A DNA stretch of 52,254 nt from Nitrospira sp. (GTDB taxonomy: Bacteria > Nitrospirota > Nitrospiria > Nitrospirales > Nitrospiraceae), in the NCBI GenBank assembly GCA_029881435.1, contig JAOUMR010000016.1, positions 1 to 52,254 of the forward strand, written 5' to 3'. Below are positions 1 to 52,254 of the stretch, piece after piece. Numbering within the stretch: the stretch's first letter is position 1; each line of letters begins with the position of its first letter. Below the pieces are notes generated by a model. That model was not told where the DNA came from. It did not search any database and worked only from the letters and a program-made list of their open reading frames with translations. The position numbers and the translations under genes are program-made.

Positions 1-78
1 GAATGAGACTGAGCTATGATAGGGTAATGGAACATATCAACGCAGTACCTCGTCTCTATTATTTATTGATGGTGGATT

Positions 79-1212
79 ATGCCGCATGACTTCATGCCGG
101 GTTTAGCCGGCGTTCCGGCCGCCACGTCAGCGATCAGCGATGTGGACGGCCAGCGTGGGATTCTTGAGTATCGTGGGATTCGAGTCGAGACCCTGTGCGC
201 CGAATCCTCGTACCTGGAAACAGCGTATCTTCTTCTCTTCGGACACCTTCCGTCGACGATTGAATTCCAACAATGGAACAAGGACGTCACCCATCATCGA
301 CGCATCAAGTTTCGCATCGTCGACTTGCTGAAATGTTTGCCTGAACAGGGCCATCCGATGGACGCGCTGCAAGCGGCGGTGGCGGCACTCGGCATGTTTT
401 ATCCAGGCCGCAACGTCAAGGACGTGGAGAATAACTATTGGAGCGCGGTCCGACTCGTCGCCAAGTTACCAACGATCGTAGCCGCCTGGGCGAGACTGCG
501 GCATGGTGATGATCCCATTCCCCCCCGCGATGATCTTGGCTTCAGCGAAAACTTTTTGTATATGCTCACAGAGTTCGTGGCGCCGTCATTATGGGCCGAC
601 ATTTTCGACGACTGCCTCATTCTCCATGCCGAACATACGATGAACGCGTCTACCTTTACCGGATTGGTGACAGCGTCGACTCTGGCGGATCCCTATACCG
701 TCGTGGCGTCTTCCATCGGCGCGTTGAAAGGCCCTTTACATGGGGGGGCAAACGAAGAAGTCGTGGTTATGCTCAGAGAGATCGGCACCGCGGAGAAGGC
801 GAGGTCGTATGTGACGCACGCCATGGAGAACAAAAAAAAGCTGATGGGATTCGGTCACCGTGTTTATAAGGTGAAAGATCCTCGCGCGACGGTGCTCCAG
901 CAACTCTGTCGCCGACTGTTTGCCGAGTCGGGAAGCTCGCCGCTGTATGAAGTGGCATTGGCAGTAGAAGCTGCGGCCGGAGAATCCTTGAACAGCAAAG
1001 GCATCTATCCCAACGTGGACTTTTATTCGGGCATCATCTACGACAAAATGGGCATCGGCGTAGACCTCTTCACACCGCTCTTTGCGATGTCCAGAGTGTC
1101 GGGCTGGCTCGCCCATTGGCTGGAGCAGTTGCGGGAAAATAAGTTGTTCCGTCCTGACCAAATCTACTCCGGCGAGCACAATCGACCCTACGTGCGCATC
1201 GATCAACGCTAA
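79..1212 (+). CDS. citrate synthase
   Basis: Condenses oxaloacetate and acetyl-CoA to citrate in the cytoplasm; in an organism using the reductive TCA cycle it would serve the oxidative direction. The 377-residue length fits the short bacterial type. The catalytic residues are visible: His221 in LHGGANEEV, His260 in GFGHRVYKVKDPRA and Asp314 in the stretch YPNVDFYSG. The start is the ATG at 79, with a weak GGTGG just upstream; the N-terminus MPHDFMPGLAGVPAATS leads directly into the family's conserved opening. No partner gene lies beside it; the next gene is hsp20. Identification is secure. Whether it is a plain citrate synthase or a methylcitrate synthase cannot be settled by eye, but no methylcitrate-cycle genes are nearby. 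Confidence 0.93.
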   Translation: MPHDFMPGLAGVPAATSAISDVDGQRGILEYRGIRVETLCAESSYLETAYLLLFGHLPSTIEFQQWNKDVTHHRRIKFRIVDLLKCLPEQGHPMDALQAAVAALGMFYPGRNVKDVENNYWSAVRLVAKLPTIVAAWARLRHGDDPIPPRDDLGFSENFLYMLTEFVAPSLWADIFDDCLILHAEHTMNASTFTGLVTASTLADPYTVVASSIGALKGPLHGGANEEVVVMLREIGTAEKARSYVTHAMENKKKLMGFGHRVYKVKDPRATVLQQLCRRLFAESGSSPLYEVALAVEAAAGESLNSKGIYPNVDFYSGIIYDKMGIGVDLFTPLFAMSRVSGWLAHWLEQLRENKLFRPDQIYSGEHNRPYVRIDQR

Positions 1213-1350
1213 CACCTGTATTTACCACGAGCTTCGCAGGCCCTTGACTTCCCGTCGGGCCGATTTATCTACCATTTAGGCAGGTGAGTCGGCGCAGCGC
1301 CAGCAGCGATAACCGAACAGTCCAAGAGGCAAACCCAGAAGGAGGGTACC

Positions 1351-1800
1351 ATGGCACTCGTACGATGGGATCCGTTTCGAGAGTTGGAAGAAGTCTCAGA
1401 TCGGTTGAATCGGATGTTTGCGCGTCCGGCGACACGATCGTCCAATGGCAAGGAGACCATGATTGTGGCGGATTGGACGCCCTCCGTCGATATCAGTGAA
1501 ACGGAGAGCGAATATCAGATCAAGGCCGAAATCCCTGACGTGAAGAAAGAGGATGTGAAAGTCACACTCGAAGATGGTGTCCTCACCATTCAGGGGGAGC
1601 GTAAGTACGAGAAGGAAGAAAAGGGGAAGAAGTACCATCGGATTGAACGGTCTTACGGTAGTTTCGTCAGAACCTTTTCCTTGCCCGATGTGATTGACGA
1701 TGACAAGGTGAAGGCCGAGTTCAAGGATGGAGTGCTGAACCTCCATCTACCGAAGTCGGAGAAGGCAAAACCGAAAGCCATCGAAGTGAAGGTGGCGTAA
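1351..1800 (+). CDS. Hsp20 small heat-shock protein
   Basis: ATP-independent holdase chaperone of the alpha-crystallin family that forms oligomers and binds unfolding proteins in the cytoplasm. The 149 residues open with MALVRWDPFRELEEVSDRLN, typical for bacterial class A Hsp20. The alpha-crystallin domain spans about residues 45-135, and the C-terminal IxI-type motif (KAIEVKVA) that docks neighbouring subunits is present. The start at 1351 is fixed by a strong AAGGAGGG ribosome site eight bases before it. It is a single-gene unit: an intrinsic terminator begins about 30 bases after the stop. I saw no clear sigma-32 promoter or CIRCE operator upstream. Confidence 0.95.
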   Translation: MALVRWDPFRELEEVSDRLNRMFARPATRSSNGKETMIVADWTPSVDISETESEYQIKAEIPDVKKEDVKVTLEDGVLTIQGERKYEKEEKGKKYHRIERSYGSFVRTFSLPDVIDDDKVKAEFKDGVLNLHLPKSEKAKPKAIEVKVA

Positions 1801-1828
1801 GTCAGTCCGAGAGTGGAGTTAGATGAAC

Positions 1829-1861
1829 AAAGGCCCGCCTGAGAAGGCGGGCCTTTCTGTT
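1829..1861 (+). terminator. intrinsic terminator of hsp20
   Basis: A perfect 12-bp GC-rich stem (1829-1840 with 1845-1856) closes on a GAGA tetraloop and is followed by a short T-rich tail. It lies just after the hsp20 stop. Almost the same stem recurs at 3467-3492. Confidence 0.85.
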
Positions 1862-2021
1862 TGGTAGATAGAATGACAGTCGTGTTGTAAGTGGACATGT
1901 CGAGGGGAGCAGAAAATGAGAGTTCAGGGTACTGAGCGGACTAAGGAGGTGGGGGATGGCAGTGGCCACAACTGCCGTCCCACCAAGATTGGATTCCGAG
2001 CCCAAAATGGGGTCGATCCTC

Positions 2022-2195
2022 TTAGCGCGCGACAACGGTTTGGGATTCTCGGGCCGCCAGACTCTTTCGGCGATTGCTGGAAATCGTGCGGTCAATAATG
2101 GCTCCGCAATTGATGCATTTCCATGCGTAGAAGACGAGAAAGAAGTCTGAAAACCGCTCCAACATCATCATTCCCCTACACTTCGGACATTCCAT
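2022..2195 (-). CDS. small zinc-ribbon protein (57 aa)
   Basis: Short minus-strand gene found by translating the reverse strand. The product starts MECPKCRGMMMLERFSDFF and continues through WKCINCGAII to a basic tail ending TVVAR. Two CxxC knuckles (Cys3/Cys6 and Cys27/Cys30) form a zinc ribbon around a short aromatic segment. The start is supported by a GGGAGG ribosome site five bases before the ATG, and the frame is open to a TAA at 2022. Such mini zinc ribbons often act as nucleic-acid-binding or regulatory accessories; the exact role is unknown. It lies convergent to hsp20 and alone. The coding pattern and paired cysteines make a chance frame unlikely. Confidence 0.75.
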   Translation of the reverse strand: MECPKCRGMMMLERFSDFFLVFYAWKCINCGAIIDRTISSNRRKSLAARESQTVVAR

Positions 2196-2717
2196 GGATC
2201 CCTCCCAAGATGGTGACGTTCATTGCTGATGACGACCTTACGCAAGAGCTGCGCCAAATTGTCATGGTGCAGTATTCCAATGATTTGAGAGATACGTAAT
2301 TACATGGAGTCGAATAGTTTCACAAACTTGACGGTGAGCCAGCGTTTAACTTGTCAAGGTTTTGTCAGCTTGAGAGCGCGAGAAGATGATAGTCAGGTGT
2401 CTGTGTCAACGAGATTTTCTGAAACGAGAGATCGAGGAGAGGTGGTGATCGCTGCGTGGTTAGCTTGGCAAGTTTGCCGCTGCGATGAGGCTGCTTATGC
2501 CGCGTTCTGGGCGAGACCGGCGAGGCCATCACTGCATCGACAGGGCTCAGTACAGGCGGGACGACGATCAGCCTTGTCTATGATGAGTTGAATTCGGCCC
2601 AGGAGAAGAACGAGGTTACAATGAGAGACGGTGAGTTCCTATCTCGTTCTGTGTACATCAGACCCGTTGTTCCACAGCCGGCTGCGGACAGCTCAAGGTA
2701 ACTATAAAAGTATGATC
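2196..2717. other. gene-poor stretch with possible coding remnant
   Basis: No convincing complete gene. A plus-strand frame at 2304-2591 lacks family features. From about 2515 to 2699 another plus frame is open without a start codon and encodes a protein-like stretch containing the fragments GETGEAITASTG and TTISLVYDELNSAQEKNEV, ending in a stop. This could be the tail of a decayed gene. I do not recognise the family. Confidence 0.3.
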
Positions 2718-3176
2718 TTAGCGACCGAAGGTCGTGCCGGTAAGTTTCTTTGCGACGTTCGGTAATTGTTTTTGAGCCTCGACCCCTTGGAAGCCGAACG
2801 TCAATACAAACCCAGAGCATTTTGTGTATCCCACTCCACCGGGGCCACGCCCGTTCTTGAAATCACCGACCACCATGTCGCCTCCCGTGCAGACGGGGAA
2901 GAGGGTTTTCTTGAAGGCCGGATTCTGCAAATTTACTTCCATGACCTGTTTCATCGCCGCTACCGTTTCGTCTTGCTTCTCGATGTGGACATAGACTGAC
3001 AGCGCCTGAGTATCCGGCCATTGCCAAGCGCAGCCCTCGCCCGTCCCTTTGCTTGACTGGAGAGTCGATAGGGTAGGGATTGCCAGCTGACTACAGACTT
3101 GAGCTGACAGAGGGCTTGCCGCATAGGTGGGGGATGCCATGAGCAATCCACAAGCGATGAGAAGAGACCGAATCAT
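2718..3176 (-). CDS. secreted protein of unknown function
   Basis: The 152-residue product begins with a clear Sec signal peptide (MIRSLLIACGLLMASPTYAA). The mature part carries paired cysteines in CSQLAIP, GCAWQWP, VCTGGDMV and KCSGFV, which suggests disulfide-bonded periplasmic folding. I do not recognise a named family. I chose the ATG at 3176 because it places the signal peptide at the N-terminus. An in-frame ATG at 3230 has a better ribosome site (GGAG) and would add 18 residues in front of the signal. Genes on both sides are transcribed away or convergent, so it appears monocistronic. Confidence 0.7.
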   Translation of the reverse strand: MIRSLLIACGLLMASPTYAASPLSAQVCSQLAIPTLSTLQSSKGTGEGCAWQWPDTQALSVYVHIEKQDETVAAMKQVMEVNLQNPAFKKTLFPVCTGGDMVVGDFKNGRGPGGVGYTKCSGFVLTFGFQGVEAQKQLPNVAKKLTGTTFGR

Positions 3177-3408
3177 GTTATGTCTTGCTGAAGAGAAACG
3201 GTTGGTGCAAGGATGAGTCGCTTTCTGCATGATGCTCCGTTTCCCACTGACTAATCGTGATGCGTGTTGGCTGGACCGAGCACTCAAGTCTGTGAATTGT
3301 AGTCTTTGCATTCGGTCCTTTCAATGGGTGGTCTCTTCGGCTAGGGAGAATATGGAGAGGACTGACGTCTCCCCAGCGCATGTGCTGCTTCCCGCAGCGT
3401 TCCTCGGG

Positions 3409-3442
3409 TCCATTGGACCATCGAGCATGATGGTCCAATGGA
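3409..3442 (+). ncRNA. strong hairpin, part of a possible small RNA or leader
   Basis: A perfect 14-bp inverted repeat (3409-3422 with 3429-3442) closes on the loop GAGCAT. There is no T-run after it, so it is not itself a terminator. A true intrinsic terminator follows 25 bases later on the same strand, with no plus-strand gene ending upstream. The pair looks like the 3' part of an independent short transcript or a fumC leader. Confidence 0.4.
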
Positions 3443-3466
3443 TCGTTCGGGGCACCGGTAGTCCGG

Positions 3467-3500
3467 AAGGCCCGCCTGAAGAGGCGGGCCTTTTTATTTT
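3467..3500 (+). terminator. orphan intrinsic terminator upstream of fumC
   Basis: Perfect 11-bp stem (3467-3477 with 3482-3492), loop GAAG, followed by TTTTTATTTTT. By sequence this is the strongest terminator in the window. It points along the plus strand, yet the nearest upstream gene (2718-3176) runs the other way. It therefore ends either an unannotated short RNA or an attenuated fumC leader. The stem matches the hsp20 terminator almost exactly. Confidence 0.85.
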
Positions 3501-3650
3501 TCTACACCTCGTTCCGGCATCACCAATTCCCAGACTCCTTCGTCAAGGTCGTATCGCAGCACATGCGGAGAACTCTTGTGAAAATCAGTAGGCTGCGTTT
3601 ATCATGACGCCCGTCAGGAGTTGGAATCTCTTACCCATGGAGCCCCACGC

Positions 3651-5087
3651 ATGAAAACGAATCAAGGTCAGTCGTCAGGATCGACTCGAATTGAGCGAGA
3701 TACGATGGGAGAACTAGCGGTCCCCGCCGAGGCCTACTATGGAGTGCAAACAGCTCGCGCCATTGAGAACTTTCCGATCAGTCCGCTGCGCATGCCGCGG
3801 TCGGTGATTCGAGCCATGGGCATGGTCAAGCGGGCAGCAGCTGCTGTCAATCACTCCCTGGGTTTGTTGGACAAGAAGCCGGCCGAAGCTATCAAGCAGG
3901 CAGCGACGGAGGTGGTGGAGGGGAAACTCGATGCCGAGTTTCCCGTGGACATTTTTCAGACCGGTTCCGGTACGTCGACGAATATGAACACGAACGAAGT
4001 CATCTCCAATCGCGCGACGGAGCTGCTTGGCGGCGCACGTGGGAGCAAACTTGTTCATCCAAACGACCATGTAAATCTTGGCCAATCGAGTAACGATGTG
4101 ATCCCCACGGCCATTCACATCGCCGCGTCGGAATTGATGCAGCAACAGCTTTTGCCGGCGCTGTCCCGGTTACACAAGGCGCTAAAGGGGAAGGCGAAAG
4201 AATTCGATACCATCGTGAAAATCGGGCGGACTCACCTTCAAGACGCCACGCCGGTTCGCCTTGGCCAGGAATTCGGTGGCTATGCCCGTCAGATCGAGCT
4301 TGGTATCGAGCGGGTCAAACGGGCGCAGGAGGCCCTGAGTGAAGTCGCCTTGGGCGGAACGGCTGTCGGCACAGGGTTGAATTGCCATCCGAAGTTTTCG
4401 GCTAAAGTGATGGCCATGATTTCGAAAGAGACCGGCTGTTCATTTAAAGAGGCCAAGAATCATTTTGAGGCACAGTCCGCACAGGACTCGTTAGTTGAAG
4501 CGAGCGGTCATCTCCGGACTCTGGCCGTCAGCTTGATGAAGATTGCCAACGACATTCGCTGGCTCGGCTCCGGGCCACGGTGCGGGCTCGGTGAAATCAA
4601 TTTACCGGAAACGCAGCCTGGTTCTTCTATCATGCCGGGAAAGGTGAATCCTGTGATTGCCGAATCCGTTACCATGGTCTGCGCGCAGGTGATTGGGAAC
4701 GATGTCACGGTAACCGTCGGTGGCCAGGCGGCCAATTTTGAGCTGATCGTCATGATGCCGGTCATGGCCTATAACCTGCTTCAGTCCATCGAGCTGCTGG
4801 CAACCGTCTCCATCAATTTCGCGACGAAATGTATCGAGGGCATCAAGGCGAACGAGGAACGTTGTAAGAGTTTGATCGAGGAAAGCTTGGCGATGTGCAC
4901 GGCCCTGGCGCCGGAGATTGGGTACGAAGCGGCTGCCAAGTTGGCCAAGGAGGCCTACAAGTCGAGAAAGACCGTCCGGCAGGTAGCAAAAGACCAGAAG
5001 GTGTTGCCTGACAAGCGCCTCACCCAACTTCTTGATCCCTGGCGCATGACCGAACCAGGCGGACCAGTTGGGAGCGCGGGGGGATGA
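3651..5087 (+). CDS. fumC: fumarate hydratase, class II
   Basis: Interconverts fumarate and malate in the TCA cycle, working in either direction. The iron-independent class II type is recognised by overall similarity to the fumarase/aspartase superfamily and by the signature GSSIMPGKVNP (residues 324-334), which holds the mobile-loop catalytic serine. The GRTHLQDATPVRLGQEF stretch is also typical. From the ATG at 3651 the protein has 478 residues, near the family norm. A TTG at 3621 would add ten residues, but the ATG has a GGAG site at a better distance and starts closer to the conserved domain. It is a single gene, preceded by an orphan terminator that might attenuate it. Confidence 0.95.
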   Translation: MKTNQGQSSGSTRIERDTMGELAVPAEAYYGVQTARAIENFPISPLRMPRSVIRAMGMVKRAAAAVNHSLGLLDKKPAEAIKQAATEVVEGKLDAEFPVDIFQTGSGTSTNMNTNEVISNRATELLGGARGSKLVHPNDHVNLGQSSNDVIPTAIHIAASELMQQQLLPALSRLHKALKGKAKEFDTIVKIGRTHLQDATPVRLGQEFGGYARQIELGIERVKRAQEALSEVALGGTAVGTGLNCHPKFSAKVMAMISKETGCSFKEAKNHFEAQSAQDSLVEASGHLRTLAVSLMKIANDIRWLGSGPRCGLGEINLPETQPGSSIMPGKVNPVIAESVTMVCAQVIGNDVTVTVGGQAANFELIVMMPVMAYNLLQSIELLATVSINFATKCIEGIKANEERCKSLIEESLAMCTALAPEIGYEAAAKLAKEAYKSRKTVRQVAKDQKVLPDKRLTQLLDPWRMTEPGGPVGSAGG

Positions 5088-5105
5088 CCGATCGGCAAGG
5101 AGGTC

Positions 5106-5133
5106 TTGCCTTACAGCAGTTGGCCTGTATACT
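5106..5133 (+). promoter_or_regulatory. sigma-70 promoter of the NlpC/P60 gene
   Basis: TTGCCT (5106-5111), 16-base spacer and TATACT (5128-5133). The ATG of the next gene begins only nine bases after the -10 box, so the predicted transcript start falls at or within two bases of the start codon. Confidence 0.55.
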
Positions 5134-5141
5134 GAAGCATC

Positions 5142-5852
5142 ATGAGTTTAGATAGCCGCAGATATTCTTTCACAATCGGGTGTGTGGCCTTGTTGGTGTC
5201 ATGTGTGTTCTACGGCTGTGCCACGACGGGACGTCAGTTGGCATCCAATGAGCCCCTCGTGGTTCCTACCATGGGCACGCGCGGAGTACAGTGCTGCGCC
5301 ATGGCGAAAGCGGTTCCCAGGCAGAAGGCCTTGGCAACGACTGCTGTGAGATTTGTCGGCAAGTCCCGAGTTGAAGTTGCTGGCCGGCGTTACAATCCAG
5401 ACTGCTCAGGCTTTGTTCGAGGGGTGTATGCCTCACAGCGTGTGGACCTCTTTGGTGGACTCGGGGAACTGAATGAGGGCAACGGCGTCGGGCGTATCTA
5501 CACCCATGTCGTCGAGCATGGGCGGATTCATTACGGACCGACTGTCCATCCGGGAGACTTGGTCTTTTTCCATAATACTTGGGATTTCAACCGGGATGGC
5601 CTGCCCAATGATCCATTGACGCATGTCGGGGTAGTCGAGAAGGTGGAGCCTGATGGGACCGTGCTGTTCGTCAGCTCGCTTTCAAAAGGGATTGAACGCT
5701 ATCGAATGAACCTTCAACATCCTGATATTCACAGGACTCCCGATGGGCGGGTGCTGAACCACTTCCTGCGTCGTAAACGCTCGGCCGATGTTCTGGGAAC
5801 CCGCTATCTGTCGGGGCAATTATTTGCGGCGTTTGGCACCTTGACTCGTTGA
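5142..5852 (+). CDS. NlpC/P60-family lipoprotein
   Basis: Likely cell-wall endopeptidase of the NlpC/P60 papain-like fold, attached to a membrane by lipid. The N-terminal hydrophobic segment ends in the lipobox VFYGC, placing the lipidated cysteine at residue 26. The catalytic cysteine is Cys88 in NPDCSGFVRGVY, and the histidine is His161 in THVGVVEKV. An insertion between them (about residues 100-155, including a DFNRDGLPND acidic loop that could bind calcium) makes it longer than minimal members. There is no Shine-Dalgarno sequence, and the promoter abuts the ATG, so translation may be leaderless. It stands alone between fumC and tex. Confidence 0.85.
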   Translation: MSLDSRRYSFTIGCVALLVSCVFYGCATTGRQLASNEPLVVPTMGTRGVQCCAMAKAVPRQKALATTAVRFVGKSRVEVAGRRYNPDCSGFVRGVYASQRVDLFGGLGELNEGNGVGRIYTHVVEHGRIHYGPTVHPGDLVFFHNTWDFNRDGLPNDPLTHVGVVEKVEPDGTVLFVSSLSKGIERYRMNLQHPDIHRTPDGRVLNHFLRRKRSADVLGTRYLSGQLFAAFGTLTR

Positions 5853-5982
5853 GATTTCGACTAAGTTTTTGTTATAGCTTCCTGAACACACGTCACTCCA
5901 TCCATCAGCGAAAAGTATTCTCATTACATGCTCAGAGCGCGCGCATTGCTCAGGCGTTCAGAAAGGTCGGTTACCAGGACAT

Positions 5983-8385
5983 ATGACGACTGCAACAACT
6001 CAGACTTCATCGGAAGTAGAGAAACACAAGATTGCGCTCATTATTGCCCATGAGCTGGGCGTCGGAGTTCATCAAGTTTCGGCAGCGGTTTCGCTGCTTG
6101 ATGAAGGCGCGACGGTTCCCTTTGTTGCGCGCTATCGGAAAGAGGTGACTGGCAATCTGGACGATACGCAGTTGCGGACACTGGAAGACCGACTGCTCTA
6201 CCTCCGTGAACTTGAGGCGCGGCGTATTGTCATTCTGGCTTCGATTGAAGAACAAGGGAAGCTTACGGATGCATTGCGCACGAGTATCGAGACGGCGACG
6301 ACGAAGCAAGTTATCGAAGACTTGTACCTTCCGTTTAAGCCCAAACGCCGTACCCGTGCAATGGTTGCGCGCGAGGCAGGGTTGGAGCCGTTGGCCGATA
6401 GCCTCTTGGCCGATCCAAGACTAATTCCCGAACAAGAAGCGCTCAAGTACATTCGTGTCGTACCTGCCGCAGAAGGCGTGGAGGCGATCAATGTGCCTGA
6501 TGCGAAAACCGCATTGGAAGGGGCGCGGGATATTCTCACAGAGCGATTTGCTGAAACCGCCGATTTGTTGGCCGTGCTGCGAACGCGGCTGTGGGACGAG
6601 GGGGTGCTCACCTCGACCGTGATGAAAGACAAGGAAACGGCCGAGTCCGAGAAGTTCCGTGATTACTATGCGTATGTAGAGCCGATCAAGACCATCCCAT
6701 CGCATCGGGCGCTCGCGCTGTTTCGCGGTCGCGCCCTTGGGGTGTTGAAGCTGGAGTTGGGCTTGGGGGAGGTGCTTGATGCGGTCGTCCCTCACCCCTG
6801 CGTATCGATGGTCGCGGCTCACGCGCACATTGAGGATCGCGGTCGACCTGCCGACAGATGGCTGGTTGGGGTATGTGACTGGGCCTGGCGCGTGAAGTTG
6901 CATCTGCAACTGAGCACTGAATTGTTGGTGCAGTTGCGTCAAGCGGCCGAAGCCGAAGCGATTAAGATCTTTGCCCGTAACCTGCATGAGCTGTTGTTGG
7001 CGGCGCCGGCTGGACCGAAGGCCATCCTCGGTTTGGATCCTGGTATTCGGACCGGCTGCAAAGTGGCGGTGGTGGATGCGACAGGAAAATTGTTGGAGAC
7101 CACAACAATCTACCCCCATCAACCTCACAACGACTGGCAGGGGTCGTTGGCGATGCTCGCGCGTCTCATCATCCAGCATAGCGTGCAGTTGATTTCCATC
7201 GGCAACGGGACGGCCAGCCGGGAGACAGACAAGCTGGCGGGCGAGGTGCTCAAATTGGTCGCAGCTCAGAAGCCCGAACGGCCGGTGGCGAAAATTGTGG
7301 TGAGTGAAGCAGGGGCATCGGTCTATTCCGCGTCGGCATTTGCTGCCGCAGAGTTCCCCGAGTTGGATGTCAGTGTGCGAGGCGCCGTGTCCATCGCTCG
7401 CCGCGTGCAGGATCCGCTGGCCGAGCTGGTCAAGATTGAGCCTAAAGCGATCGGGGTCGGACAATATCAGCATGACGTCGATCAGCGAGCCTTGGCACGG
7501 TCGCTCGATGCGACGCTGGAAGATTGCGTGAATGCCGTCGGTGTCAACGTCAATACGGCGTCGGCGCCCCTGTTGGAACGGGTGTCTGGCCTCAATAAGG
7601 CGCTGGCCAAGAATATCGTGGACTATCGAGATGCGAACGGTCCGTTCCTAAATCGGACCACGATCCGTAAGGTCCCTCGTCTCGGCGAAAAGACGTTCGA
7701 GCTGGCAGCCGGTTTTCTACGAATTCCTGATGGTGACAATCCCTTGGATCGATCTGCGGTTCACCCGGAGGCGTATCCGGTTGTTGAGCGTATTCTGACG
7801 CGATTGGGAACAGAGATTGCCGAGGTGATGCGTCAACCGGCTGTTCTAAAAGGATTGTCACCCAGTGACTTTACCGATGAGCAATTCGGACTGCCAACGG
7901 TGCAGGATATTTTTGTTGAGTTGGAAAAACCAGGGCGCGACCCGCGTCCTGAATTCAAGACGGCGACCTTCCGCGAGGGGGTGGAGGCTCTCAGTGATTT
8001 ACAGCCTGGCATGGTGTTGGAGGGAGTGGTGACAAATGTGGCGGCGTTCGGCGCGTTCGTCGATATCGGGGTGCATCAGGACGGACTCGTGCATGTATCA
8101 GCATTGGCCAATAGGTTTGTCAAAGATCCACACGAGGTGGTCAAACCGGGTCAGGTCGTCAAGGTGAAGGTGATCGACGTTGATCTGAAGCGCCAGCGGA
8201 TTGCACTGACGATGAGGCTTGAAGATACGGCGAGCCGTTCACCTGCGTCGACACAGGCTAATAGTCAGGTAGGTCGTGACCCGCGCGGGCGTAGGCCTTC
8301 TGCACCTCCCCAGTCGGCGGCACGAACACCACAGCCGATCGGAGCGATGGCGCTGGCATTGGCCAAGGCAAGGCAGAAGCTATAG
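5983..8385 (+). CDS. tex: Tex-family RNA-binding transcription accessory protein
   Basis: Cytoplasmic nucleic-acid-binding protein linked to transcription fidelity and RNA metabolism; the bacterial relative of Spt6. The 800 residues show the expected order: the helical Tex N-terminal domain, a YqgF/RNase H-like domain starting near residue 345 ([18 protein letters not shown]), helix-hairpin-helix repeats ([20 protein letters not shown]) and a C-terminal S1 RNA-binding domain at about 677-750 ([20 protein letters not shown]). A low-complexity Ser/Pro/Arg tail follows. Length is normal for the family. The start codon has only a weak ribosome site (CCAGGA). Single gene. Confidence 0.96.
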
Positions 8386-8475
8386 CGAATATTCTGTCGT
8401 TCGAAGTTGACGTCCTTGAAATATCTCTGGATGAGATGAATAGGGCTGTTTCTCTCTCTGTACCCTGACGGGTGG

Positions 8476-8557
8476 CATTGAGCAAGCGCGCGCTCGCGAG
8501 CAATGGAAGGGACCCACTGGGGGATGGGTGGAGTGAGCACGAGCGGGTTGCTCAATG
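8476..8557. other. 82-base folded element between convergent tex and tenA
   Basis: A perfect 10-bp inverted repeat (8476-8485 with 8548-8557) encloses a palindrome GCTCGCGAGC and a second small stem ACCCA/TGGGT. The element begins 15 bases beyond the tenA stop, at the end of the six-gene minus-strand series. It may act as a bidirectional terminator, an RNA stabiliser or a small RNA. There is no T-run on either side. Confidence 0.4.
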
Positions 8558-8572
8558 ACAGGACTAGTCGAC

Positions 8573-9241
8573 CTACACCGGCCACTGCTCTTCATTCCAC
8601 GCCATTTCCCAGAACATCCACTCGTACCGAGAGCTGATGATGAATGATTCTTCCATCCGCCGCAATTCCTCTTTTCCGGCGGTCTTGGCCCACTGATCGA
8701 CTTTCTTCCGCATCCATACTTGCACCTCGGCAAACTCCGGCGAGGCGTAGAGCATTAACCAGTCACGGTAGGGATGATTCTTAGGCGGCGGACCTTTTCG
8801 TAACAGATGCCGTCCGACGACGCAGTAGACCCAGGCGCAGGGGAGGGCCACCACAGTGATCTCTGCGGCTGTTCCCGAAGCGGCGACGGCCAGCATGTGC
8901 CTCGTATAGGCATAATTGGTTGGCGCCATGGGTACCGAGGTCATCTGCTTCGGTGTCAGATTCCAGCGTTTGCCGTAATTCTCATGGAGACTGCGTTCGA
9001 CCGTGATGGTTTCTTCGGCGAGTTTGGCGAAGCGAAGCGCACTATCGGAGTCCGGAGCCCTGAACGTGCCGGCGGCAAAGACACGAGAGAGATCGCCCAG
9101 GAAGCGTGCATCTTGCAGAATGTAATACTGGAACTTTTTTTCGGGCAACGTTCCGTCGCCGAGCGCGACGACAAAGGGATGGCTTAACTGAGCGTCCCAG
9201 ATTGAAACAGTGAGTTTTCGCAGATGGTTTGAAAACGACAT
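8573..9241 (-). CDS. tenA: TenA-family thiaminase II
   Basis: Predicted aminopyrimidine aminohydrolase (thiaminase II fold) that salvages degraded thiamine for the vitamin B1 pathway. The 222 residues form the all-helical TenA fold. The active-site cysteine is in ALPCAWVY, and the C-terminal FWEMAWNEEQW supplies the family glutamate region. I placed the start at the ATG at 9241, which gives the normal family length; an upstream in-frame start would add an atypical tail. It is the last gene of the minus-strand series pycA to tenA, 81 bases behind sthA. No TPP riboswitch was seen before it. Some TenA-like proteins in such settings have other substrates, so the exact reaction is inferred. Confidence 0.88.
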   Translation of the reverse strand: MSFSNHLRKLTVSIWDAQLSHPFVVALGDGTLPEKKFQYYILQDARFLGDLSRVFAAGTFRAPDSDSALRFAKLAEETITVERSLHENYGKRWNLTPKQMTSVPMAPTNYAYTRHMLAVAASGTAAEITVVALPCAWVYCVVGRHLLRKGPPPKNHPYRDWLMLYASPEFAEVQVWMRKKVDQWAKTAGKEELRRMEESFIISSRYEWMFWEMAWNEEQWPV

Positions 9242-9322
9242 AGGGCCCTTTCTCGAGACGCTCGGTTCCTCGGGAGCAACGTTCCGGTTATGAACAAGAA
9301 TAGTTTTGGCCAAGTCACGATA

Positions 9323-10726
9323 TCACCGGTATTGAGGCCAGGGTCTCGGTAAACGATTGATGCCGTCCAGTGCGGCGACTTTGTAACATTCTGCTAGTGT
9401 CGGATAGTTAAAGACCGTGTCGATGAAATAATCGACCTTTCCGTGAAAGGCCATGACCGCCTGACCGATGTGGATCAGCTCCGTGGCGCCCTCGCCGATG
9501 ACATGAACGCCGAGCACTTCATGTGTCCGCCTATGAAACAAGAGTTTGAGCATGCCGGTTTCGTCGCCCATCAGCAGCCCGCGGGCGATTTCTTTATAGC
9601 GGGCGATACCCACGGCATAGGGAACATCAGCTTGAGTGAGTTCTTCCTCGCTCGCTCCCACCATGGAAATTTGTGGAATGGAGTAAATGCCATAGGGCAA
9701 TAGCGAGTTGTCGATGCGATCCGGCTGGCCGAACGCATGGCAGGAGGCGTGGCGTCCTTGCTGCATTGCGGTCGAGGCAAGGGCCGGAAAGCCGATGACG
9801 TCGCCGGCTGCATAGATGTGCGGAACCGAGGTCTGGAAGTGTTCGTTCACACTCAGACGACCGCGATGGTCCGACTTCAATCCTGCCGCTTCCAGGTTGA
9901 GTGCCTTTGTTGCCCCGACCCGACCGATCGCGTACATGAGGGTGGATGCTTGGAGCGACTTGGCATGTCGCAAACGGACAGTAATCAAATTATCATCCCC
10001 CCTCTTGATCTCAAGTGCTTCTTCTTCGTGATACAGGATGACGCCGCTTTCTTTCAATTTGTGCTGGAGCATCTCGATGAGTTCGGCGTCGGCGAACTCT
10101 AACAGACGCGGACGTTTGTCGATGAGGGTCGTAGGAATTCCCAGTGCGGCGAGGATGGAGGCGTACTCTGTGCCGATGACTCCACCTCCGACGATGACGA
10201 TGGAGGTGGGAAGGTGTTTCAGCGTCAGGAGTCCGTCTGAATCAATGATGGAGATGTCGTTGAATGGAATATTGGATGGGCGGCTTGGTTCTGTGCCGAC
10301 GGCAATGACAATGAAATCTGCCGCATGTTCGATCAGGTCGCTCCGGTGTTGAATGCGGAGGCGGTGTGCATCGAGGAAACTGGCTGTTCCGGAAATCATA
10401 TCGATCCGGTTCCTGGCCATCTGATCGTGCACGATCTTGATCTCGTTCTTGATGACATAGTTGGCGTGGAGCGAGAGTTCTTCGATTGTGATCGTTTCCT
10501 TGAGTCTATGTGGGGCGCCGTAGATGCTGCGTTGTGGAATGCCGGAAAAATAGAGCACGGCTTCCCGAAGGGCCTTACTTGGAATCGTGCCCGTATTGAT
10601 GCAGACGCCTCCAACGACCTCCTTCTGCTCGATCACGCCCACCTTCTTGCCGAGTTTGGCCGCCTGGACCGCGGCCTTTTGCCCGGCTGGTCCTGAACCG
10701 ATGACAAGTAGATCGTAATGGGCCAT
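9323..10726 (-). CDS. sthA: soluble pyridine nucleotide transhydrogenase (SthA type)
   Basis: FAD enzyme that exchanges reducing equivalents between NADPH and NADH in the cytoplasm. The 467 residues open with the FAD Rossmann motif VIGSGPAGQKAA, have the NAD(P) fold VIVGGGVIGTEYAS, and end in a pyridine-nucleotide-disulfide dimerisation domain. The active-site segment GGVCINTGTIPSKALREAV carries only one of the two cysteines needed for disulfide chemistry. This distinguishes SthA from lipoamide dehydrogenase. The start at 10726 (MAHYDLLVIG) has a GGAAG site. It is followed by tenA and preceded by tpx on the same strand. A second, very similar copy starts at 51269. Confidence 0.9.
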   Translation of the reverse strand: MAHYDLLVIGSGPAGQKAAVQAAKLGKKVGVIEQKEVVGGVCINTGTIPSKALREAVLYFSGIPQRSIYGAPHRLKETITIEELSLHANYVIKNEIKIVHDQMARNRIDMISGTASFLDAHRLRIQHRSDLIEHAADFIVIAVGTEPSRPSNIPFNDISIIDSDGLLTLKHLPTSIVIVGGGVIGTEYASILAALGIPTTLIDKRPRLLEFADAELIEMLQHKLKESGVILYHEEEALEIKRGDDNLITVRLRHAKSLQASTLMYAIGRVGATKALNLEAAGLKSDHRGRLSVNEHFQTSVPHIYAAGDVIGFPALASTAMQQGRHASCHAFGQPDRIDNSLLPYGIYSIPQISMVGASEEELTQADVPYAVGIARYKEIARGLLMGDETGMLKLLFHRRTHEVLGVHVIGEGATELIHIGQAVMAFHGKVDYFIDTVFNYPTLAECYKVAALDGINRLPRPWPQYR

Positions 10727-10812
10727 AAGAGCTTCCGGAACGCTAAGGTGACGGTTGAGCCGAAAGAACGACGACCTGCTCTCCGTCACCTCAGTTCCAA
10801 CGTACCTTTCTC

Positions 10813-11478
10813 TTAGCTTTGGGTCACCAATCGGCGAGCGAACTGGAAGGCTTCTTCCATGTCCGGCAGTTGGGTGAGCTCAGGGGTGATCTGGAGATAG
10901 CGAATGGTGTTCATCGCATCCACGACCATGACGGCTCTGGTCAAAATGTGCGGACCTTCCAAGAAGAGGCCATGGGTTTTCCCAAAGTCACCGCCTCGAT
11001 AATCCGACAAAAAAGTCACGTTGGAGATCTTGGCTTCCTGGGCAAAACGTTTCTGAGCAAAGGGGGTATCGACACTGACCGTGATGAGTTCCACCATCTT
11101 ATCGAGGCCTTTGTTTTTCTCACTGAGAAGATGCGTTTGTTGTTCACAGACCGGCGTATCAAGAGAGGGGACGATATTGATGATGCGTACTTTTCCAGCG
11201 CCTTTCGTTTCTGCGATATTGACGAGCGATAAGTCGTTCTGTGCAACCTTGACGTCTCGTAGAATATCCCCAACCTTCACCCCATTGCCGCTCAACGGTA
11301 GTGGATTGCCTTTGAACAGGACCGTGTTGCCTTCTCCAGCGGTTGCACTCCCGTCCGCTACCGGCATGTTCTTGTACGAGAAGGCCTGTCCGGATGATCC
11401 GGTCGTTGTCTGGCATCCCATGAGGCCAAGTACAAGGCACAGCGCTGTGCCGATGAACCCATAATATCGTGTCCGCAT
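10813..11478 (-). CDS. tpx: lipid-anchored thiol peroxidase lacking the resolving cysteine
   Basis: Peroxiredoxin of the Tpx group, which reduces peroxides through a reactive cysteine. The peroxidatic Cys111 lies in PSLDTPVCEQQT. The usual resolving cysteine, found in the FAQ-RFC context in E. coli Tpx, is replaced by alanine (FAQKRFAQ, residue 146). No other cysteine remains in the mature protein except Cys22. The N-terminus is a lipoprotein signal with lipobox GLMGC at Cys22, so the enzyme sits on a membrane facing the periplasm rather than in the cytoplasm. About 50 extra residues separate the anchor from the Tpx core. The start at 11478 has an AAGGAG site. It lies between the hydrolase and sthA. 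Confidence 0.9.
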   Translation of the reverse strand: MRTRYYGFIGTALCLVLGLMGCQTTTGSSGQAFSYKNMPVADGSATAGEGNTVLFKGNPLPLSGNGVKVGDILRDVKVAQNDLSLVNIAETKGAGKVRIINIVPSLDTPVCEQQTHLLSEKNKGLDKMVELITVSVDTPFAQKRFAQEAKISNVTFLSDYRGGDFGKTHGLFLEGPHILTRAVMVVDAMNTIRYLQITPELTQLPDMEEAFQFARRLVTQS

Positions 11479-11540
11479 CGTATGCTCCTTTCTGCAGATA
11501 ATGAATGATCGATCATCGTTCATGGTGGTGCCGTTCAAAG

Positions 11541-12530
11541 TTACGATTGAATATACGCGATCAGCGATCGGTTCACCAGCTCTGGGCGTTCCCATTGGGG
11601 CATATGACCGGCATCGGGAATCCTGACGAACTGTGATCCGCGGATTCTGTGGTGAAGTTCTTCACCCACGGGCGTGGGGAACACTCGGTCATATTCACCC
11701 CAGATGACCATGGTTGGGTGCGTGATGGTGCTGAGGTGTGGGGCGAAATCGGTTTCCCATGAGGGGAGGGCGTTTTTCACGGCCATGAGAGGCTTGATGA
11801 TGCCGGGGCGTCGACGATTGCGGTTTGACCGATCCAAGACGGCGGGTGTGAGAAGGGTGTGGTCGTGAACGATTTCCTTGAGCACGGATTCGGTTGCCAC
11901 TCCACCGAACAATCGGTTGCCGAACGACACCAACCAGGATGGCGCGCGTGTTTCCAAGGCTTGCCTGAATAATCGGCTACTGAGCTTGGCCATGACCTGA
12001 GACGGTAAGCCGCTGATGAGCACGAGCTTATCGACGCGCGTGGGATGGACCATTGCCATGCCGATGGCCAATCCGGCGCCCATGGAATTACCGACAAGTG
12101 TCGCCTTCTCAATCTGAAGGGCATTCATGAATCCGATACAAAAGTCCAACATCTGGTCCGTGCGATAGTCGATGTCCGGCTTATCGGAGAGTCCTGAACC
12201 TGGCAAGTCCAGTGTCAGAACGCGGAAGTGTCTTGAAAGTGCATGTTGCTGATATTCCCATTGCCACATGGATCCACCAAAGCCGTGGATCAGAACGACA
12301 GGTGGACCGGTACCGACATCGAGATACGCGATGCGCTGGTCCTTGACCACCACGGTTTTAACCGGGATACGTTCGAACGCCTCAAAGTATGGGGGAGCCT
12401 CTGAGGACGATGCGCAAGCGGTCATAAGAAATAATAAGGACCCCAGGATGAACGGCACAAGATACCGGCGTCGGGAAGGGTGGGCGGCATGCGCTTCGTG
12501 TGGACTACTCAAGTTGGATGACCGTTTCAT
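11541..12530 (-). CDS. alpha/beta-hydrolase lipoprotein
   Basis: Membrane-anchored alpha/beta-fold hydrolase; the substrate is unknown, but esters are likely. The N-terminus has a basic stretch, a hydrophobic segment and the lipobox FLMTAC (Cys39). The oxyanion-hole motif IHGFGGSMWQW is followed by the nucleophile Ser149 in GNSMGAG, the acid Asp281 in WGEYDRV and His309 in DAGHMPQWERPE. The complete triad suggests an active enzyme. The first codons overlap the last 26 bases of pycB in another frame, so translation is probably coupled. The tpx gene follows after 62 bases. Both this protein and tpx carry lipid anchors, so they may work in the same envelope compartment. Confidence 0.87.
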   Translation of the reverse strand: MKRSSNLSSPHEAHAAHPSRRRYLVPFILGSLLFLMTACASSSEAPPYFEAFERIPVKTVVVKDQRIAYLDVGTGPPVVLIHGFGGSMWQWEYQQHALSRHFRVLTLDLPGSGLSDKPDIDYRTDQMLDFCIGFMNALQIEKATLVGNSMGAGLAIGMAMVHPTRVDKLVLISGLPSQVMAKLSSRLFRQALETRAPSWLVSFGNRLFGGVATESVLKEIVHDHTLLTPAVLDRSNRNRRRPGIIKPLMAVKNALPSWETDFAPHLSTITHPTMVIWGEYDRVFPTPVGEELHHRIRGSQFVRIPDAGHMPQWERPELVNRSLIAYIQS

Positions 12531-14460
12531 CCGTCTTCACATTGTCTCCCTCGCTCGCCAGGATCGTCGCGACTTTCCCATCGATGGGCGCCGGGACCTG
12601 GCTTTCCATCTTCATGGCCTCAATGATCAACAGCGGGTCGCCGGCTTGTACCTGGTTGCCGATTGCAGTCAGGATCTTCACGACACGGCCCGGCATGGGC
12701 GGGGCGACGTCACCCGGTTTTGAAGGCTTCGGTCGTTTGAGTGTTGCGTTCGTGCCTGCTTGGGGAACTTCAGGAACACCGGCGAGGATTTCCCGAATGG
12801 GCTCAAGGGAAACCTCCTGAAGCTTGTCGTTCACTCTGATATAGTAGGGTTTGCGCCCATCAGTCTGGCGGCCTGATCCCGAAACCTTCACGTGGTAGGT
12901 TTCACCGTGAACGGTGATGTTGAACTCGACAGGGGCAAGATGGAGCTCGCCGGCTACGGCTGGACCCTTGGCTAATGTGGCTTCGAGGGGTTCAGGGACG
13001 AGATCACCTTTTTCTCGCGCCTCAAAAAAATCTCGAGCAATCGCAGGGAATAAGACGAACGAGAGCTGATCCTCCAGGCTATCGGCCGAAGGAGGCAAAT
13101 TTTTGGCGAGCGTATCGAGCTCTGGTTCAAGCTGGTCGGCCGGCCTGGTTTTGATCGGTTCCTCGTCTCCGATCGCACGCGCCATGATATCTCGAGCGAG
13201 CGGCCCCGGGGCTCTGCCATAGAGCCCGAGAAAGTAATTCTTTGTTTCGTTGGTGATGACCTTGTATCGTTCTCCGGTCAAGACGTTGAGGGTGGCTTGG
13301 GTTCCAACGATTTGGCTGGTCGGGGTAACCAGGGGTGGATAGCCCATGTCTTTCCTGACGCGCGGGACTTCATCAAGCACTTCCCTCATTCGGTCCAGAG
13401 CATTCTGTTCCGTCAACTGCGCGGCGAGGTTCGAGAGCATTCCACCGGGGATCTGCGAGGTGAGGATCTCGGCATCCACACCGGTGAAGTCGCTCTCGAA
13501 TTGACGATACTTCCGTCGGACTTCCCGGAAATGCTCGGTAATCGGCAAGAACGACGCCAGATCCAATCCTGTATCGTATGGTGTGTTTTGTAGGGAGGCC
13601 ACCAGCGTTTCGGTGGCGGGATGGGAGGTTCCTCCGGCCAATGGGGACATGGCGGTATCCAGCATGTCGAGCCCTCCGAGAATCGCCATGAGCGACGACA
13701 TAGAGGCCATCCCAGATGTGTAATGTGAATGAAGATGGATCGGAACGTTCACGGCGGCCTTCAAACGCTTGACGAGATGGTAGGCATCGAGCGGTGCGAG
13801 CAATCCAGCCATGTCTTTGATACACAGGGTATCCGTGCCCAGATCCTCGAGCTTCCTCGCCATGTCGACGTACCGGTCGATATTGTGGACGGGGCTGATG
13901 GTGTAACTGATGGCGGCCTCAGCGTGTTTGCCGCATGCTTTAACTTCCCGGACGGCTCGGTCGAGGTTGCGGACATCGTTGAGCGCGTCGAAAATTCTGA
14001 AGACATCGATGCCGTTTGTGGCGGAACGCTCGATGAATCGCTCAAGGACATCGTCGGCGTAGTGGCGATACCCCACGAGGTTTTGACCTCGTAAGAGCAT
14101 TTGGAGTTTGGTGTTGGGCATGGCTGCCCGCAGTGCGCGGAGCCGTTCCCAGGGGTCTTCTTTCAGGAAGCGTAAGCAGGTATCGAAGGTGGCGCCGCCC
14201 CAGACCTCCAGTGACCAGTAACCCACGGCGTCGAGCTTTTGCGCGATGGGCAGCATGTCCTCGGTGCGCATGCGTGTGGCCAGCAACGATTGGTGGCCAT
14301 CCCGCAGGGCGACGTCAGTGATCAGGACCGGCTTGCCGGCAGCTGGCTGGATTGCCAATTCACTGGATGGTGGTTTGACGTACTTCGAAGTCTTAATGGC
14401 CGTAGCTGAGTGCCGTGTCTTTTTGGTCAGTTTTTTTGTCGTCGATCGTCTTTTTGCCAT
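12505..14460 (-). CDS. pycB: pyruvate carboxylase subunit B (carboxyltransferase plus biotin carrier)
   Basis: Transfers CO2 from carboxybiotin to a 2-oxo acid, making oxaloacetate from pyruvate if it is pyruvate carboxylase. The 651 residues contain a lysine-rich N-terminal tail, a carboxyltransferase TIM barrel starting near residue 45 (DVALRDGHQSLLATRMR), a conserved PYC/OADA domain, a proline-rich linker and a C-terminal biotinyl domain with Lys617 in EAMKMES. With pycA upstream (45-base gap) it forms the two-subunit type. The same architecture is used by 2-oxoglutarate carboxylase in reductive-TCA bacteria and by oxaloacetate decarboxylase alpha subunits. The biotin carboxylase partner argues against the decarboxylase, but sequence alone does not separate the first two. 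Confidence 0.9.
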   Translation of the reverse strand: MAKRRSTTKKLTKKTRHSATAIKTSKYVKPPSSELAIQPAAGKPVLITDVALRDGHQSLLATRMRTEDMLPIAQKLDAVGYWSLEVWGGATFDTCLRFLKEDPWERLRALRAAMPNTKLQMLLRGQNLVGYRHYADDVLERFIERSATNGIDVFRIFDALNDVRNLDRAVREVKACGKHAEAAISYTISPVHNIDRYVDMARKLEDLGTDTLCIKDMAGLLAPLDAYHLVKRLKAAVNVPIHLHSHYTSGMASMSSLMAILGGLDMLDTAMSPLAGGTSHPATETLVASLQNTPYDTGLDLASFLPITEHFREVRRKYRQFESDFTGVDAEILTSQIPGGMLSNLAAQLTEQNALDRMREVLDEVPRVRKDMGYPPLVTPTSQIVGTQATLNVLTGERYKVITNETKNYFLGLYGRAPGPLARDIMARAIGDEEPIKTRPADQLEPELDTLAKNLPPSADSLEDQLSFVLFPAIARDFFEAREKGDLVPEPLEATLAKGPAVAGELHLAPVEFNITVHGETYHVKVSGSGRQTDGRKPYYIRVNDKLQEVSLEPIREILAGVPEVPQAGTNATLKRPKPSKPGDVAPPMPGRVVKILTAIGNQVQAGDPLLIIEAMKMESQVPAPIDGKVATILASEGDNVKTDETVIQLE

Positions 14461-14505
14461 GAGGGTTCGTCTATCCTTGTGGAGGTCGATACGAGGCCAG
14501 CTTGA

Positions 14506-15924
14506 TTACAGCCCCTCATAGGCGGCGATGGCAGCCGATAGGGCGAGGACCAGGTCCTCCGGTTGATCGACTTCGTCGTAGTTCAAGAGTTCAGGATGTG
14601 TCTCGATATAAGAGGTATCGAATCGTCCTGCAATAAAGTCCGGTTCCTGCATGATGGCTTCCATGTAGGGGATCGTGGTTTTCACCCCACGGAGCATGTA
14701 CTCTTCGAGTGAACGTCGCATGCGGCTGACGGTTTCTTCCCAGGTGCTGCCACGAACCGTCAACTTCGCCAACAGAGCGTCGTAATAGGGTGGAATCACA
14801 TAATCACGATAGACCGCGCCGTCGATTCGAACACCGATACCACCTGGAGACAGGTACGCGGTTACGGTGCCGGTGCATGGGACGAAATTGTTTTTTGGGT
14901 CTTCTGCGTTGATTCGGCATTGAATCGCATGACCTTGGAGCCGCACGTCCGTTTGCCGAAAGTCGAGGGGAAGTCCCGCGGCGATCGAGATCTGATGTCG
15001 GACGATATCGACCAAGGTAATTTGTTCCGTCACCGTATGCTCGACCTGAAGGCGTGGGTTCATCTCGATGAAGTAGAACTTGCTGTCTTGATCAAGCAGA
15101 AACTCCACGGTTCCTGCGTTGTCATAATTCACTGCTCGCGCGATGGCGATGGCGGCGTTGCCCATCTCCTCCCGGAGCTCCTGCGTTAGCACCAATGACG
15201 GAGCGATCTCGATCAGCTTCTGGTGCCGGCGCTGGATCGAACAGTCACGTTCTCCAAGATGGACGATCGTGCCGTACCGATCTCCCAGTATCTGGAACTC
15301 AATGTGATGCGGTCGCTCGATATATTTCTCGATGAACACGCTGCCATCGCCAAACGCGGACTCGGCTTCCCGGGCTGCGACTTCCATATTTTCACGCAGC
15401 TCATCATCAGTGCGACAGACGCGGAGTCCGCGTCCTCCTCCGCCGGCACTGGCCTTGATGATGACAGGGTACCCAGCCTCTTTGGAGAAGGCCAACGCTT
15501 GCTTGACTGTGCCCACTCCACCCTTGGTTCCTGGCACGATCGGTACGCCGATGCGTTCGGCCAGTTCTCGCGCATTCACCTTGCTACCCATGAGTGTGAT
15601 CGCCTTCGGCGAAGGACCAATGAAGGTGATACCGGACGATTGACATAGCTCGGCAAACTCCGCATTTTCAGAGAGGAAACCGTAGCCGGGATGAATGGCA
15701 TCGGCCCCGATCTGGAGCGCGAGATTGACGATCTGTGGCCCGTCGAGGAAGCCTTTGACCGGTCCGGGACCGACGACATGAGCCTCATCGGCTTTCTTGA
15801 CATAGATCCCGGTTGAGTCGGCTTCTGAGTGGATCGCGGCGGTCGCGATTTTCAGCTCGCGGCAGGCGCGGATGATCCGCATGGCAATTTCACCGCGATT
15901 AGCTACTAAGATTTTCTTGAACAT
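14506..15924 (-). CDS. pycA: biotin carboxylase subunit (pyruvate carboxylase subunit A)
   Basis: ATP-dependent carboxylation of the biotin carried by the partner subunit. The 472 residues have the standard ATP-grasp layout: N-terminal KKILVANRGEIAMRIIRAC, the glycine-rich ATP loop ASAGGGGRGLRVC, and the catalytic EMNPRLQVEHTVTE. Length matches AccC/PycA stand-alone subunits. It is the first gene of the minus-strand series; pycB begins 45 bases after its stop. An AccC role in fatty-acid synthesis would usually go with accB, which is absent here, so service to pycB is favoured. Confidence 0.92.
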   Translation of the reverse strand: MFKKILVANRGEIAMRIIRACRELKIATAAIHSEADSTGIYVKKADEAHVVGPGPVKGFLDGPQIVNLALQIGADAIHPGYGFLSENAEFAELCQSSGITFIGPSPKAITLMGSKVNARELAERIGVPIVPGTKGGVGTVKQALAFSKEAGYPVIIKASAGGGGRGLRVCRTDDELRENMEVAAREAESAFGDGSVFIEKYIERPHHIEFQILGDRYGTIVHLGERDCSIQRRHQKLIEIAPSLVLTQELREEMGNAAIAIARAVNYDNAGTVEFLLDQDSKFYFIEMNPRLQVEHTVTEQITLVDIVRHQISIAAGLPLDFRQTDVRLQGHAIQCRINAEDPKNNFVPCTGTVTAYLSPGGIGVRIDGAVYRDYVIPPYYDALLAKLTVRGSTWEETVSRMRRSLEEYMLRGVKTTIPYMEAIMQEPDFIAGRFDTSYIETHPELLNYDEVDQPEDLVLALSAAIAAYEGL

Positions 15925-16170
15925 GTGCGGAGTCTGCGCGCTCTCGTGTGGATAGGGAGTGGACTCAGAAAAACGAACCCGTAAGCTAGCATAGGATCAG
16001 GAGGTCTGTCGAGGGAGAAGCGCTGCGGATTCAGTAAATTGATCGTGGAATCGGAGGGTTACTCTAGTTTAGGTGTCAAAGATTTGGGTCGCCACCACCG
16101 TCTATGGTATGTAAAATGCCTCGGGTGTTTCGGTGTGAGAACGTCTTCCTTTAGCAAGAGGTCTTTTCCG

Positions 16171-17271
16171 ATGACTAGGATAATTTCCTTTTCCGCTCGG
16201 CAGCCGTTCAGAGATATGCAGGAAGGGCATGCCCGTGTCGTGGGAGCGAGTCGCCAGACAAGAACATGTCGGTGGGTGACACGGAGCGCAATCCACTTCC
16301 TGAGTATGTGCCTGTCGGCAGGACTGGTAGGAGTTTTCCATACTCCCGCTTGGAGTGAAAGCCCCGCTCCCTCCGTTCATTGGGGGAGCATGGCCTTTCC
16401 GGATCAGTATTCGACAGTGACGGGAGGGTTGACCCTCAATCGGTTTACCCCGTTCGATGGATTGGGGAACAAGTATGATTCCACAGTTGGGAATACGCTC
16501 GGCTTTAACTTGATCACGTTTAGTTGGACGCAGCATTGGCATGGAACCTGGGAGGGCTGGAGCACCAATCTCACAGCGGGCATTAGTCCCACCGCTGACG
16601 AGCCCACGCAGTATTTTCAGAACAAGGTCGTCCATCAACTTCGTCAGCTGCCAACGGTTCCGACCGTGGACCCTCGGAAGGAGACCGATGTGATGATCGA
16701 CGGCTCTCTGACCAGGTGGTTCCCCTTGTTTCGTCCCAAAGTCATCTTTATGGGCGCCGGATTTTCCGTCGGCACGATCTATCAGCAAGGGTTTCTTCGA
16801 GGCGGTGTGCGGCGGCTGCCGATCACGCCAACGCTCTATTCAGGAAGCTGGGGAGACGTAAGTGCACGAGCGTCCGTCCTTGGACGCATCAGTTATCAGG
16901 ATAACGGATCCACCATTCACGACGTGAGACAGACGGCGGGGCTGGTGCAGCCCGCGATCGCCTTTGGCCAGTATGTGACGACCGAGACGGGCGAAACGAT
17001 TCCGACGTGGGAAATCGAGTTTGCCCTCATGTGGGACTCCGGGATCTTCGTCAATACGACGGGGCAAAGCCAGAAGCAGTTTGCTTGGTCGTTAGCAGCC
17101 TCTGCCGGACCGGTTCGATTTGAAACCTGGAACGATAGTATGGGACATATCTCGGAGCGAGACTACGGTCCGTCATATGGCGTGGCGCTGACCGTCGATG
17201 TCCTGCGAGCGTGGAACATCATGCAAGGGTTCCGATCGAAACCGACTCCTGAACAGCCGGCATCGTCGTAG
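16171..17271 (+). CDS. predicted outer-membrane beta-barrel protein
   Basis: Unrecognised envelope protein. After a basic N-region a hydrophobic segment (AIHFLSMCLSAGLVGVF) ends near HTPAWSES, consistent with a signal peptide. The remainder alternates short amphipathic strands rich in Trp, Tyr, Gly and Thr, such as LGFNLITFSWTQHWHGTW and AWSLAASAGPVRFETW, as in a beta barrel. The start is uncertain: the ATG at 16171 has an AGAGG site ten bases ahead, but the reading frame is open further upstream and the signal peptide could begin later. It lies divergent from pycA. A short hairpin follows the stop. LpxR-like deacylase was considered, but I cannot see its catalytic residues. Confidence 0.6.
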   Translation: MTRIISFSARQPFRDMQEGHARVVGASRQTRTCRWVTRSAIHFLSMCLSAGLVGVFHTPAWSESPAPSVHWGSMAFPDQYSTVTGGLTLNRFTPFDGLGNKYDSTVGNTLGFNLITFSWTQHWHGTWEGWSTNLTAGISPTADEPTQYFQNKVVHQLRQLPTVPTVDPRKETDVMIDGSLTRWFPLFRPKVIFMGAGFSVGTIYQQGFLRGGVRRLPITPTLYSGSWGDVSARASVLGRISYQDNGSTIHDVRQTAGLVQPAIAFGQYVTTETGETIPTWEIEFALMWDSGIFVNTTGQSQKQFAWSLAASAGPVRFETWNDSMGHISERDYGPSYGVALTVDVLRAWNIMQGFRSKPTPEQPASS

Positions 17272-17277
17272 AATTCA

Positions 17278-17303
17278 TCACGGCGAATTGTGCTGCGCCG
17301 TGA
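17278..17303 (+). terminator. hairpin after the beta-barrel gene
   Basis: Eight-bp stem TCACGGCG/CGCCGTGA with a ten-base loop, starting seven bases after the stop codon. There is no T-run, so it may be a weak terminator or a 3'-end stabiliser. Confidence 0.35.
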
Positions 17304-17536
17304 GGTCATATGTGATGAACCCTCTGGCTTTTACGACCGCCACCCGTTCCTCTTAGGTACGCCCTTCCTCGGAGTGAGGAGCGTAGACTGAATTTTGGAT
17401 CGTATGCACCGTAGTGACGAGATGCTGCCCAGTAGGATTCCTAGTTGTTTGCGGTGCATCATTATGTGTTATGGTCGAACCCATTCAATCAATCATGCGT
17501 AGACGTGTACGTGGAGCGCATACGAAGGAGTACCGT

Positions 17537-17779
17537 ATGATCACAGGCAAGAGCCAGCTCGTCCAGTATACGTGGGCGGCGATAGCGCTCGTCCTCGTTT
17601 TCAGTGCGCTCTCGATGATCTGGCCTGGCATCATCGCCGTATCTCTTGGTGTCCTCCTCCTACTCCAATCGGTCAACGCCAATCAGGAACTTGCGTTACT
17701 GTCGTGCGGCGAGGTCGGTCATTTGCCAATCGTCTTTTCCTCTCTTCGGCGATCCGGTCTTCCGGCTATTTTCTCCTAA
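17537..17779 (+). CDS. small membrane protein (80 aa)
   Basis: The start at 17537 has an AAGGAG site six bases ahead, which favours it over longer in-frame starts. The product MITGKSQLVQYTWAAIALV continues into a strongly hydrophobic stretch up to about residue 45 (two closely spaced helices split by MIWPG), then a short polar tail with a single Cys. I do not recognise it. No neighbour shares its operon: the flanking spacers are about 265 and 318 bases. The ribosome site and membrane pattern support expression. Confidence 0.55.
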   Translation: MITGKSQLVQYTWAAIALVLVFSALSMIWPGIIAVSLGVLLLLQSVNANQELALLSCGEVGHLPIVFSSLRRSGLPAIFS

Positions 17780-18097
17780 CGAGTTTCAGGGGCGCGTCCT
17801 CAGCCTAACGCATTTCGCTAGGCGCGGATGGACTCCGCGGTGAGCATGAGGGCTGACTCGAGAAACACATACCACCTTTGCCGCGCGCGTCAGTTGAAGC
17901 CATCACCAGAAGTGCATGGTTATGCTGGACACGTATCTTCCAAGGTGACTTGCCGTTGTAAACCGTTATGCCTGCAAATCATTGTTGAGAATGTCTCCTG
18001 CTGCTGAGGAAGCCATCGAGCACTGATATCCTGTAGGCCAGGCATTGGGAACTATGGGCTTGAGAAATCCCGGCCTGGTCGTATAGGTTCATACACG
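17780..18097. other. intergenic stretch, nothing recognised
   Basis: About 320 bases with short broken frames only. No hairpin with a T-run, RNA gene or convincing promoter was seen. Confidence 0.4.
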
Positions 18098-18391
18098 ATG
18101 AATTTGAAGCTGTGGCATAGGATGAATGGGAGTCTGCTGACCAGAGCAGTGGTGATATCTGTCGTTGTTCAGGGATGCGCTATTGCTCCCCCTCCCCCGG
18201 TGGAACGGGAGCCTAATCCGGTTGTCGATCAGTCAGCGAAGGTGCGAGACTTGCGGAAGCAAATTCGCGAGCGAGATAGACGAATCGAAGAGTTAGAGTC
18301 TCAACTTGAGGCGTTGAAGTTGATTGATCAAGATTCCGTGAAACAGAAAACACCGCTTAAACCACCTACAACGCTGAAACCTCTCGAATGA
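18098..18391 (+). CDS. small coiled-coil lipoprotein
   Basis: The 97-residue product has a signal sequence ending in VVVQGCA, giving a lipidated cysteine at residue 27, then a proline-rich spacer and a charged heptad stretch (LRKQIRERDRRIEELESQLE, about residues 52-72) that should form a coiled coil. A Lys/Pro/Thr tail ends the protein. The layout resembles small envelope lipoproteins that tether or space membranes (Lpp-like in design, not in sequence). It stands alone; the function is unknown. Confidence 0.75.
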   Translation: MNLKLWHRMNGSLLTRAVVISVVVQGCAIAPPPPVEREPNPVVDQSAKVRDLRKQIRERDRRIEELESQLEALKLIDQDSVKQKTPLKPPTTLKPLE

Positions 18392-19002
18392 CCGGCTTGC
18401 CACTCGCAAGAAATGAACGCTGAAACCTATCGCATTGCACCACGATTCCCGGCCCAGTTTTAGCCGCATCAGAGATGTATGATTGCAAGCCTTGACGGCG
18501 ACCTCTTTCTTCCTCGGTTACATCTGCGCGTCCATTTTAGAATATGTTTTTCAGTATAGTGCGTATCAATCCCCAGCCCTTAACACGGTGTACGGCGACC
18601 CAACGGCGATTCGCCGCGTTGGAAGCCTTGTGTCACTGTGGCAGTTACCTGACTATAGGCGGATGCAAGGGAATGTACCGAATGTATCGTTTGGGCAGTT
18701 TCTGCAGTTTCTAATGAGGTCCCATCGGTTTTTGTCGACGAAGACACTCAAGGGTGAAGATTGTGACCATGGCCTTGGGAATCGCAGACTGGAATCTATC
18801 TCTGCAGAAAAAACCGCTACGACTGTGGGTACGGCTCCCGTGTGCCGACGGCAATGACCCTAATATCGCACCCCCAATTGATCAGGTCAGAACACCTGTA
18901 GAATATTTCCCGAACTTTGAGCGACATGACGGGCGTGCGCGTAGGAACCGTCGATCCGTCATCCATAGACCGTAATTGGTCGAGTGGCGAATACGTATCA
19001 AT
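18392..19002. other. 610-base stretch without a supported gene
   Basis: Several overlapping short plus-strand frames (for example 18483-18857, TTG start) show no family features, ribosome site or consistent codon bias. They could be decayed coding DNA. The stretch lies between the coiled-coil lipoprotein and the 3' end of the radical SAM gene. Confidence 0.4.
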
Positions 19003-20568
19003 TCAGCGGAAGAGCATCTCGCAGGCTGACGCAGTGGCTCGCTCCATGGCTGCAAGTTGCCGACGAACTCTTTGATCTTCCGCTCGTGCGAATCGTGCTA
19101 AATTGACTAATTCGTGGTGCTCCAGTGTCCTCGCTTCTCCCGAGTCGATCAGATCGATCGCACTCTCCAGCACGTCCAACATGACTCCGTTGGAGGACTG
19201 GACCAAGGCGCGCGCGGCCGCGTCACGATCCGGGTCACGGCGCCGGTTTGGCATATCGAGATGAGTGTCGAATAACATTCCCCGAAGGACGTTCCAGGTC
19301 GCATGGCTACCGAAATTGCGTCCTTCGAACGCCATCAAGCAGAAGTCCCACAGTAAGTCGACATGTGGGTCGAGGAAACGATATTCGGCCTCCAATGCTG
19401 GTCCGTTGAGCCGACCTTCTTCTCTCAACCGTTTTTCAATTGGTATCCCCACATACGGCAGGGTCCGGCAAAATCCAGCCACGGCCCAGCCGTCCTCGGT
19501 GAAGGTTCGGAGGAATGTCATGTTGTTGCGCGCCGTCTGCATGGTGGACCATGGCTCCAGTAGCATGAATCCGAAATCGAAGCTCACATCCAGCTCGCGC
19601 AGAATCTTTCCGGCACGAAGATGAACGTCCGGTTGCAGATGCTTGTTGAGCACGGCGAGGCTTGTTTCATCTCCACCTTCAACACCCATATATACATGGC
19701 ATAATCCCGCCGAGACGAGGGGCGCCAGGAGATCGACGCGGATCTCATCCGATCGGCAGGCGATCTTCCAGCGCATCTCTTGCTCAAGCCCACGGCGAAC
19801 AATTTCGCCAGCAACCGCTTTCGCCCAGGCCTTGGCCTCCGTCCCGCCGGCTAAGAAGTCGTCGTCCTGAAACAGAATCAGCTTCGCGCCGCGGTCTCGT
19901 ACCAAATGCTCCACCTCATCCACGACCTTTACGGGACTGCGGCGACGACGCCCGGTCGTCCCATTCGCTTCGTAAAAGGTGATGATGGAACAGAAGGAAC
20001 ATTTCCATGGACAGCCACGTGAGCCAAGAACTGATGCTGTGGGAAGATCTTGCCGTCGATAGTCGATGTCACGGCGATCCGGTTCGGGGAAGTCATCGAT
20101 ATGGGTCCGACCCTGCCGAGGTGGAGTGAGCACGACGTTGCCTTGATCCAGCCAGGCAATGCCGGGGACTTGCCGCCACAGGGACGAATCATCGAGTTTC
20201 TCCGCGATTTCTATCAAGGTATCCTCGCCCTCGAAACGGACGACCGAGTCGAGTTCCGGAATGTGTCGGAGCAATTCTGCCGGCTCGAACGACGCATAGT
20301 GTCCACCGATGGTGAAATGCGCCTGCACAGCGGCGGCCCGAAGCGCACGGATGACTGTGGCAAATTGCGGCACCATGTATTGGAATATGAGCGAGAACCC
20401 AACAATATCAGGCCGCTCAGTCTGAATGAGACGCAGCAAAGGGTCCGGATCGCTGCCGAACGCAACGATCCGGGTGTGATGACCATGTTGCAATAACCGA
20501 CTGGAGAGGTATCGAATCCCAAGGTTGTCTTGGTCTTCATACCCCACCAGGAGAACACGTCGTCCCAT
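19003..20568 (-). CDS. B12-binding-domain radical SAM protein
   Basis: Radical S-adenosylmethionine enzyme of the cobalamin-binding class. Residues 1-135 form a Rossmann-type B12-like domain. The base-off histidine motif DxHxxG is replaced by D12-Q-D-N-L-G17, so cobalamin, if bound, is held without that histidine. The radical SAM core carries the cluster motif GCPWKCSFCS (Cys186, Cys190, Cys193). Substrate is unknown; relatives include methyltransferases and ring-forming enzymes. The start lies five bases after the stop of the 331-residue upstream gene, with no separate promoter room, so the two are almost certainly co-translated. That makes the neighbour, or something it binds, a candidate substrate. 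Confidence 0.9.
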   Translation of the reverse strand: MGRRVLLVGYEDQDNLGIRYLSSRLLQHGHHTRIVAFGSDPDPLLRLIQTERPDIVGFSLIFQYMVPQFATVIRALRAAAVQAHFTIGGHYASFEPAELLRHIPELDSVVRFEGEDTLIEIAEKLDDSSLWRQVPGIAWLDQGNVVLTPPRQGRTHIDDFPEPDRRDIDYRRQDLPTASVLGSRGCPWKCSFCSIITFYEANGTTGRRRRSPVKVVDEVEHLVRDRGAKLILFQDDDFLAGGTEAKAWAKAVAGEIVRRGLEQEMRWKIACRSDEIRVDLLAPLVSAGLCHVYMGVEGGDETSLAVLNKHLQPDVHLRAGKILRELDVSFDFGFMLLEPWSTMQTARNNMTFLRTFTEDGWAVAGFCRTLPYVGIPIEKRLREEGRLNGPALEAEYRFLDPHVDLLWDFCLMAFEGRNFGSHATWNVLRGMLFDTHLDMPNRRRDPDRDAAARALVQSSNGVMLDVLESAIDLIDSGEARTLEHHELVNLARFARAEDQRVRRQLAAMERATASACEMLFR

Positions 20569-20573
20569 TGCGG

Positions 20574-21569
20574 TTATTTCCGAGGTGTCGTCTTCTTTGC
20601 CATCGCCTCCAAGGTTTTCAACACAGCCTGACCGCGGAGCAAGGTCGCTCTGGTTCCTGCGATCGTGCGCCTAAGCTCGGCAGACTGCATCTTCTTGGCG
20701 GCACCGAGCAGACCTTCGAATGCATCGAAGTCCGTGACAGTTCCGCCACGCACCACATCGAGCGATTCGCTGATCAACTTCAGTCTGATGATATCTTCTG
20801 GTGACGGGTCGCCTTTGTCGATAAACTTACCCAAATCATGAGCCCGGATCAGTTCGATGAGCTTCACGAAGATATCGATTCCAGGCTTGGCCGGCACGAC
20901 ATATGCTGCCATCAGGAAACTGCTGTTGTTCTGAGGGACCGAGAAGAACGGAGATGTCGAATTCGCAATACCTGTTACCCCTACTCCTGAGACGATGTCG
21001 TCATCATTCTCTTCAAAATAGCCAGTGGCATCCCCACCGTAGACGAGCTGTTGCCATGAGGAAAAGTCTAAGAGAGGATCGCCGATGCTTCGTTGCAGAT
21101 GGTCTTTGGCATGAATAGTTGCCGCACCCCATTGGGTTCGGACGACATGGTCGTTGCCGTCACCAGGCCATGCGACCGGCGTACCTCCTGGCGCATTGAC
21201 GAAGGTGCTGCCTGGTCCATCGATCGGTGTGGGATTGATTGGCCCTGTGCTGACCCAGTGAGCATCCACGATTACACGAGCCGTCGTACCAGGTCCAGTG
21301 GGCGGGATACCGTAATAGGCTGCAGCAGGCCATTCCGACCAATTTGTGGGATGGTTGAAAGTCCACCGAATCTTCCGTTTCCCTGTAATGCGTCGGCCGG
21401 TATCCCAATACAGAAACGACCGTGACACGCCGTTGGCATCCGGCAAGGACGGAGGCGCTGTCTGTTCAACCGTTGTCCCAGCAGCGGTGACGGTGACATC
21501 GAGCGATCCGAATGAGCTGAGGTCCGTCCCTTCACGAAACAACTTGCCCTTCGTCGTGAAATGCCCCAT
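20574..21569 (-). CDS. unknown protein paired with the radical SAM enzyme
   Basis: The 331-residue protein has no family I recognise. The start at 21569 (MGHFTTKGKLFREG) has a strong AAGGAGGG site. No signal peptide or membrane segment is visible. Residues 1 to about 230 are rich in Gly, Pro, Thr, Trp and Asn with beta-like spacing (VTAAGTTVEQTAPPSLPDAN; KIRWTFNHPTNWSEWPAAAY). The last 100 residues are helical and charged (KPGIDIFVKLIELIRAHD; ELRRTIAGTRATLLRG) and end in a basic tail. The radical SAM gene follows after five bases. It could be the substrate, a scaffold, or a structural protein that is modified. No cleavable leader or short core peptide is apparent. Confidence 0.7.
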   Translation of the reverse strand: MGHFTTKGKLFREGTDLSSFGSLDVTVTAAGTTVEQTAPPSLPDANGVSRSFLYWDTGRRITGKRKIRWTFNHPTNWSEWPAAAYYGIPPTGPGTTARVIVDAHWVSTGPINPTPIDGPGSTFVNAPGGTPVAWPGDGNDHVVRTQWGAATIHAKDHLQRSIGDPLLDFSSWQQLVYGGDATGYFEENDDDIVSGVGVTGIANSTSPFFSVPQNNSSFLMAAYVVPAKPGIDIFVKLIELIRAHDLGKFIDKGDPSPEDIIRLKLISESLDVVRGGTVTDFDAFEGLLGAAKKMQSAELRRTIAGTRATLLRGQAVLKTLEAMAKKTTPRK

Positions 21570-22065
21570 GCCGCGTCCCTCCTTTTCAGAATGTGAAAGT
21601 CGTCTCCTTACAACTTGCCAGTGGATGCAAAGCGATGGTCTGCATTTGGGTTGACCGAAAGTATTCCGGTGACGGGCTACTTCTCCGGTACTCCAGTTGG
21701 TCCCTGAACTGAGCTTGATCGGGGCAGCGAGCTGTCCCGAATTCCCCCCACGCATATTTCTAGGAACGATTGTGCCTTCGAAGTATCGAGCGAATAATAG
21801 TATCACATGTTTTTGCCATATTAGGAATACGAAACTACTATGCGCTGGAAGAAATACCAGGAGATTGTGTTTCCGGGATGAAGCAGGTCAATAGTCCGAG
21901 AGGCGTGATACCCTCGGCGTACTGATATTTCTCACGCTGGATGACCGCGATGATATGGAAACTAGGCCAGGTGTCGTTGAAAGCAGTGTCAACCTAGTGC
22001 CGCGCCGTCCTGGCTAGGATGAGGAGCAAGTGATCGAATGGTGAGGAACGCTCTATCACCAACCG
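21570..22065. other. intergenic stretch upstream of the radical SAM pair
   Basis: About 500 bases between two minus-strand genes. No supported gene. The promoter of the 331-residue gene should lie in the part adjoining 21570, but no clear boxes were identified. Confidence 0.4.
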
Positions 22066-22440
22066 CTACTCATGATGGTGCGGGGCCGCGGAGGCTGATG
22101 GCATGGGGGCCGAAATACATCCCTCTATGAACTCGACTTTGCATTGCCATGAAGAGGCAGCCTCGTTGACGCGGGTGATCACATCAGCCGGCTTCACGGT
22201 ATTCGGAATAATGTCCACGAGCACATGATTGGGGACACGATTGAAATACACACCGACCACACCAGGAATTGCCTGCAGAACAGTATTCATCTCGGTTTCC
22301 TTGCTGTCGCAACCAGAGCCGCTGAGCGTCAGAGGAAGCCGTTCCTTAACAGGTGGAGATGCCCAAACAGGCAGGGAGAGAGCAAGGTTTGCGAGAAGGT
22401 ACAAAGCAACGACGGTTCCTTGGTGCCAGGCACTTTGCAT
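22066..22440 (-). CDS. secreted HMA-like small protein
   Basis: The 124-residue product begins with a signal peptide (hydrophobic VVALYLLANLALSLPVWA, cleavage near WAS-PP). The mature part resembles a heavy-metal-associated fold: a beta strand LTLSGSGCDSKETEMN, a helix, then the strand pair GVVGVYFNRVPNHVLVDI and VKPADVITRVNEAA. Only one cysteine stands where the HMA motif has CxxC. Two more cysteines (WQC, EGC) and a His-rich end (APHHHE) could add metal ligands or a disulfide. A role in periplasmic metal handling is inferred, not shown. The ATG at 22440 was chosen over an adjacent TTG. Confidence 0.65.
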   Translation of the reverse strand: MQSAWHQGTVVALYLLANLALSLPVWASPPVKERLPLTLSGSGCDSKETEMNTVLQAIPGVVGVYFNRVPNHVLVDIIPNTVKPADVITRVNEAASSWQCKVEFIEGCISAPMPSASAAPHHHE

Positions 22441-22596
22441 CAAGTAGACCCTTTGTATGTGAATAAAACATTATTCTAACACCCAAGGGCGAACGATTAA
22501 AGTACACGATGCCCATTGTTATCAGCTCAGTGGCTGCTCCGTCTCATGGTGAAAGCCGGTGGACTCAGTGTTGGAATCCAGCGATAATGAGCGCCC

Positions 22597-23424
22597 ATGA
22601 TCGATCAACCTCGTCGAGTCTGGCCGGAAGTCGTGGGACTCATCCCCGCGGCTGGCCAAGCGAAGCGTTTGCAGCCGTTTCCCTGCAGCAAGGAACTGTT
22701 TCCTGTGGGGTTCGCCAAAGATCCGCAGACGGGGATGCCACGACCAAAAGTAGCAGCACAATATCTCTTGGAAAAATTCAAAGCAGCCGGCATCTCTAAA
22801 ACCTTCATCGTCATCCGCGAGGGGAAATGGGACATTCCAAACTATTTTCAGGAGGGGCAAGGCGTGGGGCTCTCGCTTGCGTACCTTGTTATTCCTGGAT
22901 CAGCCGGTCCCCCTGACACCCTTGATCGCGCGTATCCATTTATCGCTCAGAACCGGATCGCGTTCGGATTTCCTGACATCTTGTTCGGTCCGGCAGATGC
23001 CTATCGACAGTTGGTCGAACAACAGGAGCGTACCGAGGCAGATGTGGTGCTCGGGCTGCATCGTATTGAAGAGACGCGTGCCTGGGATATGGTGGATAGC
23101 GACACGGATGGATGGGTGCGTGCGATTGTGATGAAACCGGCTTCGACCACCCTGACGTTCGGCTGGTGCTTCGCCGTCTGGACGCCGGCCTTCACGGAGT
23201 TCTTGCACCAGTTTCTCCGTGCCAACGAGACGATGCGTAATATGAATGTCCTGGCCAGTACAGCCAACGATCCAGGAGGAGATTTAGCCGTGGGTGTTGT
23301 GTTCCAGGCAGCTCTCAAGGCGGGGCTAAGAATGCAGGCGGTGAAGTTTCCACAGGACAGCTATCTTGATATCGGTACGCCTGAGAACCTCGCAAAAGCG
23401 GTACGCCGAGAAGTTACTGAATGA
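22597..23424 (+). CDS. nucleotidyltransferase (sugar-1-phosphate type)
   Basis: GT-A-fold nucleotidyltransferase that activates a sugar phosphate with an NTP, in the family of glucose-1-phosphate thymidylyl- and uridylyltransferases. The N-terminal signature reads LIPAAGQAKRLQPFPCSKEL, a variant of the G-x-G-T-R-L consensus in which Gln-Ala-Lys replaces Gly-Thr-Arg. Metal-site candidates are FPDILFGPADAY and, near the end, DSYLDIGTPENL. At 275 residues it is a minimal single-domain form. No sugar-pathway gene is adjacent, so the substrate is open. Two nearby ATGs and no strong ribosome site leave the start slightly uncertain. Confidence 0.85.
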   Translation: MIDQPRRVWPEVVGLIPAAGQAKRLQPFPCSKELFPVGFAKDPQTGMPRPKVAAQYLLEKFKAAGISKTFIVIREGKWDIPNYFQEGQGVGLSLAYLVIPGSAGPPDTLDRAYPFIAQNRIAFGFPDILFGPADAYRQLVEQQERTEADVVLGLHRIEETRAWDMVDSDTDGWVRAIVMKPASTTLTFGWCFAVWTPAFTEFLHQFLRANETMRNMNVLASTANDPGGDLAVGVVFQAALKAGLRMQAVKFPQDSYLDIGTPENLAKAVRREVTE

Positions 23425-23478
23425 CGACAAGGCGTTCACGGAGCATACGAGTGCGACGATTCGTCCTGCACCGGAGGT

Positions 23479-23931
23479 TTACTTGGCCTGGATGAGAAAG
23501 GCTTTTGAGCGGGCATTGCCGCCACTGGCGATGACATCGATGAACGACATGCCTGGCCGAACATCGGGAACCGTTGCCTTAATGCTCGTGTCGTTTACAT
23601 ACGTATAGTCGATCGTGGTCGGACCCGCCGCACTAAACGTCACGCCGCGGAAACAGTCTTTGGTTCCAAACTGTTCCCCCGTGATCATGATGGTCTGGCC
23701 AGGCTTGGCCTCGTCCGGTTCCACCGAGACGATCGTGGGTTTCTTACTGCTATCGCAGATGGGATCTTTTTCGACTGTCTGCTCATCGTGTCCTTTGATC
23801 GATTCCGCATCGTGCAGCGTGTACCCCGCACCATCGACGATCACTCCTTCTTCAGCGACTGCGTGGACAGAGAAGGAGGGGAGCAAAAGGGATATCACGA
23901 CGAGGAGCGATGAGAGGATTAGAGGAACCAT
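23479..23931 (-). CDS. secreted IPT/TIG-domain protein
   Basis: The start at 23931 has an AAGGAG site seven bases ahead. A signal peptide (MVPLILSSLLVVISLLLPSF, cleavage near VHA-VAEE) is followed by a 35-residue linker and one immunoglobulin-like IPT/TIG domain at about residues 62-149. Its landmarks are IVSVEPDEAKPGQTIMITGE, a Cys pair (PICDSS, KDCFRG) and VIASGGNARSKAFLI. IPT domains mediate binding in extracellular proteins; here the domain is alone, so it may be an adaptor or a surface protein. It lies just downstream of a decayed gene on the same strand, whose promoter it may still use. Confidence 0.8.
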   Translation of the reverse strand: MVPLILSSLLVVISLLLPSFSVHAVAEEGVIVDGAGYTLHDAESIKGHDEQTVEKDPICDSSKKPTIVSVEPDEAKPGQTIMITGEQFGTKDCFRGVTFSAAGPTTIDYTYVNDTSIKATVPDVRPGMSFIDVIASGGNARSKAFLIQAK

Positions 23932-23953
23932 CGGGATCTCCTTTGCTTCAGAG

Positions 23954-24377
23954 CTACTTGCTCGGCATGGGGACATAGGTTTCTCCGACAATGGCTTGCC
24001 CGGGAGGAGATAGCGGAAAGTTGGGAAATGCAGCAACAAGGGAATTCGGATCTGGTCTTGACCGATTGCAGTGGTGTTGTGTCTTTATCCCACAGGACAT
24101 CGACATAAGTCCGGGGGTTCGCTTTTTCAAAGGCTCGGGCTAATGCCTCAATGGTCGGTTGTTCTGGCCCGTTGCCGGCGATGACAAGGTTTCCTGCAAG
24201 CTGACCCCAGGCACCCGAAGGCACCAGGGAAAGAGTCACACTGAGGAGCAGCCATGTAAGCAGTCGCCCCGTTGTCAGAGAATCACCCGTTGCCACGGGT
24301 TGGCTGGGCTGACTGCGGAATGTGCGGTGGGATGAGAGCGGTGTTTTGCAGTTACGATTCAGACGTCGATCCTCCAT
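23954..24377 (-). pseudogene. decayed periplasmic solute-binding-protein gene
   Basis: The first part encodes a signal peptide (LLTWLLLSVTLSLVPSGAWG) followed by LAGNLVIAGNGPEQPTIEAL and ANPRTYVDVLWDKDT, the N-terminus of a PstS-like substrate-binding protein. The frame then fails: near 24050 the reading shifts, and another frame carries a plausible C-terminal end (SLVAAFPNFPLSPPGQAI through GETYVPMPSK) up to a stop at 23954. The total is far too short for the roughly 280-residue family, so an internal deletion with frameshift is likely. The start overlaps the end of the FmdB gene. A chance join with another protein's tail is also possible. Confidence 0.6.
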
Positions 24378-24672
24378 GCTCCGTTGAGTCAGAATCGGAA
24401 GACATGTTTGGCAGGGGCATGTTGCGTTTCGCGTTCAACGGCGGTAGTTTGGCGAATCGCTGCATCCGTTCCTGGCCCATTGCCTTGGCTTTAATCTCGG
24501 TGAATCCTGGTTTGCGGTCCCCGCTCACCGTGGACGAAAATGAGGACATAAGGCGAGTCGCTTGCCTCGCATGACAATGAGGGCATTCCGTGTCCTCGAC
24601 TCTGGTATAAACGGATTGGGTCGCCTCGAATTGGTTTTCACACTGCCCACAGCGGTACTCATAGAGTGGCAC
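24352..24672 (-). CDS. FmdB-family zinc-ribbon protein
   Basis: The 106-residue protein starts MPLYEYRCGQCENQFEATQ and has paired cysteines Cys8/Cys11 and Cys30/Cys33 (ECPHCHA), the full zinc ribbon of the FmdB/CxxC_CxxC_SSSS family. The SSFSS segment after the ribbon is part of the family pattern. The tail (from about residue 60) is charged, then Ser/Asp-rich. FmdB was named as a regulator of formamidase and amidase genes, but most members have no proven role. It overlaps the first codons of the decayed binding-protein gene downstream. Confidence 0.85.
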   Translation of the reverse strand: MPLYEYRCGQCENQFEATQSVYTRVEDTECPHCHARQATRLMSSFSSTVSGDRKPGFTEIKAKAMGQERMQRFAKLPPLNAKRNMPLPNMSSDSDSTEHGGSTSES

Positions 24673-24828
24673 GGGATTCGATCCTTTCTCTCTGTAACGG
24701 CGATCTCATCCGTAGGGTGTCAGGCCTTGACAAGCTTGCCTTGCGTAGGCGATCTTGACCGGCCCACGGACATCTGTTTATTGTAACAACTTACGCTGCT
24801 CAACTGCCAGCTTCATAGGAGGGTTTCG

Positions 24829-25005
24829 ATGCCAGTGCTGATTCGACGATACAAAGGTCACAACGGGATGATGCAGGAAGAACGAATCGATGATGAGGAT
24901 CGAATCGAACGCTATATGAAGCTCTTCGAGAAAGATGATGTCAAAAAGTTGGGAACCGGCGTGAAGGTCTTCATCGAGAAGGATGAGTGGCAGCTTCTCC
25001 CATAG
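24829..25005 (+). CDS. small conserved-looking protein (58 aa)
   Basis: Short gene found by direct translation. The start ATG at 24829 has a strong GGAGGG site six bases ahead. The product begins MPVLIRRYKGHNGMMQEERI, is rich in Asp, Glu, Lys and Arg, and ends FIEKDEWQLLP. It looks like a compact alpha/beta protein and shows a clear coding pattern. Function unknown. The following small gene at 25103 is on the same strand and may be co-transcribed. Confidence 0.65.
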   Translation: MPVLIRRYKGHNGMMQEERIDDEDRIERYMKLFEKDDVKKLGTGVKVFIEKDEWQLLP

Positions 25006-25102
25006 TTCGCTGAGGGATGAGTAGTGAAGGGTCGGTGCGTAGTATCCCGCATGCCCTTTCCCAGCCCCTCACCGAGATCTATCCACTCCTAACCGGTCTG
25101 CC

Positions 25103-25306
25103 ATGACATACTGGCTTCACATTGCCCGTGGGATCGACCGAGTAACGCTCCATCGAGATCGTTGCTCCGAGGTGCCGTCCACGTCGACCTCGAGCGACTT
25201 CTGGGAAGGTGGATGGTTTGACTATCCCGATAAGGAGCGCGCGCTCCGGGCCATGGAGCAGGCGGGAGTGAATCGACAACGATTGTGCCCCTTGTGCAAA
25301 CCTTGA
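25103..25306 (+). CDS. small protein of unknown function (67 aa)
   Basis: The product starts MTYWLHIARGIDRVTLHRDR and ends with a CPLCKP motif; a third cysteine lies at residue 21. A WEGGWFDYPDKERALRAMEQ segment suggests a folded domain with one helix. The C-terminal CxxC could bind metal or form a disulfide. There is no good ribosome site. It follows the 58-residue gene on the same strand. Composition looks protein-like, but the family is not recognised. Confidence 0.5.
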   Translation: MTYWLHIARGIDRVTLHRDRCSEVPSTSTSSDFWEGGWFDYPDKERALRAMEQAGVNRQRLCPLCKP

Positions 25307-25341
25307 AGGCTTATAGGCTTACAATGGTGAATGCTTGGTGC

Positions 25342-25376
25342 TGAATGTTGGCATGCTCGAGTTCATGCAACATTCA
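25342..25376. repeat. inverted repeat before the DMT transporter gene
   Basis: TGAATGTTGGCATG (25342-25355) pairs with CATGCAACATTCA (25364-25376), with one bulged G and an 8-base loop. A third related piece, ATTCAACATTGC, lies immediately downstream. It resembles dispersed extragenic palindromes, but no second copy was seen in this window. Confidence 0.45.
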
Positions 25377-25400
25377 TAGGTCATCATTCAACATTGCACT

Positions 25401-26225
25401 ATGCCCCGACTGGCACTCTTACTGACGACGGTTATCTGGGGCGCGACCTTCCCAGCCACCAAAGCGGCACTTGAACAAATTTCTCCGCTCTCTTTCCTGT
25501 TTTTTCGATTTTTCCTCGGCACGCTGTTAATCTTGCTATGGCTTGTGGCCAGTCGCCGTCGCCTGCATTATGATCGTGCCGTATTAGGGGCGAGTGCGCT
25601 GACCACCGTCTTCCTTTTTCTCGGATATTTACTGCAAACCGTTGGGCTCCAGCATACGACGGCATCGAATTCGGCCTTTCTGACGGCGCTGTATGTGGTG
25701 TTTGTTCCGTTGATCTTGATGCGGATCGACCGGCGGGTGATGATGGCGACAGCAATTGCGGTCGGTGGGCTCTGGTTGCTGATCAAGCCTGATACCACGA
25801 TGAATATCGGAGACCTGATGACGCTTGGATGTGCGGTCGCGTTCGCGGGTCATATCATTTGTCTCGAGCGATTCACCCGACAAGTCGATGCCCCGTCGTT
25901 ACTCGTTTGGCAGATGCTGGCGATGACCGTGCTGTTTCTTCCTGCTCCGTGGTGGGAGGAGTCTCCATCCGGTGCGTTTTCCCTCACCGCCGTCTTGCTG
26001 ATCGGTCTGGGGGTTACGGGCGTACTCGCTACATTGGCGTTTGCCGTACAAATGTGGGCACAACAGCTGGTTCCCGCCCAGCAGGTGGCGCTCCTGTTTG
26101 CGTCCGAACCAGCCTATGCAGCCTGGCTCTCGTGGTACTTTCTCGGAGAGACGCTGGATATGCAGGGATGGATTGGGAGCGCACTCATCTTATTGGCTGT
26201 TGTCATCGGAGCATTCGGCGGATGA
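25401..26225 (+). CDS. EamA/DMT-superfamily transporter
   Basis: Inner-membrane transporter of the drug/metabolite superfamily, likely an exporter or permease for small metabolites. The 274 residues form about ten hydrophobic helices, with an internal repeat of two EamA halves. The first opens LALLLTTVIWGATFPATKAA and the second lies in the C-terminal half, where the conserved EPAYAAWLSWYFLGETL occurs. Substrate cannot be predicted. No ribosome site is evident before the ATG. The next gene (26248) follows after 22 bases with its own strong site, so the two may share a transcript. Confidence 0.88.
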   Translation: MPRLALLLTTVIWGATFPATKAALEQISPLSFLFFRFFLGTLLILLWLVASRRRLHYDRAVLGASALTTVFLFLGYLLQTVGLQHTTASNSAFLTALYVVFVPLILMRIDRRVMMATAIAVGGLWLLIKPDTTMNIGDLMTLGCAVAFAGHIICLERFTRQVDAPSLLVWQMLAMTVLFLPAPWWEESPSGAFSLTAVLLIGLGVTGVLATLAFAVQMWAQQLVPAQQVALLFASEPAYAAWLSWYFLGETLDMQGWIGSALILLAVVIGAFGG

Positions 26226-26247
26226 TCATTTCGGCAGGAGGAGTTCT

Positions 26248-26718
26248 ATGGCACAGAAGTTTGGTAATGGGCGGTGGGTTCGTGAGGGGTTCTTGGACAA
26301 TCGGGTTGAGGGAACCGTCGTGGGGCGGGTCGTGTTTGCCGTGATCGGCTCGATTGATTTTTATTTGCGCGGTAATTTTAAGCCAGATATCGCAGGGGAA
26401 GTCATTCAATTCCGCAACGGCCGGTTCGAAGATGATGATATGGCCGGGCAGATCATTGGGGATATGGCAAATCCACAGCTCGGAACGGTAAATCTGATTT
26501 CGCTCGATCCGCACCCCAATCTGGAGCCACATCCCTATGTCGAATGGTTCACGCTTAAAAAGGACCATTATCGATTTGAGCTGACCCCTGGCGATGCCTG
26601 GGTCCTGTCGCATGAGGAGCGAAAGGCCATTGATGAAGAGAGTCAACGCATTCGGGAGACCCTGGCCAAGCAAGAGTCTGTTCAGCCAGGGTCTGAGGAG
26701 AGTACGGATTGGATCTAA
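26248..26718 (+). CDS. conserved-looking protein of unknown function
   Basis: The start at 26248 is set by the site AGGAGGAG just before it. The 156 residues (MAQKFGNGRWVREGFLDNRV) contain no signal peptide. A central beta-rich part includes GRVVFAVIGSIDFYLRGNFK and IGDMANPQLGTVNLISLDP, and the C-terminal third is helical and charged. The family is not recognised. It follows the DMT transporter by 22 bases. Its last four bases overlap the end of the convergent desaturase gene, so transcripts from both strands meet here. Confidence 0.7.
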   Translation: MAQKFGNGRWVREGFLDNRVEGTVVGRVVFAVIGSIDFYLRGNFKPDIAGEVIQFRNGRFEDDDMAGQIIGDMANPQLGTVNLISLDPHPNLEPHPYVEWFTLKKDHYRFELTPGDAWVLSHEERKAIDEESQRIRETLAKQESVQPGSEESTDWI

Positions 26719-27770
26719 CGGGCGGTTAGCTCGAGTTCCGGCTGAGGGGTTGGCCGTTCAGCGGCCTTCGCTGCTGCGTCCGTCTTCTGTTTGAGTACAC
26801 TGCGGTCTGAATCCTGCCTGGTTTTTCCTTCGCGTACATACCCCGGGACACCACGGATATCCCAGACCAATCCCATCCACTCAAGTCCTTTCAGGCAGTA
26901 ATAGGTCATATCAATCTCCCACCAGTAGAAGCCTTGTCTGGTCGAGGCGGGGTAATAGTGGTGATTGTTGTGCCACCCTTCTCCCATCGTGATGAGGGCC
27001 AGGAAGAAGTTGTTTCGGCTGTCGTCGCCGGTCTCATACCGTTGGGAGCCGTAGACATGGGACAAGGAGTTGATCGTGCAGGTTCCATGAAACAGTGCGA
27101 TGGTTGAGATGAAAAAGCCCCAGATCAGCATCTGGGGGCCGTTGGTCCCAAGCCCTGGTGCATGGGCTTCCAGCAACATACCGAGACCGAACATTCCAAA
27201 GCCGGTAATGGTGGGAACGAGGACGTCAAATCGGTCGAGAAACCGCAGCTCTGGAAACTTCGCAAAATCGGCGATTCCCTTCAGGCGCGGCGCGTAAAAT
27301 GTCTGCGACATAATCCAACCCATGTGCGACCAGAGAAATCCCCCCTGGCGCGGGGAATGCACATCCTCCGGGGTGTCGGAGGCGATGTGGTGATGACGGT
27401 GATGGCCGGCCCACCACAAGGGGCCACGTTGCGCGCAAGAGCCACCGAGCAGTGCAAATAAAAATTGGACAGTGCGAGTGGTCTTGAACGTGCGATGGGA
27501 GAAGTAGCGGTGGTACCACCCGGTAATCGCAAACATGCGGATGTAGTAGAAGGCCACCGCGACGGCCACCGCGGTCCAACTCCAGCCTACCCAAATGACT
27601 CCCAAACACATCAGATGTACGGCAAGGAAGGGAATACTGCGAATCCAGTCTACCTTGGGAGGTCCCTCTACTTTCGTGTGTTCAAGGCCCGCCCAGGAAT
27701 CAAACCAGCGCAGAAAGGAATACCAGGTATCCGGGGCTTTGGTCGGCTTAAGCGTTTGCACGTCGGACAT
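26715..27770 (-). CDS. acyl-CoA/fatty-acid desaturase
   Basis: Membrane di-iron enzyme that introduces a double bond, probably at delta-9, into fatty acyl chains to keep membranes fluid; it uses O2. Three His boxes are present: HRYFSH (87-92), HRHHH (124-128) and HNNHH (267-271), with hydrophobic segments between them. The 351-residue length matches bacterial stearoyl-CoA-type desaturases. The start at 27770 has an AGAGGAGAA site. The C-terminal tail after residue 320 is charged and variable. No electron-transfer partner is adjacent; the FNR-type reductase at 31617 is a possible but unproven one. Confidence 0.93.
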   Translation of the reverse strand: MSDVQTLKPTKAPDTWYSFLRWFDSWAGLEHTKVEGPPKVDWIRSIPFLAVHLMCLGVIWVGWSWTAVAVAVAFYYIRMFAITGWYHRYFSHRTFKTTRTVQFLFALLGGSCAQRGPLWWAGHHRHHHIASDTPEDVHSPRQGGFLWSHMGWIMSQTFYAPRLKGIADFAKFPELRFLDRFDVLVPTITGFGMFGLGMLLEAHAPGLGTNGPQMLIWGFFISTIALFHGTCTINSLSHVYGSQRYETGDDSRNNFFLALITMGEGWHNNHHYYPASTRQGFYWWEIDMTYYCLKGLEWMGLVWDIRGVPGYVREGKTRQDSDRSVLKQKTDAAAKAAERPTPQPELELTAR

Positions 27771-28009
27771 ACAATTCTCCTCTTGGTCGGGGGATCGGCA
27801 AAATCACTGTGGTGGGAGACAGGGAGCCGGGGTCCCGATTATACTGACTGATCGTCCCCAAATAGGCTAGGGGCTCATTATACACAGAACGTCAGGAAAG
27901 TGAAACCAGAGTTTCATGCGGTCCTCGAGTCTTCATTGTACCGGAACAGGAGTCTCTGTCTACTGATATACTGGACTTCCCGAGAAGAATTGAAGCTCAA
28001 TTTGTCAGT

Positions 28010-28039
28010 TTGACAGCCTCGCCCATGCCTCTCTAAAAT
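28010..28039 (+). promoter_or_regulatory. sigma-70 promoter of the hem genes
   Basis: TTGACA (28010-28015), an 18-base spacer and TAAAAT (28034-28039). The hemE start codon is at 28049, ten bases after the -10 box, so the predicted transcript start is within about three bases of the ATG. Confidence 0.65.
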
Positions 28040-28048
28040 GCGCGAACT

Positions 28049-29074
28049 ATGAACGACCGATTTCTGAAAGCCTGCCGCCGAGAACCTATCGATTGCACAC
28101 CTGTGTGGTTCATGCGTCAGGCTGGACGCTATATGGCTGAGTATCGGACCCTCCGTGCGAAACACTCGATCCTGGAGATGTGCAAGACGCCCGAGTTGGC
28201 GGCCCAAGTGACTCTCCAGCCTATCAATCGTTTTCCACTCGATGCGGCGATTATTTTTGCCGATATCTTGCTTCCCTTGGAACCGATGGGGCTTAACCTC
28301 GAGTTTGCGGCAGGAGAAGGACCGGTGATCCACAATCCGGTACGTGACCGGGCAGCGGTGGATCAACTCAAGGTGATCGACGGTGACGAACTGGATTATG
28401 TAGCCGAGGCGATCAGGCAAGCACGACGCGCTCTCGATGGACGGGTACCATTGATCGGGTTTGCCGGTGCGCCGTTCACGCTTGCGAGTTATGCCATTGA
28501 GGGCGGCGGGTCCCGGAACTATTTGCACACCAAGCAGATGATGTACGGAGATCCCACCGCATGGCACAAGCTTATGGACAAGTTTGCGCGCGTGATCACC
28601 GGATATCTCCGTCGACAGATACAGGCCGGAGCTCAAGCGATTCAATTGTTTGATAGTTGGGTCGGATGCCTTTCTGCGGGTGACTATGCTGAATATGTGA
28701 TGCCGCACGTCCAGCTGATTTTTGAGGGTCTGAAGCGAGAAGGTGTGCCGATGATTCATTTCGGCACTGGCACCACGGCGATCTTGCATCAGATGCGCGA
28801 AGCGGGGGGCGACGTCATTGGAATCGATTGGCGGGTTCATCTGGACGAAGCCTGGACCATGGTCGGCCATGATCGCGCGGTACAAGGCAACTTAGACCCG
28901 CTTGTCTTATTTGCGCCGCTCCATGAAATTGAGCGCCGGGTCGAGGATATTTTGCGACGAGCCGGAGGGCGTCCTGGGCACATCTTCAACCTGGGTCATG
29001 GTATTTTGCCCACCACGCCGGTCGATCATGTGGCCGCCACCATCGATATGGTGCATAAACTCAGCCAACGCTGA
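28049..29074 (+). CDS. hemE: uroporphyrinogen decarboxylase
   Basis: Removes four carboxyl groups from uroporphyrinogen III to give coproporphyrinogen III in heme synthesis. The 341 residues begin with FLKACRREPIDCTPVWFMRQ, holding the conserved substrate-binding RQAGRY region, and contain GFAGAPFTLASYAIEG and FNLGHGILPTTPVDHV near the end. Length is normal. There is no Shine-Dalgarno sequence, and the promoter is almost touching the ATG, so the message is probably leaderless at its 5' end. hemH starts 20 bases downstream. Confidence 0.96.
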   Translation: MNDRFLKACRREPIDCTPVWFMRQAGRYMAEYRTLRAKHSILEMCKTPELAAQVTLQPINRFPLDAAIIFADILLPLEPMGLNLEFAAGEGPVIHNPVRDRAAVDQLKVIDGDELDYVAEAIRQARRALDGRVPLIGFAGAPFTLASYAIEGGGSRNYLHTKQMMYGDPTAWHKLMDKFARVITGYLRRQIQAGAQAIQLFDSWVGCLSAGDYAEYVMPHVQLIFEGLKREGVPMIHFGTGTTAILHQMREAGGDVIGIDWRVHLDEAWTMVGHDRAVQGNLDPLVLFAPLHEIERRVEDILRRAGGRPGHIFNLGHGILPTTPVDHVAATIDMVHKLSQR

Positions 29075-29094
29075 CTGAAGTGCTTCAGTAGTCA

Positions 29095-30045
29095 ATGTCC
29101 ACTCCACAACGTCATACTGCCGTTCTGCTCATGGCGATGGGTGGGCCCGATTGTCTGGAGAACGTCGAGCCGTTTTTGCTCGATGTGCGCGGGGGTCGAC
29201 CGACATCTCCAGAGCTTGTGGAGGAGATTCGTGAACGATACCGAGCCACCGGAGGAAAATCACCGGCTGTCGGTATCACGCAAGAGGTTGCGAAGAAGCT
29301 GGAGCAACAGCTGAATGAATCTGGCGCCGGCCGATACCGAGTCTACGTCGGTTTGCGGCATTGGCATCCCTTCATCAAAGACACCTATGCCGAGTTGCTG
29401 AAAGCATTGCCGGAACAGGTCATCGGGGTCTGTATGGCTCCGCAACAGTCCTCCCTGAGCACCGGAGCCTACCGGAAAAAAGTTGAAGAAGCTCGTGCGA
29501 TATTAGGGGACCAGACACCTGTGACCTATGTCGGGAGTTGGAATCGGCATCCAGGTCTGGTCGCCGCGGTCATTGAGAATATTCAGCTAGGGCTTCAGAA
29601 GTTTCCTTCCGAGGTGCGGGCCACGGTGCCGGTGTTGTTCACCGCCCATAGTTTGCCGGAACGAATCGTCGCCATGAAGGATCCGTATCCGGACGAGGTG
29701 AAGGGGACTGTTGAGGCCGTCACACGAACCTTGGGAAACCAACCGACGTACTTTGCCTATCAAAGCCAGGGACGATCAAGCGAGCCGTGGCTTGGACCGA
29801 CGGTCGAGGACATGTTGGATACCATCCGGCAGGCGGGGCATCGGTCTGTCCTGGTGGCCCCCATTGGGTTCATCTGCGACCATGTCGAAACGCTTTTCGA
29901 CATCGACATTGAATTACAACAATTGGCCGTGAGTAAAGCCATGCACCTTGAACGCATTGCGATGTTGAATGACTCACCCGCCTTGATCGAGACGTTGCGC
30001 AACGTTTTAGCCACACACGAATTATCCCTCTGCATTCAGTTGTGA
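29095..30045 (+). CDS. hemH: ferrochelatase
   Basis: Inserts ferrous iron into the porphyrin to give heme, acting at the membrane surface. The 316 residues have the ferrochelatase opening AVLLMAMGGPDCLENVEPFL, the catalytic-His region LFTAHSLPERI and the C-terminal APIGFICDHVETLFDIDIEL with the conserved Glu. It lies between hemE (20-base gap) and hemG (ATG-less GTG start, 4-base overlap), so the three genes are one operon. Confidence 0.95.
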   Translation: MSTPQRHTAVLLMAMGGPDCLENVEPFLLDVRGGRPTSPELVEEIRERYRATGGKSPAVGITQEVAKKLEQQLNESGAGRYRVYVGLRHWHPFIKDTYAELLKALPEQVIGVCMAPQQSSLSTGAYRKKVEEARAILGDQTPVTYVGSWNRHPGLVAAVIENIQLGLQKFPSEVRATVPVLFTAHSLPERIVAMKDPYPDEVKGTVEAVTRTLGNQPTYFAYQSQGRSSEPWLGPTVEDMLDTIRQAGHRSVLVAPIGFICDHVETLFDIDIELQQLAVSKAMHLERIAMLNDSPALIETLRNVLATHELSLCIQL

Positions 30046-31505
30046 CTCGACCACGCACAGTCGTCATAGTGGGTGGCGGTATTTCAGGCCTGGCCACTGC
30101 CTATGCGCTACTGGAACGTGCATCAACGGCTGGTCTTTCTCTTCGCTGTACCCTCCTCGACGCCGGATCATCATGGGGCGGGAAAATCGTCACGCATCGG
30201 GTTGGCGAAATAGTCACGGAGGCAGGACCGGACTCATTCCTTTCGCAAAAACCGGCTGGTCTTGAACTCTGCGCGAAGCTCGGTCTCGCCGATCAACTCA
30301 TCAATACCAATGAGACTGGCAAGAAGGCGTGTGTCCTCTACAAAGGACGGCTACATGATTTGCCAGAGGGACTGCTGTCTTTTGTTCCAACGCAGTTGAA
30401 GCCGTTCCTTCGGAGTGGACTGTTCACGTGGACAGGCCTTCTTCGTATGGGATTGGAGATCGCGGTTCCCCCTGGTCCGTCGACAGGCGATGAGTCACTC
30501 GCCGGTTTCCTTCGGCGACGGTTCGGCATACAGGCGTATGAGCGGGTCTTGGAGCCGCTCATGGCGGGAATTTATGCGGGAGATGCCGAGCAGATGAGCC
30601 TGCGTGCCACGTTCCCGCGCTTCTTTGAGCTGGAGCAACAGCATAGCAGCGTTGTTCGCGGCATGATGGAGGCCAAGAAAATGGCTTTGCCGGCATCGTC
30701 CGGACAACCGCGGCGTACGATGTTTGTGAGTCTGAAAAATGGGCTCGGTGATCTTGTGACGGCCCTGACGCAACGATTGACGGAGCAGGGTGTAGAGCTT
30801 CAGCTGGGGACACGAGTTGAGGCGATCCGAGTGAGATCCCATGAATTAGGCCGTTGGATGTACGATCTGATTCTTCAGGATCAATCAGCGATTTCTGCGG
30901 AAAGCGTCGTGCTGGCAACACCGGCGCATGTTTCGGCGGATCTGTTGCGTCCGTTAACGCCGATTGCCGGAGGATTGCTGGATTTGATTCCGTATGCGTC
31001 GACCGCTACGATTGCGATGGCGTTTCCCCGGGCGATGGTGAGTGGGGTCGAAGGCTTTGGGTTTATCGTGCCTCGGGCCGAGCAACGGGATTTAATCGCG
31101 GCGACGTGGACGTCGCTCAAGTGGCCGCATCGTGCCCCAGCAGATCAGCTGCTGATGCGCGGCTATGTCGGTGGAGTGGGGCGTGAGGATATTCTGCAGC
31201 TCGATGATGCTGCCTTGACGGCGAAAGTCAGAACCGAACTCGCTGCGTTGTGCGGGATCAGAGCGGAACCGAGTTACACGGAGGTGAATCGGTGGTGGAA
31301 GGCGATGCCACAGTACACACTCGGCCACCTGGATCGATTGGCACAACTTGATGCAGCCGTAAGCCGCTATCCCGGACTCGTCCTCACCGGGGCCGGCTAT
31401 CGCGGAGTCGGCATTCCAGACTGTATACGCGATGGGGCAACTGCTGCTGATCGTGTCGTCCAAGATCTTGTGGGTCAAACCAGCCATGGACGGCGACCCA
31501 CGTAG
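30042..31505 (+). CDS. hemG: protoporphyrinogen oxidase (FAD type)
   Basis: Oxidises protoporphyrinogen IX to protoporphyrin IX with FAD. This is the HemY-like flavoprotein type, not the flavodoxin-like HemG of E. coli. The 487 residues begin with the dinucleotide fold TVVIVGGGISGLATAYAL and end in the family's C-terminal FAD contact LVLTGAGYRGVGIPDCIRDG. The start is a GTG at 30042, whose GTGA overlaps the hemH stop, indicating translational coupling. With hemE and hemH it completes the late protoporphyrin branch. A small stem-loop (TGCAGAT/ATCTGCA) follows the stop, without a T-run. Confidence 0.94.
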   Translation: MTRPRTVVIVGGGISGLATAYALLERASTAGLSLRCTLLDAGSSWGGKIVTHRVGEIVTEAGPDSFLSQKPAGLELCAKLGLADQLINTNETGKKACVLYKGRLHDLPEGLLSFVPTQLKPFLRSGLFTWTGLLRMGLEIAVPPGPSTGDESLAGFLRRRFGIQAYERVLEPLMAGIYAGDAEQMSLRATFPRFFELEQQHSSVVRGMMEAKKMALPASSGQPRRTMFVSLKNGLGDLVTALTQRLTEQGVELQLGTRVEAIRVRSHELGRWMYDLILQDQSAISAESVVLATPAHVSADLLRPLTPIAGGLLDLIPYASTATIAMAFPRAMVSGVEGFGFIVPRAEQRDLIAATWTSLKWPHRAPADQLLMRGYVGGVGREDILQLDDAALTAKVRTELAALCGIRAEPSYTEVNRWWKAMPQYTLGHLDRLAQLDAAVSRYPGLVLTGAGYRGVGIPDCIRDGATAADRVVQDLVGQTSHGRRPT

Positions 31506-31616
31506 GTGCAGATTCAGCCTAACCCCTCCATCTGCATCCCAGACCTCATTCCTTGGTACATCCAGGTCCGCCGTTCGGAACTTTCCGAGAAGCATCACGT
31601 GTATATGTCTGCATTG

Positions 31617-32345
31617 TTACGGTAGGATAATGGCCTGCTCTTGGTAGCCGAGGTCCTTGAGCGTGGCTTCCAACGAGTCGACCATGGGCGGGGGGCCGCA
31701 GAGGAAAATACAGGTGCTGGGATTTGGGTCGGGAAGGTGTTCTCGGAGAATGTCAGGTGTCATTCGGCCTGTGCTGCCGGACCATTCGGGAGGTGGCTGT
31801 TCCAAGACATGGTGACAGTGAAAGTTCGGAAACTGTCGGGTATCGTGTTCCCATTCTTGTCGGAACATAATGTCCGACTCTGTCTTATTCGCAAAGATCA
31901 GGAATAGCTCTACGTCGAGCTTCTTGTTCAGGATCCATCGAATGATGGAAATCATTGGGGTGATACCGGTTCCCCCAGCCACGAATCCTACGCGTGTTGC
32001 CATTCCATCGACCCAATGTCCTCCGGGATTCGGACCACTCATGAGGACGGCATCTCCGATCTGCTGATCATGCAGATACTTCGAGACGACTCCGGTTTCG
32101 TAACGTTTCACGGTGAGATCGAAGAACCCTGTCACGTCAGGCAACGATGAGGGCGTATACGCCCGTTTCACCGCCTTGCCGTCCAGTGTTGCATGGACAT
32201 ACAGGAAGTCTCCAGGCTGCATGTCCAGTGTTGCGTCGGCCGGCAGTTCAAATCGAAATGTCTTCGTATCGTGGGTGACCGTTTCGATGGCAGTCAGTCT
32301 GTAAGGACTCGATGTTTTGCTCTTGATGCGTGTCGTAGGGGGCAT
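31617..32345 (-). CDS. FNR-type FAD/NAD(P) oxidoreductase
   Basis: Ferredoxin-NADP reductase/cytochrome b5 reductase-like flavoprotein. FAD is bound through RAYTPSS (residues 61-67), and NAD(P)H through GGTGITP (124-130) and CGPPPMVDSL near the C-terminus. The 242-residue protein has no ferredoxin or heme domain of its own, so it must donate to or accept from a separate partner. It is divergent from nothing obvious and convergent with hemG; the Sel1 gene lies 14 bases upstream on the same strand. Partner and physiological direction are unknown. Confidence 0.88.
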   Translation of the reverse strand: MPPTTRIKSKTSSPYRLTAIETVTHDTKTFRFELPADATLDMQPGDFLYVHATLDGKAVKRAYTPSSLPDVTGFFDLTVKRYETGVVSKYLHDQQIGDAVLMSGPNPGGHWVDGMATRVGFVAGGTGITPMISIIRWILNKKLDVELFLIFANKTESDIMFRQEWEHDTRQFPNFHCHHVLEQPPPEWSGSTGRMTPDILREHLPDPNPSTCIFLCGPPPMVDSLEATLKDLGYQEQAIILP

Positions 32346-32359
32346 GATGGTTGATCCAG

Positions 32360-33211
32360 CTACGGCGAGTGTTGTTGTTTGGCGCTTTTGGCTGGTCCTC
32401 TGTCTTTCGGTTTAGGATTGGCCGTCTGTTTTGCTTCTAGGTTAGCAAGAACCGGCTGAGCCGCTCTCACGTTCTGTTCAACAGCCTGGGTCAGCCAGCG
32501 GTGCGCCTCTTCTGTATTCCTTGCCACTCCTCGTCCATAGGCGTACATGACGCCGAGGACGTACATGGCTTGTCCATTTCCAGCCTCCGCTAAGCGGCGC
32601 AATCCCTTAGAGGCCTTCTTGTACCAACTGATGGACTCCGGTGCGTGTCGTCCGCTGTGTTTCGCATAGTACCTGCCAAGGCGATACTGAGCGAATGCAT
32701 CACCCCGTTCCGCCAATTGGAGGTCAGGAATCGGATGCGCCGTTGCCTTTGTGGCCCGCACACTTGGCGCGGGTGTCTCGTCGTTTGAGCTCATTCCAGT
32801 GCGATCCGCTGGAGGATCTGCTGGAGCAGACAGTTTTGTCGTCGGATTCTCATGGCGATCGAACTCAGGTGCAGGAGGATTGTTCTCAGGGGTAGGTGTG
32901 GGATGTGGCGCCTCGGTCAGGCTTTCAGCTTGAGAGATTTGGGTAAGACGAAAGTCGTCCTCGCGCGTCTTCTCCGTGACGGGTGCTTGATTGGAGTGGT
33001 CACATTCTTCTGGCCAATTTGCAGGGGTATCCTCGTTGGTCGTGTTCTGACAGTCCGTGTCGTCGTGTGATGTGGGGGGCCACTCCATGACTGTCGAGGC
33101 GATCCACATGACGGCAATGAGGAAAAGACTCCATCGGACCACTCGACGTCGTAAGATGGTCCGATCGCTGGGAGGTACGATGACGAGCCCGGGATAGTCC
33201 TTCTTGGCCAT
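32360..33211 (-). CDS. membrane-anchored Sel1-repeat protein
   Basis: The 283-residue protein has a short cytoplasmic N-terminus, one transmembrane helix (WSLFLIAVMWIASTVM, about 27-42), a long acidic, Pro/Thr-rich linker, and two Sel1-like TPR repeats at about 165-250 (LAERGDAFAQYRLGRYYAKH; NGQAMYVLGVMYAYGRGVAR). A Lys/Pro tail follows. Sel1 repeats are protein-protein interaction modules; the orientation suggests an extracytoplasmic repeat domain. The FNR-type reductase starts 14 bases downstream, so the two are probably co-transcribed, but no functional link is evident. Confidence 0.85.
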   Translation of the reverse strand: MAKKDYPGLVIVPPSDRTILRRRVVRWSLFLIAVMWIASTVMEWPPTSHDDTDCQNTTNEDTPANWPEECDHSNQAPVTEKTREDDFRLTQISQAESLTEAPHPTPTPENNPPAPEFDRHENPTTKLSAPADPPADRTGMSSNDETPAPSVRATKATAHPIPDLQLAERGDAFAQYRLGRYYAKHSGRHAPESISWYKKASKGLRRLAEAGNGQAMYVLGVMYAYGRGVARNTEEAHRWLTQAVEQNVRAAQPVLANLEAKQTANPKPKDRGPAKSAKQQHSP

Positions 33212-33456
33212 GCCTTGGTTACAACGAGTTCTTGGGTGCAGTTTATCAGGCCGTACACGCGCTGTCTGGGTATTTTCGATCTCCCTTGCTTCGCCTCGGT
33301 AGCGTGTTGTGTAGGCAAGGTTCGGCGAATGAATCCACGCTCAATACCCCTCACCATCAATGTTTATACATAGCCTCTTGTCCTATTCGATCGCAAGCTC
33401 CTATAGTACAACCCACACACAGCCGGCAAACATTCATCCAGGAAATCAGCCGAATC

Positions 33457-33873
33457 ATGCCATCAACCGAAAATCCCCTTACTATCTTAGATGTCAGCGG
33501 CCCATTTCGGGAACCGAGGGAACAGGTCTTTTCCTACGACTACTCGATACAACGGTCAACCTGGGCGACGCCGCATGCCGTGCGTGTGAAGGTTTCTATA
33601 CCGGATGAGCTGGAGCTGTTCAAGAGGCGTCTGTTCGGGGTGGTCGCCGGCTCGCCGGGACAGCAGTTGCTGATTAGTAACATTCTTTCCAAGGCCATTG
33701 CCGATTCGAAAGTTCGGGTTGCCGACAAAGAAGGCTTGTTGGCAGAACGACGTGATGTAATGCTGGCCCCGTTTGTCGGCCCGCTGGGCCATCTATTCCC
33801 CAAGCTGGAAACCTTGTTTGAAGCGGATCAGACGTCTGTCCGTGAGGAGGTCAAGCGGCGGGTGGGAATTTAA
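33457..33873 (+). CDS. protein of unknown function (138 aa)
   Basis: I placed the start at the ATG at 33457 (MPSTENPLTILDVSGPF), with AGGAAA about a dozen bases upstream; the frame is open upstream, but that part looks non-coding. The product has no signal peptide. It mixes beta segments (HAVRVKVSIPDELELF) with a helical C-terminal half ending REEVKRRVGI. I do not recognise the family. It lies between the divergent Sel1 gene and the convergent 33908-34525 gene. Confidence 0.6.
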   Translation: MPSTENPLTILDVSGPFREPREQVFSYDYSIQRSTWATPHAVRVKVSIPDELELFKRRLFGVVAGSPGQQLLISNILSKAIADSKVRVADKEGLLAERRDVMLAPFVGPLGHLFPKLETLFEADQTSVREEVKRRVGI

Positions 33874-33907
33874 TCTGTTCCGCTCAAGCACGCGCCAGCG
33901 GGATGTC

Positions 33908-34525
33908 CTAAAAGATTCTTCGGTGGTGTTTGGAGTGCACGCCGGATCCGTCTGCAAATCCGAGAGAACCGGTGTCTGGGCTGCCGGTGTCATTGAGATC
34001 AATCCGGTAGTACCCACGGACATTTTCCATCGCTACCTCGAAGGGAATTGCGTTTGGATAGAGTGTTCCTGGAGCATGAGCCCCTCGCCCTAGTGTGCGG
34101 ATCGTCTCCGGTTCCGCGAATTGCTTGTCTGAAAAAATGAAAATATCGGCGATAGCGTGGTCGCCCAGCTTGTGGCCCGGGGTGGTGGCTGGAAGGTGTT
34201 CAGTGAGGGTTCCATCCAATCGTGCCTCCTTCAGGCGTTTCAAGAGTGCGACGATTTGACTATCTGTCGCTTGAGAGGGTACGACCAGCCCGAGAGTATT
34301 CATGTCTGGGATGGTCGTGTGAATCTTGAACATGACTGGAGCTGCTTCCGGGTCTTCGATGACTGAAACGGTGGGACCTTCGGTTCCGGTGGCCTGTTTG
34401 TTCCTCGAGCTTGGGACGATCAAGGCGACGAATAACCACAACCCGATAAGGGTGCCGAAGACCACCAGTAGCGGATGAGCTCCGGCGCGCGTTCCCTCTT
34501 TGTACGGCTCTTCGTTCTTGCTCAT
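33908..34525 (-). CDS. membrane-anchored protein of unknown function
   Basis: The 205-residue product starts MSKNEEPYKEGTRAGAHPLL, has one transmembrane helix (VVFGTLIGLWLFVALIVP, about residues 21-38) and a soluble domain beyond it. That domain includes TIPDMNTLGLVVPSQATDSQ and IADIFIFSDKQFAEPETIRT, with an alpha/beta feel. Its ATG overlaps the mazG stop as ATGA, indicating translational coupling to mazG. The family is not recognised; the coupling suggests they share expression, not necessarily a function. Confidence 0.72.
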   Translation of the reverse strand: MSKNEEPYKEGTRAGAHPLLVVFGTLIGLWLFVALIVPSSRNKQATGTEGPTVSVIEDPEAAPVMFKIHTTIPDMNTLGLVVPSQATDSQIVALLKRLKEARLDGTLTEHLPATTPGHKLGDHAIADIFIFSDKQFAEPETIRTLGRGAHAPGTLYPNAIPFEVAMENVRGYYRIDLNDTGSPDTGSLGFADGSGVHSKHHRRIF

Positions 34526-35400
34526 GTGGTTCGATTCTCCGTGGGTGGAGGGGAGGGATGCTCCAATCGGCGCTTGGCTTCTTCCCATAATGTATCCATT
34601 TCAGCCAGTGTCATATCTGTCAACACCCGTCCTTGCCCTGCAGCCTGTGCTTCCACAAGATGAAACCGATCAATAAACCGATTTGTCGCACGGCGTAGGG
34701 CGTCCTCAGGATTGGTTGTGAGAAAACGAGCGAGGTTGACTAACGAAAAGAACAGATCTCCGATCTCTGCCTCGATGTGTTCACGACTGTCGGATCGACT
34801 GGACCCTGTTTCGGCAGGTGTTTGAGGGAGCCGCAGCGCCTCCCGCAGTTCGTCGATTTCTTCGGTCACTTTTCCGATGATCTGCTCGAGGCCTTCCCCG
34901 TTCTGTGGCCAATCGAACCCGACGCGAGATGCGCGTGCCTGAATTTGGTAGGCGCGTAGCAACGCCGGTAAGGTGTTCGGTACTCCTTCAAGTGCCGATT
35001 GCGTATTGCCGGCGGCTTCTCTTTCCGCACGTTTGATGTCTTCCCATTGGGCCAAGACCTGCTCACTGTTCGATGCTTGGCCTGTCTGGCCGTTGTGTCC
35101 GAAGACGTGGGGGTGTCTGCGAATCAACTTCGTGGCCAGGGTCTCGAGCACGTCTTCAACGGTGAAGGAAGCGGTCTCAGCGGCGATCTGGCTGTGGAAA
35201 ATGACCTGCAAGAGGACGTCTCCGAGTTCTTCACGAAGTTTCTGCTTGTCACCTTGATCGATCGTCTCAAGGACTTCATAGGCTTCTTCAAGCAGGTAGG
35301 GTTTCAGTGACTCATGGGTCTGCTTCCGATCCCATGGGCAGCCATTCTGCGCGCGCAATGTCGCCATCAACTCAACGACCTTGGTGAATTGTGTCGACAT
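34522..35400 (-). CDS. mazG: nucleoside triphosphate pyrophosphohydrolase MazG
   Basis: Hydrolyses (d)NTPs, including damaged ones, to monophosphates and pyrophosphate; it cleans the nucleotide pool and can lower alarmone levels. The 292 residues contain two MazG repeats. The N-terminal one is the active type, with CPWDRKQTHESLKPYLLEEA and the metal-binding ExxE...ExxD pattern (EEAYE, EELGDVLLQ). The second begins near DWPQNGEGLEQIIGKVTEEI. The protein has a variable insert before EHIEAEIGDLFFSLVNL. The next gene overlaps its stop by four bases. Confidence 0.94.
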   Translation of the reverse strand: MSTQFTKVVELMATLRAQNGCPWDRKQTHESLKPYLLEEAYEVLETIDQGDKQKLREELGDVLLQVIFHSQIAAETASFTVEDVLETLATKLIRRHPHVFGHNGQTGQASNSEQVLAQWEDIKRAEREAAGNTQSALEGVPNTLPALLRAYQIQARASRVGFDWPQNGEGLEQIIGKVTEEIDELREALRLPQTPAETGSSRSDSREHIEAEIGDLFFSLVNLARFLTTNPEDALRRATNRFIDRFHLVEAQAAGQGRVLTDMTLAEMDTLWEEAKRRLEHPSPPPTENRTT

Positions 35401-35558
35401 CGAAAATGAATCCTTCCTGGCTGTCCACTGTGAACCCCGCAGTGGTGGTACTCTATACCGACGGTGACTTCCTCTTCAATCTCGGTGATAGCTTGCGAGC
35501 AACTAGGCCCTATGATAGGGTACGACGGTATTTGTGGATCCTACGAAGAGGTTGAGAA

Positions 35559-35951
35559 ATGGTCGACGAGGAGCAAGGATTCGTCGTTCGTGACAGGCGA
35601 GGAAGTGCAGGGGGAGAGAGCCCTCCGGCAACGGCTTCACCCGCTAAAGAAACAACATCTTCTGCTGCCGCATCAACTGAATCAGCTCATGGAGCTCCGG
35701 TACCTCCGGTTACCTTTTCTTCATTTGTGATTTCGCTCGGCTCGTCGTCGCTCATGCTGATGGGTGAGCAACTGGACCCTCAACAATCGCCCGTACCTGT
35801 GAACCTGCCGCAAGCCAAAGAGATTATCGATCTATTGTCTGTCCTGGAAGACAAGACTAAGGGTAATCTGACCCCTGATGAGCAGACGGTTCTGCGTGAT
35901 ATGCTCTACGCGCTTCGTATGAAGTATGTCACGTTGGCCTCACCCAAATAA
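35559..35951 (+). CDS. DUF1844-family protein
   Basis: The 130-residue protein has a low-complexity Ala/Ser/Pro/Thr N-terminal half and a conserved C-terminal DUF1844 domain from about residue 48 (PPVTFSSFVISLGSSSLMLM), ending with AKEIIDLLSVLEDKTKGNLT and the helix LRDMLYALRMKYV. The function of the family is not established; it is usually a small soluble protein of about this size. The ATG at 35559 has an AGAGG-type site. It stands 137 bases upstream of the NtrY-like kinase on the same strand. Confidence 0.85.
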   Translation: MVDEEQGFVVRDRRGSAGGESPPATASPAKETTSSAAASTESAHGAPVPPVTFSSFVISLGSSSLMLMGEQLDPQQSPVPVNLPQAKEIIDLLSVLEDKTKGNLTPDEQTVLRDMLYALRMKYVTLASPK

Positions 35952-36088
35952 GATTTCGTTGTTCTGCTCGTTGTCCAACTCTCGACATCTCGCAATCTGT
36001 GTGCGTAGCTTTGGGACGGTGTTAGACGCCGATGAGTAGGTGTAGGCGGTGACCTTTTCTGATCGCGATGGTGTGTTGAGGCGGGTGC

Positions 36089-38422
36089 ATGTTTAAGCCG
36101 AACCGGCCTATGCACGCGGGAAGATCTGCGTTGGGAGAGGAGAAGGATCTTGAGTCAGCCGTGATGGGTGGTACGTTCAACAGGCCTTCGGCTAACCGGG
36201 ATCAGCCGCCTGAGCGAAAAAGACCTCACCTTCGTCCTGTCTGGATTGTCCTCATTCTCCTGGTTCCTTGCGTTGCCCTCACGTTGTATTACTCACAGAT
36301 TGCGGCGCCTGACTTGCAAGAGACCGGCTCCTTCTTGCCTACGACCAGCTATGCCCTGGTTCTTCTCCTGGTCAATTTGGACCTCATCGGTCTCGTGGTG
36401 TTGGTGCTCTTGTTGTCTCGAAACCTGATTAAGGCGTATTTCGAACGTCGACATCGGCTCGTCGGGTCAGGATTTCGCACGAAGCTCATCGCTGCTTTTA
36501 TCGGGTTCTCATTGATTCCTACCGTGTTGCTGGCGTTGCTCGCGAGCGGGTTGGTTAACAAGGCCGTCGATGTCTGGTTCAGCGAGCACATCGAGAAGGT
36601 CATGAAAGACTCCTATGAGGTGGCGCGTTTGCAGCATGCGGGGCATGTCTCGCTTGCCGTGAACAGTGCACGCGCAATCTCGCAGGAGTTGTTTCGCGAA
36701 GATATGCTCATCCCGGAACAGCGCGATCTCTTGATCGCCGCAATGGCTCGGAAACGGATGGAATATGGAGTTGCCGGGATTGAAGTGTTTTCGAACAAGA
36801 TGGAAACCTTGACAAAGGCGCTTGATGCCGAGATTCCCCTCGGTGTGTTGGAGTTGCCGATCAGCCAATTGGTGCTCCAAGTGATCAATGGGAAACAGGA
36901 GTTTACCTCTGTTCAGGAGGCTCAGACTGGACGATTAGTGCGTGCGGCGATTCCGGTGGCTTCCGGCAGCCGGCGGGGTGAATTGGAGGGGGTCGTGGTT
37001 GTGGAAACCTACGTCCCTGAATCGCTGTTGACGAAGATGGAGGGGATCGGTCGGCAATATGCGGAGTATAAACAGATCAAGGCGATGAAGAATCCCATCA
37101 AAGCCGGGGCGTATCTGTTCGTTGCCGTGGTGACGGTCCTGATCCTGTTCAGTGCAACATGGTTTGGATTCTACGTGGCGCGCAGCATTACCGTTCCGAT
37201 CCAACGGCTGGCGGAGGCTACGGAAGCGGTTGCCCAGGGAGACCTCTCCGTGCAAATCGATGCGAAGGCGACGGATGAAATCGGAACCTTGATCGAGTCG
37301 TTCAATCGAATGACACAGGATCTGCAAGGGAGTAAGTCCAAGCTGGAAGAAGCGAACCTCACGCTCCGGAATACGAACGTTGAGTTGGACCGACGCCGCG
37401 CATACATCGAAACAGTTGTGGATACGATTGCTGCCGGTCTTTTGTCGATCGATCGGAATGGAATGGTCACCACGTTTAACCCATCGGCTGAACGCATTCT
37501 CGGTTTATCAGCTGACCGGTTCAGGGCGAAGCCGGCCAATGAGGTGTTCAAGGAATTTGGCTTGGACTTGTTTCAGACGGCCTATGATCGAATGCTGGCT
37601 GACGAGCGAGATGATCTCGATATTGAAGGACAGCTGGATATTCAAGGAAAGCTGATCACGATCGGCTTAAAAGGCTCTCGTATGCGAGATGAAGCCAATA
37701 AGGATTTGGGCTTTGTCTTGGTTTTTGAAGATCTGACGGAGTTAATTAAAGCACAGAAGGTCGCGGCCTGGCAGGAAGTAGCGAGGCGCGTGGCCCATGA
37801 AATCAAGAACCCACTGACGCCCATTCAGCTTTCGGCACAGCGGCTGCGCAAGAAGTTCTTTGAAAAGTCTCCGGATCTCGATCGGGTGTTTGACGATGCG
37901 ACCAATGTGATCATTAACGAAGTCGGTAGTTTGAAAGAAATGCTGGACGAGTTTTCAAAATTCGCCCGTCTTCCCGCTCCGCAAATGACGCGGCAGTCAC
38001 TGCATGATGTGGTTCGAGAAGTGGCGACGTTGTATCGAGAAGCGCAGAAGGATCTCGAGCTCATTCTTGATCTGGATGACGATCTGCCGTCCCTCAACTT
38101 CGATTGCGAACAGCTGCGGCGCGTGTTTGTGAATCTTTTCGATAACGCGGTTCAAGCGATGAGTCAAAAAGGGCGACTGTGGGTCGGCACAAAATATGAT
38201 ACGAAAAGACGGCGCGCTGTAGTGACGGTTGCGGACGAGGGGCCTGGCATTGCGCCAGAAGACCAGGAGCGTCTGTTTGTGCCCTATTTTACCCGGAAAA
38301 AAACAGGAACCGGATTAGGACTAGCGATCGTCCGCCGGATTATTACGGATCATGAAGGACAGATCCAAGCTGGGAATAATCAACCGAGGGGAGCCGTGTT
38401 TACGTTTGACTTACCGGTGTAG
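36089..38422 (+). CDS. NtrY-type sensor histidine kinase
   Basis: Membrane sensor kinase of the NtrY class. Of 777 residues, roughly the first 160 hold three hydrophobic helices (WIVLILLVPCVALTLYY; TSYALVLLLVNLDLIGLVVL; LIAAFIGFSLIPTVLLALL). An extracytoplasmic region follows, then a fourth helix (about 340-365), a HAMP domain and a PAS domain (about 440-545). The phospho-acceptor is His570 in ARRVAHEIKNPLTPIQLSAQ. The ATPase domain shows the N box (NLFDNAVQAM), DEGPGIAPED and TGLGLAIVRR. The sigma-54 regulator gene follows 95 bases later and is the obvious partner. The signal is unknown; NtrY proteins are linked to nitrogen and redox responses. Confidence 0.92.
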   Translation: MFKPNRPMHAGRSALGEEKDLESAVMGGTFNRPSANRDQPPERKRPHLRPVWIVLILLVPCVALTLYYSQIAAPDLQETGSFLPTTSYALVLLLVNLDLIGLVVLVLLLSRNLIKAYFERRHRLVGSGFRTKLIAAFIGFSLIPTVLLALLASGLVNKAVDVWFSEHIEKVMKDSYEVARLQHAGHVSLAVNSARAISQELFREDMLIPEQRDLLIAAMARKRMEYGVAGIEVFSNKMETLTKALDAEIPLGVLELPISQLVLQVINGKQEFTSVQEAQTGRLVRAAIPVASGSRRGELEGVVVVETYVPESLLTKMEGIGRQYAEYKQIKAMKNPIKAGAYLFVAVVTVLILFSATWFGFYVARSITVPIQRLAEATEAVAQGDLSVQIDAKATDEIGTLIESFNRMTQDLQGSKSKLEEANLTLRNTNVELDRRRAYIETVVDTIAAGLLSIDRNGMVTTFNPSAERILGLSADRFRAKPANEVFKEFGLDLFQTAYDRMLADERDDLDIEGQLDIQGKLITIGLKGSRMRDEANKDLGFVLVFEDLTELIKAQKVAAWQEVARRVAHEIKNPLTPIQLSAQRLRKKFFEKSPDLDRVFDDATNVIINEVGSLKEMLDEFSKFARLPAPQMTRQSLHDVVREVATLYREAQKDLELILDLDDDLPSLNFDCEQLRRVFVNLFDNAVQAMSQKGRLWVGTKYDTKRRRAVVTVADEGPGIAPEDQERLFVPYFTRKKTGTGLGLAIVRRIITDHEGQIQAGNNQPRGAVFTFDLPV

Positions 38423-38517
38423 AGGGAGAATGATCGTTGGTGCTCGTCGGGAAGTACGAACGTCATCGATGGTTTGTCGTATGCGAACTCTTGAGGGTGG
38501 GACGATAGGGAGGAAAG

Positions 38518-39909
38518 ATGTCGGCATCGATTCTCATTGTGGATGACGAAGAAGCGATTCGGACATCCTTGCGGAGCATCCTGGAAGATGAAGGATATGA
38601 AGTGGCCGTTGCAGCTACTGGAGCGGAAGCACTGAAGATCTATGGGACGGACCCGCCGGATCTCATGATTCTAGATATTTGGATGCCGGAAATGGACGGG
38701 CTCGAAACCTTGCGGCGTGTGAAGGAGTTTGTGCCTGCCACGCAGGTGATGATGATCTCCGGGCACGGGTCTGTTGAAACGGCGGTGAAAGCCATCAAGC
38801 TCGGTGCATATGACTATATCGAGAAGCCGCTGTCGCTGGAAAATGTCACGCTCCGTGTCAAGCATGCATTGGAGCAATACCGATTGGCACAGGAGAATCG
38901 ATCTCTACGGACCAAAGTCCAACAGAAATTTGAGCTAGTTGGGCATTCTCCGGCCATGCAACGGTTACGGGAACTCATCCGGACTGCCGGCCCTACGAAT
39001 AGTCGCGTGCTGATCGGGGGTGAGAATGGAACGGGAAAGGAACTGGTCGCCCGCGCCATCCATATGCACAGCATTCGTTCGGACCATCCGTTCGTTGCCG
39101 TTAACTGTGCCGCCATTCCCGAGACTCTGATTGAGAGCGAGCTGTTTGGTCATGAAAAGGGCTCGTTCACGGGAGCGACGTCGATGAAGCGTGGTCAATT
39201 TGAACAGGCGGATGGGGGAACCTTGTTTCTCGATGAAATCGGGGATATGAGTCTGAGCACCCAAGCGAAGGTATTGCGGGCGCTACAAGAGCAGCAGTTT
39301 ACGCGAGTCGGCGGTACCAAGTTGATGAAGGTTGATGTGCGCGTGCTTGCGGCCTCCAATAAGGACCTGGAGAAGGAAATTGGTCATGGGCACTTTCGAG
39401 AAGATCTGTTCTACCGTCTCAATGTTGTTCCTATTGTGGTGCCTCCATTGCGGGAGCGGCGTGAGGATATTCCTGCCCTGGTGCAACATTTCATGAAAGC
39501 CCATGCCGAGGAACAGGGATTACGGATGAAGGAAGTATTGCCCGAGGCGATGGCGGTGCTCCAGCAGTACGATTGGCCGGGTAACATTCGGGAACTGAGG
39601 AACCAGATCGAGCGACTCATGATCATGATCCCAGGATATGTTATTGAAGGCTCACAGGCCGCCATGTCCTTGCAGGGGAGAACCACCGGAGTCGTCGCAG
39701 TCGCCGTTCCGGCGTCCAATCCCCTTCTTGCAAAGTCATACGACTCACTCCGGGATGCTCGAAATGCATTTGAGAAAGAGTATATTAGCCGAAAACTTCG
39801 TGAGCATCACTGGAATATTTCGCGGACGGCAGAAGACCTCAAGATCGAGCGAAGCCATCTCCACAGAAAAATTAAGTTGTTGGACGTGGAGATGCGACCT
39901 GAAAACTAG
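38518..39909 (+). CDS. NtrX/NtrC-type sigma-54 response regulator
   Basis: Transcription activator that opens sigma-54 promoters using ATP. The receiver domain has the phospho-acceptor Asp53 in LMILDIWMPEMDG. The AAA+ domain shows Walker A GGENGTGKE, the sigma-54 contact loop as GSFTGA (a serine variant of GAFTGA) and Walker B GGTLFLDEIGDM. The C-terminal Fis-type helix-turn-helix lies at about 415-460 (HHWNISRTAEDLKIERSHLH). The 463-residue length is standard. The start is fixed by AGGGAGG. It pairs with the kinase just upstream; target promoters were not found in the window. Confidence 0.94.
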   Translation: MSASILIVDDEEAIRTSLRSILEDEGYEVAVAATGAEALKIYGTDPPDLMILDIWMPEMDGLETLRRVKEFVPATQVMMISGHGSVETAVKAIKLGAYDYIEKPLSLENVTLRVKHALEQYRLAQENRSLRTKVQQKFELVGHSPAMQRLRELIRTAGPTNSRVLIGGENGTGKELVARAIHMHSIRSDHPFVAVNCAAIPETLIESELFGHEKGSFTGATSMKRGQFEQADGGTLFLDEIGDMSLSTQAKVLRALQEQQFTRVGGTKLMKVDVRVLAASNKDLEKEIGHGHFREDLFYRLNVVPIVVPPLRERREDIPALVQHFMKAHAEEQGLRMKEVLPEAMAVLQQYDWPGNIRELRNQIERLMIMIPGYVIEGSQAAMSLQGRTTGVVAVAVPASNPLLAKSYDSLRDARNAFEKEYISRKLREHHWNISRTAEDLKIERSHLHRKIKLLDVEMRPEN

Positions 39910-39928
39910 AGATCGAAAAATGAGCGCG

Positions 39929-40555
39929 TTATGTGATACACGTCGAACAGGTGAGACTCTGAAATTTGATTGTGGGATGGGACTGGGCATACTCGTTGAG
40001 CGCGGCCTCAGAGATTTGCGAAGGATGGGACTTTCTGCAAGTCGGACAGATAGGGATCAATTGCTGTAAAGCCTCCATGTCGCTCACGGTTCGGTCAAGT
40101 TCGTTGATCGTTTTGGTCACCTCTTCTTCCCAGCTCTTTCGTGCTTCTGATTCCTGTTTAAGCGTGAATGCCGATTTCACTCGGGCGAGGAGTTCGACTG
40201 ACTCGACGGGCTTCCGAATATAGTCTTCTGCACCGGCGTCGAATGCGGCCTGTAGGAAGTCTTTCTGGCTGCGTGCAGTCACTACGATGATGGGAATCTG
40301 TGTCAACGCAGGAACTGCTTTGATACGTCGACAGGCCTCGACACCATCCAAGTCCGGCATCTTGATGTCCATCAGAATCAGGTCAAGACTGAGGGCGTTA
40401 TTGCCAGCGTGATCCAAGTCCAACTGTGCAAAGGCATCTCTTGCAGACGAGACTGTGACGAGATCACGATAACCTGCGTTCTTCAGAATATGGTGAAGGA
40501 GCAGCCGCTCATCAGGTGAGTCATCAACGATCAGAATACCCATCGAAATGGCCAT
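39929..40555 (-). CDS. response regulator with Cys-rich C-terminal tail
   Basis: Receiver domain (residues 1-125) with phospho-acceptor Asp63 in LILMDIKMPDLDG and conserved Thr/Lys (VTARSQKD; IRKPVESVE). A coiled-coil linker (about 130-165) leads to a short tail with CPTCRK and CSTC, a two-CxxC pattern similar to tails on some receiver-PAS proteins of the LPICxxCKKIR type. There is no DNA-binding domain, so output is probably by protein interaction. The gene runs against the NtrX gene (convergent). The start is either residue 1 or Met5; the tail could bind a metal. Its kinase is not obvious. Confidence 0.85.
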   Translation of the reverse strand: MAISMGILIVDDSPDERLLLHHILKNAGYRDLVTVSSARDAFAQLDLDHAGNNALSLDLILMDIKMPDLDGVEACRRIKAVPALTQIPIIVVTARSQKDFLQAAFDAGAEDYIRKPVESVELLARVKSAFTLKQESEARKSWEEEVTKTINELDRTVSDMEALQQLIPICPTCRKSHPSQISEAALNEYAQSHPTIKFQSLTCSTCIT

Positions 40556-40688
40556 TAATAAGGGTTTCAGGCATGGACATTGAACAGATTATGCCATGCC
40601 GTCAGTATAGGCAATATTTCTAGAGCATCAAGGAAAAAGCGGATCGCCAGGATTGGACAGCTCTTTCCGTGAGATTCCAATCGGCGCG

Positions 40689-40717
40689 TTGACCTCGGTG
40701 GTACCCTCCGCTAAGAT
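40689..40717 (+). promoter_or_regulatory. sigma-70 promoter of purM-purN
   Basis: TTGACC (40689-40694), 17-base spacer and TAAGAT (40712-40717). The transcript start would be near 40724, leaving a leader of about 60 bases before purM. No purine riboswitch pattern was recognised in it. Confidence 0.5.
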
Positions 40718-40785
40718 GCCCCCCCAACGACGCAGAACATTAGAGGGTAAGCAATCTTCAATCGTGGCCGTTTTGGGTATTATTT

Positions 40786-41823
40786 ATGACAACGTATCGT
40801 GATGCTGGCGTAGACATTGATGCTGGCGATGAATTTGTCGATCGTATCACGCCCCTCGTCCGGTCGACGTTTCGCCCGGAAGTCCTGACCAACTTGGGTG
40901 GGTTTGGAGGCCTGTTTGGTCTCCAGGCCGGCAAGTACAAAGAACCAGTCCTTGTCTCAGGAACAGACGGCGTTGGGACCAAACTCAAGATCGCGTTCAT
41001 GATGGAAAAACATGATTCCGTTGGAATTGATTTGGTCGCCATGTGTGTCAATGACATCGCGGTGAGTGGAGCCGAACCACTGTTTTTCTTGGACTATTTT
41101 GCGACAGGGAAGCTGTGTGTATCCAAGGCACAGGAGGTCGTGGCTGGCATCGCCGAAGGCTGCCGCCAGGCCGGGTGTGCTCTGATCGGTGGCGAGACCG
41201 CCGAGATGCCTTCATTTTATCCAGTGGGGGAGTACGACTTAGCCGGGTTTGCGGTTGGAGTGGTCGACCGCTCCAAGATCATTGATGGTCGGAACATTGT
41301 TCCTGGCGATGTGGTCCTAGGTTTGGCTTCTTCAGGACTCCACAGCAATGGCTACTCCTTGGCTCGGCGAGTTCTGTTTGACCAAGCCAAACTGACAGCT
41401 GTCAGTCGTCTCTCTGAGCTTGCTGGATCGATCGGCGAGATCCTCTTAACACCCACCAGAATTTATGCAAAGCAGATTTTGGCGCTCATTGAGCAATTTC
41501 CGATCAAGGGGATCGCACACATTACCGGCGGAGGTATTACGGAGAATCTCCCCCGCGTGTTCCCCAAGGGCGTACGAGCCAGGATCACTCGCAAGGCCTG
41601 GCCGGTGCCACCAATCTTCGATGTCATCGGGCGATTAGGACAAGTCGATCGTGACGAGATGTATCGGGTGTTTAATATGGGGATCGGGTTGATTCTTGTG
41701 GTGCCGCCAGACTCGGTGTCTGGGGTACTCGACCGCGCAGCGATGCTTGGCGATCGGGGCTGGCCTATCGGAGAAATCGTGGAGGCGAAAGACAGCGAGT
41801 CGGAGGTCGATTATGCCGATTAA
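40786..41823 (+). CDS. purM: phosphoribosylformylglycinamidine cyclo-ligase (AIR synthetase)
   Basis: ATP-dependent ring closure that makes aminoimidazole ribonucleotide in purine synthesis. The 345 residues start TYRDAGVDIDAGDEFVDRIT, typical for PurM, and carry the ATP-binding GTDGVGTKLKIAF, DLVAMCVNDIAVSGAEPLFF and GGETAEMPSFYPVGEYDLAG signatures. purN begins inside the last codons (11-base overlap), so the two are translationally coupled. Confidence 0.97.
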   Translation: MTTYRDAGVDIDAGDEFVDRITPLVRSTFRPEVLTNLGGFGGLFGLQAGKYKEPVLVSGTDGVGTKLKIAFMMEKHDSVGIDLVAMCVNDIAVSGAEPLFFLDYFATGKLCVSKAQEVVAGIAEGCRQAGCALIGGETAEMPSFYPVGEYDLAGFAVGVVDRSKIIDGRNIVPGDVVLGLASSGLHSNGYSLARRVLFDQAKLTAVSRLSELAGSIGEILLTPTRIYAKQILALIEQFPIKGIAHITGGGITENLPRVFPKGVRARITRKAWPVPPIFDVIGRLGQVDRDEMYRVFNMGIGLILVVPPDSVSGVLDRAAMLGDRGWPIGEIVEAKDSESEVDYAD

Positions 41824-42487
41824 CCGAACAACTCCTTTGAGAGTGGCGGTGCTGGCCTCTGGTCGCGGCTCCAACCTCCAATCTATTATCGATGCGATCG
41901 AAGCGGGATGGCTACAGGCACAAATTGTCGCCGTCATCAGTAACAAGAAGGATGCGGGTGCATTGGAGCGGGCTCGGAAACACGGACTCAAGGATTTGTT
42001 TATCGATCCCAAACCCTTCCTAGGACGACCGGACAGTCGCGAAGCCTACGACCGGTCGCTCTTGGACATACTTCAGCAGCACGAGGTCGAGCTTGTGTTG
42101 CTTGCCGGCTATATGAAAATCGTCACGGCAGCTTTGGTCAACGCCTATGTGAACCGTATAATGAACATCCACCCCTCGCTGCTGCCGTCATTTCCTGGAT
42201 TGGACGTACAGAAGAAGGCCATCGATTGGGGCTGCAAGCTCGCGGGCTGCACCGTGCATTTTGTGACGGAAGGTGTGGATGAAGGACCGATCATTATCCA
42301 AGCTGCCGTGCCGATCCTCAATGATGACACTCCTGAAACCCTCGCCGACAGAATTCTCGTCCAGGAACACAAGATCTATCCCCGCGCCGTGCAACTCTTT
42401 GCCGAAGGCCGATTGAAAGTCGAAGGCCGCCGGGTCTTCATCAATGATGGCAAGCCGGTTGGCGAGGCGATCATTAGTGCAGCTTAG
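41813..42487 (+). CDS. purN: phosphoribosylglycinamide formyltransferase
   Basis: Transfers a formyl group from 10-formyl-THF to GAR in purine synthesis. The 224 residues contain the phosphate-binding loop VLASGRGSNLQSIIDAI and the catalytic region NIHPSLLPSFPGLDVQKKAI, with the catalytic Asn-His and GCTVHFVTEGVDEGPII. The start at 41813 overlaps purM and has a CGGAGG site. It is slightly longer than E. coli PurN (212). The stop codon overlaps a gene fragment on the other strand. Confidence 0.96.
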   Translation: MPINRTTPLRVAVLASGRGSNLQSIIDAIEAGWLQAQIVAVISNKKDAGALERARKHGLKDLFIDPKPFLGRPDSREAYDRSLLDILQQHEVELVLLAGYMKIVTAALVNAYVNRIMNIHPSLLPSFPGLDVQKKAIDWGCKLAGCTVHFVTEGVDEGPIIIQAAVPILNDDTPETLADRILVQEHKIYPRAVQLFAEGRLKVEGRRVFINDGKPVGEAIISAA

Positions 42488-42534
42488 TGGCAGAGGTCGG
42501 CGCGCCTCTTTGCAGTCTCATAAGACATCTTCAT
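42484..42534 (-). pseudogene. short gene fragment related to 48690-48989
   Basis: On the minus strand the codons from 42534 read MKMSYETAKRRADLCH and then stop inside the purN end. This matches the opening of the 48690-48989 frame (MPLKMSYEAAKRRAETYT). About 20 bases before each start also match (ACCCTTCAC). It is a truncated duplicate left at the border of the accessory region. Confidence 0.5.
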
Positions 42535-42595
42535 CGGCGTCAGCAGGCGCAACGCTGTGAAGGGTGTGAGGCATGAGGGGCAAGGTGGTACTGAA

Positions 42596-42623
42596 ACGGG
42601 CAGGACTATCTAGCCCTGCCCGT
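42596..42623. terminator. hairpin between convergent purN and smbP-like gene
   Basis: A perfect 9-bp stem ACGGGCAGG/CCTGCCCGT with a 10-base loop lies between the two convergent genes. It has no T-run on either strand, so it is a weak or protein-assisted terminator candidate at best. Confidence 0.4.
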
Positions 42624-42660
42624 CGTAGATCCTCAGCGTTCGCTGTAGGTGTGGGATGTC

Positions 42661-43002
42661 TTATTTGACTTCATTCAGGTGTGTGAGGGCAGTTTCGGCA
42701 TGTTCTGTGGCAACATCGGCGTGGCCCGCTTTCCCATGTTCAACCGCTTCATTGAGATGATTAATCGCCTCGTTCAGGTGCGGATTCTTGCCTCCTCTTT
42801 CAGCATGGTTCCGTGACTTTTCCGCATGTGTTACAAGCGCTTCAGCATGGCCCTGTTTGCCATGGTCCACCGCTTCCTTCGCGTGCGTGACCGCGTCTCT
42901 CACGTTACCGGCTGGGGACGGCTGTGCATTCACCATAGGCACACAAATAAATGCTCCAAGCGCAACGACAATGAGAGCACCTCGGTAAAATTTACTGATC
43001 AT
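42661..43002 (-). CDS. SmbP-like small His-rich metal-binding protein
   Basis: Periplasmic His-rich helical protein resembling SmbP, which was described in the ammonia oxidiser Nitrosomonas europaea and binds copper and other divalent metals. The 113 residues have a signal peptide (GALIVVALGAFICVPMVNA) and a mature part of about 87 residues with 11 histidines. They recur in seven-residue-like units: VTHAKEAVDHGKQGHAEALV, and later LNEAINHLNEAVEHGKAGHA. The start has an AAAGGAGG site. Metal sequestration is inferred from the family. It sits beside repeats and a His-rich membrane protein gene. Confidence 0.85.
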   Translation of the reverse strand: MISKFYRGALIVVALGAFICVPMVNAQPSPAGNVRDAVTHAKEAVDHGKQGHAEALVTHAEKSRNHAERGGKNPHLNEAINHLNEAVEHGKAGHADVATEHAETALTHLNEVK

Positions 43003-43687
43003 CTTTGCCTCCTTTTATTGCATTAGTACTCACTGGTGAAAAAGACTCTCCGTACCTCAATATCACCTTATAAAGACCGTCTCTCTATAATTCACGCCGT
43101 CAACGGGCACGCGCTCTTCATTGTCCTCCGTCCCCGGTTCATCTCGCTGTGGTCGACAGTCAGTAAGATAGGTTTGGTGGAGGGCAGGGGATCCTGCCGT
43201 CGTTGGCTCCTTGTTTCACTTTTAACATACAAGGGGTTGTTCTGGTAGCATAGAAATTTGACCTGCGGTTTAGGAATTGTCCATAGTCCCAACTCCAACC
43301 ATCTGAGCCCACAGAAAACCATATTGGAAGCTGCAACGGAAGAGGCTATAGATGGCCCTGGTTTGCCCTGTTCCGGTAGCACCGTGGTAGCAGATTCTGA
43401 CTCAGACAATCAGACCTGAACAACCCACCCCGGTGGGGGTCGTAAAATTTCTGAGGGGGTCCCCCTCCATTCGCGCCGACCTCTCTTAACATACAGAGAA
43501 AAGAAAAAAGGGCGGGGCCAGGACGAGACACGAGCTACCTCCAACCAATGACGAAGCACGAAACGCCCAGGGGTTTAGAAAATCATTTGGCTTCTCTTAC
43601 TCGCCTCTTCAACGCAAAGACAGAGATTCAGGACACTCGGCATAGGTTCTCAAAGGAGTCGAATTCCATCCCGACTCAAGACCCACT
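43003..43687. other. gene-free stretch holding an IS-related repeat
   Basis: About 685 bases without a supported gene. The part from 43190 to 43400 is related to the IS630-type element at 46776 and to 49016-49165. From 43420 on there are short GC-rich palindromes (CCACC/GGTGG near 43430) and purine runs only. Confidence 0.5.
43190..43400. repeat. short non-autonomous relative of the IS630-type element
   Basis: The segment GACCTGCGGTTTAGGAATTG (from about 43260) matches the IS left end at 46776 (GACCCGCGGTTTAGGAGTTA). The segment near 43343-43375 (CCTGGTTTGCCCTGTTCC and GTGGTAGCAG) matches the IS right end near 47780. The transposase is missing between them, so it looks like an internally deleted or MITE-type copy. 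The 60 bases before it (with TTTAACATACAAGG) also match 49060 onward, so the repeat extends beyond the IS-like ends. Confidence 0.6.
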
Positions 43688-44443
43688 CTATTGAGAGTAG
43701 ATGAGGAGCAGAACACCAAAAAGGATCTCGGATCCCGCCCAGGCGACTTCCCACCGTTTCGTCACGTGAGGGGATGCGCCGGGTAGCCAGGACGCCAAGC
43801 CTTTGGACAAGGCCGCGCCAATACCGACTATGCCCAACAAGGAATGCTGAAACTGGATTTTTGCAATAGCGGGGTGATCTCCGTGTGAATGGCCGAACAA
43901 CCACAGCGAACCGGCCAGGGTCAAAAGGACGAGTGGGGCTGCCCACACGGTCTGGCGGCTCCTCCCGCTTCGACGGACAGCCTCAAAAAAGGCTATGACG
44001 AGGGCAAGGACTCCGTAGAGTTTATGTTCAATCAGTTCCCGGTCGTGGCCCCCAAATATGTCGACAAAGTTCAGCGAGCCAATCGGCCATGCGCCATGAT
44101 CATTCCCCAATAACACAAATCCTCCGACGACAGTGAGCGCACCAGGGAGGATGAATCGGGTCCAGAATGGCAGTGGGTACTGGAGCGCATTGCCCAACTC
44201 GGCCAAGCCAAACACCACAATGAAAAAACCAGCGACGTGATGGTTGAACTCTGAAAAATCCGTCTCTTGCGGTGAGCCCTTCCAGCGTTCCCTGGCATGC
44301 CCCTGTGGATAAGCAGGCGCAATACTTGTGTCAGTGGAGCCATCCTGATGATGGGAGGGAGCTTGCGCCTGCACGTCGGAAATGCAGGTTGACGAAACGA
44401 GGACGAGCAGGAGGACAGACAGCCGATAAGACCACCGCTTCAT
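43688..44443 (-). CDS. His-rich multi-span membrane protein
   Basis: The 251-residue protein (start chosen at MKRWSYR, 44443) has a signal-like first helix (LSVLLLVLVSSTCISDVQA), a His-containing extracytoplasmic segment and about six further helices. Histidines cluster at membrane borders: HHQDG, FNHHVAGFF, GNDHGAW, FGGHDRELIEHKL, and FGHSHGDHPAIAKIQFQHSL. That distribution suggests metal or heme binding, with some likeness in design to CopD-type copper proteins, but no family is certain. It lies 685 bases upstream of the SmbP-like gene on the same strand and is not obviously in its operon. Confidence 0.65.
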   Translation of the reverse strand: MKRWSYRLSVLLLVLVSSTCISDVQAQAPSHHQDGSTDTSIAPAYPQGHARERWKGSPQETDFSEFNHHVAGFFIVVFGLAELGNALQYPLPFWTRFILPGALTVVGGFVLLGNDHGAWPIGSLNFVDIFGGHDRELIEHKLYGVLALVIAFFEAVRRSGRSRQTVWAAPLVLLTLAGSLWLFGHSHGDHPAIAKIQFQHSLLGIVGIGAALSKGLASWLPGASPHVTKRWEVAWAGSEILFGVLLLIYSQ

Positions 44444-44851
44444 AGACGAAGAACCACCGATCAGATGAGTCAGCGCAAAATGGTGGAGCACCGTATCACA
44501 GATCTTCCGATACATCTATGCGAGAGACAGGAGCGGCTGAAGGCTCGTGGCAAATCAAGCAGCACTGGCACGGAAATCTAAACCGCTTTTGGGTCGGTAG
44601 CGGATGAAGAAACCACTCATTTTGAGCCGCACTCACAGTTTGAGCCGCACTCACAGATAGAGGAGTAGCGTACAATCTTCCCGCTGCGCATCATTATTGT
44701 ATGAGAGCAGTCCTCAGTTCTTTTCCGAGCACTCCTCCCGAAATGGTTTCCCATTCAAGTCATCTTTTATTGTAAAACCATCTAATTAGTAGTACGTTCT
44801 GTTCCTCCATCGATAAAGTCGACGTTGAGTTAAAGGCACGGAGGGAACAGA
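44444..44851. other. spacer before the metallopeptidase gene
   Basis: About 400 bases between divergent genes. It contains an 18-base tandem duplication (44621-44656) but no supported gene. Promoters for both neighbours should lie here; none is clear. Confidence 0.45.
44621..44656. repeat. tandem 18-base repeat, two copies
   Basis: TTTGAGCCGCACTCACAG occurs twice in direct succession (44621-44638 and 44639-44656), both perfect. It lies between divergent promoters, where it could be two binding sites for one regulator or a replication-slippage scar. Confidence 0.7.
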
Positions 44852-46555
44852 ATGAACAGTAGGGACACTCGTCTCACCAGGATTCTCCTATTCGGCACAA
44901 TCCTTTCGATCGTGGCTGGTAGCCCCGGACTCCAATCAGCTGCCTCATCCAATGAAGACCATCAGAAACGACATGGTTCCATCGAGGCGGCCCAACCTCA
45001 AGGCCAACCAGATCCTGATCTGCTTCCGTTGTGGGCTGCCTTGCTCGGAAAAGCCTCTGGCCCTGTGTCGGTGGCATGGAGTTCCCTCTGGGGCACCCCG
45101 CATGCGGTCTATGGCAAACTGACATCTTCAATGGATGTGTCCGAGACATCGGCGCGGCAGTTTCTCTCCTCTCATGCGGCCTTGCTGAAATTGGACCAGT
45201 CACTTCCTGGCTTACGCTTGACTCGGACGGTCGCCACCCTCGGTGGGACGCTTTACAGATTCAGTCAATCGGTCGACGACGTGCCGGTCTATGGGGCGGA
45301 GGTGACCGTGTTCTTCGACAAACAGGGCCGAGTTGTCGCGCTTACCAATACAGCGGTGCCGAGTGCCAGTCTTGCGACCCTCCCGCCAACGGTGACGGAG
45401 GCCGACGCGGTGAACACGGCTCGAGGAGGAGTGCCTGCCAGACCAAAGGACGACGGACCGACGGACGATCTACCTGGTCCTTCGACCCGGCTGGTCATTT
45501 ATGCGGAAAGCGGTACGCCGACCCTTGCCTGGGAAGTCGTGGTGCCCACCCACGGGCCAACGTGGCAAGTATTTGTGCATGCACGGAAGGGCACGATCCT
45601 GACACCAGCCCGGGATCTCAATCGCTATGTGGATGGAAGCGGCCAAATATTTGAAGTGAATGCGATCGTCGCCTCGGGCAGTAACACCTTGACTGACCAA
45701 AGCGATTCCGCCGCGGCGGTTCCAAGAAGCGCCTATAGCACGGTCATCCTGCGAGGTCTCGTTGGAAACGGTCTTCTGGACGGGCCTTTTGCGTCCAGCA
45801 GCTTAACAAAAAGGCGGGTGACGTCGAACAACCAAAGCTTTGTGTACGATCGAAGTTCGAACGGCTTTAGCGAGACGATGGGCTATTACTATCTCGACTT
45901 CGCTCAGCGGTATATCCAGTCGTTAGGCTTTACCAATGTGAATAATCGGCAGCAGTCCTTTAGCGTCGACCGGTACAAGAGGGACAACTCGTTCTACACG
46001 CCCAAAAGCAAGGACATTTCATATGGCCTCGGGGGTGTAGACGACGCCGAAGATGCCGATGTCATTCTCCATGAGTACGGTCATGCGATCCAGGATGACA
46101 TTGTGCCGGGGTTTGGCTCCGCTCCTGAGGCGGCTGCGCTCGGCGAGGGGTTTGCGGATTATTGGGCTGGGACGGTGAACGAGCAGAAGTGGCCCGTTTC
46201 TGGTCCTCGCAGTCCGTGTCTCGCGTCATGGGATGCCTCATCCTACGATTCGGCGATACCGCCTTGTCTTCGCCGGCTCGATAGCACGAAACTTTATCCG
46301 CAGTCGGTGGTGGGCGAACCCCACGATGATGGAGAGATTTGGTCCGCGGCTCTCTGGCAGATTCACAATCAGCTTGGGGCGGCGCTGGCCGACACCGCGA
46401 TCGTACAACACCATTTTTTGCTCCCGGCGAATGCCACGTTTAATGTTGCGGCGAATGCGCTCGTGACTGCGGCGATCAACCTGAACTATAAGACGGTGAA
46501 AGTCGACACGATTCGCGCAATCCTACGAGCACGCGGCTTCACGGTGACCAACTAA
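44852..46555 (+). CDS. secreted M36/M4-like zinc metallopeptidase
   Basis: Exported protease of the fungalysin/thermolysin class. The 567 residues have a signal peptide (ILLFGTILSIVAGSPGLQSA) and an FTP/PepSY-like propeptide at about 90-200 (GLRLTRTVATLGGTLYRFSQ; VPVYGAEVTVFFDKQGRVVA) that would keep the zymogen inactive. A catalytic domain follows with zinc ligands His407 and His411 in HEYGHAIQDD and Glu432 in ALGEGFADYW. The start has a GGAGGG site. The layout is complete, so the enzyme should be active. It is not linked to neighbours; the IS element lies 220 bases downstream. No secretion-system genes are nearby. Confidence 0.9.
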   Translation: MNSRDTRLTRILLFGTILSIVAGSPGLQSAASSNEDHQKRHGSIEAAQPQGQPDPDLLPLWAALLGKASGPVSVAWSSLWGTPHAVYGKLTSSMDVSETSARQFLSSHAALLKLDQSLPGLRLTRTVATLGGTLYRFSQSVDDVPVYGAEVTVFFDKQGRVVALTNTAVPSASLATLPPTVTEADAVNTARGGVPARPKDDGPTDDLPGPSTRLVIYAESGTPTLAWEVVVPTHGPTWQVFVHARKGTILTPARDLNRYVDGSGQIFEVNAIVASGSNTLTDQSDSAAAVPRSAYSTVILRGLVGNGLLDGPFASSSLTKRRVTSNNQSFVYDRSSNGFSETMGYYYLDFAQRYIQSLGFTNVNNRQQSFSVDRYKRDNSFYTPKSKDISYGLGGVDDAEDADVILHEYGHAIQDDIVPGFGSAPEAAALGEGFADYWAGTVNEQKWPVSGPRSPCLASWDASSYDSAIPPCLRRLDSTKLYPQSVVGEPHDDGEIWSAALWQIHNQLGAALADTAIVQHHFLLPANATFNVAANALVTAAINLNYKTVKVDTIRAILRARGFTVTN

Positions 46556-46775
46556 ACGCATGAACGTATCGTAGTGCTGAGTGTTCACGACATGACTTCG
46601 TTCGCGTACCGGGTCGCTGGGGGTGGGTCACTCTTGGCGACGGTGGGCCAATGTACGTGTGAGCTTGACGGCCTTCACGAGCACAGTACTCCCACTGTCT
46701 AGTGTACCGCACGTCTCAACCACGCAACGCGAGCTGCGTGATACGAGCTAGTTCCTGGATTCCACGGCAATGTTT

Positions 46776-47810
46776 TGACCCGCGGTTTAGGAGTTACCCC
46801 TAGTGCTACTTCAGACAACCTATAGCCAAGCCCTCAATTACTGATGGACATTGACGGTGAACTTTGGCGATCATGGGGGCATGCGATGCTCATCAGATTT
46901 GCGCCAACGGGTCGTGGATTTTGTCCGAGGCGGTGGAAGCAAGGCCGAAGCGGCTCGGCGATTCAAGGTGGGGGAGGCGAGCGTGTATCGCTGGCTCAAG
47001 CCTGGCGGCCTGGCGTACCAGCGCCCCGGCCCTCGCCGGGCCCATAAGTTGGATTGGGAGCAGTTACGCCGTCATGTGGAGGACCATCCCGATCGGACGC
47101 ACGCAGAACGGGCGCGGCATTTCCACGTCTCCCGGCATTGCATCTGGAACGCGCTGCGAAAACTGGCGGTCACGCATAAAAAAAAGGATGGGCTACCAAG
47201 AACGCGACCCTCTCCGACGAAGATGGTTCCTCCGTCTTCGCGAACGGTTCCTACGACGCGGCAAACAGCCCGTCTACATCGATGAATGCGGGTTTGCGCC
47301 TTCGACGGCGCGGCGCTATGGGTACGCACCGAAAGGCCAGCGCGTGGATGGCCTGGTTTCCGGACAGCGACGGCCACGCACCTCGCTCATTGCCGCTCGC
47401 ATGGATGGGCGACTTGCAGAGCCCTGTCTGTTCGAAGGAACCTGCGATACGGCGGTCTTCACCGCCTGGCTGAAGACGAGGTTATGCCCGCGTCTGAACG
47501 CCCAACATCTCGTTATCATGGACAACGCCGCATTTCATACCTCGCCCGAAACGGCGCAGCTCATCGAGGCGACGGGCGCGACCCTCCTGTTCCTCGCGCC
47601 CTATTCCCCCGACCTCAACCCCATCGAGCAGGACTTCGCCGCCCTGAAGAAGCGCCGGGAGTATCAGGAGCAGGCCACCCTCGACGACATCGTCAAGGCC
47701 TATCAATGATTGTGGGCTTAGCTATAACCCCACAAGAAACAACATGTCAGGAGGCCGGTACGATTTGGTACTAATGGGGCTGGTTTGGCCTGTCGTGGTA
47801 GCAGAATCGG
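46776..47810 (+). mobile_element. IS630-type insertion sequence
   Basis: About 1 kb element with a two-frame IS630-family transposase. The left end is taken where homology to the repeats at 43260 and 49097 begins (GACCCGCGGTTTAGGAGTTA). The right end is taken where homology to 43343-43375 ends (GGGGCTGGTTTGGCC then GTGGTAGCAG). The terminal inverted repeats are weak by eye, so the exact limits are uncertain by some tens of bases. Downstream, about 47850-47890, a fragment reads FRQLSQEEFPQAIQKK, a piece of an interrupted or decayed gene. Confidence 0.7.
46881..47709 (+). CDS. IS630-family transposase, split in two frames
   Basis: The first part (from the ATG at 46881) encodes the helix-turn-helix region: DLRQRVVDFVRGGGSKAEAA and RRFKVGEASVYRWLK. 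The second part, in a frame shifted by +1, encodes the DDE catalytic domain with Asp in PVYIDECGF, Asp in VIMDNAAFH and Glu in SPDLNPIEQDF. Frames meet at a run of eight A (47178-47185). Losing one A, by transcriptional slippage or by frameshifting, would join them into a full-length enzyme. Otherwise the element is inactive. All catalytic residues are intact, which favours a programmed event or a very recent mutation. Confidence 0.8.
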
Positions 47811-47901
47811 AGTCGGAGTATGTGAAGGTTGAGGAGCCATCGTCACATGTAGTTCAGGCAACTGTCCCAGGAGGAATTCCCGCAGGCGATCCAGAAGAAG
47901 C

Positions 47902-48368
47902 TCATTGAAGGAAATCCATCAACAGTTCGGGAAACCGGTCTATACCTTTGTCGATGACACGCATAATGAGGCTGTTCAGGATCTCTGTTGGAAGGTTACG
48001 GATTTTGTCTAGCGCAGATGCCTTCTTTTCTTCCGGAATAGAAAGCGCCTGTACTTTCGACGCGAGGATTTGTCGGAGTTGGTCAGCGTCGAGTCTTACC
48101 GTCACAGTGCGAAGGATGGCCCCGATACCACCATCGTCTTCGAGAAAATCCAATCCAGTTCGGTGATTCTGACGTTTACGAGTTGCCCGTAAGGGATGTG
48201 TGCTTTGCTCTCGACGCCGGTGAGTAACCCATGCCCCTCTAAATAGCGGAGATTGGGTATGAAGTCAGGATCGGATTCAAAAAGCTGAGCAAAGTTGGCG
48301 CTATGCGTTGGATAAGACTCCTTTAGAGTCTGGAGCATTCGACGCTGTAAAGGGCGGTTAAGATTCAT
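47902..48368 (-). pseudogene. frameshifted gene of unknown function
   Basis: Two adjoining minus-strand frames make one protein when a single base is restored near 48155. The N-terminal part is MNLNRPLQRRMLQTLKESYP through YLEGHGLLTGVE, resembling a winged-helix start. The C-terminal part is GLDFLEDDGGIGAILRTVTV through VRLDADQLRQILASK. The motif after the break (ITE...GLDFLEDDGG) reads as one continuous domain. No slippery run is present, so mutation is more likely than programmed shifting. It is beside the IS element. Confidence 0.6.
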
Positions 48369-48449
48369 AGCTTTTAGATTGTATCGTAGACCTCACCTTC
48401 CTTCTAGCCTGGAAATCGTGAGTTAGGCAGCCTCAAACCACCTGCGCAG

Positions 48450-48689
48450 ATGACGGATGTCGACACATTCGTAGAAATCATGAGCCACAATCTCGATGCG
48501 CTCACGGAGTTACACATTAGGTACAGGACTTGTGCTAAAAGTCTCTCCAACCTGCGGTCTCGACAGCATACAGTGGAGCCTTATGAATTTGTGTCCGACA
48601 CCGATGCGGATATTCGTACTATGCCTGATCCAGTCCGCAACTGTACATGCGGCCTCGTCGGGAGCAGAGGCACTTCCCCGGTCAAAGCT
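48450..48689. other. decayed coding DNA
   Basis: Protein-like stretches change frame repeatedly on the plus strand, for example SKLYGLGVTWEVGVGERFF in one frame and LFDTDQAPISAVRISING in the next (both extending slightly past this interval). This pattern suggests remnants of an envelope protein gene. No intact reading frame or start is supported. Confidence 0.35.
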
Positions 48690-48989
48690 CTACGGTCTTG
48701 GGGTAACCTGGGAGGTTGGAGTGGGGGAGCGTTTCTTTTCGATACGGATCAAGCTCCAATTTCTGCTGTCAGGATAAGCATAAATGGAATGGGCAATGCT
48801 CACGTCTCCTGGGCATGCAGCGCACCGCGCAGGGCTTGAATCGTCAAGGGTGCATTCCCCTCGCTTCTCTCCAACCGCTTTGTTCACCAGATCCACGGTG
48901 TCTCGCCGCATCTCTGGGAGCTCTTCCACAATTTTCGTGTACGTCTCAGCTCTTCTCTTCGCCGCTTCATAGGACATCTTAAGCGGCAT
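48690..48989 (-). CDS. uncertain small gene, duplicated 5' end
   Basis: The frame starts MPLKMSYEAAKRRAETYTKI and continues with VEELPEMRRDTVDLVNKAVG, a helical charged pattern that looks like real protein. The second half (from about residue 46) is less convincing, and the true gene may end or be broken there. Its first 15 codons and upstream bases recur at 42484-42534. The function is unknown. It could be a truncated gene. Confidence 0.4.
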   Translation of the reverse strand: MPLKMSYEAAKRRAETYTKIVEELPEMRRDTVDLVNKAVGEKRGECTLDDSSPARCAACPGDVSIAHSIYAYPDSRNWSLIRIEKKRSPTPTSQVTPRP

Positions 48990-49015
48990 CAGACCGTGAA
49001 GGGTGCCGTGAAGTA

Positions 49016-49165
49016 ATCCTCCAGGCGACCTTACTGTTGTTGGTTCCTCATTTCAACTTTAACATACAAGGAGTTGTTCGGGCAGCTTAGAAATTGGACC
49101 TGTGATTAAGTAATTACATCTAGTACAACATCCGACAACCTCATCCCACAAGAAACCACAACTCA
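49016..49165. repeat. second IS-related repeat
   Basis: TTTAACATACAAGGAGTTGT and then AGAAATTGGACCTGTG match the repeat at 43190 onward. The piece CCCACAAGAAACCACA matches the IS right part at 47732 (CCCACAAGAAACAACA). It is a more diverged copy with both IS-end sequences close together and no transposase. The remaining bases up to 49302 hold no supported gene. Confidence 0.55.
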
Positions 49166-49302
49166 GAACTCTCCTGAAATGGGTCGAGAGGTGGCTAGTC
49201 AATTGTTGCCTTCAAGAGAACACGCCGGGAACACGTAGGGTAATTATCTAGCTTTGTGTAGCTGGTCGTAATCATTCCGTTGAATCGAACAATTGGAAGG
49301 GT

Positions 49303-49779
49303 TCACTGTCTTCTCCGCATGAGTGATCGTCGTTGCCGCCCGCGTTTCTTCTTTTTCACGCTTACAGGTGAAGTGGGATCCTCTGGGAAGAGTCGAAGAA
49401 AGTCTGCCACTCGAACGATGGCCACATCTTGATAGGTCCTGAGTCGAAGTAAGTGGTGGTCACCGGTGACGATGAGATCGGCGGCGGCCTCAACCGCGCA
49501 TTCCAGGATGCGGTTATCCGGAAGGTCCTCAAGAACCATGATTCTGACAGAAGGCTTGACGATCGTCGCAGCGCGCCCGATGAGTCGGAGGGCGGCGGCA
49601 ACGTCTTCTTCGGCCTGATGAAATTTGGTTCGGAAGACGCCTGCGGTTTCGGTCAAAATCGGGAGGGAGGTAAAGAGCGTCGCCTGTCTTCGTTGGATGT
49701 GGAGGAAGGCATCTTCGGCGAGGCTCCCCGGGAGAAGGAAGGCCGAGACATAGACGTTGGTGTCGAAGACCACCTTCAT
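49303..49779 (-). CDS. PIN-domain toxin of a toxin-antitoxin pair
   Basis: Putative RNase toxin. The 158 residues carry the PIN acidic residues: Asp6 in VVFDTNVYVSAFL, the Glu in ILTETAGVF, and the two in LPDNRILECAVEAAADLIVTGD. The C-terminal tail is extremely basic (VKKKKRGRQRRSLMRRRQ), which may aid RNA binding. The ATG shares one base with the stop of the antitoxin gene upstream, so they are translationally coupled. The family (PIN toxin of the TIGR00305 kind) is usually VapC-like. Confidence 0.88.
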   Translation of the reverse strand: MKVVFDTNVYVSAFLLPGSLAEDAFLHIQRRQATLFTSLPILTETAGVFRTKFHQAEEDVAAALRLIGRAATIVKPSVRIMVLEDLPDNRILECAVEAAADLIVTGDHHLLRLRTYQDVAIVRVADFLRLFPEDPTSPVSVKKKKRGRQRRSLMRRRQ

Positions 49780-50024
49780 CAGCGGTCTTCGAACACGATG
49801 CGGGAGACTTCTTCCTCGGTCAAGGGCCCGCGCCGTCGCACACGCCGGCCCATCTTGCGTTGCAGGGTAAAAAACTCTTCCTCGGCGAGACGGTCCTTAT
49901 AGGCTTCCACCATACGTCGAAAGAGCTCGCTTTTGGTCGTCTTCTGGCGGGCCGTGAGCTTTTCGTACTCTGCGGCAATCTCCGGGGTGACCGAAAAACC
50001 CAAGACCGCGGTCTTTCTGCTCAT
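49779..50024 (-). CDS. antitoxin partner of the PIN toxin
   Basis: The 81-residue protein starts MSRKTAVLGFSVTPEIAAEY and has a ribbon-helix-helix-like N-terminus (beta strand TAVLGFSVTP, then helices through SELFRRMVEAYKDRL). A charged C-terminal part (RKMGRRVRRRGPLTEEEV) probably wraps the toxin. Position directly before the PIN gene, one-base overlap and an operator-like palindrome just upstream all support the antitoxin role. The start has a TGAGG-type site. Confidence 0.82.
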   Translation of the reverse strand: MSRKTAVLGFSVTPEIAAEYEKLTARQKTTKSELFRRMVEAYKDRLAEEEFFTLQRKMGRRVRRRGPLTEEEVSRIVFEDR

Positions 50025-50037
50025 TGGATTACCTCAT

Positions 50038-50058
50038 GAGTTAAACCTGGTTAAACTC
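50038..50058 (-). promoter_or_regulatory. operator-like palindrome of the toxin-antitoxin operon
   Basis: GAGTTAAACC-T-GGTTAAACTC: nine of ten positions pair about the central base at 50048. It lies 14-34 bases before the antitoxin start, where an autoregulating ribbon-helix-helix antitoxin would bind. Confidence 0.6.
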
Positions 50059-50165
50059 TAGCAGATTCGATCAGGGGACGCAACGCTAGCGTCGGGCATC
50101 GGCATGGCTGGTCAGCTGTGGTCAGGGAGCTGAACAGGAGCGGCAATGATGCAGGAGGAAAGTGA

Positions 50166-50196
50166 GGGGAAGCCCCCGGAGGGCCGAAGGCTTCCC
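50166..50196 (-). terminator. hairpin after the 81-residue gene
   Basis: Eight-bp stem GGGAAGCC (50167-50174) with GGCTTCCC (50189-50196), 14-base loop, about 12 bases after the stop of the minus-strand gene at 50208. On that strand the following bases are CTCACTTTCCT, a poor T-run. Confidence 0.45.
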
Positions 50197-50207
50197 TGTG
50201 AAGCAGC

Positions 50208-50453
50208 TCATCGCTTCAGTGCATGAGCGTTGATCCACTCCTTCGCCTCACAGGCGACATTCATGAGCGCCTCGAGGTCGTTGAAACCGAAGGAGGTGCC
50301 GTTGCGCCACTCCCCGGACTGATCCTTGAACGGTCGAGAAAAGGTCGTCGCGAAGAACGGGCCCTTCTCGCTGACATTCTCCCAGATCGTGGCCTTAATG
50401 TTCCCACATCGCAGCGTGGTGGCCGGTCGTTTGGATGAGTTGTTGGTCGCCAT
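50208..50453 (-). CDS. small conserved-looking protein (81 aa)
   Basis: The product starts MATNNSSKRPATTLRCGNIK and has the block VSEKGPFFATTFSRPFKDQS followed by GEWRNGTSFGFNDLEALMNV, a beta-rich core ending in a helix (CEAKEWINAHALKR). Small proteins of this kind occur on plasmids and in accessory regions; the function is not known. The start has AGGAAACGAG just ahead. Confidence 0.65.
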   Translation of the reverse strand: MATNNSSKRPATTLRCGNIKATIWENVSEKGPFFATTFSRPFKDQSGEWRNGTSFGFNDLEALMNVACEAKEWINAHALKR

Positions 50454-50732
50454 CTCGTTTCCTGCTCGTGTGAAATGTAGATGACTCTCTCACGGGAGGA
50501 GGAGAGGCACCGCACAGTTCACAGAGGAAACAGGAGGCAAAGGCCGGAGTGGAATCGGCAACGGGAGTGCCAGGGGTCACGGGTTGAGGAGCTCTAGTTC
50601 ATTCTGATGTATGCTTCCGACAAGAGCTGGCCCGGGTCCGCATCGTGGTGAAGGGCGAAGGAGACGAGAGCCCTGGTCTTGATCCCGTAATGACTGAATG
50701 TGGGGCCTGTGAGGCAAGAACGGAAGAGGGTG

Positions 50733-50870
50733 TCACGGCGCGAAGGGGAAGACCAGCGAGGCGATGCCGAGGAACAAGACGCCGGCAATCAGCCATAAGA
50801 GTCCATCGCGAGTAGACTGGAATAGGCTGAGGAACAGTCCCGCGCAAATGATAAGCAGAACGATATGCAT
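50733..50870 (-). CDS. tiny membrane protein (45 aa)
   Basis: The ATG at 50870 opens MHIVLLIICAGLFLSLFQST, followed by RDGLLWLIAGVLFLGIASLV and a short FPFAP end. This gives two hydrophobic helices linked by a short charged turn, a typical hairpin membrane peptide. The ribosome site is weak. It could be a regulatory small membrane protein, or part of a longer broken frame. Confidence 0.45.
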   Translation of the reverse strand: MHIVLLIICAGLFLSLFQSTRDGLLWLIAGVLFLGIASLVFPFAP

Positions 50871-51268
50871 GATGAGCAGTCTGTAAGTGTAGCACGGGCG
50901 CGAGAAAAGGCGAGTAGAACGGAGTGAACAGCGAGACCAAGGACACACCGGCAGTTGGTCGGAAGAGCGAATAGGCTTGCATCCAGCCTGGGCTCGCACA
51001 CCAAGCCACTGTGGATACGGAGGGCGGTCCCGTCATCGAGCTCTCCGGGGTATACCGCCCGTTTGGCGTCCTGATGGCGACCTCGGTCGCTTCGATCGGC
51101 GACGAAGCGTCCCTTCCCCGCCATGGAAGAAGCCTTCAGGTCCGCCCGTCGAGTGGGGATGAAACGCGAAGGTGAAACAGGTGAAGGGTAATGGTAATGT
51201 TGTGCCTGGACCGGGAGAGTTCAGTTTCTCCTGAACCTCAACCTTAGCCTCAGTTCTTCGGAGCACGC
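50871..51268. other. spacer before the second sthA copy
   Basis: About 400 bases. Open frames exist on both strands but overlap each other and lack starts with ribosome sites or family features. The sthA2 promoter should lie in the right half; a GGAG site precedes its ATG. Confidence 0.4.
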
Positions 51269-52254
51269 ATGGCACACTACGACTTACTCGTCATCGGCAC
51301 GGGACCGGCCGGCCAAAAGGCCGCCGTGCAGGCGGCCAAACTTGGCAAGAAGGTGGGCTTGATCGAGAAAAAGGAAGTCGTCGGAGGCGTCTGCATCAAC
51401 ACCGGTACGATTCCGAGTAAGGCCCTGCGCGAAGCCGTGCTCTATTTTTCCGGCATTCCACAGCGCAGCATCTATGGCACCCCGTACCGTCTCAAGGACA
51501 CGATTCAAATCGAGGAACTCGTTCGCCACGCCAACTACGTCATCACGAACGAGATCAGGATCGTGCACGATCAGATGGCTCGAAACCAGGTCGAGATGAT
51601 TTTCGGATCCGCCAGTTTTCTCGATCCACACCGGCTCTTCATCCAACACCGGAGCGGCCCGAGCGAACATACGGCTGATTTCATTGTCATCGCCGTCGGC
51701 ACGGAACCAAGCCGCCCGCCCGAGATCCCGTTCGACGACTCCTCCATCATCGATACGGACGGGCTCCTGACCCTCCAACGCCTTCCCTCCTCCATCGTGA
51801 TCGTCGGAGGCGGGGTCATTGGCACAGAGTACGCCTCTATGCTTGCGGCGCTGGGAATTCCCACCACCCTCATCGACAAGCGTCCTCGTCTGTTAGAGTT
51901 TGCCGATGCCGAGGTCATTGAAAATCTCCAGCGACAGATGAAAGACTTCGGCGCCACCCTGTATCACGACGAAGAAGTCCTCGCGATCAAGAAGGCACCT
52001 GACAATTCCATCCATGTCGTGTTGAGGCATGCTCAGCCGATCCAAGCGGCAATGCTGATGTATGCGATCGGTCGGGTCGGCGCGACAAAGGGACTCAACC
52101 TGGAAGCGGCGGGATTGAAACCGGACAATCGCGGTCGGCTGGGCGTGAACGAACACTTCCAGACCGCGGTTCCACATATCTATGGGGCCGGCGACGTCAT
52201 CGGCTTTCCGGCCCTTGCCTCAACCTCGATGCAGCAAGGACGCCACGCCTCCTG
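51269..52254 (+). CDS. sthA: second soluble transhydrogenase copy (incomplete at window end)
   Basis: The frame is open from the ATG at 51269 (GGAG site at 51260) to the window end, covering 328 residues of an expected 467 or so. It begins MAHYDLLVIGTGPAGQKAAV and carries the single-Cys GGVCINTGTIPSKALREAVL, IVGGGVIGTEYASMLAALGI and YGAGDVIGFPALAST. It closely follows the copy at 9323-10726 along its whole visible length, roughly four in five residues by eye. Its codons end more often in C, which may point to a separate origin or long divergence. Function is as for the first copy; a specialised role is possible. Confidence 0.9.
   Translation, partial: MAHYDLLVIGTGPAGQKAAVQAAKLGKKVGLIEKKEVVGGVCINTGTIPSKALREAVLYFSGIPQRSIYGTPYRLKDTIQIEELVRHANYVITNEIRIVHDQMARNQVEMIFGSASFLDPHRLFIQHRSGPSEHTADFIVIAVGTEPSRPPEIPFDDSSIIDTDGLLTLQRLPSSIVIVGGGVIGTEYASMLAALGIPTTLIDKRPRLLEFADAEVIENLQRQMKDFGATLYHDEEVLAIKKAPDNSIHVVLRHAQPIQAAMLMYAIGRVGATKGLNLEAAGLKPDNRGRLGVNEHFQTAVPHIYGAGDVIGFPALASTSMQQGRHAS

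Follow-up and report, generated by a model that had tools for sequence, protein, structure and literature searches.

The window, that is, the whole 52,254-nucleotide stretch analyzed (contig C35 of a 3.7 Mb Nitrospira genome, G000, 99.85% complete), carries two adjacent genes on the minus strand. The first is an open reading frame of 331 amino acids without a family match (positions 20,574–21,569; hereafter, the partner), and the second encodes a B12-binding radical SAM enzyme of 521 amino acids (19,003–20,568), recognized by its Pfam domains and CX3CX2C motif. A 5 bp minus-strand spacer separates them (20,569–20,573), in exact agreement with the earlier note made from the DNA alone, which had placed the radical SAM gene five bases past the stop of the preceding gene. 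The region upstream of the partner (AAAAGGAGGGACGCGGCATG) includes a Shine-Dalgarno site, AAGGAGG as read on the minus strand, at 21,577–21,583 (position to within a base or two). An AGGAGG/GGGAGGG-type site is kept before the partner in 7/7 relatives, which bears out the strong ribosome site reported for this gene, while a Shine-Dalgarno site before the enzyme gene was absent from all seven loci with the pair, including the spacer of the window. The gap between the two genes is 5 bp in five loci and is replaced by an ATGA overlap in two genomes (G036 and G186), where the enzyme ATG lies on the TGA stop of the partner. Because the ribosome site is strong for the partner and absent for the enzyme, we infer that translation of the enzyme is coupled to the partner stop codon. 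This arrangement suggests an excess of partner together with translational coupling, and points to a partner output at least equal to that of the enzyme. The fixed stoichiometry that the earlier note had read from the spacing is not implied. mRNA structure at the junction was unremarkable (z 1.2), and promoter and terminator scans gave results near chance level. The flanks, described before as gene-poor, comprise about 0.5–0.6 kb without evident genes.

Judged by its sequence, the second gene product is a cobalamin-dependent radical SAM enzyme of the Rossmann B12 class. Pfam searches identified a B12-binding domain (PF02310, 69 bits; residues 7–121, positions 20,206–20,550, minus strand) and a radical SAM core (PF04055, 54 bits; residues 183–338, positions 19,555–20,022, minus strand), the latter with the cysteines C186, C190, and C193 of the CX3CX2C motif, which are invariant in aligned family members. 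Alignment placed Asp14 where MetH-type domains have the base-off His, so the substitution pointed out previously is real, but it carries no special meaning. The position is occupied by D, G, or E across the subfamily, and base-off binding of cobalamin in many B12 radical SAM enzymes involves no His ligand (PMC13331322), so that an Asp is ordinary here and a special role for Asp14 was rejected. An AlphaFold model of the enzyme (pLDDT 86) matched MgmA, AprD4, OxsB, and TsrM best among PDB structures, tied or near-tied at Z 23–24, with further fold matches to TokK and CysS. Against every functional equivalog model in NCBIfam, the enzyme scores well short of the cut-off.

The partner could not be matched to any family in Pfam, NCBIfam, PHROGs, or PADLOC, in line with the previous description of a protein of no recognizable family. 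Searches against PDB sequences gave nothing usable (best E ≥0.24), and the partner was not found in plasmids, phages, or viral contigs. Its first two thirds (residues 1–227) contain 26 Gly, 19 Pro, 8 Trp, 10 Asn, and no Cys, counts that agree with the reported Gly/Pro/Trp/Asn richness, and its C-terminal part (228–331) is helical, as had also been proposed, with helices predicted at 233–326, though the model is poor. Structure prediction of the whole partner (six close relatives) yielded no fold (pLDDT 29). The seven orthologues are 85%–90% identical, and both the eight Trp residues and the absence of Cys are invariant among them. Values of dN/dS for the partner are mostly 0.04–0.07 and similar in both parts, reaching 0.135 overall for the closest pairs, and those for the enzyme are 0.07–0.11. 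Both genes are thus under strong purifying selection, and the low dN/dS of the partner indicates more than a chance open reading frame. Conservation is even along its length, with no conserved cleavage site and no variable core.

A profile search detected the partner in 7/79 Nitrospira genomes and nowhere else among the 395 Nitrospirota genomes in which the occurrence of the pair was surveyed. The enzyme gene follows directly in 7/7 cases, and the partner was never found alone. Tabulating co-occurrence in this way, as had been suggested, shows that the linkage holds, always with the 5 bp gap or the ATGA overlap; the partner does not occur widely without the radical SAM gene, and adjacency is not peculiar to one strain, being kept across species and across three genomic contexts (window/L027/L028/L030; L029/L032; L031/L050). 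In G030, a single deletion, corresponding to L029 9,657–11,541, took the whole partner together with the 5′ end of the enzyme gene. The remnant of the pair in that genome (L032, G030:C117, 3,479–4,409) retains a 310-aa open frame of the enzyme. Directly downstream of the pair in G186, there is a transposase-like open reading frame (L050, 11,367–11,765), which may explain the differing genomic contexts. No protease, exporter, or second modifying enzyme was found beside the pair among the neighbors scanned.

To place the enzyme, we relied on a family profile search and a maximum-likelihood tree. The subfamily comprises 15 intact members in Nitrospirota (seven with the pair and eight others) and one truncated copy. 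All 15 form one clade (support 100/99), within which the seven enzymes of the pair are sister to an enzyme of genome G012 (100/99; 49% identical). Long branches make the order of the outgroups unsure, and only these two nodes are relied upon. Relatives on plasmids of Sinorhizobium, Burkholderia, and Solidesulfovibrio were considered and set aside, being approximately 30% identical and outside the clade. A Burkholderia stagnalis plasmid carries what is likely a separate RiPP-type cluster (L047, 7,873–13,398), in which a 55-aa protein annotated as hypothetical is surrounded by three radical SAM genes, together with insulinase-family protease and AzlCD transporter genes.

Each of the eight other intact subfamily members is immediately preceded by a same-strand gene of 67–171 aa, whose product has a DPxP(W/F) motif and, as read from sequence, an apparently helical C-terminus. 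Five genomes (G329, G222, G205, G183, and G348) encode peptides of 77–78 aa that contain INWDPVPWWFFER..., followed by the putative helical tail, while the 68-aa peptide of G030 contains VKDPVPPWIRN.... The upstream gene in G012 is longer (171 aa), with five DPxP motifs in a Gly/Pro/Trp-rich stretch and putative helical ends, and that in G195, from a different family of the phylum, encodes 111 aa with VADPxPW-like repeats and helical ends. These peptides align on DPxP and the tail. For most pairs, the relationship exceeds what local-composition shuffles give; that of the G012 peptide is weaker (P about 0.03 or more, local shuffles). A profile of the short peptides found them in 7/175 family genomes, every time beside the enzyme.

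The partner is the counterpart of these short peptides by position, orientation, and coarse anatomy (Pro/Gly/Trp-rich start, helical end, no Cys). Sequence homology between them was undetectable with hhalign or local shuffles: the hhalign alignment fell on partner residues 254–270 (P = 0.16), and local-shuffle P values were 0.35–0.57. A link between partner DPSPED (254–259) and the DPxPW of the peptides looks good by eye but is not significant by either method, and composition alone would give one DPxP in the partner with a probability of 10%. Since Cys is absent from the seven partners and from the short peptides, Cys thioethers of the sactipeptide or ranthipeptide type are excluded.

The G012 sister enzyme is encoded by one of two B12 radical SAM genes that belong to a RiPP-type cluster (L033, G012:C13, 6,962–15,600). 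Gene order there is sigma-54 activator, 171-aa gene, sister enzyme, a TIGR03975 RiPP radical SAM C-methyltransferase (715 bits, cut-off 282), and a PatA/PatG protease (724 bits, cut-off 421), such that the sister enzyme sits between a Pro/Trp/Gly-rich precursor-like gene and the TIGR03975 and protease genes. The RiPP-type character of this cluster, seen at one locus only, places the subfamily among peptide-modifying enzymes. The enzyme of the pair shares its B12-binding and radical SAM architecture with TIGR03975 but scores 65.7 bits against a cut-off of 281.85, and the pair differs from TIGR03975 and PatA/PatG clusters in its lack of a protease or second enzyme and in the 331-aa length of the partner. 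In the window genome, G000, a TIGR03975 enzyme was also identified elsewhere (L077, C138, 6,419–8,269; 596 bits), and others scoring about 600 bits occur in G036, G186, G329, G183, G205, G222, and G348. The same genome has a stand-alone PatA/PatG-type protease on contig C118 (L076, 7,898–10,343; 711 bits). Next on that strand comes a Pro/Arg-rich open reading frame of 122 aa with a Cys-rich end, which could be a precursor and lies near the contig end. By genome mining, several RiPP clusters have been reported for all Nitrospira genomes examined (PMC9765116).

Characterized enzymes of the same class offer precedents for both peptide and protein substrates. MgmA (PDB 9ccb), a tied best fold match of the enzyme model (Z 24.1 over 370 residues), is a C-methyltransferase that acts on a glutamine in methyl-coenzyme M reductase, a folded protein, so that action on a protein has a precedent in the fold group of the enzyme. 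The enzyme studied here differs from MgmA in sequence (17% identity; 52 bits for TIGR04014, cut-off 360), and neither methyl-coenzyme M reductase nor a partner of that kind is present. ApyD (NF050148), the aminopyruvatide Tyr beta-methyltransferase, belongs to the shared class and C-methylates a peptide encoded beside its own gene. It is a B12 radical SAM RiPP enzyme that beta-methylates Tyr to beta-methyltyrosine and carries an RRE domain (PMC10635010). Unlike ApyD, the enzyme of the pair has no Pfam match to an RRE domain, and its score is 89.8 bits against a cut-off of 750.

Taken together, we consider it somewhat better than an even chance (a probability of roughly 0.55) that the partner is a protein substrate dedicated to the enzyme. 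This role is the most likely one given where the partner gene lies, the coupling, the joint loss, and the phylogeny of the enzyme. The earlier note had left the choice between substrate and scaffold undecided; the first is favored, provisionally, because all relatives of the enzyme carry a gene for a precursor-like peptide at this place, and the second has lost ground. The enzyme would then be a member of a small Nitrospirota subfamily of RiPP-type maturases, and the partner would fill the slot where relatives keep a short precursor-like peptide gene. Under this model, the partner would be made first and in larger amount from its strong ribosome site, with the enzyme following by coupling at the partner stop. 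If the short peptides are a guide, the enzyme may hold the partner by its helical C-terminal third and would modify at least one residue of the Gly/Pro/Trp-rich first two thirds at a carbon atom. C-methylation, the best-known reaction of the B12 radical SAM class, would be the simplest such change, but crosslinking or other chemistry may take its place. The whole partner is conserved, and the pair has neither a protease or exporter nor a second enzyme nearby, which favors a modified full-length protein as the product over a cut-out peptide. Several points speak against a substrate role: the partner lacks detectable sequence homology to the short peptides, greatly exceeds usual precursors in length, and is conserved evenly; the enzyme is far under all equivalog cut-offs; and the RiPP-type sister cluster is a single locus.

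The length and even conservation of the partner (dN/dS about 0.05 in both parts), together with its lack of resemblance to the short peptides, would suit a non-substrate accessory: a recognition protein, scaffold, or carrier that delivers some other substrate to the enzyme, be it a peptide from a gene elsewhere, a lipid, or a small molecule. Separate recognition proteins are frequent in RiPP systems, and RiPP-type genes are available in trans in G000 (PatA/PatG on C118 and TIGR03975 on C138). However, relatives of the enzyme have a precursor-like peptide at that position rather than an accessory, and the three contexts have no further candidate substrate gene in common next to the pair, such that we regard an accessory role as possible but unlikely.

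It is also conceivable that the partner is a precursor cut in trans, with a short modified segment set free by a protease such as the stand-alone PatA/PatG-type one in G000, whose homolog stands beside the sister enzyme in the G012 cluster. However, PatA/PatG proteins above the cut-off occur in only two of the seven pair genomes (G000 and G012), neither an exporter nor a peptidase accompanies the pair, and purifying selection acts on the whole partner, with neither a conserved cleavage site nor a variable core; hence, we consider such release improbable. Equally doubtful is that the enzyme makes or alters a small molecule (a lipid, cofactor, or porphyrin), and that the partner, though in one operon with it, has an unrelated or structural role: the top-scoring equivalog models are those of the small-molecule enzymes BchE (TIGR02026, 115 bits) and HpnR (TIGR04367, 114 bits), which share its two-domain architecture, but these scores are far under the cut-offs (481 and 650, respectively), and the nearest enzyme relatives adjoin precursor-like peptides, joined in G012 by RiPP enzymes.

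Should the partner be the substrate, the locus would represent a two-gene system in which the target edited by a B12 radical enzyme is a large protein and not a short peptide, with a likely peptide-based origin according to the phylogeny. A broader scenario, which we advance tentatively and at less than even odds, is that a RiPP-type B12 radical SAM lineage switched from short precursors to a large, evenly conserved protein, giving rise to a self-contained two-gene system whose product, a radical-modified full-length protein, may have a structural or cofactor-like role in nitrifiers, and which together with the DPxP(W/F) systems would constitute a new RiPP-type class. The enzyme class and RiPP logic are already known; the large dedicated partner and the set of DPxP(W/F) and helical-tail precursors, with its own Nitrospirota enzyme subfamily, are in none of the curated family libraries used, and a search of a limited literature library returned nothing on the subfamily or its peptides. 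Within a few kb of short-peptide enzyme loci, genes for a DUF2278 and lamin-tail protein were observed in two cases (L034, 5,068–6,090, and L049, 11,972–12,994). Genes for M4-like and matrixin metalloproteases are located upstream at L034, the matrixin one with a DUF6623 domain.
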